NCBI GenBank assembly: GCA_902783255.1
Contig: CACZQB010000058.1
Coordinates: 1 to 64,000 of the forward strand
DNA: 64,000 bases
Direction of reading: 5' to 3'
From: Oscillospiraceae bacterium
GTDB taxonomy: Bacteria; Bacillota; Clostridia; Oscillospirales; UBA644
The notes below the pieces were generated by a model that made no database searches, was not told where the DNA came from, and saw nothing but the letters and a program-made list of their open reading frames with translations. This document shows, in pieces, positions 1-64,000 of this stretch. A program made the translations under genes and the position numbers. Every line of letters starts with the position of its first letter. Position 1 is the stretch's first letter.

Positions 1-169
1 AATAACGGTAACGCCGGCAAAAGAAATACAGATGTTCGGCGCATTGTCGCTAAATCTTCCGACCGTTCTTTTCTCCGTTGCCGCGACTGCATGTCTTGCA
101 TTCATATTCGCCGTTATCGCCGTAAACAGAACATACTCGCGTGATACGAGCGATGTTATACGGGAATAA
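1..169 (+). CDS. C-terminal end of an FtsX-like ABC permease (partial)
   Basis: Only the last 55 codons are in the window, read in the frame beginning at base 2 and ending with TAA at 167-169. The residues form a short outer loop, one hydrophobic segment (LPTVLFSVAATACLAFIFAV) and a charged tail ending in DTSDVIRE. This is the usual ending of MacB/FtsX permeases, where the last membrane helix runs into a short cytoplasmic tail, and it resembles the tails of the permeases at 36.8 and 46.7 kb. The start and any ATPase partner lie upstream, outside the window. A different polytopic membrane protein is possible because so little is visible. Confidence 0.5.
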   Translation, partial: ITVTPAKEIQMFGALSLNLPTVLFSVAATACLAFIFAVIAVNRTYSRDTSDVIRE

Positions 170-252
170 AGGATAAACATAAATCCGCATAACATAAATC
201 AATACAATATAAACAGATACTATATAATTCAGTATAACATTAATTAATAATA

Positions 253-286
253 TAATAATCCACCCGAAATAACGGGTGGATTATTA
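253..286. terminator. Bidirectional terminator hairpin
   Basis: A perfect 14-bp inverted repeat (arms 253-266 and 273-286, 6-nt loop) with a CCACCCG/CGGGTGG core and A/T-rich flanks. It lies between the converging permease tail and upp and probably ends both transcripts. Confidence 0.85.
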
Positions 287-306
287 TGTCTTTACTATTA
301 TTTCGT

Positions 307-936
307 TTATTTCGTTCCGAAAATTCTGTCTCCGGCATCACCGAGACCCGGGACGATATATCCGTTTTCATTGAGGCGTTCATCTACGTTTGCGCAAACG
401 ATCTCAACGTCCGGATGCGCCTCTGAAAGTGCCTTTATTCCTTCGGGTGCGGCAATGATACAAAGAAATTTGATGTGCGTTCCGCCGTATTTCTTTATCT
501 GTGTTATTGCATCAACTGCCGAGCCGCCTGTAGCAAGCATCGGGTCAACCACAACAATGAGTCTTTCCTGTATATCGGTAGGCAGCTTGCAGTAATATTC
601 TATCGGCTTAAGCGTTTTTTCGTCACGGTACATGCCTATATGACCGACCTTTGCGGCAGGAACAAGCGACAAAAGTCCGTTTACCATTCCGAGCCCGGCT
701 CTTAAAATAGGCACAACGGCAAGCTTTTTGCCTTTGAGTACCTTCTGCCTCGTTTTGCATATCGGAGTTTCTATATCTTTCTCTTCAAGAGGAAGATCTC
801 TCAGTGCCTCATAGCACATAAGCATTGTGATTTCTTCGATATTCTCACGAAATTCTTTATTTGGGGTTTCTATCTGACGGAGAATCGTTGTTTTATGTTG
901 AATAAGAGGATGATCAAGAATAGTTACTTTGCCCAT
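307..936 (-). CDS. upp: Uracil phosphoribosyltransferase
   Basis: Converts uracil and PRPP to UMP in pyrimidine salvage, in the cytoplasm. The 209-residue length is typical of bacterial Upp. The PRPP-binding loop [10 protein letters not shown] is at residues 131-140, and the uracil-binding C-terminal region [16 protein letters not shown] is at about 192-207. The start ATG at 936 is preceded by GGAGAC. It lies 9 nt behind uraA on the same strand, so uptake of uracil and its conversion to UMP are encoded in one operon. Transcription should start at the promoter upstream of uraA and end at the hairpin at 253-286. Identification is very secure. Confidence 0.97.
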
Positions 937-945
937 TTTGTCTCC

Positions 946-2310
946 TTACTGATTTTCTTTCGAATTTGATACAAGCAGGTTAACGATTATACCGAGAATG
1001 AGCGCACACGCTACGGAAGTGATAGTTATCTGACCGAATGTGAGTGTCAGCCCGCCGATACCTGCAATAAGAATAACAGATGCAACGAACAGATTTTTGT
1101 TCTGTTCAAGATCAACATTCTTAAGCATTTTGAGACCTGAAACTGCGATAAATCCGTAAAGAGCCATGCATACGCCGCCCATTACGCATGAGGGGATAGA
1201 ATTAACGAATGCAACAAACGGAGAAAGGAATGATATGAGTATAGCGCCTACGGCTGCGGCTATGATCGTTACAACTGATGCATTTTTCGTTATCGCTACG
1301 CAACCGATCGATTCACCGTATGTTGTATTCGGGCATCCGCCGAATATCGCGCCCGCAAATGAACCGATACCGTCACCGAGAAGCGTTCTGTGAAGACCGG
1401 GATCTTCAAGAAGATCTTTTTCGATAATTGAAGAAATATTCTTGTGGTCTGCAACATGTTCGGCAAACACAACGAATGCTACCGGAATGTATGCTACCGC
1501 GATTTTAGCTATATATTCGCCGCTTATTTCACTGAAACCGCCGAGAGCAGTGATGAATGTGAAATCAGGCAGCTGAATGAATGTTCCGAGTCCTACGCCG
1601 TCTTTAACAAGCCCTGAAAATACGCCGAAATTGATAACTTTAAGCGCATCTATATCAGCAGCGTTACCGATTACGGTAAATATGGCTGCAAGGCAGTATC
1701 CCGCAAGAATACCGATAACGAAAGGTATGAGTTTAGCCATTTTCTTACCGTATGTTGAGCAGAGAATAGTAACGATAAGCGTAACAAGACCAACAAGAAT
1801 GCATACAAAAACATTCGCTACAGGCACATTTTCCGCATCCATAACTCCGCCTTTTTGCAGATCGCCGATCGCATTTCCCGCAAGAGAAAGACCGATTATT
1901 GCTACGGTAGGACCGATTACAACAGGGGGCATTAGTTTGTTGAGCCAGTTTACGCCGACTATCTTAACTGCAATTGCAATGATAACATAAACAAGACCGG
2001 CAAACGCCGCGCCTATGATAAGACCGAGATATCCCAAAGCCATGGATACGCCGCCTGCGAATGCAGCTGCCATAGAACCGAGAAATGCGAATGATGAACC
2101 GAGAAAAACAGGGCTTTTTCTCTGTGTACAGAGAATATAAACCAATGTGCCGACTCCGGCGCCGAATAAAGCCGCGGCAGGACTCATATCATGTCCTACA
2201 ATAACGGGAACAACAAGAGTCGCAGCCATTATCGCGAGCAGCTGCTGAATTGCAAAGATCAGCAATTGCCCGAATTTAGGCTTGTCGTTTACGCCATAGA
2301 TCAATTTCAT
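946..2310 (-). CDS. uraA: Uracil permease (NCS2 / nucleobase:cation symporter)
   Basis: A 454-residue polytopic membrane protein of the UraA/PyrP family that imports uracil with protons. It is hydrophobic throughout, with the family's N-terminal start KPKFGQLLIFAIQQLLAIMA and glycine-rich helices. The GCPNTTYGESIG segment near residue 290 carries the conserved Glu of the substrate site. The start was set at ATG 2310, because GGAGGT lies 7 nt upstream; the frame stays open ten codons further but has no ribosome site there. It is followed directly by upp. A strong sigma-A promoter at 2391-2419 leaves a leader of roughly 75 nt containing a short 7-bp stem (about 2350-2373). No PyrR binding-loop consensus was recognised in the leader. 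Confidence 0.95.
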   Translation of the reverse strand: MKLIYGVNDKPKFGQLLIFAIQQLLAIMAATLVVPVIVGHDMSPAAALFGAGVGTLVYILCTQRKSPVFLGSSFAFLGSMAAAFAGGVSMALGYLGLIIGAAFAGLVYVIIAIAVKIVGVNWLNKLMPPVVIGPTVAIIGLSLAGNAIGDLQKGGVMDAENVPVANVFVCILVGLVTLIVTILCSTYGKKMAKLIPFVIGILAGYCLAAIFTVIGNAADIDALKVINFGVFSGLVKDGVGLGTFIQLPDFTFITALGGFSEISGEYIAKIAVAYIPVAFVVFAEHVADHKNISSIIEKDLLEDPGLHRTLLGDGIGSFAGAIFGGCPNTTYGESIGCVAITKNASVVTIIAAAVGAILISFLSPFVAFVNSIPSCVMGGVCMALYGFIAVSGLKMLKNVDLEQNKNLFVASVILIAGIGGLTLTFGQITITSVACALILGIIVNLLVSNSKENQ

Positions 2311-2390
2311 ACATTTACCTCCGCTTTTGGGTGCGATCACCCTGATTTTTTAAGATCGATTTATGTATCGACCGTATATATACTTTTTTT

Positions 2391-2419
2391 ATTATACTCA
2401 ATAGATATTGTTTTGTCAA
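2391..2419 (-). promoter_or_regulatory. Sigma-A promoter of uraA-upp
   Basis: On the minus strand TTGACA (2419-2414) and TATAAT (2396-2391) are separated by exactly 17 bp, about 80 nt upstream of the uraA start. Confidence 0.85.
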
Positions 2420-2448
2420 TACAAAGATCGCTTAATAAGTAAAATTTC

Positions 2449-2475
2449 AAAAAAATTTCCCCCATACAGGGGGGA
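2449..2475 (-). terminator. Terminator of the zinc operon
   Basis: Read on the minus strand: a short stem with a run of C pairing to a run of G (2459-2463 with 2470-2474), followed by seven T. It lies just past the stop of the last gene of the zinc operon. Confidence 0.7.
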
Positions 2476-2483
2476 TTTATTTT

Positions 2484-2903
2484 TTACTTAAGCATTACCG
2501 CGTCAGTCAGTGTGCAGTATCTGTATTCATCTTCATAATACGTGCCGAAAATTCCTTCGACCGTTATTTGCTCTCCGACCTCCGGATATTCATCCGGAAA
2601 AACTCTTTCTTCCGCAAGTTCAAATTCTATACCCTGCGAGCAACATGCCGTGGCGTCCGCTATAATACATGCATAATAATAGCGGTCTGTTCCCTCCGCA
2701 TACGAAAAAGCGCCCTGCATTTTTACAGTCTTCCCTTCGTATTCTTCCGGGGAATTCATCATATTCAGAACTTCCGAATAAACCATCGTTCCGCTCATTA
2801 CAGTCAGATCAATATAATCAGGGTCGTAAGACTGTTCTTTACCGCATGCCATAAGAGATAGGCACATCATCGACACAATAAACAAGCAGATAATCTTTCT
2901 CAT
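2484..2903 (-). CDS. Lipoprotein with a CC-containing OB-like domain, last gene of the zinc operon
   Basis: A 139-residue exported lipoprotein. The N-terminus is a signal peptide ending in the lipobox LMAC (Cys20). The rest is one small beta-rich domain with the pattern YEGKTVKMQG, then ADATACCSQGIEFEL, then GEQITVEGIFG. This resembles the C-terminal domain of the TIGR03943/DUF1980 (YcgQ-like) proteins, which carry a CC pair and are often encoded in zinc-responsive operons; that link is inferred from pattern only. Its ATG overlaps the permease stop (ATGA, 2900-2903), which implies translational coupling. A role in metal handling at the outer face of the membrane is likely. The precise function is unknown. 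Confidence 0.75.
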   Translation of the reverse strand: MRKIICLFIVSMMCLSLMACGKEQSYDPDYIDLTVMSGTMVYSEVLNMMNSPEEYEGKTVKMQGAFSYAEGTDRYYYACIIADATACCSQGIEFELAEERVFPDEYPEVGEQITVEGIFGTYYEDEYRYCTLTDAVMLK

Positions 2904-3754
2904 TTCCTTATTCCTCCTTTAATTGATCCACAAATAAAGAATAAAACGAAAACAATTATATCGACCGCAACGATCGTAGAGCCTACCGGTGTTCCCGCAA
3001 GGATAGAAACAATAATTCCCGAAGAGGCACATATTACGGATACTATCGCCGAACAGATCGTAACAGATCTGAAAGTTTTAAACACTCTCATTGCCGAAAG
3101 AGCAGGGAATATTACAAGAGCCGAAATAAGAAGAGAACCGACAAGATTCATTGCAAGAACGATAATGACCGCTATTATGACCGCAATAAGTAAGTTATAA
3201 ACTCCTGCTTTCGTTCCCGTGGCTCTTGCAAAATTTTCGTCAAAAGTTACGGCAAATATCTTGTTGTAAAAAACTATGAAAACAGCAACTGTTATAACCG
3301 AAAGAACGCCGCATATCCACACTTCCGTCGTTGTAAGCGTTAAAATGGATGTCGATCCGAAAAGGGTGGAGCATACATCTCCCGAGATATTGCTCGACTT
3401 TGAAAAAATATTCAGAAGAAGATAGCCTATTGCGAGTGCTCCCACTGAAATCATCGCTATGGCTGCATCGCCTTTGATCTTTGCGTTCTGTCCTACCTGC
3501 AAAAGCAATATTGCGCTTACGACTGTTATCGCCAGCACAAACGGCATATTGTTTGTAAGATCGAATACCGCAGCAAGAGCCATTGCGCCGAACGCAACAT
3601 GTGAAAGACCGTCACCTATAAATGAGAACCTTTTAAGGACCAGTGTCACACCCAGCAGTGATGAACAAAGCGCTATCAGAACCCCTACGATCAGGGCATA
3701 GATTACGAACGGATACTGAAAATACAGAATGAGTTTATTGAACAGCTCACCCAT
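2900..3754 (-). CDS. znuB: Zinc/manganese-type ABC transporter permease (ZnuB family)
   Basis: Membrane subunit of a cluster 9 metal-ion ABC importer, about 284 residues with seven to nine hydrophobic segments. The family pattern LGVTLVLKRFSFIGDGLSHVAF appears near residues 38-60, and SLLISALVIFPALSAMRVF occurs in the second half. I chose ATG 3754, which has GGTGAG just upstream and overlaps the ATPase stop. A GTG three codons earlier (3763) is an alternative. It sits in the order regulator, small membrane protein, binding lipoprotein, ATPase, permease, lipoprotein, so zinc is the likely substrate, although manganese cannot be excluded by sequence alone. Confidence 0.9.
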   Translation of the reverse strand: MGELFNKLILYFQYPFVIYALIVGVLIALCSSLLGVTLVLKRFSFIGDGLSHVAFGAMALAAVFDLTNNMPFVLAITVVSAILLLQVGQNAKIKGDAAIAMISVGALAIGYLLLNIFSKSSNISGDVCSTLFGSTSILTLTTTEVWICGVLSVITVAVFIVFYNKIFAVTFDENFARATGTKAGVYNLLIAVIIAVIIVLAMNLVGSLLISALVIFPALSAMRVFKTFRSVTICSAIVSVICASSGIIVSILAGTPVGSTIVAVDIIVFVLFFICGSIKGGIRK

Positions 3755-4457
3755 TCGTCTCACCGCCCTTCAAAAACAGACGTGCTTCAACGCTTGAAAG
3801 ATATTTTTCTTTCGTTCCGCAAAATACTGTTTTTCCTATGTGGATGATTTTTGTCGCATATCTCAGGGCTGCCTCGATATCGTGCGAGATCATCACAATC
3901 GTTATTCCGTCATTGCGGTTCAGACTGTATACAATATCGTATATTTCCGCCGTAACAATAGGGTCAAGACCCGTTACCGGTTCATCCAAAAGAAGCATTT
4001 TTTTTGTAGCGCAAAGCGCTCTTGCAAGCAAAACACGCTGCTGCTGCCCGCCGGAAAGCTCACGGTAGCATTTGTCCGCATATTCGCTCATCCCCATTTT
4101 TTCAATGTTGCCCGCGGCGCGTTTTTTCTCCTCTTTATTGTAAAAAGGTCGCAATCCCATTCCGTTTCCGCATCCCGACAGCACGATCTCTTTTACTGAT
4201 GCCGGAAAATCTTTCTGAACAACTGTCTGCTGCGGAAGATATCCGATTTCCGTCTGCTTAAATCCGTCGCCTGCGATCACTTTGCCTTCAAGAGGCGGCT
4301 GAAGACCGAGAATCGTTTTCATCAGAGTGCTTTTCCCTGACCCGTTTTCCCCGACTATGCAAACATAATCTCCCGAGCTTATATCAAAATTCAGATTTTC
4401 AACGATCGGGTGTCCTTCATATCCCAGGGACAGGTCTTTACATGTAAGTAATGCCAT
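3747..4457 (-). CDS. znuC: Zinc-type ABC transporter ATPase (ZnuC family)
   Basis: ATP-hydrolysing subunit that energises metal import through the adjacent permease. It has 236 residues with Walker A GENGSGKST at 36-44, signature LSGGQQQR at 134-141, Walker B MLLLDEP at 154-160 and the switch histidine in MISHD. The start ATG 4457 follows GGAGACTTA. It begins 9 nt after the stop of the binding lipoprotein and overlaps the permease start, so the three are co-translated. All catalytic motifs are intact. Confidence 0.93.
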   Translation of the reverse strand: MALLTCKDLSLGYEGHPIVENLNFDISSGDYVCIVGENGSGKSTLMKTILGLQPPLEGKVIAGDGFKQTEIGYLPQQTVVQKDFPASVKEIVLSGCGNGMGLRPFYNKEEKKRAAGNIEKMGMSEYADKCYRELSGGQQQRVLLARALCATKKMLLLDEPVTGLDPIVTAEIYDIVYSLNRNDGITIVMISHDIEAALRYATKIIHIGKTVFCGTKEKYLSSVEARLFLKGGETNG

Positions 4458-4466
4458 TAAGTCTCC

Positions 4467-5468
4467 TTAACTTAAAGCTTCTGTAATCGCTTCAAGATTT
4501 TTTTCCATAACAGAAATATAATTCGTGCCTTTTTCACGATCCTTCAGAGTCGTTGCCTGAAGAGAGTCCAGAACAATTATCTTCTGATCCTTTGTTTTTG
4601 TGTTTTCTTTAATTGTAGTTGCTATTTTGCCGTCTGATGATTCTATGTGAATGATCGCATTCAGACCAAGTTCATCCACTTTGTTTGCAAGAAATACAAT
4701 AGTTTCAAAGCTTGCTTCGGTTTCAGCGGAACATCCCGCAAAAGCGGCATAATAATCAAGTCCGTAGTCGTCAGTCAGATATCTGAACGGGAATCTGTCG
4801 CCGAACAGAAGAGTTTTCTTTTTAGTATTGCTCAGTGCCGTCTGATATTTGTCGTCAAGCGCATTCAGGTTTTTTATGTATGTTTCAAGATTTGCGGTGT
4901 AAATATCTTTGTTTTCAGGATCCTTTTCAGAAAGCCTGCCGGCAATTTCGCGGCATAACTTAACAGCGTTTCTTATTGAAAGCCAAACATGCTCGTCGTA
5001 TTCGGGACCTTCTTCATGTTCGTCTTCGTGTTCATCCTCGTGGCGATCATGTTCCTCTTCCTGCATTCCTTCGACAATCTCTTCCTCTTTAATATCGTTT
5101 CCGAGTAAATCAAGAAGATTGATAACTGTCATATCTTTGTTTACGGCATTTTTCAGAACATCATCGACCCATTTATCCGATTCTCCGCCTACATATATAA
5201 ACACATCGCATGTCGATATTTTGATGATGTCGTCAGCGGTAGGCTGATAGCTGTGAAGATCAACTCCGTTGTTAAGCAGCATGGTTACTTCCGTATCGTC
5301 TGCTTTTTCTCCGAGGATATTCATTACCCAATCATATTCGGGAAAAATAGTTGTCACTACCGTAAGCTTATCATTATCTGCCGAAATGTTTCCGCATCCT
5401 GAAATCAGGACTGAAAGCATTGAAATAACAATGATCACAATATATGTTTTTTTATATGAGTTTTTCAT
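4467..5468 (-). CDS. znuA: Zinc-binding lipoprotein of the ABC importer (ZnuA family)
   Basis: Extracellular substrate-binding protein that captures zinc and delivers it to ZnuB. It has 333 residues from ATG 5468. The frame stays open 28 codons further upstream, but the signal peptide starts at MKNSYKK and ends in the lipobox LISGC (Cys25). A His in LHSYQ (72) and the domain order fit cluster A-I metal receptors. Between the two lobes lies an acidic, histidine-rich loop (about 128-160, with His 140, 143, 147, 151 and 160), which in this family distinguishes zinc receptors from most manganese ones. The operon position next to a Fur/Zur regulator supports zinc. Confidence 0.92.
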   Translation of the reverse strand: MKNSYKKTYIVIIVISMLSVLISGCGNISADNDKLTVVTTIFPEYDWVMNILGEKADDTEVTMLLNNGVDLHSYQPTADDIIKISTCDVFIYVGGESDKWVDDVLKNAVNKDMTVINLLDLLGNDIKEEEIVEGMQEEEHDRHEDEHEDEHEEGPEYDEHVWLSIRNAVKLCREIAGRLSEKDPENKDIYTANLETYIKNLNALDDKYQTALSNTKKKTLLFGDRFPFRYLTDDYGLDYYAAFAGCSAETEASFETIVFLANKVDELGLNAIIHIESSDGKIATTIKENTKTKDQKIIVLDSLQATTLKDREKGTNYISVMEKNLEAITEALS

Positions 5469-5548
5469 TTTTCTCTCTTCGTAAATCAATTTATCTTTAT
5501 ACAATAATTCGCATGATATTCGGCGTAAAGCCTGTATATACGGGGAAC

Positions 5549-5838
5549 TCAATTCAGAAGCTTGATCTTAAATAACGATGCATATTTTCTGTATTTATTG
5601 CCGGAATAACGGTTTTTCGCCGGAGTATCAATAATGTGGCAAACAAGAAAAAGTCTGGCTGCGACCGCGGCGCCGAAAAAATGAACTGCTGTTCTGCAAA
5701 TCGAAATCAGTTCGCATATATGACATTGTTCACCGTTGCAGTCATGGTCAGATTCGATTATCATTAACGTGAACGATGCGGCAACACAAGCAATAACCGT
5801 CAGTGCGAGGCATAATGCGGATATCCTTTTTTTCTCAT
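5549..5838 (-). CDS. Small Cys/His-motif membrane protein of the zinc operon, apparent frameshift at its start
   Basis: An 80-100-residue protein with one clear N-terminal hydrophobic segment (ISALCLALTVIACVAASFTL), then the metal-ligand-like motif SDHDCNGEQCHICELISIC and a second hydrophobic stretch. Similar short proteins with an HDC..CxIC motif are, to my recollection, common beside Firmicute zinc transporters; their function is unknown. The best start is ATG 5838. It has GGAGG four nt upstream and overlaps the regulator stop as ATGA, but that frame hits a stop after 12 codons. A run of seven A directly follows; an eighth A, or a -1 ribosomal slip there, gives M-R-K-K-R-I-S-A-L and joins the long frame. 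The long frame itself is open back to 5881 with weaker starts (for example 5863). Confidence 0.6.
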
Positions 5839-6284
5839 TGTGCCTCCGGTTTATTTTCGGCATTTTCCGTTTTTTTTGCACATTTATCGCAAAGTCCGTA
5901 AAAAACGGTTCTTCCTGCCATCATCGTAAAATTATGCACCTTATACAGATGCGTGCTTATCTCCTTTATTTCTTCGCATTTCAGATGAATAAGTTTTCCG
6001 CAGTCAACGCATTTGCAGTGAAAGCAGGAAGTGTTTTCTTCTTCGATACTGTCGTCATATTCAAAACATGCCGGAGAAGTTGAGTCTATTGTGAATTTTT
6101 TTACCGTTCCCTCGTCTACCAGCCTTTCAAGCTGCCTGTAAATTGTGGAAACTCCGATATTTATACCTATGCTTTTAAAATGCTCGTGAATATCTCCTGC
6201 AGTAACATGCGTATGTGGCACTGTTTTTAAATAGTCGATCAGAAGATCTCTTTGCCTTGTGTTGTATTTTGATTTTTTTTCCAT
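5835..6284 (-). CDS. zur: Fur-family metal regulator, probably Zur
   Basis: A 149-residue DNA-binding repressor of the Fur superfamily. The N-terminal winged helix (about 10-70) contains HVTAGDIHEHF and GVSTIYRQLERL. The C-terminal half has the structural zinc site formed by Cys92/Cys95 and Cys132/Cys135, with extra Cys87, His89 and Cys90. I chose ATG 6284, preceded by GAGGG; the frame is open further but has no ribosome site. It is the first gene of an operon encoding a zinc importer, and two matched palindromes flank its promoter, so autoregulated Zur is the natural reading. Fur or PerR specificity cannot be excluded by sequence alone. Confidence 0.85.
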   Translation of the reverse strand: MEKKSKYNTRQRDLLIDYLKTVPHTHVTAGDIHEHFKSIGINIGVSTIYRQLERLVDEGTVKKFTIDSTSPACFEYDDSIEEENTSCFHCKCVDCGKLIHLKCEEIKEISTHLYKVHNFTMMAGRTVFYGLCDKCAKKTENAENKPEAQ

Positions 6285-6307
6285 TTTACCCTCGATTTTC
6301 ATCAATC

Positions 6308-6322
6308 TGAAAACTATTTTCA
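6308..6322 (-). promoter_or_regulatory. Candidate Zur operator 1
   Basis: Perfect palindrome TGAAAA-CTA-TTTTCA directly downstream of the -10 box, over the expected transcription start. Its arms are identical to those of the second site at 6358-6372. Confidence 0.6.
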
Positions 6323-6351
6323 ATTTTAACATGAAAATGATCGTTTGTCAA
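6323..6351 (-). promoter_or_regulatory. Sigma-A promoter of the zinc operon
   Basis: On the minus strand TTGACA (6351-6346) and TAAAAT (6328-6323), spacing 17 bp, about 40 nt upstream of the regulator's ATG. It lies exactly between two palindromes. Confidence 0.85.
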
Positions 6352-6357
6352 GCAATT

Positions 6358-6372
6358 TGAAAAAAGTTTTCA
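6358..6372 (-). promoter_or_regulatory. Candidate Zur operator 2
   Basis: Palindrome TGAAAA-AAG-TTTTCA just upstream of the -35 box. The symmetry extends to 9-bp arms (6355-6375). Its centre lies 50 bp, close to five helical turns, from that of operator 1. Confidence 0.6.
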
Positions 6373-6376
6373 AATT

Positions 6377-6464
6377 CATCGCAGAATTAATAAAAAACCC
6401 GAACATGATCCGTTCGGGTTCATCGCAGAATTAATAAAAAGCCCGAACATGATCCGTTCGGGTT
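6377..6464 (-). repeat. Tandemly duplicated terminator (2 x 44 bp)
   Basis: Two direct copies (6377-6420 and 6421-6464) differing at one base. Each holds a CCCGAAC/GTTCGGG hairpin that on the minus strand is followed by a T-rich run. They sit past the stop of the PAP2 gene and shield the zinc operon promoter from read-through. Confidence 0.85.
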
Positions 6465-6478
6465 GTGAATATCAGCAG

Positions 6479-7426
6479 CTAAATCTGTTGTTTTTTTCTG
6501 AATTCTTTGGATAAAAACCTGAAAGACATCGGCCATACTCCGCCGGCAATTGCTACTATGATATAATAACGTAAAAGTGAACCCCAGGTGTCGGCATCCA
6601 GCACGGCATTGATGGGAAACTTCAGAAGTTCTTTTGCAATAAGAAGCAAAGCAAATCCTACGATTGTTTTTATTATCTGTATGGGAAGGGATGCTTTTGT
6701 TTCAAAGTGAATAAAACGGCTGTCGATAAAAAATGATACAGTCATTCCAAGAACTGCTCCGAGCATGGTAAAGCCGTTTTTTACAGCGCCTGTATACTCT
6801 GCAATGTTTTCTGTATATACGTTTCCCGGAAATCTGTTCAGGCAAACAAAACAGATATACACAATATTAAATATAACAACAGCAAAGAGCAGGGGAATAA
6901 GTATCGCTGTTTTCTTTTCCGCTTTTTTGAATATAAAGTATCCTACGACGGCAAGAATTATCGCAATGATGTATGATACTCCGACGTCCATCGGCGTATG
7001 AACTCCGAGATAGAGCCTTGAAAACGGAATAAGAACACAAAGGATAATGCAAACAGCTTTTACGGCTTTATTTTTTTGCCACAAGGCAATGCCTCCGTAA
7101 AGTCCCACCGAGCTTTGAGTATGTCCGCTCGGAAATGAATAACCGGTCGCCTGCGCCCTTGCAGACTCTACTATTGTGAATTCGGGATCAATGACCCATG
7201 GTCTCGGGATAAGAAAAATCATTTTCAGAAAATTGTTGATCAGCGCTCCGAGACCGCCTACGGCAAGAAGATAATAACCTTCAATTTTATCCACACACCA
7301 GTATACCGTCAGCCCCACAGCCATAAAGAGCGTTTCTTCCCCAAGGTGCGTTATTATTGAAAAAATAAAATCCAATACTGGATTTCTTATTTCTTCCAAA
7401 GCATATAATACCGACAATACTTCCAT
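6479..7426 (-). CDS. PAP2-family membrane phosphatase
   Basis: A 315-residue integral membrane protein with about eight hydrophobic segments and a complete type-2 phosphatidic acid phosphatase signature: K68...RP75-76, PSGH at 99-102, and SR136-137 with His143 and Asp147. Family members remove phosphate from lipid phosphates such as phosphatidate or undecaprenyl pyrophosphate, with the active site at the outer face. The long C-terminal membrane part (about 160-315) is more than a minimal PAP2 domain needs. It has its own promoter (7439-7467) and a duplicated terminator, so it is monocistronic. The substrate is not predictable from sequence. Confidence 0.9.
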   Translation of the reverse strand: MEVLSVLYALEEIRNPVLDFIFSIITHLGEETLFMAVGLTVYWCVDKIEGYYLLAVGGLGALINNFLKMIFLIPRPWVIDPEFTIVESARAQATGYSFPSGHTQSSVGLYGGIALWQKNKAVKAVCIILCVLIPFSRLYLGVHTPMDVGVSYIIAIILAVVGYFIFKKAEKKTAILIPLLFAVVIFNIVYICFVCLNRFPGNVYTENIAEYTGAVKNGFTMLGAVLGMTVSFFIDSRFIHFETKASLPIQIIKTIVGFALLLIAKELLKFPINAVLDADTWGSLLRYYIIVAIAGGVWPMSFRFLSKEFRKKQQI

Positions 7427-7438
7427 CTCCTTTATTTC

Positions 7439-7467
7439 ATTATATCATTTTTTTCCATTCTTATCAA
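7439..7467 (-). promoter_or_regulatory. Sigma-A promoter of the PAP2 gene
   Basis: Minus strand TTGATA (7467-7462), 17 bp, TATAAT (7444-7439), immediately upstream of the PAP2 ribosome site. Confidence 0.75.
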
Positions 7468-7538
7468 GTGGAAAAAGCGGATTTTCAAGGACCTTTTTCT
7501 CAAAACTCCGAAAAATAATGTGAAATTTTGATTTATGC

Positions 7539-7567
7539 TTGAAAAATCTTTTATGTTGATGTATAAT
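7539..7567 (+). promoter_or_regulatory. Sigma-A promoter of glgB
   Basis: TTGAAA (7539-7544), 17 bp, TATAAT (7562-7567), 36 nt upstream of the TTG start; divergent from the PAP2 promoter. Confidence 0.8.
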
Positions 7568-7602
7568 ATATTCAGGCAGAGCTTTTGCGGAGGTGAGCAG
7601 AG

Positions 7603-9588
7603 TTGAAGTATAAGATTTTCGAATACGACCCCGGTCTTATTCCTTATAAAAATGATATCTTGCTTCGTATGCGCAGATACGATCAGAAAAAAAACGAAAT
7701 ACTGTCCTATTCTCCGTCTCTGTCGGATTTTGCCAATGGTCACGAATATTTCGGTTTTCATAAAACCGAAAAAGGATGGTATTACCGCGAATGGGCGCCC
7801 GCAGCAGAAGAAGTCTATCTTACAGGCGATATGGTATCCTGGCGCTGGTTCGACCTTAAGCTCGATAATATAGGCAACGGCGTTTTTGAGATATTTCTTC
7901 CCGATCCGTCTTTTCTTTATAACGGATGTCGTGTTAAAACCATAATCAAACATAACGGATCATTCCTCGAAAGGATACCTCTTTATATCAGACGTGTTGA
8001 GCAGGACCCTTCAACTTTCATATGGACCGGCGTCATTGTTGACGGTCCTCGGTTTGAATGGCGGCACGGTACCGTTCGACCGAAAAAAAACAGACTTTGC
8101 ATTTATGAATGCCACATCGGTATGGCTCAGGAGAAACAGGGAATAGGTACTTATTCCGAATTTCGCGAAAATGTTCTTCCGCATATAAAAGATCTCGGCT
8201 ATAACGCCGTTCAGATCATGGCTGTTGCCGAACATCCTTATTATGCGTCTTTCGGATATCAGGTCACGTCATTTTTTGCTCCGTCATCACGTTTCGGTTC
8301 TTATGACGAACTCAAAGAACTAATAGATGCCGCTCACGGTATGGGCATTGCCGTATTTCTTGATCTGGTCCACTCCCACGCTGCAATCAATACGGCTGAA
8401 GGAATAAACGAATTTGACGGCACCGATTATCAGTTTTTTCACGGCGGTGAAAGGGGCAGCCATCCCGCGTGGGGAACAAAACTGTTCAATTACGGTAAAA
8501 CCGAGGTCATCCATTTCCTTCTTTCAAATATTAAATACTGGCTTACCGAATTCCGTTTTGACGGTTTTCGATTTGACGGCGTAACCTCAATGATCTATCG
8601 CGATCACGGACTCGGAGTTGCGTTTACCGATTACGTAAAATACTTTTCAATGAATACCGATACAGAGGCGCTTACTTATCTTCAGCTTGCAAACGACCTT
8701 GTAAGGGAGCTCCGCCCCGATGCTGTTACCGTTGCGGAAGATATGTCCGCAATGCCCGGTATGTGTCTTCCCGTCAAACAGGGGGGAGTGGGTTTTGATT
8801 ATCGCCTTGCTATGGGACAGCCTGATTTGTGGATAAAGCTCATTACCGAAAAGCCTGACGATAAATGGGATATGTGGCAGATCTGGTCCGAACTTACAAA
8901 CCGTCGTCCCGGAGAGAAATATATCGGCTACGCTGAATCTCACGATCAGTCTCTTGTCGGTGATAAAACGCTGATCTTCCGCCTTTGCGACAGTGCGATG
9001 TATACAGATATGTCTGTTTTCAGACAGAGCGATATCATCGACCGCGGTATGGCGCTGCATAAAATGATACGGTTTATCACAATGACTGCAGGCGGCGAAG
9101 GGTATCTCAATTTTATGGGAAACGAGTTCGGACATCCCGAATGGGTTGACTTTCCGCGCGAAGGCAACGGCTGGAGCTATTTTTATTGCAGAAGACAGTG
9201 GCACCTTTTGTATGATACCACTCTCAGATACCGTTTTCTGAACGAGTTTGACAAAGCTGTAATACATTTTATTCAGCGTTGCGGAATTCTGAAAAAACAC
9301 GCGAATGCTCTATTTATCGATAAAAACTGTCAGGTCATCACATATGAATGCGCGGGATATGTATTTGCATTCAATTTCAGCCCGACAAATTCATATGAGG
9401 GCTATTGGCTTACCGTTCCGAGCGAAGGTAAATACAAAACAGTTCTTTCCACCGATGAAAAACGGTTCGGCGGATATGACAGGATATCGCTTGATTATGT
9501 CTACAGTGCAGCTGTTGATGAGAACAATGATCCTAAACTCAGAATTTACCTTCCTTCACGAACGGCACTATGCATGAAAAAGCAATAA
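7603..9588 (+). CDS. glgB: 1,4-alpha-glucan branching enzyme, GH13_8-like (eukaryotic-type)
   Basis: Cuts alpha-1,4-glucan chains and rejoins them through alpha-1,6 branches in glycogen synthesis. The 661-residue protein has an N-terminal CBM48-type beta domain (about 40-150) and a GH13 barrel with nucleophile Asp325 in FRFDG, acid/base Glu379 in VAEDMS and Asp448 in ESHDQ. A C-terminal beta domain follows. The length and the GNEFGHPEW motif fit the eukaryotic-type subgroup. Translation starts at TTG 7603, five nt after GGAGGTGAG; no ATG nearby has a comparable site. No other glycogen gene is near. Adenine deaminase follows 62 nt later, perhaps on the same transcript. Confidence 0.93.
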   Translation: MKYKIFEYDPGLIPYKNDILLRMRRYDQKKNEILSYSPSLSDFANGHEYFGFHKTEKGWYYREWAPAAEEVYLTGDMVSWRWFDLKLDNIGNGVFEIFLPDPSFLYNGCRVKTIIKHNGSFLERIPLYIRRVEQDPSTFIWTGVIVDGPRFEWRHGTVRPKKNRLCIYECHIGMAQEKQGIGTYSEFRENVLPHIKDLGYNAVQIMAVAEHPYYASFGYQVTSFFAPSSRFGSYDELKELIDAAHGMGIAVFLDLVHSHAAINTAEGINEFDGTDYQFFHGGERGSHPAWGTKLFNYGKTEVIHFLLSNIKYWLTEFRFDGFRFDGVTSMIYRDHGLGVAFTDYVKYFSMNTDTEALTYLQLANDLVRELRPDAVTVAEDMSAMPGMCLPVKQGGVGFDYRLAMGQPDLWIKLITEKPDDKWDMWQIWSELTNRRPGEKYIGYAESHDQSLVGDKTLIFRLCDSAMYTDMSVFRQSDIIDRGMALHKMIRFITMTAGGEGYLNFMGNEFGHPEWVDFPREGNGWSYFYCRRQWHLLYDTTLRYRFLNEFDKAVIHFIQRCGILKKHANALFIDKNCQVITYECAGYVFAFNFSPTNSYEGYWLTVPSEGKYKTVLSTDEKRFGGYDRISLDYVYSAAVDENNDPKLRIYLPSRTALCMKKQ

Positions 9589-9650
9589 CGGATTTTTGTT
9601 CTTACCATTATAATATACGATTAGAGAAATTACGGAAAGCGGGAATAATA

Positions 9651-11345
9651 ATGAAAACAATTCTGAAAAACGCATTGGTAGTCAACGTATTTACCGAAGA
9701 ACTTGAAAAAAACGATGTTCTTATAAATGATGGTATTATTGTCGGGGTAGGGGATTATTCGGACTATCCGGCAGATAAAACCGTTGATCTTACAGACAAA
9801 TATATTTGTCCGGGTTTCATAGACGGACATATTCATATTGAAAGCACCATGCTCACGCCTTCGGAGTTTGCAAAAGTTTGCGTTCCGCATGGCACAACTG
9901 CGGTCGTCGCCGATCCTCACGAGATAGCGAATGTCTGCGGAAAGGACGGCATCCGGTATATGCTCGAGTCAAGTGAAGATCTTCCGCTTACCGTCTATGT
10001 AATGCTTCCGTCATGTGTGCCTGCCACTTCATTCGATGAATCCGGCGCAGTTCTTTCAGCCAACGATCTCGAAGAGTTTTATTCTCATCCGCGTGTTCTC
10101 GGTCTTGCAGAAGTTATGGACTATCCGGGTGTTATTTCCGAAAATGAAAATGTTATCAGCAAAATAAGATCCGCCAAATCTCATAATGCGGTCATCAACG
10201 GTCATGCTCCTCTTCTTTCAGGCAGGGACCTCGATAAATATATATCGTCGGGCATCTATGATGATCATGAATGTTCCTCCGTTGAAGAAGCTGTGGAAAG
10301 AATACGCAAAGGTCAGATGATAATGATAAGACAGGGCTCTGCCGCAAAAAATCTTGTCGATCTCCTGCCTCTTTTTGAAAAGCCGTGGTCTGACCGCTGT
10401 ATGCTTGTTTCAGACGATAAACATCCCGAGGATCTGGTCAACAGAGGTCATATAGACGATGCGATCCGCATAGCCGTAAAACGGGGCAGATCTCCCGTTA
10501 CCGCAATCAAGATGGCTTCATTTAATGCCGCCCGGTACTTCGGACTTAAAAATCTTGGCGCGATCGCCCCCGGATATATTGCCGATATCGCAATCCTGGA
10601 CGATCTGAATTCGGTTAGAGTCTGCGATGTATATAAAAACGGTATCTCCGTTGTCGAAGACGGCAGAATTTTACCGTTTGAAACGCCGAAACTCAATGTT
10701 GATCTTGAAAAGACTGTCCGTTCAACCTTCAATCTCAACGGTCTTTCCGAAACGGATTTTATTATAAACTGCTCTCAAAAACATCGTTGTAATGTTATAA
10801 ACGCTTTCAGAAGACAGATCATCACGGAAAAAACCGTTGAAGAAATAGATTTTTCGAAAAATAACGGTATAGATATTGAAAAAGACATTCTTAAAATTGC
10901 CGTAATTGAAAGACATAAACATACAGGTCACATCGCCGTAGCTTTTATAAAAGGTATAGGGCTTAAATCAGGAGCGATAGCGTCATCTGTCGCGCACGAT
11001 TCTCATAATCTCATCGTTGTCGGCACAAATGAAAAAGATATGACCGTTGCTGCGAATACCGTTATTGCATCAGGCGGCGGACTTGTCGCCGTAAAGAACG
11101 GCTGTGTGATAAGCGAGATCCCGCTTCCGGTTGCAGGAATTATGAGTGACTGTGATGCCGCTGCATGCGCCGCTATGAGCGCGTCTGTCAACCGGGCGGC
11201 ACTTTCCCTCGGATGTCCGGAGAGATCGGAACCGTTTATGCGAATGTCTTTTATCAGCCTTCCCGTTATTCCGCATATCAAGCTTACCACCTTCGGTCTT
11301 TTTGACGGAGATTCGTTCTCTCTTATACCGCTTTTGGCGGACTGA
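9651..11345 (+). CDS. ade: Adenine deaminase
   Basis: Hydrolyses adenine to hypoxanthine and ammonia in purine salvage. The 564-residue protein is an amidohydrolase with the metal-binding HIHIES motif (His60, His62) after the CPGFIDG turn. NGHAP (near 181-185) and SDDKHPEDL (near 260) complete the metal and substrate site, and the C-terminal ~180 residues form the domain typical of Ade (COG1001). The ATG at 9651 was chosen because homology-like sequence begins at MKTILKNALV; the open frame reaches back to 9570 inside glgB without a ribosome site. The product is cytoplasmic. Confidence 0.95.
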   Translation: MKTILKNALVVNVFTEELEKNDVLINDGIIVGVGDYSDYPADKTVDLTDKYICPGFIDGHIHIESTMLTPSEFAKVCVPHGTTAVVADPHEIANVCGKDGIRYMLESSEDLPLTVYVMLPSCVPATSFDESGAVLSANDLEEFYSHPRVLGLAEVMDYPGVISENENVISKIRSAKSHNAVINGHAPLLSGRDLDKYISSGIYDDHECSSVEEAVERIRKGQMIMIRQGSAAKNLVDLLPLFEKPWSDRCMLVSDDKHPEDLVNRGHIDDAIRIAVKRGRSPVTAIKMASFNAARYFGLKNLGAIAPGYIADIAILDDLNSVRVCDVYKNGISVVEDGRILPFETPKLNVDLEKTVRSTFNLNGLSETDFIINCSQKHRCNVINAFRRQIITEKTVEEIDFSKNNGIDIEKDILKIAVIERHKHTGHIAVAFIKGIGLKSGAIASSVAHDSHNLIVVGTNEKDMTVAANTVIASGGGLVAVKNGCVISEIPLPVAGIMSDCDAAACAAMSASVNRAALSLGCPERSEPFMRMSFISLPVIPHIKLTTFGLFDGDSFSLIPLLAD

Positions 11346-11363
11346 TATAATATAATCTAAACC

Positions 11364-11397
11364 GGTCTTCGTCTTTATTGCGAAGGCCAATTTTTTT
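11364..11397 (+). terminator. Terminator of ade
   Basis: An 8-bp stem (GGTCTTCG with CGAAGGCC, one G-T pair), 9-nt loop, then AA and seven T. Confidence 0.85.
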
Positions 11398-11624
11398 GCC
11401 AAAACAGCATTTTGATATGAATACCATATATTTGGTAACATTTTTTGCGTTAAAAATGATCCGAATCAGGTTTGAATGTCAAATTACTTCTGGGGAGAGT
11501 TCTGAAAAAATGCTGATATGCCGTTTGAAGCCTTATTTTTAGCAGTCAGGGAATTCTTTTCCATTTTTTATCGGCATCCGGAGCCTTTTTGACGAAAAAA
11601 AATAAAAAAAATTAGACTAAGCTA
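11398..11624. other. Intergenic stretch with no recognised gene
   Basis: A/T-rich region between the ade terminator and the oligopeptide operon promoter. No open frame with a ribosome site, riboswitch or strong hairpin was recognised on either strand. Confidence 0.5.
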
Positions 11625-11653
11625 TTGACAATCAGCGTAATCTATTGTATAAT
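11625..11653 (+). promoter_or_regulatory. Sigma-A promoter of the oligopeptide transporter operon
   Basis: Perfect consensus: TTGACA (11625-11630), 17 bp, TATAAT (11648-11653), about 65 nt before the binding-protein start. Confidence 0.9.
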
Positions 11654-11719
11654 AAATCGTATAATTGAATTAAGCGAAATTACGTTTGATTCTAAAATCT
11701 ATTTTTGGAGGATTGTACT

Positions 11720-14218
11720 ATGAAAAGAATGATTGCGGTCTTTCTTGCTCTCGTAATGGTTTTCTCTATGTTCGCTCTTGCAGCGTGCGACACTGAAAAC
11801 CCCAATCCGAATCCCAGCGAGAACACAGAGACCCAACCCGGAAACGAACCTTCTGAAGAACCTTCCGAAGAACCGGGCAACGAACCTGAAACTCCCGCAG
11901 AAGACGGTGTTTTTAACGGCGTAGCTGGTAAAGACTACTCTGACGAAGCATCCTATACTTTCCTTGATTTCATCGGCGGCACAACCGGTCTTAACTGGAG
12001 CCCGCACACTTGGGAAACAAATGATGACTATTATGTCCTCGGTTATATTTCGACCGCCCTTTACGACTTCGTTCTCAACGAAGATCTTTCGGGTTACACC
12101 ATTATCCCCGAAGCAGCGGCTGATCTTCCCGTTGATGTTACAGCTGACTATGTAGGTCAGTACGGTATCAAAGAAGGCGAGTCCGCAAAGGCTTGGAAAA
12201 TAGCTCTTAATCCGCTCGTAACCTGGTCTGACGGCACAAAGATCAATGCTGAAACATACGTTTACTCTATGAAACAGCTCCTTGATCCTCTTGCCATCAA
12301 CAGACGTGCAGACTCTTTCTATTCAGGCGAATTCGAAATCGTTAATGCTAAAGCTTATTTCTATAACGGAAAAGTTTCCTATTCTCTCGCAGGCGATGCT
12401 GCCGCATCTGCTCTTGAGAATGATAACCTTTACCTCGACCTCGGATTCTGGGGCATTGTAGGTGCTCCCGATGCAGACGGCAATCCCGCTCCTCAGTATG
12501 TCAAAGTAACTGACGAAACTCTCTATCGTGACGAAGCTGTTGCAGAGGGTGACGCTGAAGACTGGGTATCAGCTAAATATCTTTACGATAATTATCTGGC
12601 TGCCGGCGCTCCTTATGAATCATCCGCTGCAGATTATTTGTACATTTCGCAGTCACTCGCTCCGGTTACATGGGACGAAGTAGGTATCAAAGCTCTTGAC
12701 GAATATACTATTCTTCTCGTCACAGCTAATCCTATCGCGGAACCTGCATTTTATGTTCCTTACAACCTCAGCTCTCCGTGGCTTGTAAAACAGGATCTTT
12801 ACGAATCCTGCCAGACATGGTATGATGCAGACGGCAACGTAGTTGAACCCAACGCTGAAAATGCTGTTTCCATTACCAATACATACTGCACCACAGTTGA
12901 CAATTCTGTTTCTTTCGGTCCTTATGATCTTACTTACTATGAGCTCGACAAACAGCTCACCTTTACCAGAAATGAAAACTGGTACGGTTACAGCGACGGC
13001 AAACATGTAGGTCAGTATCAGACAGATAAGATCTCCTGCCAGGTTATCTCCGAACATAAGACCGCTCTCCAGGCTTTCCTTAACGGCGAAATTGACAGCA
13101 TCGGTCTTGACTCTACAGACCTTGAGACTTACGCTTCAAGCGACCGTCTCATTTATGAGCCTCAGTCTTACACCACAAAGATTTCTTTCAACACCAATAA
13201 AGAAAAACTCGAAGCTATCGGCGACAATGCCGTTATCCTTACTGTTAAAGAATTCAGACAGGCATTCTCGCTTGCTATCGACCGTGAAAAATTCTGCGCT
13301 GAATATACCGCAGCTCACGAACCCGGTTACGGACTCCTCAACTATATGTATTGCTACAACCCGTTCACCGGCGAACTTTACCGTGACAGCGAATACGCTA
13401 AGAAAGCAATCGTTGACCTTTACGACATCGAATACGGTGACGGCAAGGCTTACGGCGATCTCGACGAAGCTTATGACTCCATCACCGGTTATGATCCCGC
13501 TAAGGCTACCGAACTTATGAATGTAGCCGCTCAGAAAGCTACCGAAGACGGTATTTGGGATGGCTCTTCCGACATTATCCTCGACTTCCGCGTATACTCT
13601 TCCGATGAAATTTACGTTAAGATGTTCAACTTCTTCAACGATTCCATCAAAGCAGTTTGCGTAGGAACACCGTTCGAAGGTAAAGTATCTCTTCAGATGA
13701 CTGAAGACCCTGACTACTACAATACTATGTATTCCGGCAACGCTACCATCATCTTCACTACATGGGGCGGCGCTTCCATGTCACCGTTCACACTTCTTTA
13801 CCAGTGCTACTGTGACGCATCTGACGGATCCGGCAACCAGATGGAAGTTGGCTTCGAAACCGAAAAAGTTTCCGTTACTATCAACGTAAACGGTCAGTCC
13901 ATCACAGCATCTCTTCAGGACTGGGCTCACTGGTGCAACGGCGATGCAGTTGAAGCAATCGATTCCAAAGCAGGCAAATTTGCTGACCATACATACCCCG
14001 AAAGATGCGAAGTATTCGCAACTCTCGAAAATACATATCTCGAAAGCTTTGTAACTGCTCCTATTTACTACCGTAACACCGCTGCTCTCCTTTCACGTAA
14101 AATTGAGTATGCTACACCGGATTATATCCAGATCGTTGGTTACGGCGGACTCAGATACACCACCTACAACTACAACGACGATGAGTGGGCATCTGTAAAG
14201 AGCGGTATCTCTTATTAA
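11720..14218 (+). CDS. oppA: Extended oligopeptide-binding lipoprotein (SBP family 5)
   Basis: Captures peptides outside the cell for the downstream ABC importer. The signal peptide ends in a lipobox, LAAC, with lipidated Cys23. A low-complexity Asn/Pro/Glu linker (about 27-60, EPSEEPSEEP-type repeats) spaces the domain from the membrane. The family 5 pattern is seen in YVYSMKQLLDP, YDLTYYELDKQLTFTRNENWYG and FRQAFSLAIDREKFC. At 832 residues it is much longer than the usual 500-600. Start ATG 11720 follows GGAGG at 11707-11711. Codon use looks highly biased, suggesting strong expression. Peptide specificity is unknown; the symbol is by family only. Confidence 0.88.
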   Translation: MKRMIAVFLALVMVFSMFALAACDTENPNPNPSENTETQPGNEPSEEPSEEPGNEPETPAEDGVFNGVAGKDYSDEASYTFLDFIGGTTGLNWSPHTWETNDDYYVLGYISTALYDFVLNEDLSGYTIIPEAAADLPVDVTADYVGQYGIKEGESAKAWKIALNPLVTWSDGTKINAETYVYSMKQLLDPLAINRRADSFYSGEFEIVNAKAYFYNGKVSYSLAGDAAASALENDNLYLDLGFWGIVGAPDADGNPAPQYVKVTDETLYRDEAVAEGDAEDWVSAKYLYDNYLAAGAPYESSAADYLYISQSLAPVTWDEVGIKALDEYTILLVTANPIAEPAFYVPYNLSSPWLVKQDLYESCQTWYDADGNVVEPNAENAVSITNTYCTTVDNSVSFGPYDLTYYELDKQLTFTRNENWYGYSDGKHVGQYQTDKISCQVISEHKTALQAFLNGEIDSIGLDSTDLETYASSDRLIYEPQSYTTKISFNTNKEKLEAIGDNAVILTVKEFRQAFSLAIDREKFCAEYTAAHEPGYGLLNYMYCYNPFTGELYRDSEYAKKAIVDLYDIEYGDGKAYGDLDEAYDSITGYDPAKATELMNVAAQKATEDGIWDGSSDIILDFRVYSSDEIYVKMFNFFNDSIKAVCVGTPFEGKVSLQMTEDPDYYNTMYSGNATIIFTTWGGASMSPFTLLYQCYCDASDGSGNQMEVGFETEKVSVTINVNGQSITASLQDWAHWCNGDAVEAIDSKAGKFADHTYPERCEVFATLENTYLESFVTAPIYYRNTAALLSRKIEYATPDYIQIVGYGGLRYTTYNYNDDEWASVKSGISY

Positions 14219-14265
14219 TTAATCTTATCTGATACTCTCTGAGCCGATTGTCGGCTCCCGAAATG

Positions 14266-14304
14266 ATCTTCGGGCAGTGCACTTTTCGTACTCTGCCCGA
14301 AGAT
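14266..14304 (+). terminator. Intercistronic hairpin 1 (partial terminator or mRNA stabiliser)
   Basis: A 12-bp perfect stem (14266-14277 with 14293-14304), loop 15 nt, followed by only a weak T tract. It lies between the binding-protein gene and the permeases. Confidence 0.65.
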
Positions 14305-14312
14305 TTGATTAT

Positions 14313-14376
14313 ATCCAAAACAGTATGGAACTGACTTAGCAGCCTTTCCTGTTATTCGCTCCACACTGTTTTGGAT
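14313..14376 (+). other. Intercistronic hairpin 2
   Basis: ATCCAAAACAGT (14313-14324) pairs with ACTGTTTTGGAT (14365-14376); the stem continues about four more pairs past one mismatch and closes a 30-nt loop. It has no T run, so RNA protection is more likely than termination. Confidence 0.6.
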
Positions 14377-14424
14377 GTAACGTTAAATAAATAATTAGAG
14401 AAAACTGAATGGAGCTTGGGTAAA

Positions 14425-15384
14425 ATGGTAAAATATACCATAAAAAGAATTTTATTAATGATATTCACGTTGTTTGTTATTATGACAATGTGCTTTGTCC
14501 TCATTAAACTTCTTCCTCTTCCCGCAGTGAAGGAAATGGGCAAAGATATCAATATCATTCTTATGAAACGTGAACAGATGGGATACGGAAAGCCTATTTC
14601 CGTCCAGTATGCACTGTTTCTTAAAAATGTTATCACAAAATGGGACTGGGGCGTAGGGGAGCAGATGTATGAAACGCTCAGCGTTTGGAACGTATTGATG
14701 CAAAAACTTCCTTATACGATCATTGTAAATCTGTATTCTATACTTATCGCAATTCCGATCGGTCTTGCTTTCGGAATTTACGCTGCGCTGAAAAAGAACA
14801 AATGGCAGGACCATGTTATATCCACTGCCGTTATGCTCTTCATATCCGTTCCTTCATATGTCTACGCCTTTCTTGTTCAGTATTTTCTCTGCTTCAAGGC
14901 AGGTCTTTTCCCTATAACGATCCCTTCAAGTGAGACAACATCACTTTTCAGCTTCAGAATGTTTATAAGCATGATGCCGGCTATTATGTCTCTCGGATTC
15001 GGCGTTGTTGCAGGATTGGCAAGATATACAAGAGCGGAGCTTTCCGAAGTCCTTACAGGCGATTATATGCTTCTTGCCCGCACAAAAGGTCTTACTAAGG
15101 CTCAGGCAACGGCGCGTCATGCAATGCGTAACGCTATGGTCGTTATTTTGCCTATGATCATCGGTGAATTTATCGGCATCATCTCGGGATCGCTTATAAT
15201 CGAAAAAATATTCGCCATTCCGGGCGTCGGCTCATTATATATAAGCTCCATCAACCTCAGGGACTATAACTTCTTTATGGCACTTACCTTCTTCTATACT
15301 TTTATCGGTCTTTTTTCCGGTATCGTTATGGATATCAGCTATGGCTTTATCGATCCCAGAATCAGAATGGGGGCTAAAAAATAA
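14425..15384 (+). CDS. oppB: Oligopeptide ABC transporter permease, DppB/OppB type
   Basis: First membrane subunit of the peptide importer; 319 residues, normal length. It begins with the family's YTIKRILLMIFTLFVI helix. The ATPase-contacting EAA-like loop TGDYMLLARTKGLTKAQATARHAMRNA is recognisable near residues 211-237. The end IDPRIRMGAKK matches DppB. ATG 14425 was preferred over a TTG three codons upstream because GGAG lies at proper distance. The stop overlaps the next start (TAATG at 15382-15386), so the two permeases are co-translated. Confidence 0.93.
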   Translation: MVKYTIKRILLMIFTLFVIMTMCFVLIKLLPLPAVKEMGKDINIILMKREQMGYGKPISVQYALFLKNVITKWDWGVGEQMYETLSVWNVLMQKLPYTIIVNLYSILIAIPIGLAFGIYAALKKNKWQDHVISTAVMLFISVPSYVYAFLVQYFLCFKAGLFPITIPSSETTSLFSFRMFISMMPAIMSLGFGVVAGLARYTRAELSEVLTGDYMLLARTKGLTKAQATARHAMRNAMVVILPMIIGEFIGIISGSLIIEKIFAIPGVGSLYISSINLRDYNFFMALTFFYTFIGLFSGIVMDISYGFIDPRIRMGAKK

Positions 15385-16922
15385 TGCAGAACAATGAATA
15401 TATCTCAATTCCGAAAGAAAAATTCGAGTTTGCCCCTGTGGGTGAAAAAATATACGATAAAAAACTTGAAACAAAACCCATCGGCTACTTTAAAGATGCG
15501 TGGATCCGTTTCCGCAAAAACAAAAGCTCTGTTGCGGCTGCAATTATCATAATGATCCTTATCCTGTTCGCCATAATCGTTCCCATTTTCTCTCACTATA
15601 CAGTAGAACACAGAGACGGCTATTATAAAACCGTTCTTCCTAAATTCGATCTTCTCGCACCTCTCGGTATATGGGACGGCACATTTACCAAAACAGACAC
15701 TCGCGCCGGATACTACTATTATAACGCGATCGGTGTTGAAAGCGGATATAAGGCGGTTATCGGTGAACCTAAAATCACAATAGACTCGGAAGGAAATGAA
15801 TCCTATAAATTCAAAGCCGATTCTTACAATATGGTTGGCTATGTCTTTCTGAATCTTACTTCTGACGAGTATTTCGCTCTTCAGAAATATCAGGACGACA
15901 ACGAAATTCAGGTAATATACCCGATGCCTGAAAACTATAAAACCAATTATACGATCGGCAATGCCGGCGCAAATTTCTGGTATAAGCTGAAAAACAATAA
16001 CGCAACGTCTTCAGGAGAACCTCTTCTTGATAAAAACGGCGATTATATCCCGAACTATATCGAAAGATCCTCAAAAGACAGCGCTGATTACACAAGTAAA
16101 ATGCGTATAGCATCCGATACCGGTGAAAACGGAAAGTGGTTTGCATACGCCGTAAAAAATCAGACAGGTTATAAGGTCCGTGTTCTTTACCGTGAATACT
16201 ATATCTATAAAAACGGATTTGAACCTTCCTTCCTTTTCGGAACGAACGCTTACGGACAGGATATTTTCACCTGCTTAGCCGCAGGCGCACGTCTTTCCTT
16301 TATTCTTGCAATATTTGTTTCTATTATCAATCTTACGATAGGCGCATTTTACGGCGCTGTAGAGGGCTATTACGGCGGCGCAGTTGATATGATCCTTGAA
16401 CGTATCAGCGATATTCTTGCTTCTGTTCCGTTTATCGTTGTTGTAACGCTTTTTAAACTCCATCTTGCAGAAAAAGTCGGTGCTCTTCCGTCATTGCTCT
16501 TCGCTTTTGTAATGACGGGATGGGTAGGTATGGCGTCAAGAGTTCGTCTTCAGTTCTATCGCTTTAAGGGACATGAGTATATTCTTGCCGCAAGAACTCT
16601 CGGCGCAAAAGACGGCAGACTTATGTTCAAGCATATTTTCCCAAACTCCATAGGCACTATTATTACCGGAGCCGTTCTTACGATACCCGGCGTAATATTC
16701 TCCGAATCGTCACTTTCTTACTTAGGCATTATAAACCTCGAAACATCATCCTTAACTTCTGTAGGTACGATGCTTGCGCAAGGTCAGGGATATTTGCAGA
16801 CATTTCCGCATATTATACTGTTCCCCGCAATGTTTATCTCACTGCTTGAAATTTCATTTAACTTATTCGGCAACGGCTTGCGCGATGCGTTCAACCCGTC
16901 GCTGCGCGGAGTGGAGGAATAA
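15384..16922 (+). CDS. oppC: Oligopeptide ABC transporter permease, DppC/OppC type, with a large outer-loop insertion
   Basis: Second membrane subunit. It has 512 residues against about 300 in the family. The extra length lies between transmembrane helix 1 (about 50-70) and the conserved FLFGTNAYGQDIFTCLAAGARLS entry to the permease domain (about 287 on). That leaves roughly 215 residues in the outer loop, which in normal DppC is a few tens. The inserted part is rich in Tyr, Asn and Lys and has no membrane segment, so it should be an extracellular domain facing the binding protein. The EAA-like loop GHEYILAARTLGAKDGRLMFKHIFPNS is intact. The start overlaps the previous stop, and the ATPase gene follows 3 nt later. 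Confidence 0.9.
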   Translation: MQNNEYISIPKEKFEFAPVGEKIYDKKLETKPIGYFKDAWIRFRKNKSSVAAAIIIMILILFAIIVPIFSHYTVEHRDGYYKTVLPKFDLLAPLGIWDGTFTKTDTRAGYYYYNAIGVESGYKAVIGEPKITIDSEGNESYKFKADSYNMVGYVFLNLTSDEYFALQKYQDDNEIQVIYPMPENYKTNYTIGNAGANFWYKLKNNNATSSGEPLLDKNGDYIPNYIERSSKDSADYTSKMRIASDTGENGKWFAYAVKNQTGYKVRVLYREYYIYKNGFEPSFLFGTNAYGQDIFTCLAAGARLSFILAIFVSIINLTIGAFYGAVEGYYGGAVDMILERISDILASVPFIVVVTLFKLHLAEKVGALPSLLFAFVMTGWVGMASRVRLQFYRFKGHEYILAARTLGAKDGRLMFKHIFPNSIGTIITGAVLTIPGVIFSESSLSYLGIINLETSSLTSVGTMLAQGQGYLQTFPHIILFPAMFISLLEISFNLFGNGLRDAFNPSLRGVEE

Positions 16923-16925
16923 ATT

Positions 16926-19094
16926 ATGGCAAACAAATTAGAAGTCAGAAATTTAAGAATCTCTTTCCGCACAGTGTCAGGAAAACTGCAGGCTGTAAGA
17001 GATATATCTTTTGATCTTAAAGACGGTGAAACTCTTGCTATTGTAGGCGAATCCGGCTCAGGTAAATCTGTAACTTCAAAGGCGATACTCGGTATTCTTG
17101 CCGGTAATGCGATCATAGACGGCGGCGAGATCATATACGACGGCAGAGATCTTCTTAAAATTCCCGAAGACGAGTTTTATAAGATCCGCGGCGATAAGAT
17201 CGCGATGATTTTCCAGGACCCTCTGTCAAGCCTTAACCCTATAATGAGGATAGGCAAACAGCTTACCGAGGCAATGATCCTTAAGGGCAAGGCGCGCCAG
17301 AAATCGTGCAGAAAAGCGTTCAACGATTATCTTGCGCTCCTCGAAAAAGCAATGATCAGATCCGTTGCGAAAAACGATCCTGCAAAAGCTAAGAGCATAT
17401 CTGAAAAGTGCCGCAATTTCAACACTTTTGAGATCACTCACCTTAAACTCGAAACCGCTTACAACAATGCTACCAATAATGCAAACGAAGCAATAGCGGA
17501 AATCGAAAATGCGCTTTTCCTTATCGAAAAAAATGCGTTTAAAGATGATAAAAACATCATAAAAAATATTTGTGACCTTTCTCTCGGCACCATAAACGAT
17601 TTTGTGGTAAAAGAAGATGCAGAACATCTTCACGGACTCGTTTCCGACCTTAAAAAGAGCGTTTCAGTTGCTGCAAAAACAAAGAATTATGACGATATGA
17701 CCTCATATCTTAAAGGAATCGATGCAATACTGAAAAAAGCTCTCGAAAAAGAAATGCCCAACTTCTTCTCAATGGGTTATTATAATACTTTTTCCGGAGA
17801 AGCCCTTCCTTCGCTTCCTGTTCCTGAGCTCAATAAGTTTTTGCGCAAATATCTGGATGATAATTATATGCTCGAATTTATCGACGGCGTAAAAATTGCT
17901 CTTAAAGATTCTGCAGAGGAACATCTTGTCAAAAAAGAACAGGTCGTAAAAGAACTTAATGCATCTTTGCCTGTTTACAGCGGCGACGAATATGTTCGTT
18001 CCGAAATAGATGCTCTTACGGACAAGCTTGTAAAAATCGTTCATGAGTCAATCGACCCCATGGAGATCAATAAAGACAGCGCAGCGCATACATTCGAGTC
18101 AAGCCTCCGTTCTGCGATTGCCGTTTATTTCAACGGTGAAAAGCGTAATGTCATCGAAACAAAGCGCTATGACCGTCAGAAAGCAAGTTATGATAAAAAA
18201 GCAGCCAAAGCAGGCGGAGAACTGTCGTGGAAAGTCACTCCCGCAGCTATTGTTGACCTCCAGCTTGCCAAAGAAAATATCTGCAAAATAATTACGCGTC
18301 TTTGCGAACATTATGAGGAACAGATCGCGCAGAAAGATCAGCGTAATTATGATGACGAAGCCGTTGCCGTAATCGACTACCTTAAATTCAATGCATCCGG
18401 TTTCGCCAATAAAGTAACGCGCCGCATGGCAAAACTTCGCGCCTTAAAGCTTATGGAAGAGGTAGGTATTCCTGAACCGAGAAAGAGATACAAACAGTAT
18501 CCATTCGAATTTTCAGGCGGTATGAGACAGCGTATCGTTATCGCCATCGCTCTTGCCGCAAATCCGGATATCCTTATCTGCGACGAGCCTACAACAGCGC
18601 TTGACGTTACAATTCAGGCTCAGATACTTGAACTCATAAACAAGCTTAAAAAAGAAAGAAACCTTTCAATTATATTCATTACGCACGACCTTGGCGTTGT
18701 TGCGAATATGGCGGATAAGATCGCAGTAATGTATGCGGGCAAAATTGTTGAATACGGCACATCCAGAGACGTATTCTATTCTCCCGCGCATCCGTATACA
18801 TGGGCGCTTCTTTCATCCATGCCGGACCTTGATACGAATGAAAAACTCGAAGCGATTCCGGGCACTCCTCCTAACATGATCTATCCTCCCGTCGGTGACG
18901 CATTTGCTGAGAGAAATAAATTTGCTCTTAAAATTGATTTCGAAAAACAGCCGCCTATGTTCCGCATAAGCGATACTCACAGCGCAGCAACATGGCTGCT
19001 GCATCCCGATGCCCCCCATGTAGATCCTCCTAAGATCGTTACCGAGCGCATCGCAAGAAGCAAAAAAAATGCAGGAGGTGCGAACAATGAGTGA
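16926..19094 (+). CDS. oppD: Oligopeptide ABC transporter ATPase, OppD type, with ~370-residue internal insertion
   Basis: ATPase subunit of 722 residues, about twice the usual OppD length. Walker A GESGSGKS lies near 41-48 and the Q-loop FQDPLSSLNP near 97-106. The signature SGGMRQR is not reached until residue 530, then Walker B ILICDEP and the HD switch ITHDLG follow. The intervening ~370 residues, in the helical subdomain, are Lys/Glu/Ala-rich, look strongly alpha-helical and match no domain I recognise. The C-terminal OppD extension (HPYTWALLSSMPDL, PGTPPNMIYPP) is present, although the Cys cluster common there was not seen. It overlaps the next gene by 8 nt. Confidence 0.9.
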   Translation: MANKLEVRNLRISFRTVSGKLQAVRDISFDLKDGETLAIVGESGSGKSVTSKAILGILAGNAIIDGGEIIYDGRDLLKIPEDEFYKIRGDKIAMIFQDPLSSLNPIMRIGKQLTEAMILKGKARQKSCRKAFNDYLALLEKAMIRSVAKNDPAKAKSISEKCRNFNTFEITHLKLETAYNNATNNANEAIAEIENALFLIEKNAFKDDKNIIKNICDLSLGTINDFVVKEDAEHLHGLVSDLKKSVSVAAKTKNYDDMTSYLKGIDAILKKALEKEMPNFFSMGYYNTFSGEALPSLPVPELNKFLRKYLDDNYMLEFIDGVKIALKDSAEEHLVKKEQVVKELNASLPVYSGDEYVRSEIDALTDKLVKIVHESIDPMEINKDSAAHTFESSLRSAIAVYFNGEKRNVIETKRYDRQKASYDKKAAKAGGELSWKVTPAAIVDLQLAKENICKIITRLCEHYEEQIAQKDQRNYDDEAVAVIDYLKFNASGFANKVTRRMAKLRALKLMEEVGIPEPRKRYKQYPFEFSGGMRQRIVIAIALAANPDILICDEPTTALDVTIQAQILELINKLKKERNLSIIFITHDLGVVANMADKIAVMYAGKIVEYGTSRDVFYSPAHPYTWALLSSMPDLDTNEKLEAIPGTPPNMIYPPVGDAFAERNKFALKIDFEKQPPMFRISDTHSAATWLLHPDAPHVDPPKIVTERIARSKKNAGGANNE

Positions 19095-20208
19095 AAATAA
19101 CCAGGCAAATAAGCCAAATGACGACAACGTTCTTCTCAGAGTTGAGAATCTTTCTCAGCATTTCGGAGACCTCAAAGCAGTTGACAACATTTCTTTTGAT
19201 ATTAAAAAAGGCGAGGTTTTCGGACTTGTCGGAGAGTCGGGCTGCGGTAAAACAACTACCGGAAGATCTATTATAAAACTTTATAATATCACTTCAGGAA
19301 GCATATATTTCAAAGGCAAAAGAATAGGTGCGGGTACTCTTTCTTATAAAAATGCAATTAAAGACGCTAAAAAGAAATTTAAAGAAGATATTGATGCCTT
19401 AAACAACGGCAACGACCCCGAAAAGAACGAAAAAGCAGCAAAGCTTAAGGAAGACCTTAAACATTTCATTGCCGAACAGAAAAAACAGATCGCTTCTGCC
19501 AAATATGATAACAGTCATGTAGACAAGGATCTTATTACGCAAATACAAATGATTTTCCAGGATCCCATTGCTTCTCTTGACCCTCGTATGACCGTTAGGG
19601 AAATAATATCCGAAGGTCTTGTTATCAAAGGCGTGAAGGATAAAAAAGAGATCGACGAAAAGGTTTATCAGGTTCTTGAAACAGTAGGTCTTGTAAGGGA
19701 GCATGCGGGAAGATATCCGCACGAATTCTCAGGCGGTCAAAGACAGCGTATAGGCGTTGCCCGCTCTGTAATCATGAGACCCGAGCTTATAATAGCCGAC
19801 GAGCCTGTTTCTGCATTGGACGTATCTATTCAGGCGCAGGTTATCAATCTTCTTAACGACCTCCGTCACGATCTCGGCATAACAATTCTTTTCGTTGCTC
19901 ACGATCTTTCAGTTGTAAAGTATTTTTCAGACAGAATAGGTGTTATGTATTTCGGAAAAATGGTTGAACTTGCAGATTCCGATGAATTGTTCAGACATCC
20001 TCTTCATCCGTATACCCGTTCTCTGCTTTCGGCGATTCCGCTTCCGGATCCTGATTACGAAAAGAACAGAAAACGCCTGACATACGTTCCTCTGCGTGAT
20101 CATGATTATTCGGTTGAACAGCCAACATTCAGAGAAGTTGCACATAACCATTTTGTCCTTTGTTCAGACAGTGAAGAGGCGAAATATAAAGAAATAATCG
20201 GAGGATAA
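19087..20208 (+). CDS. oppF: Oligopeptide ABC transporter ATPase, OppF type, with a short coiled insertion
   Basis: Second ATPase, 373 residues. Walker A GESGCGKT is at 49-56. A charged helical insertion of about 60-65 residues (about 85-150, with KKKFKEDIDAL and AAKLKEDLKHF stretches) precedes the Q-loop FQDPIASLDP (158-167). Signature SGGQRQR, Walker B LIIADEP and VAHDLS follow. The insertion site differs from that in OppD: it lies before the Q-loop. Start ATG 19087 is preceded by AGGAGGTG inside the end of oppD, giving translational coupling. It heterodimerises with OppD in this family. Confidence 0.9.
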   Translation: MSENNQANKPNDDNVLLRVENLSQHFGDLKAVDNISFDIKKGEVFGLVGESGCGKTTTGRSIIKLYNITSGSIYFKGKRIGAGTLSYKNAIKDAKKKFKEDIDALNNGNDPEKNEKAAKLKEDLKHFIAEQKKQIASAKYDNSHVDKDLITQIQMIFQDPIASLDPRMTVREIISEGLVIKGVKDKKEIDEKVYQVLETVGLVREHAGRYPHEFSGGQRQRIGVARSVIMRPELIIADEPVSALDVSIQAQVINLLNDLRHDLGITILFVAHDLSVVKYFSDRIGVMYFGKMVELADSDELFRHPLHPYTRSLLSAIPLPDPDYEKNRKRLTYVPLRDHDYSVEQPTFREVAHNHFVLCSDSEEAKYKEIIGG

Positions 20209-20213
20209 TCTGT

Positions 20214-20615
20214 GTGAAGAAAAAACTTTTGCAGTATGGTATCTGTTCCATTATCGGGATCGCAATAGCGTTCTGGGTAATGGATACGGAAGGTTTGTTT
20301 ATAACAAATAAACCTGTCGAGATTTCGGCGATCCTCTGTGATGCGTTTTTCGTTCCTGGAATTTTGCTCGTCATGGTCGGCACTCTGTTCTGGATATCCA
20401 CCACAGGTCTTTTTGATGCTATCTCTTATGCTTTCCGCGTTGCCGGTCACTCTCTTTTTCCGTTTCTTTTTAAATCCGATAGTATGTCGTTTTACGACTA
20501 TAAAACGGAAAAAGATGGCAAGCGAGTAAAAACTCCTCTTTTTATCTTTATTGTCGGCGCTGTTTTCCTTATTGCGTCAGGAGTAGCGCTGATTATCTGG
20601 TACAAATTGCAGTAA
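20214..20615 (+). CDS. Small three-helix membrane protein (DUF3899-like)
   Basis: A 133-residue protein with hydrophobic segments at about 7-23, 40-65 and 108-130, and a charged cytoplasmic-looking stretch between (YDYKTEKDGKRVKTPLF). The pattern is that of DUF3899 proteins of unknown function; the assignment is from memory of the pattern. It starts at GTG 20214, ten nt after GGAGG and 5 nt after the oppF stop, so it is the last gene of the transporter operon. It could assist the transporter, but no evidence beyond position supports this. Confidence 0.75.
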   Translation: MKKKLLQYGICSIIGIAIAFWVMDTEGLFITNKPVEISAILCDAFFVPGILLVMVGTLFWISTTGLFDAISYAFRVAGHSLFPFLFKSDSMSFYDYKTEKDGKRVKTPLFIFIVGAVFLIASGVALIIWYKLQ

Positions 20616-20618
20616 AAT

Positions 20619-20649
20619 AAAAGACACAGGTTTTTGACCTGTGTCTTTT
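20619..20649. terminator. Bidirectional terminator
   Basis: A 13-bp perfect stem AAAAGACACAGGT / ACCTGTGTCTTTT (20619-20631, 20637-20649) flanked by T on one side and A on the other. It ends the transporter operon on plus and the esterase operon on minus. Confidence 0.9.
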
Positions 20650-20655
20650 TGCTTA

Positions 20656-21432
20656 TTAAAGCCATTTTTGGTCGATCAGCCAGTTCTTCAATAATCCGGT
20701 CCATTGCGCTACATGCGGCATTCCCGCAGCGATGTCAAGTCCGTGAGGACCATCCGGGAAAATGTGAACTTCATGGTTTATTTTATGCTTTCTCAATGCC
20801 GTAGCGTAAAGGTAGCTGTTTATTACGCTTACTCCGTCATCATTGGACGTATGCCATATAAATGCCTGAGGCGTATCGTCATCAACAAGAAGATCGGGCG
20901 AGAGCTCCTTATGCGCATTTTCATCGCCTGTAAGATTATAGTAACTTCCTTTGTGACAGCATTCATCGTCCGGATGATGTATTACGGGATAGCAAAGTAT
21001 CGTTGCATTCGGGAAAGGGGAGATATCGTCAAGCTTATCTGCTCCTTCATATGCTATTTTGCCTTTATATGTTGAAACGAGCGCCGCAAGATGACCTCCG
21101 GCGGATGATCCCATAACTGCGATCTTGTCGGGATCTAACCCGAATTCTTTTGCGTGATATCTTACATACCTCACTGCACGTCTCGCGTCAAGCAAAGGGA
21201 TCGGAAATCTGTAAGGGGCTACTCTGTATTCGCAAACAAACGCATCTATTCCTATAGAATTAAGAAAAACAGCGTATCCGTCGCCTTCTTTCGGCGCTCT
21301 GCCCCCATAGCCGCCGCCAGGGAAAATAACGATCGTAGCATCAGTTGATCTGTTTTCAGCAGGATAGTACTCAAGTACAGGCACTTCTCCGTTTACTGCC
21401 GGCACTTTTTCCCATAGATCAAGAACTTTCAT
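20656..21432 (-). CDS. Alpha/beta-hydrolase esterase (acetylesterase/BD-FAE type)
   Basis: A 258-residue cytoplasmic serine esterase. The oxyanion-hole motif FPGGGYGGRAP precedes the nucleophile elbow GSSAGGH with Ser110. The acid is probably one of the Asp residues in SNDDG, and the catalytic His lies in GPHGL. Proteins of this shape deacetylate xylan or xylo-oligosaccharides or act as feruloyl esterases. No signal peptide is present, so it would act on imported oligosaccharides. It is the last gene of a minus-strand run with a metallo-hydrolase, CE15-like esterase and GH3 enzyme, which fits side-chain removal from hemicellulose fragments. Confidence 0.85.
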   Translation of the reverse strand: MKVLDLWEKVPAVNGEVPVLEYYPAENRSTDATIVIFPGGGYGGRAPKEGDGYAVFLNSIGIDAFVCEYRVAPYRFPIPLLDARRAVRYVRYHAKEFGLDPDKIAVMGSSAGGHLAALVSTYKGKIAYEGADKLDDISPFPNATILCYPVIHHPDDECCHKGSYYNLTGDENAHKELSPDLLVDDDTPQAFIWHTSNDDGVSVINSYLYATALRKHKINHEVHIFPDGPHGLDIAAGMPHVAQWTGLLKNWLIDQKWL

Positions 21433-21443
21433 ATCAAAACTCC

Positions 21444-22757
21444 TTATACCGTATGCTTATGCTTCCAGGACATGTCAAATTCTTTCCCTGAAAGCGGATA
21501 TGTCGCAACATTTACAAACCCGTCTTTTGTCGCTTCAAATGCATATGTCGCATCACCGTTGTAATACACCTGACCGTCTTTTGTATACTTGAACACTTCA
21601 CGCAGTTTATGGATATTGTCGTGTGCATGAGCTCCGTAAAATCTGTTCGGTACGGATGCGACCGGTGCGCTGATCCACTCATACATCTTCGGCAGATGGT
21701 TAAAACAATGGTGCGATACCTGAACCATTTCGGCTTTCCAGAGCTCCGGATTTCCGTATTTTTCGGTGAATGCTTCAGTTTCTGTTGTTGTGTCTCCCAA
21801 CAGCATAAAATGCTGTCCGTCAATCGTCAGCTTCACGATAGTTGAAGTGGAGTTGAAGTCACGCAGGGGTACGGTGTCAAGAGCATCAGCGCTTATTGTA
21901 TCTTCCGCAGCAAAAAGGACTTCGACCGTCATATCCGAAAGACGGAATTTTTGTCCTGTGTGCAGTTTCAGAGTCTTTACATTCGGATAGTATTCCGTAA
22001 CAACTTCTTTCATATCAATGCACGCCGGTGAAAAGCCTCTGCAAAGCAAACGTGACTGAAATCCGTGCATTACCCGCTCAAGATTTATCTTATCATGAAA
22101 ACGCGTGAGCAGTCTTGTGCATCCGTCCGTATGATCATCATGACCGTGTGTAAAATACCAGCAGCTTATTCTTATCCTTCCGTCATCCTGCTTGTCTGCA
22201 ATTTCAGACATAAAGTTGAACAGCGCGTCGTTCGCCTCTTTGCTGTGCTGAAAATAATATCCTCCGTCTACAACAAACAAACTTCCGTCTGACAGTCTTA
22301 TTATGTAAATCATTCCGCAGTTGATCGTGTTTAACGTGTTTTTGTTTGCCGGATCATGGTAAAGACCGTAACAGTATACGGTAGTTTTTTTATCTCCGGT
22401 TTCCGAATAAGCAAATTTATCGAGCGGTAATTCAACAGGATCCTCTACTATGCGTATTTCATTACGTTTTGATGAAAACATCGCGTAATATTGTTTATCG
22501 TTATACTCAAATCCGACACATCTGTCATTGATCATTCCATTTTCAAGATAAATCCTTGCGCCGGATTTTTTCAGCATTTCAACATATTCATTAAAATCGC
22601 AAATATTAACGCCGCAAACTACCTGCATCAGCGACTCTTCATTTGTCGGACCGTTCGTGTCATCTTTAAGCATTGGACCTGCGTCATAAACGCCTTTTGC
22701 AATAACGCCTTTTTCGGGCATCGGACATCCGATCATCTGATTTTCTCGTTTGTTCAT
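21444..22757 (-). CDS. Metallo-beta-lactamase-fold hydrolase
   Basis: A 437-residue protein with an N-terminal region of about 140 residues of unknown role, then an MBL fold with the metal motif HGHDDH (His204, His206, Asp208, His209). Further ligands are probably the Asp of LLGDTTTE and the His pair in VSHHCFNH. The fold variant resembles ComEC/competence-type or general MBL hydrolases. No signal peptide is seen. The substrate is unknown; the location between a CE15-like esterase and an acetylesterase suggests a lactone, ester or phosphodiester formed during glycan breakdown, which is inference only. Confidence 0.8.
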   Translation of the reverse strand: MNKRENQMIGCPMPEKGVIAKGVYDAGPMLKDDTNGPTNEESLMQVVCGVNICDFNEYVEMLKKSGARIYLENGMINDRCVGFEYNDKQYYAMFSSKRNEIRIVEDPVELPLDKFAYSETGDKKTTVYCYGLYHDPANKNTLNTINCGMIYIIRLSDGSLFVVDGGYYFQHSKEANDALFNFMSEIADKQDDGRIRISCWYFTHGHDDHTDGCTRLLTRFHDKINLERVMHGFQSRLLCRGFSPACIDMKEVVTEYYPNVKTLKLHTGQKFRLSDMTVEVLFAAEDTISADALDTVPLRDFNSTSTIVKLTIDGQHFMLLGDTTTETEAFTEKYGNPELWKAEMVQVSHHCFNHLPKMYEWISAPVASVPNRFYGAHAHDNIHKLREVFKYTKDGQVYYNGDATYAFEATKDGFVNVATYPLSGKEFDMSWKHKHTV

Positions 22758-22769
22758 AATTATTCTCCG

Positions 22770-23798
22770 TCAATCATACTGATTTATGTATCTCATATAA
22801 TTATGCCAGTCATCCCGGCTTAAAAAGTGCGATCCTCTGCGAATATGATAACCTATATCTCCGTCGTGAAAACGTTCACCCGTCAAAGGCAGTCTGTCAG
22901 GATGTATGAATCCGACAGAACCCTGTTTTTTGTAATATTCGTCTGCCGCAACGCAAGCCAGATATTCGTTTTTCGGACATGCCCACCCGTCATCCTCTGC
23001 GCTTGCAACATATACTCTGTGCGGAGCATTCGCAGCGAGAAGCCAATGCTGATCAAAAGGAAGATTCTCGTCCTTATCAACATACTTTAAATAGTTTTCG
23101 CAAAACCAGTAGGGGAAAACCTTTGTTATATCCTTAATTCTTTCTCCCGTTTTTTCTTTTGCAAGCGCCGCGCCGCTGCAGCCTGAGTCGTTTGAAAAGG
23201 CGCAATAGAAGCGCTTGTCCAGAGCACCGGCAAGAAGTGCGGTTTTACCGAGACGCGAATGCCCTACAACCGAAATTCTTCTGTGGTCAAGCTCAGGCAG
23301 TGTGAGGGCGTAGTCCAAAACTGTCAATGCAGCCCATGCCCAGAGACCGATCTTGCCGCAGTCGTCACTCTCTCTTTTTCCTTCAGGGTATACGACTCCT
23401 GCAAATTTATCGGTAAAATCGCCGTTATCCGAAGAAATATCCTGGTAGTAGATCGTGAATATCGCAAATCCGTTGTCTATTATCTCTTCAGTCGGTTGAT
23501 ATTTATCCGGAATAAAGTCACGGAAGTTTAAGTGTATAAAACACGGGAAAGAAGAACCGACTCGCGGAACGGCGTAAGAAACAGGGAATGTAAATTCGCC
23601 CCATTCGCCTTTGCATGTAAGCGAAATCCTTTTAAGAGTTGCTTTTGATGCCGCAAATCCGCCGTCGCTCGATTCTTCCTTTGCGGTGACCGAAAACGGT
23701 CTTGACGGCAAAAAGCCGTATTCCTCTCTTAAAAGAGTTGATATTATCTCGTCCTTTCTCAGCCCGACGGGACTGGGCAGATTATTGATTATTTCCAT
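22770..23798 (-). CDS. CE15-like glucuronoyl/acetylxylan esterase
   Basis: A 342-residue alpha/beta hydrolase with the nucleophile motif GHSRLGKTAL (Ser181), the GxSRxGK form typical of glucuronoyl esterases and their relatives. The probable catalytic His lies in RRGSHFLSRDDW near the C-terminus. No signal peptide is visible. CE15 enzymes split the ester between lignin alcohols and glucuronic acid of xylan; related intracellular members act on smaller esters. It lies 19 nt downstream of the GH3 gene. An unassigned esterase of the same clan is the main alternative. Confidence 0.78.
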   Translation of the reverse strand: MEIINNLPSPVGLRKDEIISTLLREEYGFLPSRPFSVTAKEESSDGGFAASKATLKRISLTCKGEWGEFTFPVSYAVPRVGSSFPCFIHLNFRDFIPDKYQPTEEIIDNGFAIFTIYYQDISSDNGDFTDKFAGVVYPEGKRESDDCGKIGLWAWAALTVLDYALTLPELDHRRISVVGHSRLGKTALLAGALDKRFYCAFSNDSGCSGAALAKEKTGERIKDITKVFPYWFCENYLKYVDKDENLPFDQHWLLAANAPHRVYVASAEDDGWACPKNEYLACVAADEYYKKQGSVGFIHPDRLPLTGERFHDGDIGYHIRRGSHFLSRDDWHNYMRYINQYD

Positions 23799-23817
23799 CG
23801 CATTATCCCTCGTATTA

Positions 23818-26406
23818 TTATTTTACGATCCAGAAATCTGATTGTAACGGCAGATCTACAGAAGATGTTCCGATCATTACCCGCATCTGTCCCGGTTCAA
23901 CATTCCATTCGTATTTCGGATTAAGCGTTCTGAATGCAAGCGTTCCAAGCTCTTTTTCTACGGTTTTTGTTTCACCCGGTTCAAGATGCACTCTTTCGCA
24001 TTCCTTTAATTCCATTCCGGGCTTTACAACCGAGGCAAAGTAGTCTTTGATGTATACCTGACATACTTCTTCCCCTGCAACATTGCCCGTATTTGTGATT
24101 TTGAATGAAATTTTCAGCGTTTCATCCGGTTTGATCTGATCTGCAGAAAGTTTGAGATCCGAATATTCAAACGTTGTGTATGAAAGTCCATAACCAAACG
24201 GGAAGAGGGGATTTCTGTCAAATCCTTCTATATACCTCTTGCCACCGGCTGGTTTTCTGCTGTAATGAACGGGGATCTGACCAATTGTTTTCGGGAATGA
24301 GCATGAAAGCTTTCCTGACGGGTTTACTTTTCCGAATAAAACGTCAGCGATCGCTCTTCCGCCGAGCTCTCCCGCAAAAAACGCCTGAACTATAGCGGGG
24401 ATATGCTCGTTTTCCCAATTTATCGTCATAGGACGTCCGCTCTGCAGCACAAGAACAATCGGGGTACCGATTGCATAAATATCTTTAAGAAAATCAAGCT
24501 GTTTTCCCGGAAGGTTTAGATCGCAGCGGTCAAAGTTTTCGCCGGTAGTTATCTGATCTCTGTCTCCGAGTGACACGATAGCAACATCTGCGCCTTTTAT
24601 CGCTTCGATCGCTTCGTTTATATCTGCGGGCTTACCCATCCAGCCTAAAATAACCGCAGCGCCGCGTTCATCGTTTCGGTATTCGATCTTAATGCTGTAT
24701 TTCTTTTTCTCGAACTTAAACGGTGCAAGAAGATCACTTCCTCGTTTGTCTCCCCATGCGTCAATAACAAGCTCGTCGTCAACCCAGAGTTTAATACTGT
24801 CTCTGCAGTTGAATCCTATAAACGCGTCGCCTTCAATGTGCGACTGTATCGTTCCCGTCCAGCGCGCTGAAAACTGCGAGTTTACATTTCCGGCAGCTTT
24901 TTCTGCGATAAAACTGAAGTCTATCGCTTTGTCTTCCCTTACAAGCACGGGTTCACCGACAGGCTCGTCAGCATTATTGAAATACTCGCCCTTCAGGTCG
25001 ATATACCAGTTGTTCGGAATGCGCTTCAATGTAAGCTCCTTGAAATCACAGCCTTGCGCATATACTACTTCCGTTTCGTCTCCGACAATTTCTTTGATCG
25101 AAGAGTAAAGCGTTATCTTTTCATAGCTTTCGTCAGATACGCTGTAATCGCCGAAGTTGAGTATGTTGGCTGTAGGACCTACAACTGCTATTTTCTTCAG
25201 TCCTTTTTTCAGCGGAAGGAGGTTGTTCTCATTTTTAAGAAGCGTTATTGATTTTGATGCGATCTTATACGCAAGATCTTTATGTTCCTGACAATGCAAA
25301 ACTTTGTCCTGCAATGTTTCATCAACATACGGATTGTCAAACAGACCAAGATCGAATTTGGTCCTGAGCATTCTGCTGACGGCTCTGTCGAGTGTTTCGA
25401 GCGGCAAAAGACCTCTCTTAACATAATCAATAATGGTATTCTGATAAAAATCATGCGGAAAATCGTGCAGCTGAACATCTGTTCCCGCTTCAAGCGCCAT
25501 TCTTATAGCTTCTTCTCGTGAGTCCGCAACATTATGATCGCAGTTGAGCATCGAAATCGCGCACATGTCTGAACGAACGAATCCTCTCATGCCCCATTGA
25601 CCGCGCAGAACATCTGTAAGAAGTTCATGGTCGGAGGGCAGGGGCTGTCCGTCTATTGAGCTGTAAGAACACATTACGTTATACGCTCCCGCATCTTTTA
25701 CGGCAGCCTCAAAAACTGGCTGACAGTATTCAAATACTTCATGTCTTCCCAATGCCGCAACGGCACAGTTGAGACCGCCAACGGGAACTCCGTATGCAGT
25801 ATAATGTTTCAGCTCTGCTATTACTTTGTCAGGTCTGGATACATCATCTCCCTGCATACCTTTTACTATGTGATATGCAAATCTTGAGGAAAGATATGTG
25901 TCTTCACCGAAGTTTTCTTCTGTTCTGCCCCATCTCGGTTCTCTTGCAAGGTCACAAACAGGATTCCACGATTCCTGAACGCCGCACGCTCTTTCTTCTC
26001 TTGCAATCGCTGCACCCATCTCTTCGCCTAATGATGGGTCAAACGTGCATCCCAGTGCTATCTGCTGAGGAAATACTGTAGCGCCCTTACGGCAATATCC
26101 GTGCAATGCTTCCGTACAGAACAAAATAGGAATACCAAGCCTCGTGTTTTCGATAACATAACGCTGTATCTCATTATACAGTTTTGCTGTGCTTTTGCCC
26201 AATCCGGCAGTTCCGTAAGCATTGTCGCCCATCAGCTTAAGCTTTTCGTAATCAGCTTTAAGTTCGCCGGTTTCCTTATCCTCATAACAGAGGTCGGAAG
26301 GTGAATACTGGTCTATCTGTCTTGCCTTTTCTTCAAGTGTCATTCGGGAGATAAGATCTTCGATCCGTTCTTTTACAGTAAGTGTTTTGTCTTTATATTT
26401 TTCCAT
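23818..26406 (-). CDS. GH3 beta-glycosidase with inserted PA14 domain
   Basis: An 862-residue glycosidase. The N-terminal GH3 barrel (about 1-370) carries the nucleophile Asp280 in VRSDMCAIS. The alpha/beta sandwich is interrupted by a PA14 domain (about 460-600, with FIGFNCRDSIKLWVDDELVI) and resumes at IEAIKGADVAIVSLGDRDQ. A C-terminal fibronectin-III-like domain starts at about 760. PA14-containing GH3 enzymes are typically beta-glucosidases; beta-xylosidase is possible. No signal peptide, so it is intracellular. It is first in a four-gene minus-strand operon with its own promoter at 26428-26456 and GGAGAG before the ATG. Confidence 0.92.
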   Translation of the reverse strand: MEKYKDKTLTVKERIEDLISRMTLEEKARQIDQYSPSDLCYEDKETGELKADYEKLKLMGDNAYGTAGLGKSTAKLYNEIQRYVIENTRLGIPILFCTEALHGYCRKGATVFPQQIALGCTFDPSLGEEMGAAIAREERACGVQESWNPVCDLAREPRWGRTEENFGEDTYLSSRFAYHIVKGMQGDDVSRPDKVIAELKHYTAYGVPVGGLNCAVAALGRHEVFEYCQPVFEAAVKDAGAYNVMCSYSSIDGQPLPSDHELLTDVLRGQWGMRGFVRSDMCAISMLNCDHNVADSREEAIRMALEAGTDVQLHDFPHDFYQNTIIDYVKRGLLPLETLDRAVSRMLRTKFDLGLFDNPYVDETLQDKVLHCQEHKDLAYKIASKSITLLKNENNLLPLKKGLKKIAVVGPTANILNFGDYSVSDESYEKITLYSSIKEIVGDETEVVYAQGCDFKELTLKRIPNNWYIDLKGEYFNNADEPVGEPVLVREDKAIDFSFIAEKAAGNVNSQFSARWTGTIQSHIEGDAFIGFNCRDSIKLWVDDELVIDAWGDKRGSDLLAPFKFEKKKYSIKIEYRNDERGAAVILGWMGKPADINEAIEAIKGADVAIVSLGDRDQITTGENFDRCDLNLPGKQLDFLKDIYAIGTPIVLVLQSGRPMTINWENEHIPAIVQAFFAGELGGRAIADVLFGKVNPSGKLSCSFPKTIGQIPVHYSRKPAGGKRYIEGFDRNPLFPFGYGLSYTTFEYSDLKLSADQIKPDETLKISFKITNTGNVAGEEVCQVYIKDYFASVVKPGMELKECERVHLEPGETKTVEKELGTLAFRTLNPKYEWNVEPGQMRVMIGTSSVDLPLQSDFWIVK

Positions 26407-26427
26407 AGTAATCTCTCCTTTTTAGAA

Positions 26428-26456
26428 ATAATATCACATATTTAACCTGTTGTCAA
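26428..26456 (-). promoter_or_regulatory. Sigma-A promoter of the GH3-esterase operon
   Basis: Minus strand TTGACA (26456-26451), 17 bp, TATTAT (26433-26428), directly abutting the upstream terminator. Confidence 0.8.
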
Positions 26457-26496
26457 GAAAAAAAACAAAAGCTTCGCCTTTATTTTTGCGAAGCTT
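26457..26496 (-). terminator. Terminator of the MATE gene
   Basis: A 10-bp stem AAAGCTTCGC/GCGAAGCTTT (26467-26476, 26487-26496) followed on the minus strand by a long T run reaching the next promoter. Confidence 0.88.
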
Positions 26497-26502
26497 TCGT
26501 AT

Positions 26503-27897
26503 TTAATTGTCTTTAATTATATTTTTAGCCCAAATTCCCGATTTAAGCATAGGAATGCCTATCATAAGCTTCAGTATATCCGAAAACTGCACGATCAGAT
26601 ATACCATTACTATTCCAATTGATGTGTATCTGCAAAGAGTAAATGAAATAACGACCGGCACGCACCATGTGTAAACGCTGTCAAATAAAAACGTTATAAA
26701 TGTCCGTCCGCCTGAGCGGATTGTGAAATACGTGGCATGGATAAGCGCATGTATCGGCAAAGATGCGCCCGCAATTATCAGAAATTCGGTCGCAAGAGTG
26801 CGGACTTCCGGTTCAGTATTGTAGATCATCGGCACTATGGGCGAAAATGCGATCAGCAAAAGTCCTATTACTGTGTTTGAAACAACGGTAAGAAAAATCA
26901 GTTTTCTGTCAGAGTCCCTTGCTTCTTCTATTTTGCCTGCACCAAGCTTTTGCCCGACCATAATGCTGACGGCACTGCCCATCGCAAACATTATTATGCA
27001 AAACATATTCCAGACAGTAGAAGAAATATTGCTTGCCGCAACAACGCCTAGACCTCTTGTTGAATAATTCTGGTTTACAAAAGTTGTGCCGAGAGACCAG
27101 AGCACCTCGTTTAAAAGAAGCGGTGTTCCTCTTTTTATTATTTTGCCCACAAGCGACGAAGGAGCTTTGAAAGATTTATATACGCCCTCAATGAATTTAT
27201 GTTTGCCTGCATTTTTATGAGTATATGCGATTATGTAAATCATTTCGATAAATCTTGCTGCTACCGTTGCAGCTGCAGCGCCTACAACGCCCATGGGAGG
27301 AATAAACAGAAAACCGAATATCAAAACAAGATTCAGAACAAAATTCGCTGCTATCGATATAACTGAAGCGACCATTGGCGCGAATGTTTCGCCCGCTTCC
27401 CTCAGTGTGCTCGTATATACCTGAACGACCATAAACGGGAAAAGCCCGATAAGCGCTACTGTCATATAGTCCGAGGCATATTTGAGAGTAACGGAAAGAT
27501 CGATTCCCGTGTTTGCCTCATTATCAAGAAAAAGCATTATCAAATCTTTCCCGAATACCGAAAAAACTGTCAGGGCAGCAGCGGTAGTGATAATTCCGAA
27601 GATCATTTTGAATCTGAAGGTGTTTTTCACACCTTCGTTGTCTCCGACTCCGTAAAACTGCGCTCCGAAAATCGATGCGCCAGAAATTCCGCCGAATATT
27701 GTCAGATTAAATATGAAAATAATCTGATTTACTATTGCCACGCCGCTCATCGGTTCCGTTCCGAGAGAACCGACCATAACATTGTCCAGGAGATTTACTA
27801 TATTTGTAATTCCCTGCTGAATAATTATCGGGATCACCAGTTTTATTACCGTTCGGTAAAATACTTTATCTCCGATATATCTGTTCCTGAAACTCAT
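26503..27897 (-). CDS. MATE-family multidrug/metabolite efflux transporter
   Basis: A 464-residue protein with twelve hydrophobic segments in two similar halves of about 220 residues. MATE landmarks are NLLDNVMVGSLG near 35-46, FIFNLTIFGG with GAQFYG, and the second-half GSAVSIMVGQKLGAG. Family members export cationic compounds in exchange for Na+ or H+. The gene sits between the hydrolase operon and a divergent AraC regulator, so it may be under that regulator. The exported compound is unknown. Confidence 0.9.
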   Translation of the reverse strand: MSFRNRYIGDKVFYRTVIKLVIPIIIQQGITNIVNLLDNVMVGSLGTEPMSGVAIVNQIIFIFNLTIFGGISGASIFGAQFYGVGDNEGVKNTFRFKMIFGIITTAAALTVFSVFGKDLIMLFLDNEANTGIDLSVTLKYASDYMTVALIGLFPFMVVQVYTSTLREAGETFAPMVASVISIAANFVLNLVLIFGFLFIPPMGVVGAAAATVAARFIEMIYIIAYTHKNAGKHKFIEGVYKSFKAPSSLVGKIIKRGTPLLLNEVLWSLGTTFVNQNYSTRGLGVVAASNISSTVWNMFCIIMFAMGSAVSIMVGQKLGAGKIEEARDSDRKLIFLTVVSNTVIGLLLIAFSPIVPMIYNTEPEVRTLATEFLIIAGASLPIHALIHATYFTIRSGGRTFITFLFDSVYTWCVPVVISFTLCRYTSIGIVMVYLIVQFSDILKLMIGIPMLKSGIWAKNIIKDN

Positions 27898-27913
27898 TAA
27901 TTATATTTTCCTC

Positions 27914-27942
27914 TTGATTTTTTTTTGATTTTGATATATAAT
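27914..27942 (+). promoter_or_regulatory. Sigma-A promoter of the AraC-family gene
   Basis: TTGATT (27914-27919), 17 bp, TATAAT (27937-27942), only 18 nt before the ATG. Confidence 0.75.
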
Positions 27943-27960
27943 AAAAAACAGGTGATACAT

Positions 27961-28815
27961 ATGGTGGAAAATAAACGAAAACTTATGACCGACGGGGGAC
28001 TTGCAAGCTGCGGTATCCCTCTTCTTGCCATGTATTCAAATCTGTCTTCAGAATCGATTCTCCTTGAACACGACCACGGACAGTATTTTGAGATCTGCTA
28101 TCTGAAACGCGGCACTCAGAAATATTGTGTCGAAAATGAGGAATACATCCTGCATGGAGGCGATGTATTTATAACATTCCCAAACGAGAACCATTCCTCA
28201 GGCAACGACCCCCAATCCCGAGGATGCCTTTACTGGATACATATCGACAGTAAATGTGAAAATCTTCTCGGACTTGATAAAAATAGCACTGATGTTGTAA
28301 TAAACAGCCTGTATGCAATAAAAAAGAGAAAATTCAGAATTCGTGACGATATTTCTTCAAAGCTTATATCTGCCTGCACTCTTGCCGAAAGGAGAGGGAC
28401 TCTCGATCTGATCGCGGCAAAAGCCCTGATCACTGTTTTTTTATATGATCTTATAAATGCCGAATCTGCTCCGGAATATCAAAACAGGATCTCAAATCCT
28501 ATCGCCGCCGCAAAGGAATATATCGATGACAATGTAAAAGAACAGCTCAGCCTTTCAACCATTGCGGATATTGTCGGGTTTTCTCTTTCACATTTTAAGT
28601 ATAAATTCACAAGAGAAATCGGCATGACGCCCGGCGAATATATCATACAAAAAAAGATTTATGATTCGGTTTCTCTGCTTCCCGAAAGGTCGCTCACATA
28701 TATCGCCTACGAATACAGCTTTTCGTCTCCGCAGCATTATTCAAAAAACTTCAAAGCTGTTATGGGCATGACTCCAAAGGAATACAGAAAAAAAATGAAA
28801 GATCATCCCACGTAA
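27961..28815 (+). CDS. AraC-family transcriptional regulator
   Basis: A 284-residue regulator with an N-terminal cupin sensor (about 15-130; the pattern HDHGQYFEICYLKRGTQKY and GGDVFITFPNENH is typical of sugar-sensing members) and a C-terminal double helix-turn-helix (about 180-280: LSLSTIADIVGFSLSHFKYKF and SLTYIAYEYSFSSPQHYSKNF, ending MGMTPKEYRK). ATG 27961 was chosen, with AGGTGA upstream. It is divergent from the MATE gene and faces the Asp-box hydrolase. It most likely activates the surrounding polysaccharide genes in response to a sugar; the ligand is unknown. Confidence 0.9.
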   Translation: MVENKRKLMTDGGLASCGIPLLAMYSNLSSESILLEHDHGQYFEICYLKRGTQKYCVENEEYILHGGDVFITFPNENHSSGNDPQSRGCLYWIHIDSKCENLLGLDKNSTDVVINSLYAIKKRKFRIRDDISSKLISACTLAERRGTLDLIAAKALITVFLYDLINAESAPEYQNRISNPIAAAKEYIDDNVKEQLSLSTIADIVGFSLSHFKYKFTREIGMTPGEYIIQKKIYDSVSLLPERSLTYIAYEYSFSSPQHYSKNFKAVMGMTPKEYRKKMKDHPT

Positions 28816-28854
28816 TTATACCATATCATCGTGAATAAATCAACCCTGTAAATT

Positions 28855-28880
28855 AAACGGACTGCGCAAACAGTCCGTTT
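28855..28880. terminator. Bidirectional terminator
   Basis: 10-bp perfect stem AAACGGACTG/CAGTCCGTTT with 6-nt loop between the converging AraC gene and hydrolase gene; T run on plus, A/T-rich on minus. Confidence 0.85.
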
Positions 28881-28883
28881 TTA

Positions 28884-30701
28884 TTACGTCAATTTCTTCG
28901 TATATACTGAAAATATTGTGTATTTCCTTTCATCAGAAGCGTGGTCGCAATTTTTTATGTCGGGCATTACCGGTCTTTTATCAACTCCCGGAGCCGTCCT
29001 CTCAGGCTTTGTTCTGATGATCAGACGTGATACCGCATTTACTTTTTGCATATTTCTGATGTCGCATACTTTTTTACCGTCCAAAAATACGATTGATTCG
29101 CATTCAACGCAATTCTGTTCAATAGTGATCCTGTGTCTTTTTTCATCAAAACCGCCGATAAACTGCTTTACAGATGTATTTCTGCCAAATAAACTGCCGT
29201 TTTCTATATATAGTCGTTCGCAAACAGATCCTTTTTCGTCGCAAAGTTCGATTTCGAGTGCTTTTTCGTACTTTTCACATCTGATATCAATTTCTACGCT
29301 GAATTTATCGCATGCGGGGAAATTCAATTCGGCCTTTGCAAAGTCCAGGGGATCTTTATCCGTCAAAACCATTGCTCCGTTTATGTTTTCCACTGTTGCA
29401 AAGCATGTCGAATAAATATTCCATGGCTCTAAATACATGTTGTTATCGAAACTGCTGCCGAAATAATGATCTGGATATGCTTTTATCGGCACAGATATCC
29501 TGCTGACCCATATATCTTCTTTGTTTACACTGTATGTCAGCCATACAGCGTCATCGGGCTTTTCTTCGTTGTTTTCACATATGCCGCGAATATACTGGGG
29601 ACCGAAGTCCTTATTCAGTCCTTCATAGCGTCTTGGCGGAACTTCTCCGAAAACAGTTGAAATCCCGTGAAAATTTATGCCGTCATCTGAAACCAGACTT
29701 ACAAGAGGATACCTGTGTTCGCTCGAAATACTGTTTATATAAAACAGAGCATATTTACCGTCCGATGTCTTTTCTCCCCATGCCTTCGCTCCCGTGGTTG
29801 CAAAAGACGGTTCTTTTTTTATCAGCCAGTTTTCTCCATCGTCAAACGATATCCCCGTTATACCGTGCTTCCACAGGGCAACAACGGTATTTTTATTTAT
29901 ATGGTATCTCGTAAATGCCTGATACGGTTTGTTTTCATATCTGTTATAAACTTCATTATGCGTTTTCAGAAAAACATGTTCGCAGTCGTTTCCGTGTTCT
30001 TCAGCCCATTGCTGAGTTTCAAAACGATCATTCAGCAGTGCGTTGCAGGCGTCGATAAATTCCTGATCGTCGGCTTCCCTATATTCGGGATATGGAAGGT
30101 CTTCCTTTTTCCAACCCGATGAATACATAACGTAAATGAAGTAAACAGGTCCCATCGTGCCGTCCGGAAACACTTCTCTTACAACGCGGCCGAGGCCGTT
30201 TTTCTCCCAGGGAACGGCATGATCCGGCGAATAACCGTAAAATCCCGTTGTAAGCAGCTTCCCGTTCGGAGCAACATAAAAAGCCGTTCTTTGATGCATT
30301 ACCGCAAAAGTGTTTTCGGGAATATGAACAATTGTCCCGTCGCTGCATAAATTATCTTTTGAAGGCAAAAGAAGCTTGGCAAAAGAAATATGCGGCTTTT
30401 CCCATGATATTCCGTCCTTGGATCGCGATATAAACGACAATCCGCCGGGCTCGTGTTCGTCTTTTCTGTTCGATAAATACTGCACCCAGAAATATCCGTT
30501 CCAGAAAGTCATATCCGGAGCGTGATTATAAGTGTTCCCTTCTCCGTCAGCCATTTCGGGATGCTCTCTGTTTGCTCGCAAGATCTGACGGCTGAATACT
30601 CCGGACGTATGTTTCAGCCTGCCGTCGCTTTTGCTTAAATCGGCAAATTCTTTTTCCGTATATTTAGGTGCTTCGTTATCAGCAAACTTATATCCTGACA
30701 T
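28884..30701 (-). CDS. Sialidase-fold (Asp-box beta-propeller) glycoside hydrolase-like protein
   Basis: A 605-residue protein without a signal peptide. The first ~430 residues hold Asp-box-like repeats (FISRSKDGISWEKP, ITGISFDDGENW, LVSDDGINFHG) with conserved Arg, Glu and Trp positions, as in five- or six-bladed propeller enzymes. The last ~150 residues form a beta-sandwich resembling a concanavalin/LamG-like domain (FSVEIDIRC, FLDGKKVCDIRN). The overall shape resembles exo-acting sialidase-like hydrolases on plant or host glycans; the exact family and substrate could not be named. It lies 18 nt downstream of the CPBP protease gene on the same strand. Confidence 0.65.
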   Translation of the reverse strand: MSGYKFADNEAPKYTEKEFADLSKSDGRLKHTSGVFSRQILRANREHPEMADGEGNTYNHAPDMTFWNGYFWVQYLSNRKDEHEPGGLSFISRSKDGISWEKPHISFAKLLLPSKDNLCSDGTIVHIPENTFAVMHQRTAFYVAPNGKLLTTGFYGYSPDHAVPWEKNGLGRVVREVFPDGTMGPVYFIYVMYSSGWKKEDLPYPEYREADDQEFIDACNALLNDRFETQQWAEEHGNDCEHVFLKTHNEVYNRYENKPYQAFTRYHINKNTVVALWKHGITGISFDDGENWLIKKEPSFATTGAKAWGEKTSDGKYALFYINSISSEHRYPLVSLVSDDGINFHGISTVFGEVPPRRYEGLNKDFGPQYIRGICENNEEKPDDAVWLTYSVNKEDIWVSRISVPIKAYPDHYFGSSFDNNMYLEPWNIYSTCFATVENINGAMVLTDKDPLDFAKAELNFPACDKFSVEIDIRCEKYEKALEIELCDEKGSVCERLYIENGSLFGRNTSVKQFIGGFDEKRHRITIEQNCVECESIVFLDGKKVCDIRNMQKVNAVSRLIIRTKPERTAPGVDKRPVMPDIKNCDHASDERKYTIFSVYTKKLT

Positions 30702-30719
30702 TTGATTCTCCGTAAACTG

Positions 30720-31973
30720 TCAATAAGATAACAGAAATATATTTGCTGCCGTTTCTGCCGCATAAACCGCTATAAAGAGCCACATCGCCCATGAAGAGAG
30801 GGTAGCACCCCACAGCTTTCCACCTGAAAGGACTGAAACGCTTTTTTCTGTATTTTTATTTCTGTATTTCACTATTCTTATTATAAAGAATACGGCGCAA
30901 ATAATTCCCAAAACAACTGTCGTTATATCATATACGGTATATATAGTTGTAAACGTTTCTTCTGGGATCCTTTCATACATTACCGTAAAGATACATGATA
31001 TGAAATTGTTGATAAAATGAAGTATTATCCCGATAAGCAGGGTGTCATATTTAATATAAAGATAACCCAGAAACAGTCCCATTATAAAAGCAAACGGGAT
31101 CTGCTGAACCGTGGCGTGAACAAGACTGAACGCCATTGCGGAAAGTATGACAGCGGCAGTTTTGTTGTATTCTTTTATAAGTCCGCATATTACGCCTCTG
31201 AATACGAATTCTTCGCATATGGCGGGCATAACGGCAACAACGACCAGATACAGACAAAACTGAAGAGGTGACCCGGGACTCGGAATAAATTCTTCCATAT
31301 CTGGAACGGGAATACCGAGACCTACAATGAAATCCGTTATAAATTCCGAAATATACGACCCAACTGTTCCAATTCCGAGAAATATGCCTATGGAAAGAAA
31401 AAGATCTGCAGCCGGAGCATTATTTATTCTGACTGTGCTTTTGATTTTTCTCTTCGCAATTATCGCCATAAAAACAGAGGCTGCTACTGTTATGATGGGA
31501 TATAAAAACTGAGGAAAGGCAAAAGAGAAAATATAGTAAAGGTCATCGCTTGCGGGAAAATTCGGATAGTGTGACAGGATACTGTAAACTATCGTAGGCG
31601 AAACAGCAACAAGGGATAATATCGGAAACAGACAAAGTATAAGAAAAATTCCTCTGATAGTTTTCTTATACTTTGTTTCGGCGGTTACGGGTTTTTCAGC
31701 AAGCACCTGCTCGGCGTCTCTTACAACGGCAACAGACGGCGTCCAATATTGCTCTGCAGTTTCGTGATCAGATGTTGAGCCTGTTTCGGCGTCGTAAACA
31801 ATTGTTTCCGGTGAAACTTCATTGTCAACATTTGTCGGAACATATCCGGTGTTTTCGCTTCTATCTTCGTAAACAATTTCTTCAAAAGCGTTTTCTGGAT
31901 TTTTTATATCATTATCATTATCGGCAGCCTGTACATTTTCGGATATGCCGTTGAATTCTTCATTTTCGGTCAT
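30720..31973 (-). CDS. CPBP-family intramembrane metalloprotease
   Basis: A 417-residue membrane protein with a long acidic, probably disordered N-terminal cytoplasmic part (about 1-100) and eight or so membrane segments. The CAAX-protease/bacteriocin-processing signature is complete: EE255-256 with R260 (CEEFVFRG), His287 (FSLVHATVQQ) and His320 with Asn323 (LHFINNF). Family roles include prenyl-protein processing in eukaryotes and bacteriocin immunity or regulation in Firmicutes. The start is ATG 31973 with AGGAGTG upstream. It leads an operon with the Asp-box hydrolase, an unusual pairing. Confidence 0.88.
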   Translation of the reverse strand: MTENEEFNGISENVQAADNDNDIKNPENAFEEIVYEDRSENTGYVPTNVDNEVSPETIVYDAETGSTSDHETAEQYWTPSVAVVRDAEQVLAEKPVTAETKYKKTIRGIFLILCLFPILSLVAVSPTIVYSILSHYPNFPASDDLYYIFSFAFPQFLYPIITVAASVFMAIIAKRKIKSTVRINNAPAADLFLSIGIFLGIGTVGSYISEFITDFIVGLGIPVPDMEEFIPSPGSPLQFCLYLVVVAVMPAICEEFVFRGVICGLIKEYNKTAAVILSAMAFSLVHATVQQIPFAFIMGLFLGYLYIKYDTLLIGIILHFINNFISCIFTVMYERIPEETFTTIYTVYDITTVVLGIICAVFFIIRIVKYRNKNTEKSVSVLSGGKLWGATLSSWAMWLFIAVYAAETAANIFLLSY

Positions 31974-32006
31974 CAAAAATACACTCCTGATTTATAGTTT
32001 TAATCT

Positions 32007-32035
32007 ATTTTATCATATAGTAAAAGAAAAATCAA
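32007..32035 (-). promoter_or_regulatory. Sigma-A promoter of the CPBP gene
   Basis: Minus strand TTGATT (32035-32030), 17 bp, TAAAAT (32012-32007). Confidence 0.7.
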
Positions 32036-32121
32036 TACTTTTTTATCATTCGACACATTATTTTCCTGTTTATTGAGCTGAGAAAATTATGCGGTTATTA
32101 CGGATAATTATTCGCAAACTG

Positions 32122-32150
32122 TTGACAAATCAAAAAAAAAGTGATAGAAT
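32122..32150 (+). promoter_or_regulatory. Sigma-A promoter of the acyl-CoA ligase gene
   Basis: TTGACA (32122-32127), 17 bp, TAGAAT (32145-32150), about 40 nt before the ATG. Confidence 0.8.
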
Positions 32151-32191
32151 ATCGCAATAATGAACAATTACTCCGAAAGGACCGCAATAAA

Positions 32192-33826
32192 ATGCCTATA
32201 ACGGATTTTCTTGAAAAAAACGCCAAGCTTTATCCCAACGATATCGCTCTTGTCGAGATAAACCCCGATAAAAAACCGTCACATCCGATCACGTGGCGCG
32301 AATACAGCCTTATTGAGTCTGCTCCGGGCGGAAAATACCGCAGAGAAATGTCATGGCGTGAATTTGATATAAAAGCCAACCGCTTTGCCAACCTTCTGTT
32401 GACAAGGGGTGTGAAAAAGGGCGACAAGGTAGCAATTCTTCTGATGAACTGTCTTGAATGGCTGCCTATATATTTCGGAATTCTTAAAACAGGCGCTCTC
32501 GCCGTACCCATGAATTACCGTTATACTTCGGAGGAGATCAAGTATTGCCTTGATCTTGCCGATGTTTCAGTTCTTGTGTTCGGTCCCGAATTTACCGGAA
32601 GAATTGAACAAATCAGAGATACTATTCCAAAAGTAAAACACCTTTTTTATGTTGGACACGATGTTCCGTCTTTTGCGGACGGTTACGATGAGCTTGTCAC
32701 ATATTGCTCTTCCGTTGCTCCGGCGATAGAGATTCGTGATGAGGATTTAGGAGCGATCTATTTTTCATCCGGCACAACAGGTTTTCCGAAAGCAATCCTT
32801 CACTACCACAGCGCACTTGTATCATCATGCGTTACCGAACAGAATCATCATAGGCAGACCAGAGACGATATCTTTCTCTGCATTCCGCCGCTTTATCATA
32901 CGGGCGCTAAAATGCACTGGTTCGGCAGCCTTATTTCAGGATCAAAAGCAATTATTCTGCGCGGTGTAAGTCCGGAATGGATCCTGCGCACTGTTTCCGA
33001 CGAGGGAGCAACAATAGTCTGGCTTCTTGTCCCCTGGGCTCAGGATATACTTGACAGCATAGAACGGGGAGACATAAATATCAGCGATTACAATACATCT
33101 CAATGGCGACTTATGCATATCGGCGCACAACCTGTGCCGCCGAGCCTTATCCGTCGCTGGAAGGCGGTGTTCCCTGATCATGAATACGATACGAACTACG
33201 GCCTTTCGGAGTCTATAGGTCCGGGCTGTGTCCATCTAGGCGTTGAAAATATCGATAAAGTAGGCTCTATTGGCAAGGCAGGATATCTCTGGCAGGCCAA
33301 AGTAGTAACAAATGAGGGGAAAGAAGTTGAGGGCGATGAAGTCGGCGAACTTCTTGTCAAAGGTCCCGGCGTCATGAAATGTTACTATAAGAATCCCGAG
33401 GCAACAGACGAAGTTCTGAAAAACGGATGGCTGTATACAGGAGATATGGCGAGGGTTGACGAAGACGGGTTCATATGGCTTGTGGATCGCAAAAAAGACG
33501 TTATAATCACAGGCGGCGAAAACATATATCCTGTTCAGATAGAAGACTTCCTTCGCGCTTACGATAAAATCAAAGACGTTGCCGTCATCGGCATTCCTGA
33601 CAACCGTCTCGGTGAGATCGCAGCCGCTATCATATCCGTAAAAGAAGGCACTGAATGCACGGAAGACGAAATAAACGAATACTGTGCTGCTTTGCCGAGA
33701 TATAAGCGCCCGAGAAAGATCATTTTTGCCGATGTTCCGAGAAATCCGACAGGAAAGATCGAAAAGCCGAAGCTTCGCGAGCTTTATTGCGGAGGAAGGC
33801 TTGTTGAAGAGCAGATAACAAGATAA
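32192..33826 (+). CDS. AMP-forming acyl-CoA synthetase / ligase
   Basis: A 544-residue ANL-superfamily enzyme that activates a carboxylic acid with ATP and joins it to CoA. The motifs, in order, are the P-loop-like YFSSGTTGFPKAI (about 190-205), YGLSES (near 350), YTGDMARVDEDGF with DRKKDVIITGGENI (about 430-455), and the C-terminal PTGKIEKPKL lysine. All key residues are intact. The start ATG 32192 follows AAAGGACC. The gene is monocistronic with its own promoter and terminator. The chain length or identity of the acid is unknown. Confidence 0.9.
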   Translation: MPITDFLEKNAKLYPNDIALVEINPDKKPSHPITWREYSLIESAPGGKYRREMSWREFDIKANRFANLLLTRGVKKGDKVAILLMNCLEWLPIYFGILKTGALAVPMNYRYTSEEIKYCLDLADVSVLVFGPEFTGRIEQIRDTIPKVKHLFYVGHDVPSFADGYDELVTYCSSVAPAIEIRDEDLGAIYFSSGTTGFPKAILHYHSALVSSCVTEQNHHRQTRDDIFLCIPPLYHTGAKMHWFGSLISGSKAIILRGVSPEWILRTVSDEGATIVWLLVPWAQDILDSIERGDINISDYNTSQWRLMHIGAQPVPPSLIRRWKAVFPDHEYDTNYGLSESIGPGCVHLGVENIDKVGSIGKAGYLWQAKVVTNEGKEVEGDEVGELLVKGPGVMKCYYKNPEATDEVLKNGWLYTGDMARVDEDGFIWLVDRKKDVIITGGENIYPVQIEDFLRAYDKIKDVAVIGIPDNRLGEIAAAIISVKEGTECTEDEINEYCAALPRYKRPRKIIFADVPRNPTGKIEKPKLRELYCGGRLVEEQITR

Positions 33827-33863
33827 ATAAATATCCACCCGCATAGCGGGTGGATATTTATTT
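33825..33863. terminator. Bidirectional terminator
   Basis: An 18-bp perfect stem (33825-33842, 33846-33863, 3-nt loop) between convergent genes. It shares the core ATCCACCCG/CGGGTGGAT with the hairpin at 253-286. Confidence 0.92.
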
Positions 33864-33880
33864 CAGCATTTTATATCGTT

Positions 33881-34207
33881 TTACAAAAGCTCTCTGAGTT
33901 TGTCAAGAAATGCTTCTTCACCGAATGTGTTTATCTTAAAGAAAACTGCCTGACTTCCTCCGGAGGTCACTGCGCAAATGTGTATCGGACCGTTTCCGTT
34001 CTGAAAAAGAGTAACACTCATACTCAGCCTGTTGCTGCCGATATAGCTGTATCTTTCAAAAACACGAACGCTGCATTTCGCATCTCCGTCATAAAAATCA
34101 TTCGAAGCTTCAAGCGATGCGGATATACTGCCGTTAAGGATTCCCGTTTCTATTCTATTCAAGATCTGATTGAAGTTTCCGGTCAGTTTTTCAACAAGCT
34201 GTGCCAT
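33881..34207 (-). CDS. DUF6054-family small protein
   Basis: A 108-residue soluble protein with the patterns ILNGSISASLEAS, VRVFERYSYIGSNRLSMSVTLF and VTSGGSQAVFFKINTFGEEAFLD, which I recognise as DUF6054, a conserved Firmicute family of unknown function. The predicted shape is one beta-sheet with an N-terminal and a C-terminal helix. Start ATG 34207 follows GGAGGAATT. It lies 28 nt downstream of the TRIC-type channel gene and probably shares its transcript. Confidence 0.8.
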   Translation of the reverse strand: MAQLVEKLTGNFNQILNRIETGILNGSISASLEASNDFYDGDAKCSVRVFERYSYIGSNRLSMSVTLFQNGNGPIHICAVTSGGSQAVFFKINTFGEEAFLDKLRELL

Positions 34208-34235
34208 ATCAATTCCTCCTAAATATATTGAGCAA

Positions 34236-34916
34236 TCACTTTTTTGTCGTTAATGACGGTTCATATACCGTATCGTTTTCAGCACTTTCCGACGGATGCG
34301 GCAGATTCCACTGAAAATGCGCTGCCAGACAGCGTAAAATAAATATTACTGCCGCGCCGCAAAGCATAGCTGGCAGCCTTCCTATCGGAGTCCATAATAA
34401 ACAGCAGACTATCGCACCTGCGGCAGATGCAAGAGCGTATATATGTTTTGTGAAAATATACGGCAGACTGTTTGATAAAACATCTCTCATCGCACCTCCG
34501 CCTACGCCTGTTATCACACCGAGGAATATGTGCATGAGTACTCCGCCGTCCGGCACCGCGGAGATAGAGGCGTTTACACCAACCACGGTGAATATCCCAA
34601 GCCCCAATGAGTCCATGACGAGAAGCGTCAGATCATATATCCTTCTTTTTTTAGTTACCGCCTTGCGGATTGACGGCACGAGAAACACCAGTGCGGTCAG
34701 CGTTGCGATTCCGGCATGAAGTGGGTTCCTGAATACCGCAGGTATATCCTGATTAAGTATTATATCTCTTATCAGACCTCCGCCGACGGCAGTTGTAATT
34801 CCCAGAAAAACGGTTCCGAACAGATCCAGCCTTTTTCTCATTCCCGATATCACGCCAGATACCGTAAACGATACTGTTCCTAGTATCTCAAGAACGGTCA
34901 CAACGTATGTTTCCAT
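34236..34916 (-). CDS. TRIC-type cation channel / UPF0126 membrane protein
   Basis: A 226-residue protein with two homologous three-helix repeats, each with the glycine-rich signature (GITTAVGGGLIRDIIL near 40-55; GVITGVGGGAMRDVLS near 130-145) and a seventh helix. Bacterial members of this family (YicG/YvgT-like) have been related to eukaryotic TRIC channels and to amino-acid export; function here is not defined. A promoter at 34959-34987 lies just upstream. Confidence 0.88.
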   Translation of the reverse strand: METYVVTVLEILGTVSFTVSGVISGMRKRLDLFGTVFLGITTAVGGGLIRDIILNQDIPAVFRNPLHAGIATLTALVFLVPSIRKAVTKKRRIYDLTLLVMDSLGLGIFTVVGVNASISAVPDGGVLMHIFLGVITGVGGGAMRDVLSNSLPYIFTKHIYALASAAGAIVCCLLWTPIGRLPAMLCGAAVIFILRCLAAHFQWNLPHPSESAENDTVYEPSLTTKK

Positions 34917-34958
34917 GATCAGTCCCTTTCACGCCAGCCATGTATAATGATTTTTATA

Positions 34959-34987
34959 ATATTAACATTTTTATTATGATTTGTCAA
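34959..34987 (-). promoter_or_regulatory. Promoter of the TRIC-type gene
   Basis: Minus strand TTGACA (34987-34982), 17 bp, TAATAT (34964-34959). Confidence 0.65.
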
Positions 34988-35063
34988 TCCCTGAAAACAA
35001 AACTGCTTTGCCGAGTTAATGCATTAATAATGTAAAATTTTTTGTAAGATTGCTTTTTACTAC

Positions 35064-35092
35064 TTGAATTTATCGGGTCATTGTGCTATACT
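35064..35092 (+). promoter_or_regulatory. Sigma-A promoter of ddh
   Basis: TTGAAT (35064-35069), 17 bp, TATACT (35087-35092), about 30 nt before the start codon. Confidence 0.75.
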
Positions 35093-35123
35093 TACATCAA
35101 TTTTTATGAACGGAGTGCTTAAT

Positions 35124-36110
35124 ATGAGTATTAGAATAGGTATATACGGCTACGGAAATCTGGGCAGGGGAGTGGAGAGCGCTATCTGCCAGAATCCCGA
35201 TATGACGTTGGCTGCCGTTTTCACAAGGCGCGACCCCGCTTCAGTTTCGCTTGCAACGGCAGACGTACCTGTCGTTTCTGCTTCCGATGTTGAAAAATAT
35301 GTCGGTAAGATAGATGTTATGATCATCTGCGGCGGCAGCGCAACCGACTTGCCGATTCAAACGCCGTATCTTGCAAAATATTTCCCTGTAATAGACAGCT
35401 TTGATACTCATGCCAAGATCCCCGATCATTTCTCCAATGTCGATGCTGCTGCGAAAGAAGGCAAACATACAGCAATGATCTCTGTCGGCTGGGATCCCGG
35501 TATGTTTTCTCTCAGCCGTTTTTACGCCTCTGCGATCCTTCCCGACGGTGAAGACTATACTTTCTGGGGTAAAGGCGTTAGTCAGGGCCATTCGGATGCA
35601 ATTCGCAGAATTGACGGTGTGCTTGACGCAAAACAGTATACCGTTCCCGTCCAAGAGGCGCTCAATGCAGTCAGAAGCGGTTCAGCTCCCAAACTTACTA
35701 CGCGGCAAAAACATACGCGCGAATGCTTTGTTGTGGCAAAACCCGGCGCAGATCTGAAACGTATCGAAAACGAAATCAAAACAATGCCGAATTATTTTGC
35801 GGACTATGATACGACCGTTCATTTTATTTCCATGGAAGAATTGAAACGCGATCACAGCGAAATCCCTCACGGAGGTTTTGTTATAAGAACAGGAAGAACA
35901 GGCAAAAACGGTGATCACAGGCATGTTATCGAATACAGCCTCAAGCTCGATTCTAACCCTGAATTTACATCCTCGGTTCTCATTGCTTATGCAAGAGCGG
36001 TTTTCCGTCTTCAAAACGAGGGCAATTTCGGCTGTAAAACCGTTTTCGACATCCCGCCCGTTTATCTTTCCTCAAAACCCTTGTCGGAAATAATCAAAAA
36101 TCTTCTGTGA
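35124..36110 (+). CDS. ddh: meso-Diaminopimelate D-dehydrogenase
   Basis: Makes meso-diaminopimelate directly from tetrahydrodipicolinate, ammonia and NADPH, supplying lysine and peptidoglycan precursors in one step. It has 328 residues. The N-terminal Rossmann fold is IGIYGYGNLGRGVE, and the family landmarks MISVGWDPGMFSL (near 124), WGKGVSQGHSDAIRR (near 149) and HGGFVIRTG (near 250) are present. ATG 35124 follows CGGAGTG; the frame continues upstream through the promoter and was not used. It is monocistronic with a strong terminator. Presence of Ddh implies the short dehydrogenase route is available to this organism. Confidence 0.95.
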   Translation: MSIRIGIYGYGNLGRGVESAICQNPDMTLAAVFTRRDPASVSLATADVPVVSASDVEKYVGKIDVMIICGGSATDLPIQTPYLAKYFPVIDSFDTHAKIPDHFSNVDAAAKEGKHTAMISVGWDPGMFSLSRFYASAILPDGEDYTFWGKGVSQGHSDAIRRIDGVLDAKQYTVPVQEALNAVRSGSAPKLTTRQKHTRECFVVAKPGADLKRIENEIKTMPNYFADYDTTVHFISMEELKRDHSEIPHGGFVIRTGRTGKNGDHRHVIEYSLKLDSNPEFTSSVLIAYARAVFRLQNEGNFGCKTVFDIPPVYLSSKPLSEIIKNLL

Positions 36111-36135
36111 TACTCTGTATATCTCGCTGTTTTTA

Positions 36136-36184
36136 AATTCTCCGCCCGTGCCGACCGACGCAGGGCGGAGAATTACATTTTTTG
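36136..36184 (+). terminator. Terminator of ddh
   Basis: A 12-bp perfect stem AATTCTCCGCCC/GGGCGGAGAATT (36136-36147, 36163-36174) followed shortly by six T. Confidence 0.88.
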
Positions 36185-36257
36185 CGGTTTGTTTATTTTG
36201 AACAAAAAAATACAACTATATAAGTGATTTTTTTTTCAATTTATATTAAAAAGGCTA

Positions 36258-36286
36258 TTGACAATATTCGTCGGATATGCTATAAT
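36258..36286 (+). promoter_or_regulatory. Sigma-A promoter of secreted-protein module A
   Basis: TTGACA (36258-36263), 17 bp, TATAAT (36281-36286). The bases around the -10 (ATGCTATAATAA) match those before the island's ATPase gene. Confidence 0.85.
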
Positions 36287-36389
36287 AATAGCGAAAACAG
36301 AGAAATGCCGTTGCGAAAACCGAAATTTGAAAAGTTTTCTATGACGGGAGTTGTTTTGTGTATATTTAAAAGAAAGGATGTTCGTTCCT

Positions 36390-36734
36390 ATGAAAAAATT
36401 CAAGGCAATAACTGCAGTAATTATGGTTGTTTCCGTTCTGGCGATATGTTCGTTAAGCGCATACGGCGCGATGATGACTATTTCTTGCTCTACAAGCGTT
36501 ATATGGAACATTCCTGAGACACAGGCATATGCGAAAACATCAACTTACGCCCCTTCGGCATCTCATTATTATGCTGATGCGTGGATTGAAAGCAATACTG
36601 AAGATTATAGATACGCATATGCTTTTTTTACTACAGGAGGTAGTAACTCGGTTTCAACAGACTGGGTATCTGTTTCTTACGATCTTCCTCTTCCACTTAT
36701 TACGGATAAAGGCGGTCACTGGTGGACCAACTGA
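36390..36734 (+). CDS. Small secreted Tyr/Trp/Ser-rich protein, module A
   Basis: A 114-residue protein with a clear Sec signal peptide (two Lys, then a hydrophobic stretch to about residue 25, cleavage after an AYGA-like site). The mature ~88 residues are rich in Tyr, Ser, Thr and Trp, contain the stretch SASHYYADAWIESNTEDYRY, end GGHWWTN, and look all-beta. Size and composition recall lactococcin-972-type bacteriocins, but I cannot confirm family membership. AAAGGA lies upstream; ATG 36390 was preferred to ATG 36378, which abuts it. A hairpin separates it from the downstream double permease. It could be an antimicrobial peptide, a signal or a substrate/sensor partner of that transporter. 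Confidence 0.65.
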   Translation: MKKFKAITAVIMVVSVLAICSLSAYGAMMTISCSTSVIWNIPETQAYAKTSTYAPSASHYYADAWIESNTEDYRYAYAFFTTGGSNSVSTDWVSVSYDLPLPLITDKGGHWWTN

Positions 36735-36768
36735 TCATCAGTTTTTTATTCGAATTGCAAAGTACATT

Positions 36769-36793
36769 CCGCATCTGCGTATTGCGGATGCGG
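36769..36793 (+). other. Intercistronic hairpin, module A
   Basis: 7-bp stem CCGCATC/GATGCGG with an 11-nt loop between the secreted-protein gene and the permease gene, with no T run. Confidence 0.5.
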
Positions 36794-36819
36794 ATATTTC
36801 AAATTAAATGAGGTCGAAC

Positions 36820-39267
36820 ATGAAAAGTATTATTTCCGATATTTGGTCAGGCATTAAAAAATCTCCGTTTCTCTTCTTTTTCATATTTATACAGATCGTT
36901 ATCACGAGCGTAGTCTTATATTCTATGCTCGCTACTTTTTATTGGACCGAAGAGCAGACTGCAACGGCGCAGACTCAACTGCGTGATAATGAATTTTTAA
37001 GACCTGTTTCCTATCCGGGCGCTCCGAATAAAATTGTCCGTTTGGTGCTGTCTTCCGTTTATTATAGTACAAACCTCGAGAAAGATAAACGTGAAAACCT
37101 CTTGTTTTTTTATAAAATCGACTCTTTTTATAAAGACCTTAAAGAAGACTCGGATATCACGCCTCTTGTATGTTCGATTTTTTATCCAATCGTGTTACGC
37201 GAGCCAAAAGAATGGGAGGAAGCGGATAAAACAAGGGAAGGCAACGGCTTATTATACAGCGAAGTCAGCACTTGGCATCCTTTTGATAACGTCAAAGCGC
37301 TTGTCGTAGGTTCAAATTATCTTGAATATTTTGCCGTAAAACTCAGTGAGGGAGAGTATTTTAAAGAAGAAGATTATCTTTATGAGGGCGATTACGTCCC
37401 GGTTCTGATGGGTAGCGTTTATAAAAAGTATTATAAAGTCGGAGATGAATTTGACGGGATGCTTCACTCCTCTGAAACAAAATTCAAGGTCGTCGGATTT
37501 ATTTCGGAAGGACAGTATTTTAACGCAGCCGCTTCGTATTCTTCTGTTGAAAAATATGATAATTATATCGTAGTCCCCGATTTGGAAAAAGACCTTGACG
37601 GGTGCCTTGCAGCTAAACGTTCCGACCTTTTTACTGCAAGGTTTATCTCCGCTTATTATGCGTGCGAACCTCAGAAACTCGATGACGTCAAAGCTACAAT
37701 AAATACTCTTCTCGAAAAACACGGCTTAGGCGATTATTTTTACGCTTTCAGGTGCCGCAGTCAGTCGGAGCTGGCGAGCAACTACGTTGATAAACTTTCA
37801 ATAAGCATTGCCGCATGTATCGCAACGCTGCTGTTTTCTCTTTTCAGCTTCATTTTCACCATGCTCTATAAGATCGACGACAATATCAAAAATTACGCTA
37901 TACGCATGGTAGTGGGCGAAACTTATGCGAATATCTCTTTTCGGTATTTGTTTGAGTCTTTTATCGTTTTCTTCCTCGGCCAGCTTACCGGATATTTTGC
38001 GTTTAAGATATATTCGGTTTATTCCTTTATTTATGAAGGTTACAAATATCTCGAAGAGCCGACGTTAAAAACAGGGCTTCTTCTCAATATAGCTTTTTAT
38101 ATAATTACTGCTGTAATTCTGAGTATTTGCGTAAATGTAAAATTGAGAACGTATTCTCTTGCAACGCTTATAAGAGGCAACGAGGTGAAAAGAGAAAAAC
38201 GAATCCCGCTTTACAGAGTAGTTATCTTCATCATGCTTGCCATAGTCGGCGTATTCGGAATGTTTATCGCGAGCTACAAAGTTGCGGACGCAAGGATAGA
38301 TGTTTACTATACGGGATTTTTTACTAAAAACGTAAAAAATGTGAGTGTAAACAGATACTCCGATCCCGACGCTCCCGAAGTTGTCATAAATATAGACGAG
38401 ATCGGTGAAAAAGCCGATAATGCGGTGATTTTCAGATTTGCCGACACGCGATACAGGGGCGACGATCTGTTGGATGAAAGAGGAATTTACTATAACGGAT
38501 ATATCGATTCCGTAAATATGCTCGAAGGCAGATTCTTTACCCCGGAGGAAACCGCTTCGGAGAATAATGATATCGCAGTCGTCGGAAAAGAAGTTTATAA
38601 ATACGTAACGTTTGATGAGAAAGGAAACGCGTATTATTACAGCGATTATTTGGAAAAAAACTTCCGTGTTATAGGCGTTATGGGCAAAGAAGACCAGTCC
38701 ACCTCCATAGACCTGATGGTGCTCTTTCCGATAAAAACTGCGATAGGGGTATTGGGCCCGGAAGGTAATTACTACATAGACGGAAAAGACAAGCAGATCG
38801 TTGATAATCTTGAAAAAGCGTTTATCAGCCATGCCGTTCCTACCGCAAACGTATCCTCTTTTAAATTCACTCCTCGTATAACGGTGGAAGCCCCCGCCGA
38901 CATACTTATTATGCTGCTGATAATAATCATCATAAACTCGATGGTATTCTGTTTTTATTACGTATCCAAGCAGGGTCATATCCATGCGGTAAAGAAGATA
39001 ATAGGATACTCTAAAACGATGATATTGACCGATACCTTTACGGACTTTCTCTTACTCTCGCTCGGCGCATTCGTAGCGGGCAACGCGTTAGTCGTTTTGC
39101 TGAAAGAAACGTTATTTGCAAACGTTCAGCTTTTCTCGATATATATGCTCGACCCATTCGTAATACTCGTTTCTCTCGCCGGGGTGATCCTCCTTACGGT
39201 GTTCCTTTCCGTAATCGCCGTAACAAAGACCTTCGCCTCCGGCAATATGAACCAATACAGATCGTAA
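36820..39267 (+). CDS. Full-length double FtsX/MacB-type ABC permease, module A
   Basis: An 815-residue permease built from two FtsX units. Unit 1 is helix 1 (about 15-38), a ~280-residue outer domain, and three helices (about 330-450) ending in LIRGNEV. Unit 2 has a helix at about 470-490, a second outer domain of MacB core type (EGRFFTPEETAS, IAVVGKEVYKYV), and three terminal helices after TVEAPADILIMLL. The duplication resembles BceB/MacB-like and bacteriocin-associated 7TM proteins. ATG 36820 with GAGGT upstream was preferred to ATG 36808. A close paralogue lies at 46747-49221. It needs an ATPase, probably that at 46017. Likely roles are export of, or immunity to, the adjacent secreted protein. 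Confidence 0.82.
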   Translation: MKSIISDIWSGIKKSPFLFFFIFIQIVITSVVLYSMLATFYWTEEQTATAQTQLRDNEFLRPVSYPGAPNKIVRLVLSSVYYSTNLEKDKRENLLFFYKIDSFYKDLKEDSDITPLVCSIFYPIVLREPKEWEEADKTREGNGLLYSEVSTWHPFDNVKALVVGSNYLEYFAVKLSEGEYFKEEDYLYEGDYVPVLMGSVYKKYYKVGDEFDGMLHSSETKFKVVGFISEGQYFNAAASYSSVEKYDNYIVVPDLEKDLDGCLAAKRSDLFTARFISAYYACEPQKLDDVKATINTLLEKHGLGDYFYAFRCRSQSELASNYVDKLSISIAACIATLLFSLFSFIFTMLYKIDDNIKNYAIRMVVGETYANISFRYLFESFIVFFLGQLTGYFAFKIYSVYSFIYEGYKYLEEPTLKTGLLLNIAFYIITAVILSICVNVKLRTYSLATLIRGNEVKREKRIPLYRVVIFIMLAIVGVFGMFIASYKVADARIDVYYTGFFTKNVKNVSVNRYSDPDAPEVVINIDEIGEKADNAVIFRFADTRYRGDDLLDERGIYYNGYIDSVNMLEGRFFTPEETASENNDIAVVGKEVYKYVTFDEKGNAYYYSDYLEKNFRVIGVMGKEDQSTSIDLMVLFPIKTAIGVLGPEGNYYIDGKDKQIVDNLEKAFISHAVPTANVSSFKFTPRITVEAPADILIMLLIIIIINSMVFCFYYVSKQGHIHAVKKIIGYSKTMILTDTFTDFLLLSLGAFVAGNALVVLLKETLFANVQLFSIYMLDPFVILVSLAGVILLTVFLSVIAVTKTFASGNMNQYRS

Positions 39268-39304
39268 ACGTAAACGACACATAAGAATAAATATTATTCC
39301 AAAA

Positions 39305-39335
39305 AGCCCCGATCGGAAAAAAGTTGATCGGGGCT
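39305..39335 (+). terminator. Terminator-like hairpin after module A
   Basis: A 10-bp stem AGCCCCGATC/GATCGGGGCT with an 11-nt loop; the following T run is short. Confidence 0.6.
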
Positions 39336-39381
39336 CTGTTTCAAATGACGGTCAATATCGACACTTTCTGAATAGTGTCTC

Positions 39382-39410
39382 TTGACTTTCCTGTAAAGTG
39401 ATCTTATACT
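39382..39410 (+). promoter_or_regulatory. Promoter of the deleted module B
   Basis: TTGACT (39382-39387), 17 bp, TATACT (39405-39410). It now leads into a deletion scar through about 130 nt of sequence with no recognised gene. Confidence 0.55.
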
Positions 39411-39542
39411 TTGATCGGAAACAAAGTCAACTCATTTCGGATCATAACGATCCCGTTTCCTGCTCGCGTAACGGAACGGAGATCGAGCCGGCTGATAATT
39501 CGGATCTGGGCTTGACGAGGTTTTTAAAATGATGGTGCTTAT

Positions 39543-39799
39543 ATGCACAAATTAAAAAACATCATTATTGCGTTACTCTTAATAACAGTAATTATGTATA
39601 TATAATTTATGCCTTCGATCGCACGTCGAGCGCGCTCATTGGCTTCTGGATGACCTTACCGGTATTCGGTATTCAGATAAGAATGATATATCCTCTCATG
39701 CTTGTTATGAACATCGTCTTTCTTGCGATCGTCGCTCTCATGGCGTATATCTCCTCTTCAAAACTCAACACCGCCGAAATAATAAAAGGAAAGGAATAA
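39543..39799 (+). pseudogene. Deletion scar: secreted-protein signal peptide fused to permease tail (module B)
   Basis: Starting at ATG 39543 the sequence encodes HKLKNIIIALLLITVIM, a recognisable relative of the signal peptides at 40120 and 42496, and stops at TAA 39603-39605. In the next frame the sequence continues as the last ~65 residues of a half-permease (YIIYAFDR, then LIGFWMTLPVFG and finally TAEIIKGKE, stop 39797-39799), closely matching the tails at 42174 and 44471. The join falls in the repeat-like string TTATGTATATATAA. One deletion therefore removed the mature secreted protein and nearly all of the permease. Neither remnant should be functional. Confidence 0.8.
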
Positions 39800-39916
39800 T
39801 AGTAAAGTGATCCGTCATAATCGGATCTGAAAGTAAATCCACACTTCCTTTCGTCAAAATAACCAAAAAATACGCATTATTGCAGTCATTTTTTTAATAT
39901 ATGTAAATATAATATA

Positions 39917-39946
39917 TTGACACGCGGTATCTTCATGTGTTATAAT
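39917..39946 (+). promoter_or_regulatory. Promoter of module C
   Basis: TTGACA (39917-39922), 18 bp, TATAAT (39941-39946); the same arrangement is conserved in module D. Confidence 0.85.
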
Positions 39947-39976
39947 GTAATCAACAAACGAAAGGTGGTGACGGGA

Positions 39977-40075
39977 ATGAATGTTAAGATTTCCATTAAA
40001 GAAAAAAGACGTAAGCTCATGCCCCGGACCTCCGGATGGACAGGTCGGCGCAGAGTGGATATCTCTGTGCCTTAA
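39977..40075 (+). CDS. Conserved leader ORF, module C (32 aa; overlapping 34-aa frame)
   Basis: ATG 39977 follows AAGGTGGTGA and opens a 32-codon frame (MNVKISIKEKRRKLM...). A second ATG at 39981 opens a 34-codon frame ending at 40085 with CPGPPDGQVGAEWISLCLN-like content, which looks more protein-like by composition. Both frames are open in both module copies, and the two base changes in this stretch give one silent and one replacement change in either frame, so I cannot decide which is used. It may be a regulatory leader peptide for the secreted-protein gene, which starts 44 nt after this stop. It could also be an RNA element only. Confidence 0.4.
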   Translation: MNVKISIKEKRRKLMPRTSGWTGRRRVDISVP

Positions 40076-40113
40076 TGTAAATTAAATTACATCATTTAAC
40101 TGTAATCAGGAGG
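40075..40113 (+). promoter_or_regulatory. Possible alternative-hairpin switch before the secreted-protein ribosome site, module C
   Basis: TTACAT/ATTACA (40086-40092) can pair either with ATGTAA upstream (40075-40080) or with TGTAAT downstream (40101-40106). The downstream pairing ends one base before AGGAGG (40108-40113). The region is identical in module D. Confidence 0.35.
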
Positions 40114-40119
40114 TAAAAT

Positions 40120-40467
40120 ATGCGAAAACTTAAAAATATCGTAATTTCGGTTTTGTTGATAGCCGTGATCGCTGTCGGTGTTTCCGCGGTCTTTTGCGCC
40201 CAAAACAGAAGCGGATATGTTCAGTGTGCGGAGGCTAATGCAACTTTTACTCCCGCAAAAATACCGTATTTAACTGTTTATGCACGTTACATTGGGGCTA
40301 ATATGACCACGCAGTTTAGAACTGTTGTTGCGTTGAATTATAATAATGAAGGTTGGCAATACGATGAGGGCAATTGGTCCTTTTCAGAATCAGAAGCTTT
40401 GATTACCCAAAGACCTGCCTATAATACTGATTCGTATAACTGGAGTCATTATACTGAAATATCTTAA
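40120..40467 (+). CDS. Small secreted protein, module C
   Basis: A 115-residue protein with a Sec signal peptide (RKLKNIVISVLLIAVIAVG) and likely cleavage near residue 23-27. Cys26 and Cys36 flank a short NRSGYVQ segment shared with module D. The mature part is Tyr/Trp/Asn-rich, appears all-beta (VYARY, VALNYNN, WSFSE) and differs strongly from its module D counterpart, although spaced positions such as PAK.PY, VALNYNN and the W near the end are kept. AGGAGG precedes the ATG. The cognate half-permease follows after a hairpin. A bacteriocin-like or signalling role is inferred from context. Confidence 0.65.
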   Translation: MRKLKNIVISVLLIAVIAVGVSAVFCAQNRSGYVQCAEANATFTPAKIPYLTVYARYIGANMTTQFRTVVALNYNNEGWQYDEGNWSFSESEALITQRPAYNTDSYNWSHYTEIS

Positions 40468-40492
40468 ACCAACTCCTTGACTACCTCAAAAA

Positions 40493-40524
40493 GGCAAGTC
40501 ACCGTTTTTATTCGGTGGCTTGCC
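40493..40524 (+). other. Intercistronic hairpin, module C
   Basis: A 12-bp stem (one G-T pair), GGCAAGTCACCG with CGGTGGCTTGCC, 8-nt loop, no T run. It separates the secreted-protein gene from the permease gene. Confidence 0.65.
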
Positions 40525-40590
40525 GATAAAATAGAATAACTGTGAAATTGCTTTATAGATTTTCATATATTTACAAGGAAGTGAGCTCTC

Positions 40591-42174
40591 ATGTTTCGCC
40601 ATTATCTGTCCGATGCCATAAAAAACATAAAATCGAACATCACTCTGGCTGTAATCGTTGCTCTGCTTTTTACATTTCTTATTCAGATACTTAGCTATTC
40701 TTTTGCATGGGTAACCTATAATTTCTGGTTCACGGAAATAAGTAATTCGGGTTTAACAAACGAATCATACATAGAATATTCCGTTTATTCCGTTCGCATC
40801 ACAAACGAAGAATATATGATGAACTTGTCCAATGTGTTCAATTCTGGTAAGCTTGTGCCCGATTCTTCAGATCCTACAATACTCAGGGTTGTTCCTTTTA
40901 CGGAGGAAGAACAGACAGAGCATGATGCTGCCATAGCGGCTATTGTTGAATCATACGACATTCTGACTGAAAAGCTGAAGGCAATAGACGGTTACATTTT
41001 ATCGGAAAGAAGTTTCGGAGCTGGTTTTAGTTCGGATGACAGTCGTGCATACGAGCTGTCTACCGAAGTGCAGCGTGCTGAAAATACTGGACGTGAGATA
41101 ATTAATTCGTTTCTCATGCAGGAAGAGGCGACAGGGTTTTATTCAAGTTTGGGATACACGATGGAACAGATCCGCGGGTTTTGCCACTACAACGCTGCCA
41201 GAATCGATGTAGATTCAATACTTTTGGAAGGGTTGACCTATTGTAAAGGGGAAGGGTTTACGGAAGAAAATCTCAGATTTGATTATACAATCAGTCCGGA
41301 AGGACAGCTGCCCGTTATTCCGATTGTAATGGGCTACAGCTTTATGCAGTATTATGATATCGGAGACATTATAAACCATCCTGATGGTCCATATTATCTT
41401 GAAAATGACGATGGAAACAGAGTTGAAGATCAGAACCATGCAAGCTATGTTATTGTCGGTTTTCTGAACGAAAATACAAATCTGGAAGATAGACCGGGAC
41501 AAAGAACAAATGTGGATGATTTTATTATTATTCCGAAAGTTCCGAATACTTCCGAATATTTCCCTGAGGAACCCAAAAAATCGCAGGCAAGAGATTTCTA
41601 TAAAGGAATTTCCCGTTATTTCATTTATGTTGAAAAGGATAATGAACAGCAAACTATCGAAGCGTTGTCGAAAGCATTTGCTGAGGATGATTTATTAGGT
41701 ACGAATACGCGTTTGAATGAAAATGAACAGGTAAACGCTGTATACAAACAGATGTATAAAAAAAGAATGATAAATTTCGGGCTGATTGCAGGTGTAGTGT
41801 TGGCGTTTTGTGTTACTGTAATTATAGTTATCATTATAAACAAATTTAATAACAGCACAAAAGATATCGCGATCCACCGTCTTGTCGGAGCCACGTCCGG
41901 CGACGTCGTCCGCACTTATGTCCTTGAATTTGCGATATATCTTCTTTGCGCCGATATTTTATCGCATTATGTATATATTATCTACGCCTTTGATCCCGCC
42001 TCGGCTGCGCTTATCGGCTTCTGGATGACTCTTCCCGTAAACGGAGTGGAGATCCGTATGATATATCCTCTCATGCTCGCAATGAACGTCGTATTTCTTG
42101 CTATCGTTGCGCTTATAGCCTATATCTGCTCTTCAAAACTCGATACCGCCGAAATAATAAAGGGAAAGGAATAA
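40591..42174 (+). CDS. Half-size FtsX-like permease, module C
   Basis: A 527-residue membrane protein with one FtsX unit. Helix 1 (about 16-40, FTFLIQILSYSFAWVTYNFW) is followed by an outer domain of about 350 residues and three C-terminal helices starting near FGLIAGVVLAFCVTVIIVIII. It ends TAEIIKGKE, which corresponds to the mid-point LIRGNEV of the full-length permeases. Helix 1 and the C-terminal third are close to those of the module D permease, whereas the outer domain is divergent. No second-half gene follows here; instead the next gene is the module D leader. It might pair with the half-permease at 44475. ATG 40591 follows AAGGAAGTGAG. Confidence 0.78.
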   Translation: MFRHYLSDAIKNIKSNITLAVIVALLFTFLIQILSYSFAWVTYNFWFTEISNSGLTNESYIEYSVYSVRITNEEYMMNLSNVFNSGKLVPDSSDPTILRVVPFTEEEQTEHDAAIAAIVESYDILTEKLKAIDGYILSERSFGAGFSSDDSRAYELSTEVQRAENTGREIINSFLMQEEATGFYSSLGYTMEQIRGFCHYNAARIDVDSILLEGLTYCKGEGFTEENLRFDYTISPEGQLPVIPIVMGYSFMQYYDIGDIINHPDGPYYLENDDGNRVEDQNHASYVIVGFLNENTNLEDRPGQRTNVDDFIIIPKVPNTSEYFPEEPKKSQARDFYKGISRYFIYVEKDNEQQTIEALSKAFAEDDLLGTNTRLNENEQVNAVYKQMYKKRMINFGLIAGVVLAFCVTVIIVIIINKFNNSTKDIAIHRLVGATSGDVVRTYVLEFAIYLLCADILSHYVYIIYAFDPASAALIGFWMTLPVNGVEIRMIYPLMLAMNVVFLAIVALIAYICSSKLDTAEIIKGKE

Positions 42175-42292
42175 TAGTAAAGTGATCCGTCATAATCGGA
42201 TCTGAAAGTAAATCCACACTGTATTTCGTCAAAATAACCAAAAATTACGCATTATTGCAGTCATTTTTTTTAATATATGTGAATATAATATA

Positions 42293-42322
42293 TTGACACG
42301 CGGTATCTTTTCGTGTTATAAT
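42293..42322 (+). promoter_or_regulatory. Promoter of module D
   Basis: TTGACA (42293-42298), 18 bp, TATAAT (42317-42322). Confidence 0.85.
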
Positions 42323-42352
42323 ATAAGCGATAAACGAAAGGTGGTGACGGGA

Positions 42353-42451
42353 ATGAATGTTAAGATTTCCATTAAAGAAAAAAGACGTAAGCTCATGCCC
42401 CGAACCTCCGGATGGACAGGTCGGCGCGGAGTGGATATCTCTGTGCCTTAA
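42353..42451 (+). CDS. Conserved leader ORF, module D (32 aa; overlapping 34-aa frame)
   Basis: Second copy of the leader at 39977. It has two overlapping frames (ATG 42353 and ATG 42357, the latter ending at 42461) and the same AAGGTGGTGA ribosome site. In the 32-codon frame one Arg becomes Gly; in the 34-codon frame one Gly becomes Glu. The hairpin GCGC-GGAG/CTCTGTGC within it keeps its pairing through an A-T to G-T change. The same switch-like elements precede the secreted-protein ribosome site (42451-42489). Confidence 0.4.
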   Translation: MNVKISIKEKRRKLMPRTSGWTGRRGVDISVP

Positions 42452-42495
42452 TGTAAATTAAATTACATCATTTAACTGTAATCAGGAGGTAAAAA

Positions 42496-42849
42496 ATGCG
42501 TAAACTAAAAAATATAGTAATTTCGGTTTTGTTGATAGCCGTTATTGCCGTCGGTGTTTCCGCGGTATTTTGCGCTCAGAACAGAAGCGGATATATTCAG
42601 TGTACAAACTCGTATGGAGTTTTTGTGCCAGCAAAAATGCCGTATATAGATGTGTATGCCGAGTATACAGGATATTTTATGACAACATCATTTCAAACAC
42701 ATGTCGCTTTGAACTATAATAACGTTGAGTTGCTTGAAGATGACGGAGATGTAAGCTATTCTTTTTCGTGGGCACAAATTATCAAACAACCCGCATATGC
42801 TACTGACTATTTTACATGGACGCAAAATTGTGAAATGTTTGACAATTAA
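42496..42849 (+). CDS. Small secreted protein, module D
   Basis: A 117-residue paralogue of the module C protein. The first 36 residues (signal peptide, Cys26, NRSGYIQ, Cys36) are identical except one Val/Ile change, whereas the mature ~80 residues are mostly different. PAKMPY, VALNYNN, a SFSWAQI block and the QPAYATD motif remain aligned. It is Tyr/Trp/Phe-rich and probably all-beta. AGGAGG at 42484 precedes the ATG. A 16-bp perfect hairpin follows and then the cognate permease. Function as in module C: unproven, bacteriocin-like or signalling by context. Confidence 0.65.
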   Translation: MRKLKNIVISVLLIAVIAVGVSAVFCAQNRSGYIQCTNSYGVFVPAKMPYIDVYAEYTGYFMTTSFQTHVALNYNNVELLEDDGDVSYSFSWAQIIKQPAYATDYFTWTQNCEMFDN

Positions 42850-42871
42850 GCCTAGTAATTGGATTTACAAA

Positions 42872-42907
42872 ATATGGAAAGATGCATTTGAATGCATCTT
42901 TCCATAT
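42872..42907 (+). other. Intercistronic hairpin, module D
   Basis: A perfect 16-bp stem (42872-42887 with 42892-42907) and TTGA loop, directly before the permease ribosome site; no T run, so attenuation or RNA protection. Confidence 0.8.
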
Positions 42908-42923
42908 CAGAGGGAGAATTAAT

Positions 42924-44471
42924 ATGCTTCGACTGTATTTTTCTGATGCGATAAAAAGCATCAGATCAAGTATTTCTTTAACTATAATAATTGTTTTACT
43001 TTTTACCTTTCTTATACAGATCCTCAGCTATTCATTTGCATGGGTAACATATAATTATTGGCACAGTGAGTCACAAAATACGGGTATGACGAACGAAGTG
43101 TATCTTGAGTATTCAGTTTATTCTTTTCAGGGCGGATATGATTCTCTTGAAACTCCTCGGGTGTTTATAAGCTCTCTAAGCCTTGACGAAACGACCGGAC
43201 AAATCATAGAAAGAGATTTGACCCAGGAGGAAAAACAGCATAATGAAGCTGTATTTGCCTCATATGATAAACTGAATAGTAATCTGAAAAATATTGATGG
43301 ATATTTTTTTTCTAACAGAAAACTTAGTGGTATCATTGCAGATGATGACAGAGCTTATAAGCTTACAACAGGTTACGAGCGTGGAAGGAAGAGAATTTCG
43401 GAAAACGAGCTGCTTTTAGAACAATTTCTTGATATCGGATATTCAATTGAAGATGTCGAGCATTTTTGTCAGTATGATTGTTTTTTTATAGATAGAACCA
43501 CCATTTTGATGGAAGGGTTTGTATATAGTGAGGGCGAAGGTTTTACGGAGCAGAATCTTAATTATGACTATGTTATAACGGAAGACGGGCATTTGCCGAC
43601 TGTCCCGATTGTTATGGGAAATGATTTCAGAGAATACTTTGATATTGGCGATGTATTAAACAGTGCGATGAACAAAATGTATATAAATGGTTACTACAAT
43701 GGTATTCAGACCATGAGGTTTAGTGACCAGCACAACTGCAGCTATATAGTCGTAGGTTTTCTTGAAAAAGACTCCTCTGTAGAATATCGTGATGGAGTAA
43801 GAATGAATGTTGATTCGTATTTTATCATTCCGGAAGTCCCGAATACTCCGGAGTATTTCCCGAATGATCCTCTGAAATCACAAATTGATGAGTTTTATAA
43901 GAGAATTCCGCGGAGTATAGCATATATCGAAAAAGAGAACGAAACTAAGATTGTTGATTCGCTTGCAAAAGCGCTTTCCGAAGATACGGTTATCGGACCA
44001 TACTTTCATCTTGTTAAGAATGAGCATTTAAATGCCGTATACGGCAGTATTCTTGAAAAAAGAGCCGTTGGTTTCGGTGCCATTGCCATTTCCACCTTTG
44101 GTTTCTGTATAGCCGTAATAATAATTATTATAATAAACAAATTCAACAGCGGCATAAAAGATACTGCAATCCACCGTCTTATCGGCGCAAGCACGGGCGA
44201 TATAGTCCGCACATATGTTCTTGAATTTGCCATATATCTCCTTTGTGCCGATATACTGTCGCATTATGTATATATAATATATGCTTTTAACCCTATGTCA
44301 AGAGCTCTTATCGGATTTTGGTCGGTTCTACCTGTAAACGGCGTTGATGTAAGAATGATATATCCTCTCATGCTTGTTATGAACATCGTCTTTCTTGCTA
44401 TCGTTGCACTCATAGCGCATATCTGCTCATCAAAACTCAACACCGCCGAAATAATAAAAGGAAAGGAATAA
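42924..44471 (+). CDS. Half-size FtsX-like permease (first unit), module D
   Basis: A 515-residue single-unit permease. Helix 1 (FTFLIQILSYSFAWVTYNYW) and the last three helices (from FGAIAISTFGFCIAVIIIIII to TAEIIKGKE) closely match the module C permease, whereas the outer domain between is divergent and more A/T-rich by eye. ATG 42924 has GGGAG upstream; the open frame begins earlier, inside the hairpin, and was not used. The gene at 44475 starts 3 nt after its stop and supplies the missing second FtsX unit, so the two together equal a full-length permease encoded as two chains. Confidence 0.8.
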   Translation: MLRLYFSDAIKSIRSSISLTIIIVLLFTFLIQILSYSFAWVTYNYWHSESQNTGMTNEVYLEYSVYSFQGGYDSLETPRVFISSLSLDETTGQIIERDLTQEEKQHNEAVFASYDKLNSNLKNIDGYFFSNRKLSGIIADDDRAYKLTTGYERGRKRISENELLLEQFLDIGYSIEDVEHFCQYDCFFIDRTTILMEGFVYSEGEGFTEQNLNYDYVITEDGHLPTVPIVMGNDFREYFDIGDVLNSAMNKMYINGYYNGIQTMRFSDQHNCSYIVVGFLEKDSSVEYRDGVRMNVDSYFIIPEVPNTPEYFPNDPLKSQIDEFYKRIPRSIAYIEKENETKIVDSLAKALSEDTVIGPYFHLVKNEHLNAVYGSILEKRAVGFGAIAISTFGFCIAVIIIIIINKFNSGIKDTAIHRLIGASTGDIVRTYVLEFAIYLLCADILSHYVYIIYAFNPMSRALIGFWSVLPVNGVDVRMIYPLMLVMNIVFLAIVALIAHICSSKLNTAEIIKGKE

Positions 44472-44474
44472 AAA

Positions 44475-45527
44475 ATGAAAAAATTTAATGTCAACGGCTT
44501 TATGATTGCAGTATCGTTCTTTCTTGCGTCGTTTTTTGTTGTTGTCTTTGTAAATCAGCTTATCGTTAACAGACAAAACAACAGGAACTACGATATGTTC
44601 AACGGTCCTTCTTCGCTTAAAATGAGAATTACCTGTGCAGAGCCGTTCTTGCTTACGCCGCAGAATTACGGAAATGATTTCGTTATTTATCATATCCTTT
44701 CCGAATCAAATATAGATTATGACAGCCCATGGGTAAGGGTAGTTTACGGAAAAGGCGATTTTCCGACGCCGAAAATGCTTACGGGAAGCTTCTTTACCGA
44801 AGAACAGCTCCTTTCTGCCGAACCTCTCTGCATCGTCGGTTCACGAGTAAGTGAAAACAGCACCGAGAAATCCGGAAATGAGGAATACTTTACTTACGAA
44901 GGAATCCGTTACCGCGTTATCGGTCATATGGGCATAGGCGCAGCTTCAGATCTCGACGTTATTGTCATGCTCAACTGGGGCGGATACTTTGCCGAAAAAG
45001 AAATGTGCTCCGGTCTTTATCTTATCGACTCCGACAATGCTTCCGCAAGAGAATCGGCGTATGCAAAAGTAAAAGAGGCGGCAGAATCTGCGGAAGGCGT
45101 TACGTTCCTTCCCCTTGCTTACAAAACAACCATTCGTTCATTTGATGCTTACAGTAAGGCATTTTACCCCATTGCAATAATAATACTTGTTCTCAGTATA
45201 GTGGTCTTAGGCATTTTCTATATCAGAGACAACGCATACCAGATAGCAGTGAAAAAACTCATCGGAGTTTCAATGCCTATGCTGTATTTTGAAGTAATTC
45301 TCAAATTCGTGAAATTCGCTCTTTTCGGACTTGGCGCAGCGCTCATTGCCATGCTTTTGCTTTCGTTCAACAGCACTTACGCAACAAGCGAAATAGGGTA
45401 TTTTACGGCAATAACTCCGCAAACTATAATATTCGCCGTGATCGCATCTGTCCTCCTCGCGGTCATTCTTTCTCTCCCGCCCATCGTTTCCGTTTACAGA
45501 CTCGATACGAGCGAACAGATAAAGTAA
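44475..45527 (+). CDS. Half-size FtsX-like permease (second unit), module D
   Basis: A 350-residue membrane protein. Helix 1 (about 8-30, FMIAVSFFLASFFVVVFVNQ) is followed by a short MacB-core outer domain (TGSFFTEEQLLSAEPLCIVG, about 105-125) and three C-terminal helices (about 230-345) ending RLDTSEQIK. It corresponds to the C-terminal half of the 815- and 824-residue permeases. GGAAAGGA at the end of the preceding gene serves as its ribosome site. A split permease working as a heterodimer with 42924-44471 is the simplest reading. Confidence 0.8.
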   Translation: MKKFNVNGFMIAVSFFLASFFVVVFVNQLIVNRQNNRNYDMFNGPSSLKMRITCAEPFLLTPQNYGNDFVIYHILSESNIDYDSPWVRVVYGKGDFPTPKMLTGSFFTEEQLLSAEPLCIVGSRVSENSTEKSGNEEYFTYEGIRYRVIGHMGIGAASDLDVIVMLNWGGYFAEKEMCSGLYLIDSDNASARESAYAKVKEAAESAEGVTFLPLAYKTTIRSFDAYSKAFYPIAIIILVLSIVVLGIFYIRDNAYQIAVKKLIGVSMPMLYFEVILKFVKFALFGLGAALIAMLLLSFNSTYATSEIGYFTAITPQTIIFAVIASVLLAVILSLPPIVSVYRLDTSEQIK

Positions 45528-45570
45528 AACTAAAAAGTCAATATTTTTATTGATAAAGGAGCTGTGAAGA

Positions 45571-45919
45571 ATGCTGCGCTTGTTCTTTTATGATCTTTGG
45601 TCCAATATGAAGCGCTCTCCCATTGTTTCTCTCCTTATTTTTATTCAGATAGCGATCCTTTCATTCTGTATCACGGATATCTTTTTTGAAAAGATCTCGT
45701 CGGATTTCAATAATAATGCTTATACGGGAGTTTATCTTGATTATGTATGCGATATCCAAAACAGTACTTTCTGATATCCCGCTCTTTTCTGTTTTTTCTG
45801 TAGATATCGAAGTCTTGCTGCTTTCATTAGGTATTCTTATGCTTATCTCTCTTTTCTTCTCCGTTCTCGCCGTTTACCGCTCTTTTGCCGGCACCGCAAG
45901 AGACCTCAAGAGGAGTTGA
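45571..45919 (+). pseudogene. Deletion scar of a double FtsX permease
   Basis: ATG 45571, with AAAGGAG upstream, opens a permease N-terminus (FYDLWSNMKRSPIVSLLIFI, matching the starts of both full-length permeases) that stops at 45774. In the +1 frame the sequence then gives the last ~45 residues of such a permease (IEVLLLSLGILMLISLFF, VYRSFAGTARDLKRS, stop 45917-45919). More than 700 internal codons are missing, with a frame change at the join, which lies around 45740-45785. The stop overlaps the -35 box of the ATPase promoter. Confidence 0.75.
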
Positions 45920-45944
45920 CATAAGGATTATATTATGCTATAAT
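45916..45944 (+). promoter_or_regulatory. Sigma-A promoter of the island ATPase gene
   Basis: TTGACA (45916-45921), 17 bp, TATAAT (45939-45944). Confidence 0.85.
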
Positions 45945-46016
45945 AACAGCAGAAACGTCGATTAGTCACGAAAATCAAAAAAAACATAAAATTTAACAAA
46001 TATACAGGAGGCTCAC

Positions 46017-46703
46017 ATGGAAAACTTAATATCACTCAGAGGCATATGCAAAACATACGGCAAGGGCGACGGACTTGTAACGGCGCTCCGTCCTATCGAC
46101 CTTGATATCAAAAAAGGTGAAATGCTCGCCATAATGGGCAAATCAGGCTCAGGCAAATCAACGCTTCTCAATCTTCTTGCAGGCCTCGATACTCCCGATG
46201 ACGGAGAATATATCTATAACGGCGAAACAATAAATACAAAGAATCAGAACAAGATGGCGAAATTCAGAAGAAACGACGTAGGGTTCGTAGTTCAGCATTT
46301 TGCGCTTATAGACGAATACAACGTATCGCAGAACATAGCGTTACCTCTCAGATACGGCAAACTGAAAGGCGTATCAACAAAGAAAAGGATAAAAGAGATA
46401 GCGGAAAGACTTGAAATAGGGGAGAAGCTGAAGAAATACCCTTCACAGCTTTCAGGCGGACAGGCGCAGAGAGTAGCGATAGCAAGAGCGATAGCGCATA
46501 AACCGTCGATTCTTCTTGCGGACGAACCCACAGGTGCTCTGGATGAAGAAACAGGCAAAAGCATAATGAATCTTTTCAAAGAGATAAACAAAGAAGGCAC
46601 AACGGTAGTAGTAGTAACTCACGATGCTAACGTAGCGTCCTACTGCCAGCGCACAATCCGCCTCCACGACGGCGAGATAGTAGGGGAAGAGCAGAATCAG
46701 TAA
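46017..46703 (+). CDS. ABC transporter ATPase of the secreted-protein island (MacB/LolD-like)
   Basis: A 228-residue ATPase with Walker [10 protein letters not shown] (near 41-49), Q-loop VVQHF, signature LSGGQAQR (near 145), Walker B ILLADEP and switch VVTHD. It belongs to the group that pairs with FtsX-type permeases (MacB, LolD, BceA), which also includes the ATPases of lactococcin-972-type loci. The only intact ATPase gene in the island, it may serve all its permeases. CAGGAGG precedes ATG 46017, and the double permease follows 43 nt later on the same transcript. Confidence 0.92.
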
Positions 46704-46746
46704 AACTATTCAGATAAGGCAGACAAATAAATACAGGAGGGAAGTC

Positions 46747-49221
46747 ATGAGACATGCGATTCTTGATTTTTGGCATAGCATCAGAAAATCTCCGTTCCTT
46801 TTCCTTTTTTTGTTTATTCAGATTGTCGTTTCAAGTGTAATTATTTATTCAGCATTGGCAAACTATAATTGGATTGAAATGGAAAGCAATAAGGCGCAGA
46901 TTTCCTGGGGCGATAAGGAGTATGCAAGAATTGCTGAAAAGAATTCTGTCTTTTTTGATCCGGACCTCCAGCATAAGGTTGTGGATTTGACATGGTTTTC
47001 AGGATTGGGTATCCGTAAGGATGATCCTGAAAAATATAATGAAATGGTCGATTATTTCAATCAGCTTGATAACTTTTATAATGATCTTACGGGTATAGAA
47101 GGACTGAAGGTAATTATTTCCTTTCCATGGGATATTTTCCTTGAGAAAGAAAAGGATTGGAGTAAAGAAGACAGATTTTACAATCAATATGGGATGTTTG
47201 ATATTAATAATCGTGAAGGTGAGTATTCGCGTCTGCATGCGGTTTATATCGGTAAAGATTATTTAGATCATTTCAATCTGGTTTTGAGCGAAGGGGAATA
47301 CTTTAAGGAAGATGATTACCTTTATGAAGGTGATTATATCCCTGTTTTGATGGGTTCAAAATATAAACAGTATTACTCTTTAGGCGAAGAATTCTATGCG
47401 GGTTTGATTAGTGATGAGAACTATAAAAAAATGAAGGTAGTTGGTTTTATTGCAGAAAACCAGTATTATACTACTGCAAATGCCGTAACGGATGTTTACT
47501 CTTACGATACGGCTATTCTTATCCCGAGTATTTTAAGGAGTGCGGATGATCTGTTGAATGCCTTTAGTGATTACAGGCATCTGTTTGGTATGCGTATAAC
47601 CGGCTCTTTCTGTGTGATAGATGAAAAAAAATATGATACGGTAAAAAACCAGATAGAAGAGCTTATTGCTTTGCATGATCTTGATGACTTGTTTTATGTC
47701 CGCAAGTTGCGCATCCAGAAAGAACTCGCAAGCAACTACAAAGATCAGCTCGTTATCAGCATAGCGGTATGTATAGCCACGCTTTTATTTTCGCTGTTCA
47801 GCTTTATCTTCACAATGCTGTATAAGATAGACGACAACATGAAAAACTATGCGATACGCATGGTAGTAGGGGAAACATACGGCGAAATAGCGTTCAGATA
47901 TATATTTGAGTCGTTCGCAGTCTTTCTGCTCGGACAGATTACGGGATTTTTCGCATTTAAGATATATGCGGTAAATTCATATATCTATCAGGGCTACGAT
48001 TATCTCGAAGAGCCGACTTTAAGGACAGGTATTCTTCTTAATATCGCCTTTTATATAATAACCGCGATCATTCTGTATATATGCATAAACGTAAAACTCA
48101 AAACATATTCTCTTGCAACACTTATCCGCGGCAACGAAGTGAAAAAAGAAAGAAGAGTGCCGTTTTACAGAGTCGTTATCTTCTTAATGCTTGCTATAGT
48201 CGGCATATTCAGTATGTTTATTGCAAGTTATCAGGTAGCTGTAGACAGAATAGACATATATTATACCGGATATTACACAAAGAATGTTAAAATTGCGTAT
48301 GTCAGCGCTCTTGCGGAAGAAAACGCTCCTACTGTAAAAGTAGACGTTGACGAAATAGGAGCAAAAGCGGAAAATGCAATAATCAACAGGTATATAACGT
48401 CAAAGTATAAGGGAGACGATTATATCACCGAACGCGGACTCTACTTCAACGGATATATCGACCCGGTAAATATACTTGAAGGAAGATTTTTCACGAAAGA
48501 AGAAGTCGCAGGAAAAGAAAAGATTGCGGTAGTAGGAAAAGAGATATATAATAAATACGTAACAATTGCCGATGACGGCACGGCGTATTATCACAGTGAA
48601 GACCTTGAAGCGGATCTTAAAGTAATAGGCGTAATGGGTAAAGAAGAACAGGCGACAAATCTTGATTTCATTGTGTTTGTTCCCATAAAAACCGCAACCG
48701 CAAAATTCGGATCGCAGGCAAGTTATACGCTTGACGGAAAAGATAAAGAAACGGTAGAAAATCTTGAAAAAGTATTCGCCGAACACGTATCTAAGACCGC
48801 AATGGTAAGCACCAGAAAATATAATCCCCGCATCACCGTCGAAGCGCCGACAGATATGCTGATAATGCTGCTGATAATCATAATAATCAACGCGGTAGTA
48901 TTCTGTTTCTACTACGTCTCAAAGCAGGGACATATCCACGCGGTAAAGAAGATAGTGGGATACTCAAAGCTGATGATCCTTGCTGATACGTTCACGGACT
49001 TCCTTCTTCTTACCGTGGGCGCGTTCGTAACGGGAAATGCGATAGTTATACTTCTTAAAGAAACAATATTCAAAGAAGTTCAGCTCTTTTCTATATACAT
49101 GCTTGACCCTCAGGTAATAATCATATCGCTTGTTGCAGTCGTCGCGCTTACGGTCCTTCTTTCCGTAATAGCCATAGCAAGAACCTTCACCTCCGGCAAT
49201 ACAAACGAATACAGAGTGTAA
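46747..49221 (+). CDS. Full-length double FtsX/MacB-type ABC permease, operonic with the ATPase
   Basis: An 824-residue paralogue of the module A permease with the same layout: helix 1, outer domain 1 (containing SEGEYFKEDDYLYEGDYIPV), three helices ending LIRGNEVKKE, a second helix, MacB-like outer domain 2 and three terminal helices. By eye residues 1-310 are more diverged and A/T-rich, while everything after about base 47700 is much closer to the paralogue. No secreted-protein gene precedes it. Direct linkage to the ATPase suggests this is the core transporter of the island. GGAGG precedes the ATG. Confidence 0.83.
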   Translation: MRHAILDFWHSIRKSPFLFLFLFIQIVVSSVIIYSALANYNWIEMESNKAQISWGDKEYARIAEKNSVFFDPDLQHKVVDLTWFSGLGIRKDDPEKYNEMVDYFNQLDNFYNDLTGIEGLKVIISFPWDIFLEKEKDWSKEDRFYNQYGMFDINNREGEYSRLHAVYIGKDYLDHFNLVLSEGEYFKEDDYLYEGDYIPVLMGSKYKQYYSLGEEFYAGLISDENYKKMKVVGFIAENQYYTTANAVTDVYSYDTAILIPSILRSADDLLNAFSDYRHLFGMRITGSFCVIDEKKYDTVKNQIEELIALHDLDDLFYVRKLRIQKELASNYKDQLVISIAVCIATLLFSLFSFIFTMLYKIDDNMKNYAIRMVVGETYGEIAFRYIFESFAVFLLGQITGFFAFKIYAVNSYIYQGYDYLEEPTLRTGILLNIAFYIITAIILYICINVKLKTYSLATLIRGNEVKKERRVPFYRVVIFLMLAIVGIFSMFIASYQVAVDRIDIYYTGYYTKNVKIAYVSALAEENAPTVKVDVDEIGAKAENAIINRYITSKYKGDDYITERGLYFNGYIDPVNILEGRFFTKEEVAGKEKIAVVGKEIYNKYVTIADDGTAYYHSEDLEADLKVIGVMGKEEQATNLDFIVFVPIKTATAKFGSQASYTLDGKDKETVENLEKVFAEHVSKTAMVSTRKYNPRITVEAPTDMLIMLLIIIIINAVVFCFYYVSKQGHIHAVKKIVGYSKLMILADTFTDFLLLTVGAFVTGNAIVILLKETIFKEVQLFSIYMLDPQVIIISLVAVVALTVLLSVIAIARTFTSGNTNEYRV

Positions 49222-49261
49222 CCTTGTTCATTCCTCTTATTTTTCAGAATTAATCATAATA

Positions 49262-49301
49262 AAATGCCCGTGATTTTCGTTTAAGTATTTCACGGGCATT
49301 T
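49262..49301 (+). terminator. Terminator of the ATPase-permease operon
   Basis: A 12-bp stem AAATGCCCGTGA/TCACGGGCATTT, 16-nt loop, followed by a T-rich tract. Confidence 0.8.
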
Positions 49302-49357
49302 GTCGTTTCATTTTTTAACATAACAGAGATGAAAATGTATTTTTTTTGGAAACTTTA

Positions 49358-49386
49358 TTGATTTTTAATAAATCATATGTTATAAT
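49358..49386 (+). promoter_or_regulatory. Sigma-A promoter of the Na/Pi transporter gene
   Basis: TTGATT (49358-49363), 17 bp, TATAAT (49381-49386). Confidence 0.8.
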
Positions 49387-49448
49387 AGTTTTTGAATGCA
49401 AAAATAATTGACATCAAGAAAAACTGAATATGGAATAAAGGAGTAAAC

Positions 49449-51197
49449 ATGGATATTTTTTCAATAACCTCTATGCTTGGCGGACTTGCTTTTTTTCTGT
49501 ACGGCATGAGGTTGCTTTCAGAAAGTCTTGAAAAATCCTATAACGGTGCGCTGAATAAAAATTTGAAAGCAGTCACAAAAAATAAGCTTTTTACAATTTT
49601 GTTCGGTGTAGGTATCACTATCGCAGTGCAGTCTTCATCAGCTGTGACTGTTATGCTCGTAGGACTTGTCAACTCGGGCATCATTGAATTCGGCGATACT
49701 ATCGGCGTAATGATGGGATCAAACATCGGTACAACGCTTACGGCATGGATCCTCAGCCTTGCGGGGCTTCAAGGCGATACTTGGTGGATTAATATTCTGA
49801 AACCTGCAAATTTCTCCCCGATCCTTGCTTTTATCGGTATTCTTGTTACAATGGCCGGCAAGAAACAGAAAACAAAAAATATCGGTCTGGTTCTGCTCGG
49901 TTTTGCGATCCTTCTGTTCGGTATGACTGTCATGTCAGATTCCATGGCACCGCTTGCTGAAATAGAGGAGTTCAGAAATATCCTTACAGCCTTTAAAAAT
50001 CCGATCCTTGCAGTTCTTGTCGGCACCGTATTTACCGGCATCATACAGAGCTCTGCCGCTTCTGTAGCTATCCTTCAGGCATTTTCACTTTCAGGCGGAA
50101 TCACCTACGGTATGGCTATCCCCATTATTATGGGTCTCAATATAGGTACCTGTATTACCGCTATAATTTCAAGCATAGGCGTAAGTAAAAACGCAAAAAA
50201 AGTTGCCGTTACTCATCTGACGATCAAAATAATCGGTACGATCATATTCCTTGTTCCCTTTTATATTCTTGATGCGATATTCAATTTTGCGTTCGTAGAC
50301 TCCGAGATCACACCTGTTATGATTGCGGTTATCCACAGCGTGTTTAATATTGCGAATACAGTCGTATTGCTGCCGTTTACAAAACAGCTTGAAGCGCTCA
50401 CAAACAAACTGATTCCCGGCGGAGATAAAAATGAGGGCTTTCGTGTCGTTCTTGACGACAGACTTCTAGCAATGCCTTCAGTCGCTGTTGAGAGATCTCT
50501 TGAAACAGTTATTGATATGTCCGATCTTTCAATGAAAGCATTTCTTGAATCGGTGGATATCATTTTTGAATACGATGACGATAAAGCAGAGCAGATTCTG
50601 CAAATGGAAGAACAGATAGATAAATATGAAGACTATCTCGGAACTTTCATGATGAAACTCTCAAAAATCAGCCTTTCCGATGCAGATACTAAAAATGTCA
50701 CCAAAATACTTCATACGATCGATGACTTTGAAAGAATAGGGGACCATGCGGTAAATCTTGTCGATGTTGCCCGTGAAATCCATGAGAAAAAAGTCGAATT
50801 TTCACCGGAAGCCGCAAAGGAAATTAAAATTATCACTTCTGCTATGCGTGAAATAGTTGAAATCACATCAAAATGCTTCAGAGAAAACGATATTATCCTT
50901 GCGTCAAATGTCGAACCTCTGGAACAGGTTATAGACGGACTTAAACTTAACATCAAGAAAAACCATATAAACCGTCTGCAAACTGGAGCATGCACAATAA
51001 ATCACGGTTTTGTTCTTAATGATCTTATAACCAATTACGGCAGAGTTTCTGACCACTGTTCAAACGTAGCTGTTGCAGTCATAGAATCTTATCACGGCAC
51101 ATTCGGCACGCATGAATACCTTAATTCGGTCAAAAATCACAATAATGAAGATTTTGAAAAGAAATTCAACGATTACAGCGCCCGTTTTGCGCTTTAA
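49449..51197 (+). CDS. Na/phosphate cotransporter with PhoU-like C-terminal domain
   Basis: A 582-residue transporter of the NptA/PNaS family. Two inverted repeats carry the signatures VQSSSAVTVMLVGLVNSG (about 58-75) and IIQSSAASVAILQAFSLSGG (about 198-217), each followed by a GxNIGT motif. About eight membrane helices end near residue 310. The C-terminal ~240 residues are helical and PhoU-like (DRLLAMPSVAVERSLETVID, FERIGDHAVNLVD). It imports phosphate with sodium; the PhoU part is thought to regulate it. The gene is monocistronic with promoter and terminator. The start follows AAAGGAGT. Confidence 0.92.
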   Translation: MDIFSITSMLGGLAFFLYGMRLLSESLEKSYNGALNKNLKAVTKNKLFTILFGVGITIAVQSSSAVTVMLVGLVNSGIIEFGDTIGVMMGSNIGTTLTAWILSLAGLQGDTWWINILKPANFSPILAFIGILVTMAGKKQKTKNIGLVLLGFAILLFGMTVMSDSMAPLAEIEEFRNILTAFKNPILAVLVGTVFTGIIQSSAASVAILQAFSLSGGITYGMAIPIIMGLNIGTCITAIISSIGVSKNAKKVAVTHLTIKIIGTIIFLVPFYILDAIFNFAFVDSEITPVMIAVIHSVFNIANTVVLLPFTKQLEALTNKLIPGGDKNEGFRVVLDDRLLAMPSVAVERSLETVIDMSDLSMKAFLESVDIIFEYDDDKAEQILQMEEQIDKYEDYLGTFMMKLSKISLSDADTKNVTKILHTIDDFERIGDHAVNLVDVAREIHEKKVEFSPEAAKEIKIITSAMREIVEITSKCFRENDIILASNVEPLEQVIDGLKLNIKKNHINRLQTGACTINHGFVLNDLITNYGRVSDHCSNVAVAVIESYHGTFGTHEYLNSVKNHNNEDFEKKFNDYSARFAL

Positions 51198-51219
51198 ATC
51201 CTTATAATTATTCAAATAA

Positions 51220-51247
51220 AACGGCAGGGTGTTTTCATCCTGCCGTT
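51220..51247. terminator. Bidirectional terminator
   Basis: A 9-bp stem AACGGCAGG/CCTGCCGTT with a 10-nt loop between convergent genes; T-rich on plus, A-rich before it for the minus direction. Confidence 0.85.
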
Positions 51248-51265
51248 CTTTATTTTTCTCTTTAA

Positions 51266-51649
51266 TTATTCTGCCTTTTCTTCTTTTTCAGGCTCTTCAT
51301 CTTTTTTCTTTAATGTTCTTGCCTTGTTTAAAGCTTTAACAACAAGGAAAAGGAAGATTGCGGTAAGAAGGAAATTGATTATCAGTTCTATCAGGTTGCC
51401 GTAGGATAAAATCGCAGCGCCTTTTTCCTGTGCCTCGGCAAGGTTTGCGTAGGTATTACCGTCAAGAGCAACAAACATTTCCTTGAAATCTGTACCGTTG
51501 GTGAGAAGTCCTACAAGCGGCATCAGTATATCGTTTACAACGCTGTTTACTATTTTTGTAAACATTCCGCCGATAACCATACCGATTGCAAGATCCATCA
51601 CGTTGCCTTTGGAAATAAATTCCTTGAATTCGCCAAAAAATTTCTTCAT
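51266..51649 (-). CDS. mscL: Large-conductance mechanosensitive channel
   Basis: A 127-residue channel that opens under membrane tension to release solutes on osmotic downshock. It has the amphipathic N-terminal helix FFGEFKEFISKGNVMDLA, the pore helix IGMVIGGMFTKIVNSVVNDILMP, an outer loop, helix 2 (about 85-108) and a charged C-terminal bundle rich in Lys and Glu. It functions as a homopentamer. It lies 22 nt downstream of the DUF1015 gene on the same strand. Confidence 0.96.
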   Translation of the reverse strand: MKKFFGEFKEFISKGNVMDLAIGMVIGGMFTKIVNSVVNDILMPLVGLLTNGTDFKEMFVALDGNTYANLAEAQEKGAAILSYGNLIELIINFLLTAIFLFLVVKALNKARTLKKKDEEPEKEEKAE

Positions 51650-51671
51650 GTTTTATTTCTCCGTTTCTGAT

Positions 51672-52940
51672 TTATTTTATTTTTTTTGCTTCAACATAAA
51701 AACGCTTGTCGTCTGCCTCGCCCATTGAAAATGTCTTTCTGGGCAGCACACCGGCTGTCATAACCATATCAAACAAATCACTTTTTGATATGGACGGCAT
51801 TAAAATTGCTATATTACCGGCTTTTCTTCCAAGATCTATCGCAACGCCGTCTCCGTGAATATAATCTATTTTTGCGGATGTATCCACATTTTTCAGGTAA
51901 TAGTCAATAAATTCCTGAACACACGCAATAGGCAGCTTTGCTTCTTCAAAACAGAGTTCATATACGTGATTTTTGTCTTCGCTCACAGTTACAAAATCAT
52001 TGAATTCGTCAATATCACATATGTCTTCTTTTATTCCGTCTCCGAAATATCTGAGCAGTTCTTCCCTGAAAAGTTCGGTATCCGTTCCGAAAACTACTCT
52101 GTGCACAGGCTCAAAATCGAGCGAGCTGTCGTGAATATTCACGACCTCAGCAAGTGCGAAACGCGCAGGATGTGTTTTTCTTTCTTCTTCTGAAAGTGAT
52201 CTCTTGATATTCTCCCAACAGGTTTTGGCGGTTGCAAGCGAGTGGTTCCCGTCGCCTACGGCAAACAATATCGGAGCTTTGCTTCCGGCTCGATCGACTG
52301 TATGAGCGAGAAGCTCTTCAAACCCTTTATCAATATACTCTTTTGCTGCGTCCCCGACTTGCCATCCTGAAATATAGCCGCTGTTTTTCATCAGCTTGAA
52401 ATCATATACTTTTTTCATGCTCGATTTCATTTTTTCAAGCGAGGAAAAGACTATATTGCCGGGATCATCAAAAAGAATCATTATATGCGGAAGCTCCAGA
52501 AGCGCGTTTTGTCGAATCTTTACTCTCGGCGGGATCCGTTCCGTTACCGTTTTTTCAGTAGCGCGTATGAGCGATGTCGAATCCGGCGAAAAATCATATT
52601 CTTCAAGGTCAACAGCGCCGATTATTCCCCGTCTTACCGCATCTGAACGTAATGTTCTTTCAACATAAATATAAGTATTTTTATATTCCGTAAAAATATT
52701 ATCGTCAATGTATTCCTTCATCGTATTATTGATTTTTTCTATACGATGGTCAACATTTTCATCTTCAAGATATATTTCGGGCAGTGTTATTTTCAGTGTG
52801 CTTGGAGCTCCGCCTACAATTTCTTCAACATCTTTCCAGTAGCTCATATCGGATGTATACTGGTCGCATGCGATAACGCTCCATTTTTCAAGATCTGTTC
52901 TGGGGATAAGAATGTCTGCGGGATAAAATGGTGCCTTCAT
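51672..52940 (-). CDS. DUF1015-family protein
   Basis: A 422-residue cytoplasmic protein of a widespread, incompletely characterised family. The diagnostic motif VGDGNHSLATAKT is at about 228-240, with WSVIACDQYTSD near the N-terminus (20-31) and FDDPGN in between. DUF1015 has been related to ParB/SerK-like kinases, and members are often encoded beside serine biosynthesis genes, which are absent here. ATG 52940 was chosen (GGAGAT upstream) over an in-frame start 13 codons earlier. It is co-oriented with mscL. Confidence 0.88.
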   Translation of the reverse strand: MKAPFYPADILIPRTDLEKWSVIACDQYTSDMSYWKDVEEIVGGAPSTLKITLPEIYLEDENVDHRIEKINNTMKEYIDDNIFTEYKNTYIYVERTLRSDAVRRGIIGAVDLEEYDFSPDSTSLIRATEKTVTERIPPRVKIRQNALLELPHIMILFDDPGNIVFSSLEKMKSSMKKVYDFKLMKNSGYISGWQVGDAAKEYIDKGFEELLAHTVDRAGSKAPILFAVGDGNHSLATAKTCWENIKRSLSEEERKTHPARFALAEVVNIHDSSLDFEPVHRVVFGTDTELFREELLRYFGDGIKEDICDIDEFNDFVTVSEDKNHVYELCFEEAKLPIACVQEFIDYYLKNVDTSAKIDYIHGDGVAIDLGRKAGNIAILMPSISKSDLFDMVMTAGVLPRKTFSMGEADDKRFYVEAKKIK

Positions 52941-53042
52941 ATAAATCTCCTGTTGTATCGTGCAAAGGAACTTTTTCAATTACGATAATTATATCGTTAT
53001 TTCGTTTTTCTTATGTGACAATTTTGGGAACTTTGTTGAACG

Positions 53043-53078
53043 AAACAGGCACAAAACTCTTTGTTGACCTGTTTTTTT
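53043..53078 (+). terminator. Terminator-like hairpin in a divergent intergenic region
   Basis: AAACAGG (53043-53049) pairs with CCTGTTT (53068-53074), inner CAAA/TTTG pairs, then a run of T to 53078. No plus-strand gene lies directly upstream. Confidence 0.45.
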
Positions 53079-53162
53079 GTATTTGCGGAGATTTATGGAT
53101 CGTCAGCACTGTCTTTGTAAATGTGAATTTTTTTTGGAACAAAAAATTTACAAAGAAAAGTA

Positions 53163-53191
53163 TTGATATTTGCGTCTGGTGATGGTATAAT
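53163..53191 (+). promoter_or_regulatory. Sigma-A promoter of the zinc-ribbon/flippase pair
   Basis: TTGATA (53163-53168), 17 bp, TATAAT (53186-53191), about 40 nt before the start codon. Confidence 0.8.
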
Positions 53192-53232
53192 GTAAATAAT
53201 AATATTTAAATCATGGAAAAGGAGTATATTGC

Positions 53233-53622
53233 ATGGATATCAACAATTTCAACAAAGATGAAATAATCAGTAAAGGCAAAGATATCACCGATGCCGCATA
53301 TCAGAAAAGTTTAGAAATAATAGAAAGAACTAAAATCAGATTCAAACTTCAGGAAGCAAAAGCAACTCAAAAGCGCGCATATGTCCGTCTCGGCAAGATT
53401 GCTTACGAACTTATAAAATCAGGCGAAATCAAACCCGATGAACGTATGTCAGGTCTTGAATCCGAAATAGATACGGCAAATTATAACGTAAAACTTCTTA
53501 TGCGTGAACAGAGTGAACTGCGCGGAGCGGCAGTATGTCCCAAATGCGGTTTTCTTAACCCCGAGCGCGCTAAATTCTGCTCAGAATGCGCAGCACCTCT
53601 TCATGAAGACACTGATAAATAA
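53233..53622 (+). CDS. Helical protein with C-terminal zinc ribbon
   Basis: A 129-residue protein. Residues about 10-95 form long charged helices, probably a coiled coil (RFKLQEAKATQKRAYVRLGK). The end is a zinc ribbon, CPKCGFLNPERAKFCSECAAPL, with two CxxC pairs. This layout occurs in many small Firmicute proteins of unknown function. It is separated by 2 nt from the MurJ/SpoVB-like flippase gene and is likely co-translated with it. Start ATG 53233 follows AAAAGGAG. Confidence 0.8.
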   Translation: MDINNFNKDEIISKGKDITDAAYQKSLEIIERTKIRFKLQEAKATQKRAYVRLGKIAYELIKSGEIKPDERMSGLESEIDTANYNVKLLMREQSELRGAAVCPKCGFLNPERAKFCSECAAPLHEDTDK

Positions 53623-53624
53623 CA

Positions 53625-55211
53625 ATGTCTGAAAGAAAACAAAGCGTAGCATACGGCGCACTGGTACTCTCAGTATCAGGCTTTCTTGTAAAACTTGTCG
53701 GTGCGGTATTCAGGATCCCTCTGACAAATCTTGTCGGTGCTGCCGCAATGAGTTACTATACATCAGCATACAGTATATATGTTTTTCTCCTTGCCATCGC
53801 CACTTCCGGACTTCCTACCGGCATAGCCACCATGGTGTCACGTTCTCTCGCATTGGAAAAATATAAAGACGTTCCGAGAATAATGAAGATCGCCGCGCTG
53901 ATCTTCGTCCCACTTGGAATTTGCCTTGCGCTTCTCGGTTTCGTTTTTGCAATGCCTCTTGCTGAGGCGATGAACAGCAAAGAAGCATATTGGTCAGTTG
54001 CAGCCGTAATGCCTGCTATCGTCTGTATTTGCGTTGTTTCTGTCTTTAAGGGCTTTTTTCAGGGGTACAGAAATATGACGCCCACGGCGGTCTCAAACCT
54101 TATAGAGGCGATAGTGAAGCTCATAGCGGGATATGGCATAGCATTCTTTCTCTATAATCGCGGGTATCCGCTCGAACAGGTTGTCGGCGGCGCCGTTCTT
54201 GGCGTTTCCGTAAGCACGATGGCTGCGATGATTTTTATGTCGTCAAGATATCTTTTCAGAAGCAAAAACTACCGTCTGCCTGCGAAGGAATCTCTTCCAT
54301 CAGAAGAAACTCCGGTAAAAAAGCTTACACGCGATTTTCTTATCATTTCTTTGCCCCTTATCGTCAGTTCCGTTACCGCAAATCTTATGAGTCTTGTTGA
54401 TGCATTTGTGGTAATGAACAGGCTTAAAGTGTATCTGTCCATCGAAGAGTCAAAACTGCTGTGGGGCTCTTACGGCAATATGGCGCTTACGATCTTTAAT
54501 CTTCCGTCATTTCTTATCACGGCGATCGGTATGAGCCTTATTCCGGCAATTGCTGCTGCTCATGCAAAAAAGGACAGACAAAGTATCCTTAAAACATCAA
54601 ACGATACATTGAGATTTTCGGCGATTCTCGCTTTTGGCAGCGCATTCGGCCTTAATGCCGTGTCGGAACACGTTCTCAGGCTGTTTTATCCCGGCGATCC
54701 TGCAGGTGTGGAAGCGGCAACTCCGCTTCTTCAGATTATTTCTTTTGCGCTCATATCTGTAGGTCTTACCAACATCACCGCATCAATTCTTCAGGCCGTC
54801 GGCAAAACGTATCTGCCGGTAATTTCAGTAGCGGCGGGCGCGGCGATAAAGACTGTCAGCACACTTATTCTCGTCAGCATTCCCGAAGTAAATGTCCTCG
54901 GCGCTCCGATAGCTACCAATATAGCATATCCTGTTATGCTTGTTATGAACATCTTTTTTATCAAAAAAAATCTCGGTTTTTTACCCGAATGGAAGAACGT
55001 TCTTTTCAAACCGCTTGCGTCCGGAATCGTCTGCTGGGGAGCAGCAAAACTCTTTTTGTTCCTGTTTGAGAAAATTTTACCGACCAAAATAGCTCTTTTC
55101 CCTGCAATTATATGTGCAATATTAGCATATTTTGCCTTTATGTTGGTTATAAATTTGGTAAGTTTTAATGAATTTAGAGATTTTTTGTTAAAAAAACGAA
55201 ATAATGCTTGA
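53625..55211 (+). CDS. Polysaccharide/lipid-II-type flippase (SpoVB/YabM/MurJ-like, MVF superfamily)
   Basis: A 528-residue protein with about fourteen membrane helices. The N-terminal motif GFLVKLVGAVFRIPLTNLVG, SAYSIYVFLLAIATSGLPTG, and GFFQGYRNMTPTAVSNLIEA are the landmarks of the SpoVB/YabM group of lipid-linked oligosaccharide flippases. Such proteins move undecaprenyl-linked precursors across the membrane for peptidoglycan or other polymers. Gene order (flippase, HU, rqcP, divIC, S1) parallels the yabM region of Bacillus. It is probably co-expressed with the zinc-ribbon protein. The exact substrate is uncertain. Confidence 0.88.
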   Translation: MSERKQSVAYGALVLSVSGFLVKLVGAVFRIPLTNLVGAAAMSYYTSAYSIYVFLLAIATSGLPTGIATMVSRSLALEKYKDVPRIMKIAALIFVPLGICLALLGFVFAMPLAEAMNSKEAYWSVAAVMPAIVCICVVSVFKGFFQGYRNMTPTAVSNLIEAIVKLIAGYGIAFFLYNRGYPLEQVVGGAVLGVSVSTMAAMIFMSSRYLFRSKNYRLPAKESLPSEETPVKKLTRDFLIISLPLIVSSVTANLMSLVDAFVVMNRLKVYLSIEESKLLWGSYGNMALTIFNLPSFLITAIGMSLIPAIAAAHAKKDRQSILKTSNDTLRFSAILAFGSAFGLNAVSEHVLRLFYPGDPAGVEAATPLLQIISFALISVGLTNITASILQAVGKTYLPVISVAAGAAIKTVSTLILVSIPEVNVLGAPIATNIAYPVMLVMNIFFIKKNLGFLPEWKNVLFKPLASGIVCWGAAKLFLFLFEKILPTKIALFPAIICAILAYFAFMLVINLVSFNEFRDFLLKKRNNA

Positions 55212-55236
55212 AAAATTCACCAAAAAGGTGTAAAAT
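55208..55236 (+). promoter_or_regulatory. Sigma-A promoter of hup
   Basis: TTGAAA (55208-55213), 17 bp, TAAAAT (55231-55236); the -35 box overlaps the flippase stop codon. Confidence 0.8.
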
Positions 55237-55277
55237 AGTATCAGAAATATATAAAACAAGTTTTTGGAGGCACTAAA

Positions 55278-55553
55278 ATGAATAAAAACGTAATTGTTTA
55301 CGATGTAGCAGAAAAAACAGGACTTTCTAAGAAACAAACTGCGGAAGTTATCGACGCTTTTATCGAGAGTATTACAAATGCTCTTAAGGCAGGCGATAAA
55401 GTTCAGCTCGTTGGCTTCGGATGCTTTGAAGTTCGTGAAAGAGCTGCCAGAGAAGGCAGAAACCCCCAGAAGCCCGAAGAAAAGATCGCCATCCCCGCAA
55501 CAAAAGTTCCTGTATTCAAAGCAGGCAAGGTTCTTCGCGAAGAAATCAAATAA
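55278..55553 (+). CDS. hup: HU-type nucleoid DNA-binding protein
   Basis: A 91-residue histone-like protein that bends and compacts DNA as a dimer. The N-terminal helices (VAEKTGLSKKQTAEVIDAFIESI) and the DNA-gripping beta arm with GRNPQKPEEKIAIPATKVPVFKAGK are complete. GGAGG lies ten nt before the ATG. High-expression-like codon use fits an abundant protein. It has its own promoter inside the end of the flippase gene and is followed 6 nt later by rqcP. Confidence 0.96.
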   Translation: MNKNVIVYDVAEKTGLSKKQTAEVIDAFIESITNALKAGDKVQLVGFGCFEVRERAAREGRNPQKPEEKIAIPATKVPVFKAGKVLREEIK

Positions 55554-55559
55554 TTCACA

Positions 55560-55805
55560 GTGCGGCTCGATAAATTTCTTAAAGTTTCCCGCCTTATAAA
55601 AAGGCGCACAGTCGCAAATGAAGCATGCTCCGGTTCACACGTCACTGTGAACGGTAAAACTGCAAAGCCGGCATACGATCTAAAAGTCGGCGACATTATA
55701 GAGCTTTATCTGGGCGGCAAGACATCTAAATTCGAAGTCCTGTCTCTTTCGGAACATGTTTCAAAGGAAAATGCATCGCAGATGTATCGTGCATTATCCG
55801 AGTAA
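55560..55805 (+). CDS. rqcP: RqcP / YabO-type S4-domain ribosome quality-control protein
   Basis: An 81-residue protein that is essentially one S4 RNA-binding domain (MRLDKFLKVSRLIKRRTVAN, then VTVNGKTAKPAYDLKVGD). In Bacillus, RqcP (YabO) works with RqcH to add alanine tails to nascent chains on stalled 50S subunits. The start is GTG 55560. The hup-rqcP order and the downstream divIC and S1 genes match the conserved Firmicute cluster; yabP and yabQ, which normally follow, are absent. Confidence 0.9.
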   Translation: MRLDKFLKVSRLIKRRTVANEACSGSHVTVNGKTAKPAYDLKVGDIIELYLGGKTSKFEVLSLSEHVSKENASQMYRALSE

Positions 55806-55819
55806 TCAATATCTTCATA

Positions 55820-55848
55820 AAATGCTCTGCGTTTTTTGCAGAGCATTT
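55820..55848 (+). terminator. Terminator-like hairpin after rqcP
   Basis: An 11-bp perfect stem AAATGCTCTGC/GCAGAGCATTT with a 7-nt loop; no T run directly follows. Confidence 0.7.
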
Positions 55849-55939
55849 AAATTACTGATTTTCGACGTTTTTAAATAGTCAAGTCATATGTATTGTCAAA
55901 AAAAGTTCGCAAATAAAATAAAAAAGTCAAAGTAAGGTA

Positions 55940-55968
55940 TTGAAATAAAGCCAAAAATATGATATAAT
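55940..55968 (+). promoter_or_regulatory. Sigma-A promoter of the divIC-like/S1 pair
   Basis: TTGAAA (55940-55945), 17 bp, TATAAT (55963-55968). Confidence 0.85.
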
Positions 55969-55999
55969 AATAAAAGACGATAAAGAAGGATGGGGGATT

Positions 56000-56275
56000 A
56001 TGTCCAAAACAAGCATGTTTATACGACTCTTGCTGTTTGTTATTGCGGCAGCATCTGTCATCAGTCTTATTTTTATGCAGCTTGATATTTCCGATAAAGA
56101 AAAAGAAATCGCTCTTGTGACTGAGCGGATCAAAGAACAGAAGATTCGAAACAGTGAGCTTGCAGATCTTCTTTCTGACGGAAATGAAGATGATTTTTAT
56201 CGTACGATTGCCGAGGATAATCTCGGATTCGGTCAAAATGACGAAAAAATTTATAAAGATATATCTGGCAACTGA
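56000..56275 (+). CDS. divIC: DivIC/FtsB-like septum formation initiator
   Basis: A 91-residue bitopic membrane protein with one N-terminal helix (about 8-27), then a coiled coil (DKEKEIALVTERIKEQKIRN) and a conserved ending, IAEDNLGFGQNDEKIYKD, of the DivIC/FtsB family. With FtsL and DivIB/FtsQ it signals to septal cell-wall synthesis at the division site. GGATGGGGG precedes the ATG. It is followed 19 nt later by the S1-domain gene, as in the yab cluster of Bacillus. Confidence 0.87.
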   Translation: MSKTSMFIRLLLFVIAAASVISLIFMQLDISDKEKEIALVTERIKEQKIRNSELADLLSDGNEDDFYRTIAEDNLGFGQNDEKIYKDISGN

Positions 56276-56294
56276 TTACAGGAGGGTTTTTTGC

Positions 56295-56669
56295 ATGGCC
56301 ATTGATGTCGGACATATTTATGTCGGCACTGTTACCGCGCTTTCAAAATTCGGAGCGTTTGTTAAACTACCCGGAGGCAAAAGCGGTATGGTGCATATAT
56401 CAGAGGTTTCCGCAGATTATGTCAAAGATTTAAGCGATCATCTTTCCGAAGGCAGCGAAGTTCGTGTTAAAGTTATTTCCATTGATGAAAAGGGCAGAAT
56501 AAATCTTTCAATCAAAAAGGCTCTTGAAGAAGACATCGCTTCTGCAAAAAAAACTGTTTCGTTTGAAGATATGCTCTCTAAATTCAAGCAGGAAAGCGAC
56601 GATAAATTCGCGGATTTTAAAATGAGCAAAGAAAACCGCCGCAATGAGTATGCAAGACGAAGAAAATAA
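56295..56669 (+). CDS. S1-domain RNA-binding protein (YabR-like)
   Basis: A 124-residue protein with one S1 OB-fold (about 5-72: GHIYVGTVTALSKFGAFVKL, GMVHISEVS, KVISIDEKGRINLSIKKA) and a charged C-terminal tail ending NRRNEYARRRK. Homologues are small general-stress-type S1 proteins found next to divIC. It likely binds RNA or ribosomes; exact role unknown. ATG 56295 was chosen, with GGAGGG upstream; a longer open frame overlapping divIC has no ribosome site. Confidence 0.9.
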   Translation: MAIDVGHIYVGTVTALSKFGAFVKLPGGKSGMVHISEVSADYVKDLSDHLSEGSEVRVKVISIDEKGRINLSIKKALEEDIASAKKTVSFEDMLSKFKQESDDKFADFKMSKENRRNEYARRRK

Positions 56670-56682
56670 TCATCAAACAATC

Positions 56683-56713
56683 AAATCTCCGATTTTTTCG
56701 GAGATTTTTTTGT
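56683..56713 (+). terminator. Terminator of the divIC-like/S1 transcript
   Basis: A 10-bp stem AAATCTCCGA/TCGGAGATTT closing on a short T loop and running into seven T. Confidence 0.9.
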
Positions 56714-56779
56714 TGTCGTTTTTTCGCGGCACAGATCAGTTATTGCTATCTTTTATCTCTATTTGAATAAATATTACTA

Positions 56780-56808
56780 TTTACGACACATTTATGGTGT
56801 ATCATAAT
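56780..56808 (+). promoter_or_regulatory. Possible promoter of the DUF5050 gene
   Basis: TTTACG (56780-56785), 17 bp, CATAAT (56803-56808); weak match, near-palindromic spacer. Confidence 0.35.
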
Positions 56809-56839
56809 ATAGAATTCATTTGAAACGGAGAATCATTAA

Positions 56840-58096
56840 ATGCTGATGTGCCCTGTCTGCGGCAAACTCTTTGCCGAAAAAGCCGCCTACTGTGATCAGT
56901 GCGGCTGGATTTTTGACAACGATATCACCGCTCTTTCCGATCCTCTCAGCGTTAACGCTGACGATATACGCGCATACGACCTTCGTGTTTATGAGGCAAG
57001 AATGAAGTATCAAAATCATATCAACGACAACATGATCGCCGTTTTTGCAAAAAAATTTAGCAACGATCAACTCAACGAAGCGTCAAACGACCTTGTTGCA
57101 GAAATATTCAACAGCGTTTCTCCCATGCTTGGCGACGTTCTTATTAAAAGACTTAACGATGAAAAAAAACGTTCATTCCTTGCAGAGTCCGACGACAGAT
57201 TCGTAACAATAAAAAACGAGATCGATAATTATTTTACCGAAACTGAATCCGTTATTAAAGATATGAACGGAAATACCGTCAATGACGGTCTGTTTTTCCG
57301 TGCAGACGACCTGATTTTTTTTGCTAATGAAAACGACAGGGGCTGCCTTTACAAAATGTATCCCGATTCAGGCGCAGTAAAAAGGATATGTTACGATGAA
57401 TGTTTTTCTGTTTACGCATACGGAAATTACATTTATTACTGCAATCTTGCCGATAACTGCCGGATCTACAGAATAAGAAGAGACGGTACAGCAAGAAAAG
57501 TTCTGAATAACGATATTTCCTGTTTTATTACAGTCAGAGATAATTATATATACTATTCAAGCCGAAGCGACAGATACGGGCTTTACAGAATGTCTGTAGA
57601 CGGTACCGGTCGTAAACGACTTATAGCAGACGGAGCAAGGGATATCTATATTGTCGGAAATAAGATCTATTTTCAGAATTACAGTCAGAAAGACAGGATT
57701 TATACTGTCAATACAGACGGCACGGAAGAAACGCAGCTAAACAGCGACGATTCTTCTTTCCTGAATTATAATAACGGAAAACTTTATTACTGCAATGCTT
57801 CTGATAAAAATTCAATTTATGTTATGAATACAGACGGCAGTGAAAAAATCAAGATCTGCGACGACAGCTGCTACTATCTCAATGTGTCGGGCGATTATAT
57901 CTTTTACAGCAACCATAACGACGGCAACAGACTGTATCGTATAAATAAGGACGGCACCGGCAAAACAGCCCTCAACAGAGACGACACTTCGTATATTAAT
58001 GTTGTAGACGACTGGGTATACTATAAAAACCGTAAAGATAAAAACCGTATTTATAAAGTCAAAACAGATGGCACTTATTGGCAGAGAATGGAATGA
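56840..58096 (+). CDS. Zinc-ribbon protein with DUF5050-type beta-propeller repeats
   Basis: A 418-residue protein. The N-terminus is a zinc ribbon, CPVCGKLFAEKAAYCDQCG (residues 4-22), followed by a helical linker to about 150. From there about seven repeats of 37-40 residues, each with a Y-I/L-Y-Y-xN core, an I-Y-R/V segment and a final DGT turn, form a DUF5050-like propeller. There is no signal peptide or membrane segment, so it is cytoplasmic, unlike many DUF5050 proteins that are exported. Function unknown; a protein-interaction scaffold is plausible. Confidence 0.8.
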   Translation: MLMCPVCGKLFAEKAAYCDQCGWIFDNDITALSDPLSVNADDIRAYDLRVYEARMKYQNHINDNMIAVFAKKFSNDQLNEASNDLVAEIFNSVSPMLGDVLIKRLNDEKKRSFLAESDDRFVTIKNEIDNYFTETESVIKDMNGNTVNDGLFFRADDLIFFANENDRGCLYKMYPDSGAVKRICYDECFSVYAYGNYIYYCNLADNCRIYRIRRDGTARKVLNNDISCFITVRDNYIYYSSRSDRYGLYRMSVDGTGRKRLIADGARDIYIVGNKIYFQNYSQKDRIYTVNTDGTEETQLNSDDSSFLNYNNGKLYYCNASDKNSIYVMNTDGSEKIKICDDSCYYLNVSGDYIFYSNHNDGNRLYRINKDGTGKTALNRDDTSYINVVDDWVYYKNRKDKNRIYKVKTDGTYWQRME

Positions 58097-58165
58097 CGAA
58101 TTTGTAATATTTTGCTTGATTTTATAAAAATCGCAATATTTTACAAAGCATGACAAAATATTGTA

Positions 58166-58194
58166 TTGACTTTTACGCAGATGTGTTGTATAAT
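58166..58194 (+). promoter_or_regulatory. Sigma-A promoter of the corrinoid protein gene
   Basis: TTGACT (58166-58171), 17 bp, TATAAT (58189-58194). Confidence 0.85.
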
Positions 58195-58223
58195 CAATCA
58201 GAATTTAAAAAGAGGTGCATAAT

Positions 58224-58859
58224 ATGAGCATTCTTAATGATATCAAAGAAAATCTAATAAAAGGTAAAGCAAAAATAGTTGTTGAGCTTGTCAATCAGGC
58301 GCTTAATGACGGTATCGGAGCTAAACAGATACTTGAAGAAGGTCTTCTTGCCGGAATGAACGTTATCGGTGAAAAATTCCAGAAAAATGAAGTTTATGTT
58401 CCCGAAGTCCTTGTTGCGGCAAGAGCTATGAGCAAAGGTACCGAAGTTCTTAAACCTTATCTTGCAGCTTCCGGCGTTGAACCGATCGGCAAAGTTTGTA
58501 TCGGCACTGTTAGAGGCGACCTTCATGATATAGGTAAAAACCTTGTTAAAATGATGCTTGAAGGTAAGGGTTTTGAGGTTATCGACCTCGGCACAGATGT
58601 TGCTCCCGAAACGTTTGTAGAAACAGCAAAGAATGAAGGCTGCCAGATCATATGCTGTTCCGCTCTTCTTACCACTACAATGGGTGCCATGAAAGAAGTC
58701 GTGGATTGCGCAGTAGCTGCTGGAATCCGTGATAAAGTTAAAATCATGGTAGGCGGCGCTCCGCTGACGGATGCATTCTGCAAGCAGATAGGTGCAGATG
58801 CTTATACCCCCGATGCAGCAACCGCGGCTGATGTTGCAGCAAGCTTCGTAGGCAAATAA
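58224..58859 (+). CDS. Corrinoid (cobalamin-binding) methyl-carrier protein
   Basis: A 211-residue protein with an N-terminal helical cap (about 1-85, B12-binding_2) and a Rossmann-like B12-binding domain. The latter holds the base-off/His-on motif D99-x-H101-x-x-G104 (RGDLHDIGKN), then a serine-rich segment (CSALLTTTMGAMKE) and the GGAPLT loop. In MtaC/MtbC/MttC-type systems such proteins carry a methyl group on cobalt between two methyltransferases. No methyltransferase, activator or B12 gene lies next to it. It has a near-consensus promoter and strong terminator, so it is expressed alone. Substrate unknown. Confidence 0.93.
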   Translation: MSILNDIKENLIKGKAKIVVELVNQALNDGIGAKQILEEGLLAGMNVIGEKFQKNEVYVPEVLVAARAMSKGTEVLKPYLAASGVEPIGKVCIGTVRGDLHDIGKNLVKMMLEGKGFEVIDLGTDVAPETFVETAKNEGCQIICCSALLTTTMGAMKEVVDCAVAAGIRDKVKIMVGGAPLTDAFCKQIGADAYTPDAATAADVAASFVGK

Positions 58860-58872
58860 TTTTTTTAAAATT

Positions 58873-58903
58873 AAAACACCGAGAGATCGGTGTTTTATTT
58901 TTT
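58873..58903 (+). terminator. Terminator of the corrinoid protein gene
   Basis: A 10-bp stem AAAACACCGA/TCGGTGTTTT with GAGA loop, then A and seven T. Confidence 0.92.
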
Positions 58904-58907
58904 TATA

Positions 58908-58936
58908 TTGACAAAACATAGATCATATGGTAAAAT
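58908..58936 (+). promoter_or_regulatory. Sigma-A promoter of the GH35 gene
   Basis: TTGACA (58908-58913), 17 bp, TAAAAT (58931-58936). Confidence 0.85.
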
Positions 58937-58944
58937 AACCATAT
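58925..58944 (+). promoter_or_regulatory. Candidate operator overlapping the GH35 -10 box
   Basis: Inverted repeat ATATGGT-N6-ACCATAT whose spacer covers the -10 box, a typical position for a repressor. Confidence 0.5.
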
Positions 58945-58971
58945 AGTATAAAGCAGAACCGGAGGTTTGAT

Positions 58972-60720
58972 ATGTCCGTTTTTGAAATTCATAAAGACGG
59001 CTTTTTTATTGATAATAAAAAATTTCACATTCTTTCCGGCGCTATGCATTATTTCCGTATTTTACCGGAGTATTGGGAAGACAGACTGAAAAAACTCAAA
59101 GCGTGCGGACTGAATACGGTAGAAACATATGTTCCGTGGAATATTCACGAATGCAGGGAAGGGGAGTTTGATTTTACCGGAATTGCAGATGTTGAACGGT
59201 ATATCGAAATCGCCGCATCTATCGGACTTTACGTTATTCTTCGGCCAAGTCCTTATATATGTTCCGAATGGGATTTCGGGGGACTTCCCGCATGGCTGCT
59301 TTCAGACAGAAATATTAATGTCAGATGCTCATGTCCGCAATATCTTGAAAAAGTTAAGAATTATTATAACGTTCTTATACCCAAACTTGCAGCCCATCAG
59401 TGCACAAACGGCGGTCCGGTTATTATGTTTCAGATAGAAAACGAATACGGCAGTTACGGAAACGATAAAAAGTATCTTCGCTTTCTGAAAGATCTTATGA
59501 CTGATCTTGGGGTTTCAGTTCCCATGTTCACCTCTGATGGCGGAACTTATACTCACCTCAGCGGAGGAAGCCTTCCGGATGTTTTTAAGGTCGCAAATTT
59601 CGGCGGTTGGCCCGATGAAGATATATCCTGCCTTAAATCGTTTCAGCCGGATATGCCCCTTATGTGCGGAGAATTCTGGAACGGATGGTTTGATCATTTC
59701 GGCGAAAAACATCACACTCGTGATTTGTCAGATTATGAAAAATGTCTTGACCGCCTTTTTGAGCTCGGAGCGGATGTAAATATCTATATGTTTCACGGAG
59801 GCACATCATTCGGATGGATGGCAGGCGCTAACCACGGCGGAAAATATGAACCCGATGTTTCGAGTTATGATTATGATGCTCTTCTTGACGAAGCAGGCAA
59901 TATAACCGAAAAATATCGTATTACGCAGCGTCTTATTGCAAAACATTTCGGCAATTTCGATTCTCCTGTTTTCCCGAAAACCGCTGCAAAAGCCTATCCT
60001 GATATTCTCTTTGATTCACAGTCATCCGTTTTTGACTGTCTTGATGAAGTCTCTCAAAAACATCATTCTGCCGCAGTTCTTCCCATGGAAATGCTTGGAC
60101 AGAATTACGGTTTTATTCTCTATAGAACGACAGTTCCTTATTATCAGGAAGCAGAGATCACCGTTACAGCTCCTCACGACAGGGCACATATTTTCGTCAA
60201 CGGAATCAAACAGGCAGTTATCTACAGAAATGACGCCGAAAAAACAGTCAGATTATCATTTCCGCAAAAAGAGAATACCCTTGAAATATTTGTGGATACT
60301 TTCGGCAGGGTCAATTTCGGTCATCCTCTCTGTGACAGAAAAGGACTTGACGGTCCTGTGATGCTCAACTCCTTTCAGGAGCTTTTTGACTGGGATATTT
60401 TCTGCATTCCTCTTGATGATTTGTCTGTCATCCCGTTTGCTGAAAACAGACAAAATGTCTCTGTTCCAACATTTCTTCGTTCAGTCTTTACGCTTGATGA
60501 GGAAATTCTTGATACTTACCTCAGACTCGATGGCTTCTCCCGCGGGCAGATATGGATCAACGGATTCAATCTCGCTCGCTACTGGGTAACAGCAGGTCCT
60601 CAGAAAACATTTTATATTCCCTCGATACTTCTCAGACGAGGTAAAAATGAAATAATAGTATTCGAAACAGATCACACATCATCACTCACAGCATCTTTCA
60701 GTGCTGCACCTGAAATATAA
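58972..60720 (+). CDS. GH35 beta-galactosidase
   Basis: A 582-residue glycosidase that removes terminal beta-galactose from oligosaccharides. The GH35 barrel (about 1-320) has acid/base Glu158 in QIENEYGSYG and nucleophile Glu234 in CGEFWNGWFDHFG, with YVPWNIHE, RPSPYICSEWDFGGLP and MFHGGTSFG as further family marks. Two beta domains follow, ending with a GFSRGQIWINGFNLARYW jelly roll. No signal peptide, so it acts inside the cell. The promoter has an overlapping palindrome, suggesting repression in the absence of substrate. GGAGG precedes the ATG. Confidence 0.95.
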   Translation: MSVFEIHKDGFFIDNKKFHILSGAMHYFRILPEYWEDRLKKLKACGLNTVETYVPWNIHECREGEFDFTGIADVERYIEIAASIGLYVILRPSPYICSEWDFGGLPAWLLSDRNINVRCSCPQYLEKVKNYYNVLIPKLAAHQCTNGGPVIMFQIENEYGSYGNDKKYLRFLKDLMTDLGVSVPMFTSDGGTYTHLSGGSLPDVFKVANFGGWPDEDISCLKSFQPDMPLMCGEFWNGWFDHFGEKHHTRDLSDYEKCLDRLFELGADVNIYMFHGGTSFGWMAGANHGGKYEPDVSSYDYDALLDEAGNITEKYRITQRLIAKHFGNFDSPVFPKTAAKAYPDILFDSQSSVFDCLDEVSQKHHSAAVLPMEMLGQNYGFILYRTTVPYYQEAEITVTAPHDRAHIFVNGIKQAVIYRNDAEKTVRLSFPQKENTLEIFVDTFGRVNFGHPLCDRKGLDGPVMLNSFQELFDWDIFCIPLDDLSVIPFAENRQNVSVPTFLRSVFTLDEEILDTYLRLDGFSRGQIWINGFNLARYWVTAGPQKTFYIPSILLRRGKNEIIVFETDHTSSLTASFSAAPEI

Positions 60721-60740
60721 TCATATCAAAGGAGATTATT

Positions 60741-61238
60741 ATGAAAAAAACAGTTTTATCCTGCGCGATTTTTGCGCTTCTGTTAGCTTTGATCACTGCC
60801 TGCTCATCTTCTTCCGAAACACTCGGTGCGCTCGACAAAACAGTAGAAAAAGCATGCGCTGCCGCTGACTTTTCAAATGTGGAGTTCACCTATAAAAGCG
60901 ACGATTATTCGGAAGAGGTTCTGATGTATATGTATGGTATAGAAGACGAAGATATCATTGCTCAGATCGATGATTTTGTCCTTTCCGAACGTTCCGGAAT
61001 GTCTGCTTCGACTTTCGCAGTTATCAGATTCAATGAAAACGCTGAAAAATCAGTTATCGATTCTGCAAAAAATGCAGTTGTTGATGTTTATGTTCAGGGG
61101 CTTATGAATGCCCTGATGCCATATGATCCCACGGAATACGAAATATCAAAAAACTACAGCATCAAAACGATCGGTAAAGATCTTGTTCTTGTTATCAGTA
61201 AAGATGCCGATGCGGTGTTTGAAGCAATAGTAAAATAA
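60741..61238 (+). CDS. DUF4358-like lipoprotein
   Basis: A 165-residue exported lipoprotein with signal peptide and lipobox ITAC (Cys21), a Ser-rich spacer and a compact alpha/beta domain (AFAVIRF-type strands, SAKNAVVDVYVQ helix). The spacing and the MYGIEDEDI...FVLSERSGMSASTFAVI pattern fit DUF4358, a family of unknown function common in Clostridia. It lies 20 nt after the GH35 gene with AAAGGAG upstream and probably shares that transcript, though a functional link is not evident. Confidence 0.8.
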   Translation: MKKTVLSCAIFALLLALITACSSSSETLGALDKTVEKACAAADFSNVEFTYKSDDYSEEVLMYMYGIEDEDIIAQIDDFVLSERSGMSASTFAVIRFNENAEKSVIDSAKNAVVDVYVQGLMNALMPYDPTEYEISKNYSIKTIGKDLVLVISKDADAVFEAIVK

Positions 61239-61272
61239 ACAGTATTGTTCGATACAAAAATAAGGATGTAAA

Positions 61273-62538
61273 ATGTACAGGTTTGAAAAAACAGATGTCG
61301 GCGTCACCGACTCATTGGCAGTAAAAAACGGTATATTTCAGCAAACTTCATACTGGGCGTCCTTTCGTTCATTTATGAAACCTCACGCACTTTCAGGATA
61401 CGATGATAGAGGAGAGGCAGTTCTCAGCTGCCTCATGCTTTGTTTACCCGTCTACTTAACTCCGTATTCCGTCGGCTATATTACAAGAGGTTTTGTCTGC
61501 GATTATTCCAATCGTGAGCTTATATCAGAATTTACCGCTTTTTTAAAGGAATACTGCAAAAAACATCATATTGTATATGTTATTTTTGATCCCTTTTGCG
61601 ATTACAGGATCGATTTTGAAGATGTTGACGAAAACAATATCGTATCGTTTTTTGAGTCTCTCGGTTATGAAAAGAATACGACGGGTGTCTTGCAGCCCAG
61701 AACAAATTACCGTATCCTCTTTTCTCCGGAAAACGATCCCGAAAAAGAACGTCTTAAAATGTATTCCAATTTTACGGTCCACCTTAAAAACGATATCCGG
61801 TTCTCGCACGACAGGGGAGTAACACTTGAAGTTTGCAAAGGTGAAACATTAGAGCGCGGTGTTCGCATTTTTTACGATCTTCTTGTCGAAACGACGGAAA
61901 AGAAAGGATTTGGCAGAAGAAATCTCGATTATTACATAAAATTTGCCAACTCCCTGAAAGATTTCGTTTCTATCTATCTTTATAAATACGACTACGCCAA
62001 AGATAAGGCATATACGGACGAAATATTGAAGCAGGCTGCTCTCCGTCTCAAAACTCTTACAGACGAATTTGACGACCCGGAAACAACAGAACAGAAGCGC
62101 GGTCGTCTCGAACCGAAGATCCGTGAGGTGAAAAAACAGATATCGGCTACGATCAAACGCGCGGAAATTGCTGAAAAATACAAGAATTGCCCTTATCTCA
62201 GCGCATCATTTTTTATTAAAATGGGTAATAAGGCGTATAATTTTTACGGAGCCAACTCCGAAGCGTTAAGAGCGCTTAAACTGACCGCCAACTATGCCGA
62301 TATGCTTGACGACTCTCTTGACGGCAAGGTTTCATCTTTCAATATGGGCGGAACGCTGCGTCTTGATACCGAAAATATCAAAGACGATAAAATGTATGAA
62401 CTATATCAGTATAAAAAACAATACGGCGGTGAGTTCGTTGAAATGCCTGGAGAATTCTTTCTTGTTATCAATCGTAAGGCGTTTAATATCCTGAACGGAA
62501 AGCTGAACTACTTCAGAAGAATTATATACAGGAGATAA
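61273..62538 (+). CDS. FemABX/MurM-type aminoacyltransferase
   Basis: A 421-residue protein of the Fem family, which adds amino acids from aminoacyl-tRNA to the peptidoglycan stem peptide on lipid II. Two GNAT-like halves are seen (FQQTSYWASFRSF near 23-35; YGANSEALRAL near 325-335), separated by the coiled-coil arm typical of FemA/MurM (about 235-300, KRGRLEPKIREVKKQISATI). The C-terminus ends with a basic stretch after LNGKLNYFRRIIYRR. It is followed 3 nt later by the C55-P translocase gene, which fits a cell-wall unit. The amino acid used is unknown. Confidence 0.88.
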   Translation: MYRFEKTDVGVTDSLAVKNGIFQQTSYWASFRSFMKPHALSGYDDRGEAVLSCLMLCLPVYLTPYSVGYITRGFVCDYSNRELISEFTAFLKEYCKKHHIVYVIFDPFCDYRIDFEDVDENNIVSFFESLGYEKNTTGVLQPRTNYRILFSPENDPEKERLKMYSNFTVHLKNDIRFSHDRGVTLEVCKGETLERGVRIFYDLLVETTEKKGFGRRNLDYYIKFANSLKDFVSIYLYKYDYAKDKAYTDEILKQAALRLKTLTDEFDDPETTEQKRGRLEPKIREVKKQISATIKRAEIAEKYKNCPYLSASFFIKMGNKAYNFYGANSEALRALKLTANYADMLDDSLDGKVSSFNMGGTLRLDTENIKDDKMYELYQYKKQYGGEFVEMPGEFFLVINRKAFNILNGKLNYFRRIIYRR

Positions 62539-62541
62539 ACG

Positions 62542-63384
62542 ATGCCCAAAAACAAAATAACGGAACATGCCGTATATGCCCTGAAAGGTTTTACTATCGG
62601 TTCTCTTATGACGGTTCCCGGCGTAAGCGGAGGCACCCTGGCAATTATTCTCGGTATATACGATAAGCTGCTATCCGCTGTTGCAACACTTTTTTCAGAC
62701 TTCAAAAAAAATATTATCTTTCTTTTTACCGTCGCAATTTCCCTTCTTCTCGGCATGGTAACACTTTCCAGGCTTATACTGTTAGCGCTTGAATTGACAC
62801 CTGTTCCGGTAAGTTTTTTCTTTATCGGTGCGATCGCCGGAAGCGTTCCTATGCTTTTCAAAAAAACCGGTCTGAAAAAATTCAGCATTTCATGTTTTAT
62901 ATGCGCTGCTGTCGGAATTGCCTGTGTCTTTCTTCTCGATCTCATACCGGACGGTATTCTTGAGATCAATGGAGGATTTCAGATCAGTCAGATTCCCGCT
63001 TTTATCGTCTGCGGCATTGCCCTTGCAATAGCTGTTATCGTCCCCGGCGTCAGCTTTTCGCATATTCTTATGATATTCGGCATTTATGAACGTTTCTATC
63101 AGGCTCTTTCATCTTTGGATTTCATTTTTTTGCTGTCAGTCGGCGTTCCTACCGCAATAGCGCTCCTGGCGCTTATAAGGCTTTTTGATTTTCTGCTGAA
63201 AAAATACCCCTCTCAGTCCTATTCAGCTATTTTAGGCTTTGTTGTCGCCTCTGTGAAAGATATTTACGTCGGATTGCCATCCGATGTTGTTATGATAATA
63301 GCGTCGGCTGCAGCGCTTGCCGCCGGATTTGTTGCCGTTTTGATAGTTACAGGAATTTTCAGTAAAAAACAGGTTGTAAAATGA
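62542..63384 (+). CDS. DUF368 protein, PopT-type undecaprenyl-phosphate translocase
   Basis: A 280-residue membrane protein with about eight helices. The family signature is repeated: MTVPGVSGGTLAIILGIYD (about 19-37) and IVPGVSFSHILMIFGIYERF (about 169-188). DUF368 proteins have been shown to return undecaprenyl phosphate from the outer to the inner face of the membrane, recycling the carrier used for peptidoglycan and other wall polymers. It lies between the Fem transferase and an ABC-F ATPase gene, overlapping the latter by an ATGA. Confidence 0.9.
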   Translation: MPKNKITEHAVYALKGFTIGSLMTVPGVSGGTLAIILGIYDKLLSAVATLFSDFKKNIIFLFTVAISLLLGMVTLSRLILLALELTPVPVSFFFIGAIAGSVPMLFKKTGLKKFSISCFICAAVGIACVFLLDLIPDGILEINGGFQISQIPAFIVCGIALAIAVIVPGVSFSHILMIFGIYERFYQALSSLDFIFLLSVGVPTAIALLALIRLFDFLLKKYPSQSYSAILGFVVASVKDIYVGLPSDVVMIIASAAALAAGFVAVLIVTGIFSKKQVVK

Positions 63385-64000
63385 GTATTCTTTCCGTTTT
63401 CGGACTTACAAAATCTTTTTCAGTAAGAACAGTTTTTTCCGATGTTTCATTTCGCGTCGAAAGCAATGATAAGATCGGTGTTGTCGGCGTGAACGGATGC
63501 GGAAAAACAACGCTTTTTCGCATCCTGATGGGACTTGAAGAATATGAGTCCGGTTCCGTCATCAAAGAACGCCGTCTTTTGATGTCATACATGGCGCAGC
63601 ATAGTGATTACACCTCTCAAAAAACTCCGATGGAAGAGGTTTTATCTCTTTTTTCACATTTTTCAGAAATGGAGACCGAGCTCGAAAATATAAATAAAAA
63701 GCTCGAATTATATCCCGACAAATCGTGGCTTGAAGCGCAGCAAAAACTTACAGAACGATATATCTCCGAAGGCGGAATGACGTATAAAAGCCGTTGTCGG
63801 GCAACACTCCTCGGACTCGGGTTTCTTGAAAGTGAATTGTCTTTGCCCCTCGAAAAACTGTCGGGAGGACAGCGAACAAGAGTTCTTCTTGCAAAGATCC
63901 TTCTTTCAGGCTCAGATCTTCTTTTGCTTGACGAACCTACAAACCATCTCGATATAAACGCAATCCAGTGGCTGGAAGATTTTCTTTCGTCATATAAAGG
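63381..64000 (+). CDS. ABC-F family ATPase (partial, runs off the window)
   Basis: The first 206 codons of a soluble ABC protein without membrane domain. Walker A GVNGCGKTT is at 36-44, the signature LSGGQRTRVLLAK near 162-174 and Walker B LLLLDEPTNHLD near 182-193; the DEPTNHLD ending marks the ABC-F family. Such proteins act on the ribosome in translation or in antibiotic resistance. The stretch FSHFSEMETELENINKKLEL between Walker A and signature resembles the arm region. The start ATG 63381 overlaps the preceding stop. The inter-domain linker that would separate resistance from housekeeping types is outside the window. Confidence 0.9.
   Translation, partial: MSILSVFGLTKSFSVRTVFSDVSFRVESNDKIGVVGVNGCGKTTLFRILMGLEEYESGSVIKERRLLMSYMAQHSDYTSQKTPMEEVLSLFSHFSEMETELENINKKLELYPDKSWLEAQQKLTERYISEGGMTYKSRCRATLLGLGFLESELSLPLEKLSGGQRTRVLLAKILLSGSDLLLLDEPTNHLDINAIQWLEDFLSSYK

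Follow-up and report, generated by a model that had tools for sequence, protein, structure and literature searches.

Two palindromes flanking the promoter of a clostridial zur-znuACB operon are very probably paired Zur operators

We have found that the promoter of a zinc-uptake operon, zur-znuACB, is flanked in a clostridial genome by two palindromes, called here box U (upstream) and box D (downstream), which are very probably the paired operators of an autoregulated operon, bound by the zinc-loaded form of Zur, the product of its first gene, and acting in repression. A preliminary description of this DNA had already taken the palindromes for operators of that product, and the comparison of sequences from related genomes supports the proposal. 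The paired design is real, is common to many gut and rumen clostridia and is very probably functional. It provides a usable operator motif and a promoter anatomy for zinc control in Lachnospiraceae from rumen and gut and in related clostridia. Paired Zur boxes are already known elsewhere, in Bacillus and Streptomyces. Among the titles and opening abstract lines of openly available papers on Zur in Lachnospiraceae, in Clostridia and in C. difficile and on paired boxes, no description of the clostridial design was seen. The window, i.e., the whole stretch of DNA analyzed, comprises 64,000 nucleotides and belongs to a genome (G000) of 1,981,940 bases, 93.94% complete.

The promoter, its boxes and the zinc operon

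Read 5' to 3' on the minus strand, a PAP2-family gene is followed by two copies of a terminator-like hairpin and by box U; TTGACA comes 6 bp further on and TAAAAT 17 bp after that, with box D and zur behind it. The features are the following:

6354..6376, minus strand: box U, a 10-3-10 palindrome, AATTTGAAAA-CTT-TTTTCAAATT, with its core at 6358-6372
6346..6351, minus strand: -35 hexamer TTGACA, invariant in five congeneric genomes
6323..6328, minus strand: -10 hexamer TAAAAT, preceded by the TG of an extended -10
6308..6322, minus strand: box D, predicted operator of the 7-1-7 form, coding strand TGAAAAT-A-GTTTTCA, containing the exact motif
5835..6284, minus strand: zur, first gene, Fur-family regulator of 149 aa (PF01475, 67.8 bits against a cut-off of 23.1)
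5549..5863, minus strand: small ORF of uncertain start; contains a hydrophobic stretch and DHDCNGEQCHIC
4467..5468, minus strand: znuA, substrate-binding lipoprotein with a His/Asp/Glu-rich loop (PF01297, E 4.4e-70)
3747..4457, minus strand: znuC, ATPase (PF00005)
2900..3763, minus strand: znuB, permease (PF00950, E 1.4e-46)
2484..2903, minus strand: lipoprotein gene at the end of the operon, with an ATACC motif

Both TGAAAA-N3-TTTTCA palindromes are exact, at 6308-6322 and 6358-6372, and they do bracket a consensus promoter, U standing before the TTGACA and D after the TAAAAT, with 11 of the 12 hexamer positions matching the consensus over a 17-bp spacer. The core of U ends 6 bp upstream of the -35, D abuts the -10 directly on the downstream side, and the start codon of zur comes 23 nt past D. 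If transcription begins seven bases past the -10, the start would lie near 6316, inside box D; the centres of D and U would then fall near +2 and -49, respectively. The 6-3-6 form in which the motif had been described is right in its letters, but box D is better read as a 7-1-7 repeat with one mismatch between its halves; the centre of box U (CTT on the coding strand) breaks the 7-1-7 symmetry. Scored as 7-1-7 inverted repeats of the Fur family with the pattern TGRRAAYNRTTYYCA, which was composed after viewing the locus sequences that it scored, D has no mismatches and U has one. The consensus arms of the Bacillus Zur box are TCGTAATnATTACGA, and the TGAAAA arms found here differ from them, as had been noted; the boxes are not of the Bacillus type. 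A reading of the palindromes as RNA structure was rejected, since U sits upstream of the promoter and D spans the inferred start, and Rfam gave no match at the gathering score within the 64-kb window. The terminator-like hairpin between the PAP2-family gene and box U is a 44-bp tandem duplicate (6375-6418 and 6419-6462, 98% identical), of which the congener G007 seems to hold a single copy.

The genes behind this TTGACA-17-TAAAAT promoter are those of zinc uptake, and the association is conserved in related loci. A loop rich in His, Asp and Glu, such as the one in the znuA product, is typical of zinc-binding ZnuA. Neither the small ORF nor the terminal lipoprotein has a Pfam or NCBIfam match. 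Among the 80 zur loci retained as the best of 550, 43 contain relatives of the lipoprotein and 13 those of the small ORF (by tblastn), with none of the latter found in the congeners G008 and G009; the small ORF may code for a metal-handling membrane peptide.

Apart from the zur product, the genome gave no Fur-family match. Its PF01475 domain is above the cut-off, Foldseek matched the modelled structure to PerR, Fur and Zur proteins, and the sequence matches in the PDB included B. subtilis PerR, several Fur and the Zur/FurB entries 2o03, 3mwm and 4mtd. The curated NCBIfam model for Zur (PRK11639) scored 29.3 bits against the 167 required and the other Fur-family models were also below their cut-offs, so that the name Zur rests on the fold and the operon context. 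The single-chain model (mean pLDDT 79.7, pTM 0.50) gave Foldseek TM-scores of ~0.4, a poor superposition over both domains, and it speaks therefore for the fold only. The structural CxxC...CxxC zinc site is present, with C92, C95, C132 and C135 invariant in 81 relatives. C73, C87, H89, H100, C103, H112 and H117 are invariant too, and C90 is kept at a frequency of 0.99; the pattern used to search for relatives required C95, G96, H100 and Cys or Lys at 103, so the conservation of C95, H100 and C103 was partly imposed, that of the other invariant residues was not. Among the positions of the regulatory ligands (M site and D site) H89 is kept, while two positions that are His in solved relatives, as far as the alignments place them, read C87 and G124 here. 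To our knowledge, conserved Cys or His at 73, 87, 90, 103, 112 and 117 are not typical of characterised Zur sensors. These six residues are a candidate Cys-rich regulatory site, and such a set, unlike the ligands of characterised Zur proteins as far as the alignment maps them, may define a subfamily.

Recurrence of the pair in related genomes

Within the genus, a Zur match was found in five of ten genomes, the one analyzed here plus G007, G008, G009 and G013 (the last cut by a contig end), and ZnuB in four of the ten, with none found in G013. In all five zur loci the two boxes are exactly 50 bp apart. An ungapped alignment of the five left 22 of 23 columns invariant in U, 12 of 15 in D and all six in both the -35 and the -10, compared with 5 of 17 in the spacer, 2 of 20 in the upstream flank and 3 of 18 in the 5'UTR. 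The arms are TGAAAA nearly everywhere in the genus, TGATAA appearing once, in G007, whose box D (TGATAACAGTTTTCA) is one base from the exact motif. The five genus genomes with no Zur match (completeness 57 to 96%) gave no pair of exact motifs. In two genomes from other genera of the family (locus L010 of G004 and L009 of G014), the box after the -10 upstream of zur has the arms TGCGAGTAAATCGCA and TGATAGTAAATATCA; recognition-helix residues of the regulator differ there as well, and Zur and its operator may possibly have changed together.

For a wider comparison, a similarity search with an alignment of seven Zur sequences was used, from which the best 80 of 550 loci were kept, mostly titled Lachnospiraceae and other clostridia MAGs, many of them from rumen or gut. 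With our own locus and that of G013 they make 82 loci, all related to one another (L053, L054 and L055 are those of G007, G009 and G008). Allowing up to two mismatches to TGRRAAYNRTTYYCA in the 250 bp before zur, 9 loci had no box, 14 had one, 50 had two, 8 had three and one had four. At least two boxes were thus present in 59 of the 82, against 0.1 per 82 in dinucleotide shuffles, in which 76.45 loci had no box, 5.45 had one and 0.1 had two. A box D with up to two mismatches to TGRRAAYNRTTYYCA, adjoining the -10, was found in 70 of the 82 (the misplaced boxes of L087 and L123 being excluded), and both U and D, with up to two mismatches each, were at their promoter-anchored positions in 53. 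Of these 53 dual loci, 40 have 6 bp between U and the -35, 46 have a 17-bp spacer, and 44 have D abutting the -10. A further 17 loci keep D alone, and U is therefore not essential to the design. On a tree of the Zur proteins (built on few columns, with 47 of 80 inner branches open) the label UD needed 16 changes, against 24.9 in shuffles.

The pair goes with the importer genes. In 73 loci out of the best 80 of 550, one or more znu proteins were detected at no less than 40% identity. Among the nine loci without a box before zur, four (L102, L112, L118 and L126) have znuA ahead of zur, and in these, two boxes stand before znuA. The spacing is 49 bp in three of them; L126 is atypical, its boxes being 59 bp apart and the second one weaker. 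In L057, L104, L106, L115 and L124, which make up the rest, zur has no neighbouring znu genes, and the stretches examined there contained no box pair at up to one mismatch, only an isolated one-mismatch site within the gene in L124. The pair is thus found before znuA when znuA leads and is absent when zur lies apart from znu, i.e., it travels with the zinc-importer operon. Two loci with no znu match, L061 and L098, each have a D box, and their sequence stops soon past zur.

A pattern made of DNA only (U, TTGACA and D) was also run over 391 genomes of the class and matched in three of them, with no control matches. All three matches directly precede zur and znuA, the Zur proteins being 32-55% identical to ours. 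This is a test of specificity and gives no prevalence, since the strict pattern misses our own genome (because of the CTT centre of U) and many of the dual loci.

The motif in the rest of the genome

The preliminary description had suggested a scan of the genome for TGAAAA-N3-TTTTCA, and the motif proved to be rarely exact, with three distinct sites, two of them U and D, against one for the reversed-pattern control. The third, at C9:5691, overlaps a TTGAAA -35 ahead of a gene that we take to be xylose isomerase (L001 1501-1515), and this palindrome over the -35 is kept in the congener G007 (L033). Degenerate matches are another matter. In the 64-kb window, 19 were found at up to two mismatches, against 11.57 expected (sd 3.51), a value reached in 1 of 100 shuffles. 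The genome holds 53 sites at up to three mismatches to TTGAAAACNGTTTTCAA against 19 in the control, and 36 at up to one mismatch to TGRRAAYNRTTYYCA against 4 in the reversed control. With weak matches this common, one could regard U and D as chance A/T-rich palindromes beside an unrelated promoter, a reading that we consider barely credible and have rejected. The pair is kept in the five congeneric genomes, it recurs in 53 loci of the 82-locus set (the best 80 of 550, plus two), and three out of three matches of the DNA-only pattern in the 391 genomes precede zur-znuA. Single weak matches being so frequent, it is the pair that stands out and not the single box.

The 34 other sites at up to one mismatch to TGRRAAYNRTTYYCA were placed on open frames by a greedy longest-frame rule and their neighbours judged by eye. 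Thirty-one fall within an open frame, one of them inside znuC and another (L039) in a frame of just 60 aa flanked by two larger genes. Three are intergenic, namely L145, L165 and, at the promoter of the xylose isomerase gene, L001. No second metal-uptake gene was seen by eye beside any of the 34 in our own genome. From these placements, no target beyond the zur-znu operon was detected, and the single matches have for the most part the look of background; a wider Zur regulon was not seen among the sites at up to one mismatch in this genome.

In the congeners the exact motif occurs at 21 sites outside the zur promoters. Among the 14 that were placed, ten are in an open frame or at its start and four are intergenic (L024, L033, L036 and L151). 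In five of the 21, all in the congeners G006 and G012, the core forms the middle of an extended palindrome that reads CG-TGAAAA-N3-TTTTCA-CG or nearly so. Since neither genome has a Zur match, specificity for Zur cannot be read from the core motif alone. The longer palindrome, approximately CACAAAACCTGCGTGAAAA-N3-TTTTCACGCTAT, recurs at L024, L151, L153 and L154 in G006 and at L036 in G012; at least one of these sites precedes, as judged by eye, a GntR-like regulator and an ABC gene. It looks like the operator of another regulator.

Spacing of the boxes and the part of each

The 50 bp between the centres of U and D had been described as about five turns, with both boxes on the same face of the helix and repression by cooperative or looping binding. 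Neither point found support. At 10.5 bp per turn, 50 bp are 4.76 turns. Over the 53 dual loci the distance was 48 bp in 4, 49 in 13, 50 in 25, 51 in 7, 52 in 3 and 53 in 1, that is 4.57-5.05 turns. Selection on phase would offset a longer gap in one place by a shorter one elsewhere. The variance of the U-D distance (1.067) was compared with the sum of the variances of the gaps (1.019) and showed no compensation, 0.676 of 10,000 shuffles giving a value as low or lower, in a set of related loci with little variation and hence limited power. The offset being absent, phasing is not supported. The spacing is most simply explained as the outcome of separate anchoring, of U to the -35 and of D to the -10.

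It is improbable, in our opinion, that the two Zur dimers touch across the promoter, whether through cooperative binding in phase or through a short loop, with 50 bp selected for that contact. The range observed spans nearly half a turn, the compensation test (limited in power) speaks against it, the two boxes of L123 are 67 bp apart and those of L126 59 bp, and a distance of 50 bp is well under the persistence length of DNA. What can be said for it is that 50 bp is the commonest spacing (25 of 53 loci), all values falling within 48-53 bp, and that S. coelicolor Zur is reported to be able to bind DNA as oligomers (PMC5472717). Independent or additive binding of Zur at U and D is more likely than looping, each box being placed relative to its own promoter element. 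We infer a mechanism in which, with sufficient zinc, a Zn-loaded Zur dimer would bind D, over the start site directly past the -10, and another would bind U, just ahead of the -35, where an UP element would lie. A dimer at either box would hinder RNA polymerase, and the two together would make repression tight; as zinc runs short, Zur would come off, and the importer and zur itself would be made.

Systems already described offer partial parallels. S. coelicolor Zur binds a 7-1-7 repeat, TGAAAATGATTTTCA (PMC2823685), and box D matches this actinobacterial consensus at 13 of 15 positions and differs at two; position 7 of the boxes is C or T here, unlike in S. coelicolor. The znuA gene of that organism has two Zur sites (Kd ~15 and 19 nM; PMC5472717, PMC6103462), and resembles our operon both in the box type and in the pairing of sites at a zinc-importer promoter, but its boxes overlap the -35 and the -10 (PMC6103462), whereas ours border the promoter on its outer sides. 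In B. anthracis, yciC has two Zur boxes with 33 nt between them, and B. subtilis yciC likewise has two (PMC6336718). The B. anthracis case resembles ours in that a zinc-starvation promoter has a pair of Fur-family boxes, ~52 bp from centre to centre if each is 19 bp long; one box nearly overlaps the -35 and the other is downstream, positions relative to the -35 and -10 that are not those found here, and the arms are 9-1-9 of Bacillus type with a metallochaperone as target, in contrast to zur-znuACB. The significance of the pairs at S. coelicolor znuA and B. subtilis yciC is regarded as unclear, independent action being the most likely (PMC6103462). At P. aeruginosa czcR there are also two Zur boxes, bound independently in tests on the czcR 5'UTR region, and the gene is an export regulator, unlike the zinc-importer operon here (PMC9827704).

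The two boxes are not equal. Their consensus over the 53 dual loci is TGAAAATnATTCYCA for U and TGGGAACGGTTCTCA for D, and the half richer in G+C tends to face the promoter (31 loci against 5 for U, 27 against 6 for D). This inequality suggests different strengths or roles. Tentatively, and with the odds against it, U and D could be deliberately unequal, with different affinities or roles that would set two zinc thresholds through a single Zur, U possibly boosting or tuning expression. If true, a two-step zinc switch would be common to clostridial zinc operons and paired with the Cys-rich Zur subfamily. More doubtful still is that U is mainly an UP element, or an activator site, with D alone repressing. 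UP elements lie where box U lies, U is A/T-rich in our genus, its outer half is the more A/T-rich one (in the same 31 loci against 5), and the 17 loci that have no U retain D. There is besides a precedent in the Zur box of S. coelicolor zitB, located 8 nt upstream of the -35 (U is at 6 bp), which activates (PMC5472717) and makes a positive or tuning role for U conceivable, but there the gene is an exporter, and here it is an importer with a second box over the start. Against this, U retains palindromic GRR/YYC arms across the family, which a plain UP element does not need, and activation by zinc would be of no evident use to a zinc importer.

The loci compared hold natural variants (D only, U with D, D with a second downstream box, and three boxes) that make up a test set for the effect of a second box. 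Three boxes, the extra one 18-26 bp downstream of D, are seen in L074, L086, L096, L120, L128 and L131, and L073, L121, L130 and L132 lack U and carry, besides D, another box downstream at 24 bp.
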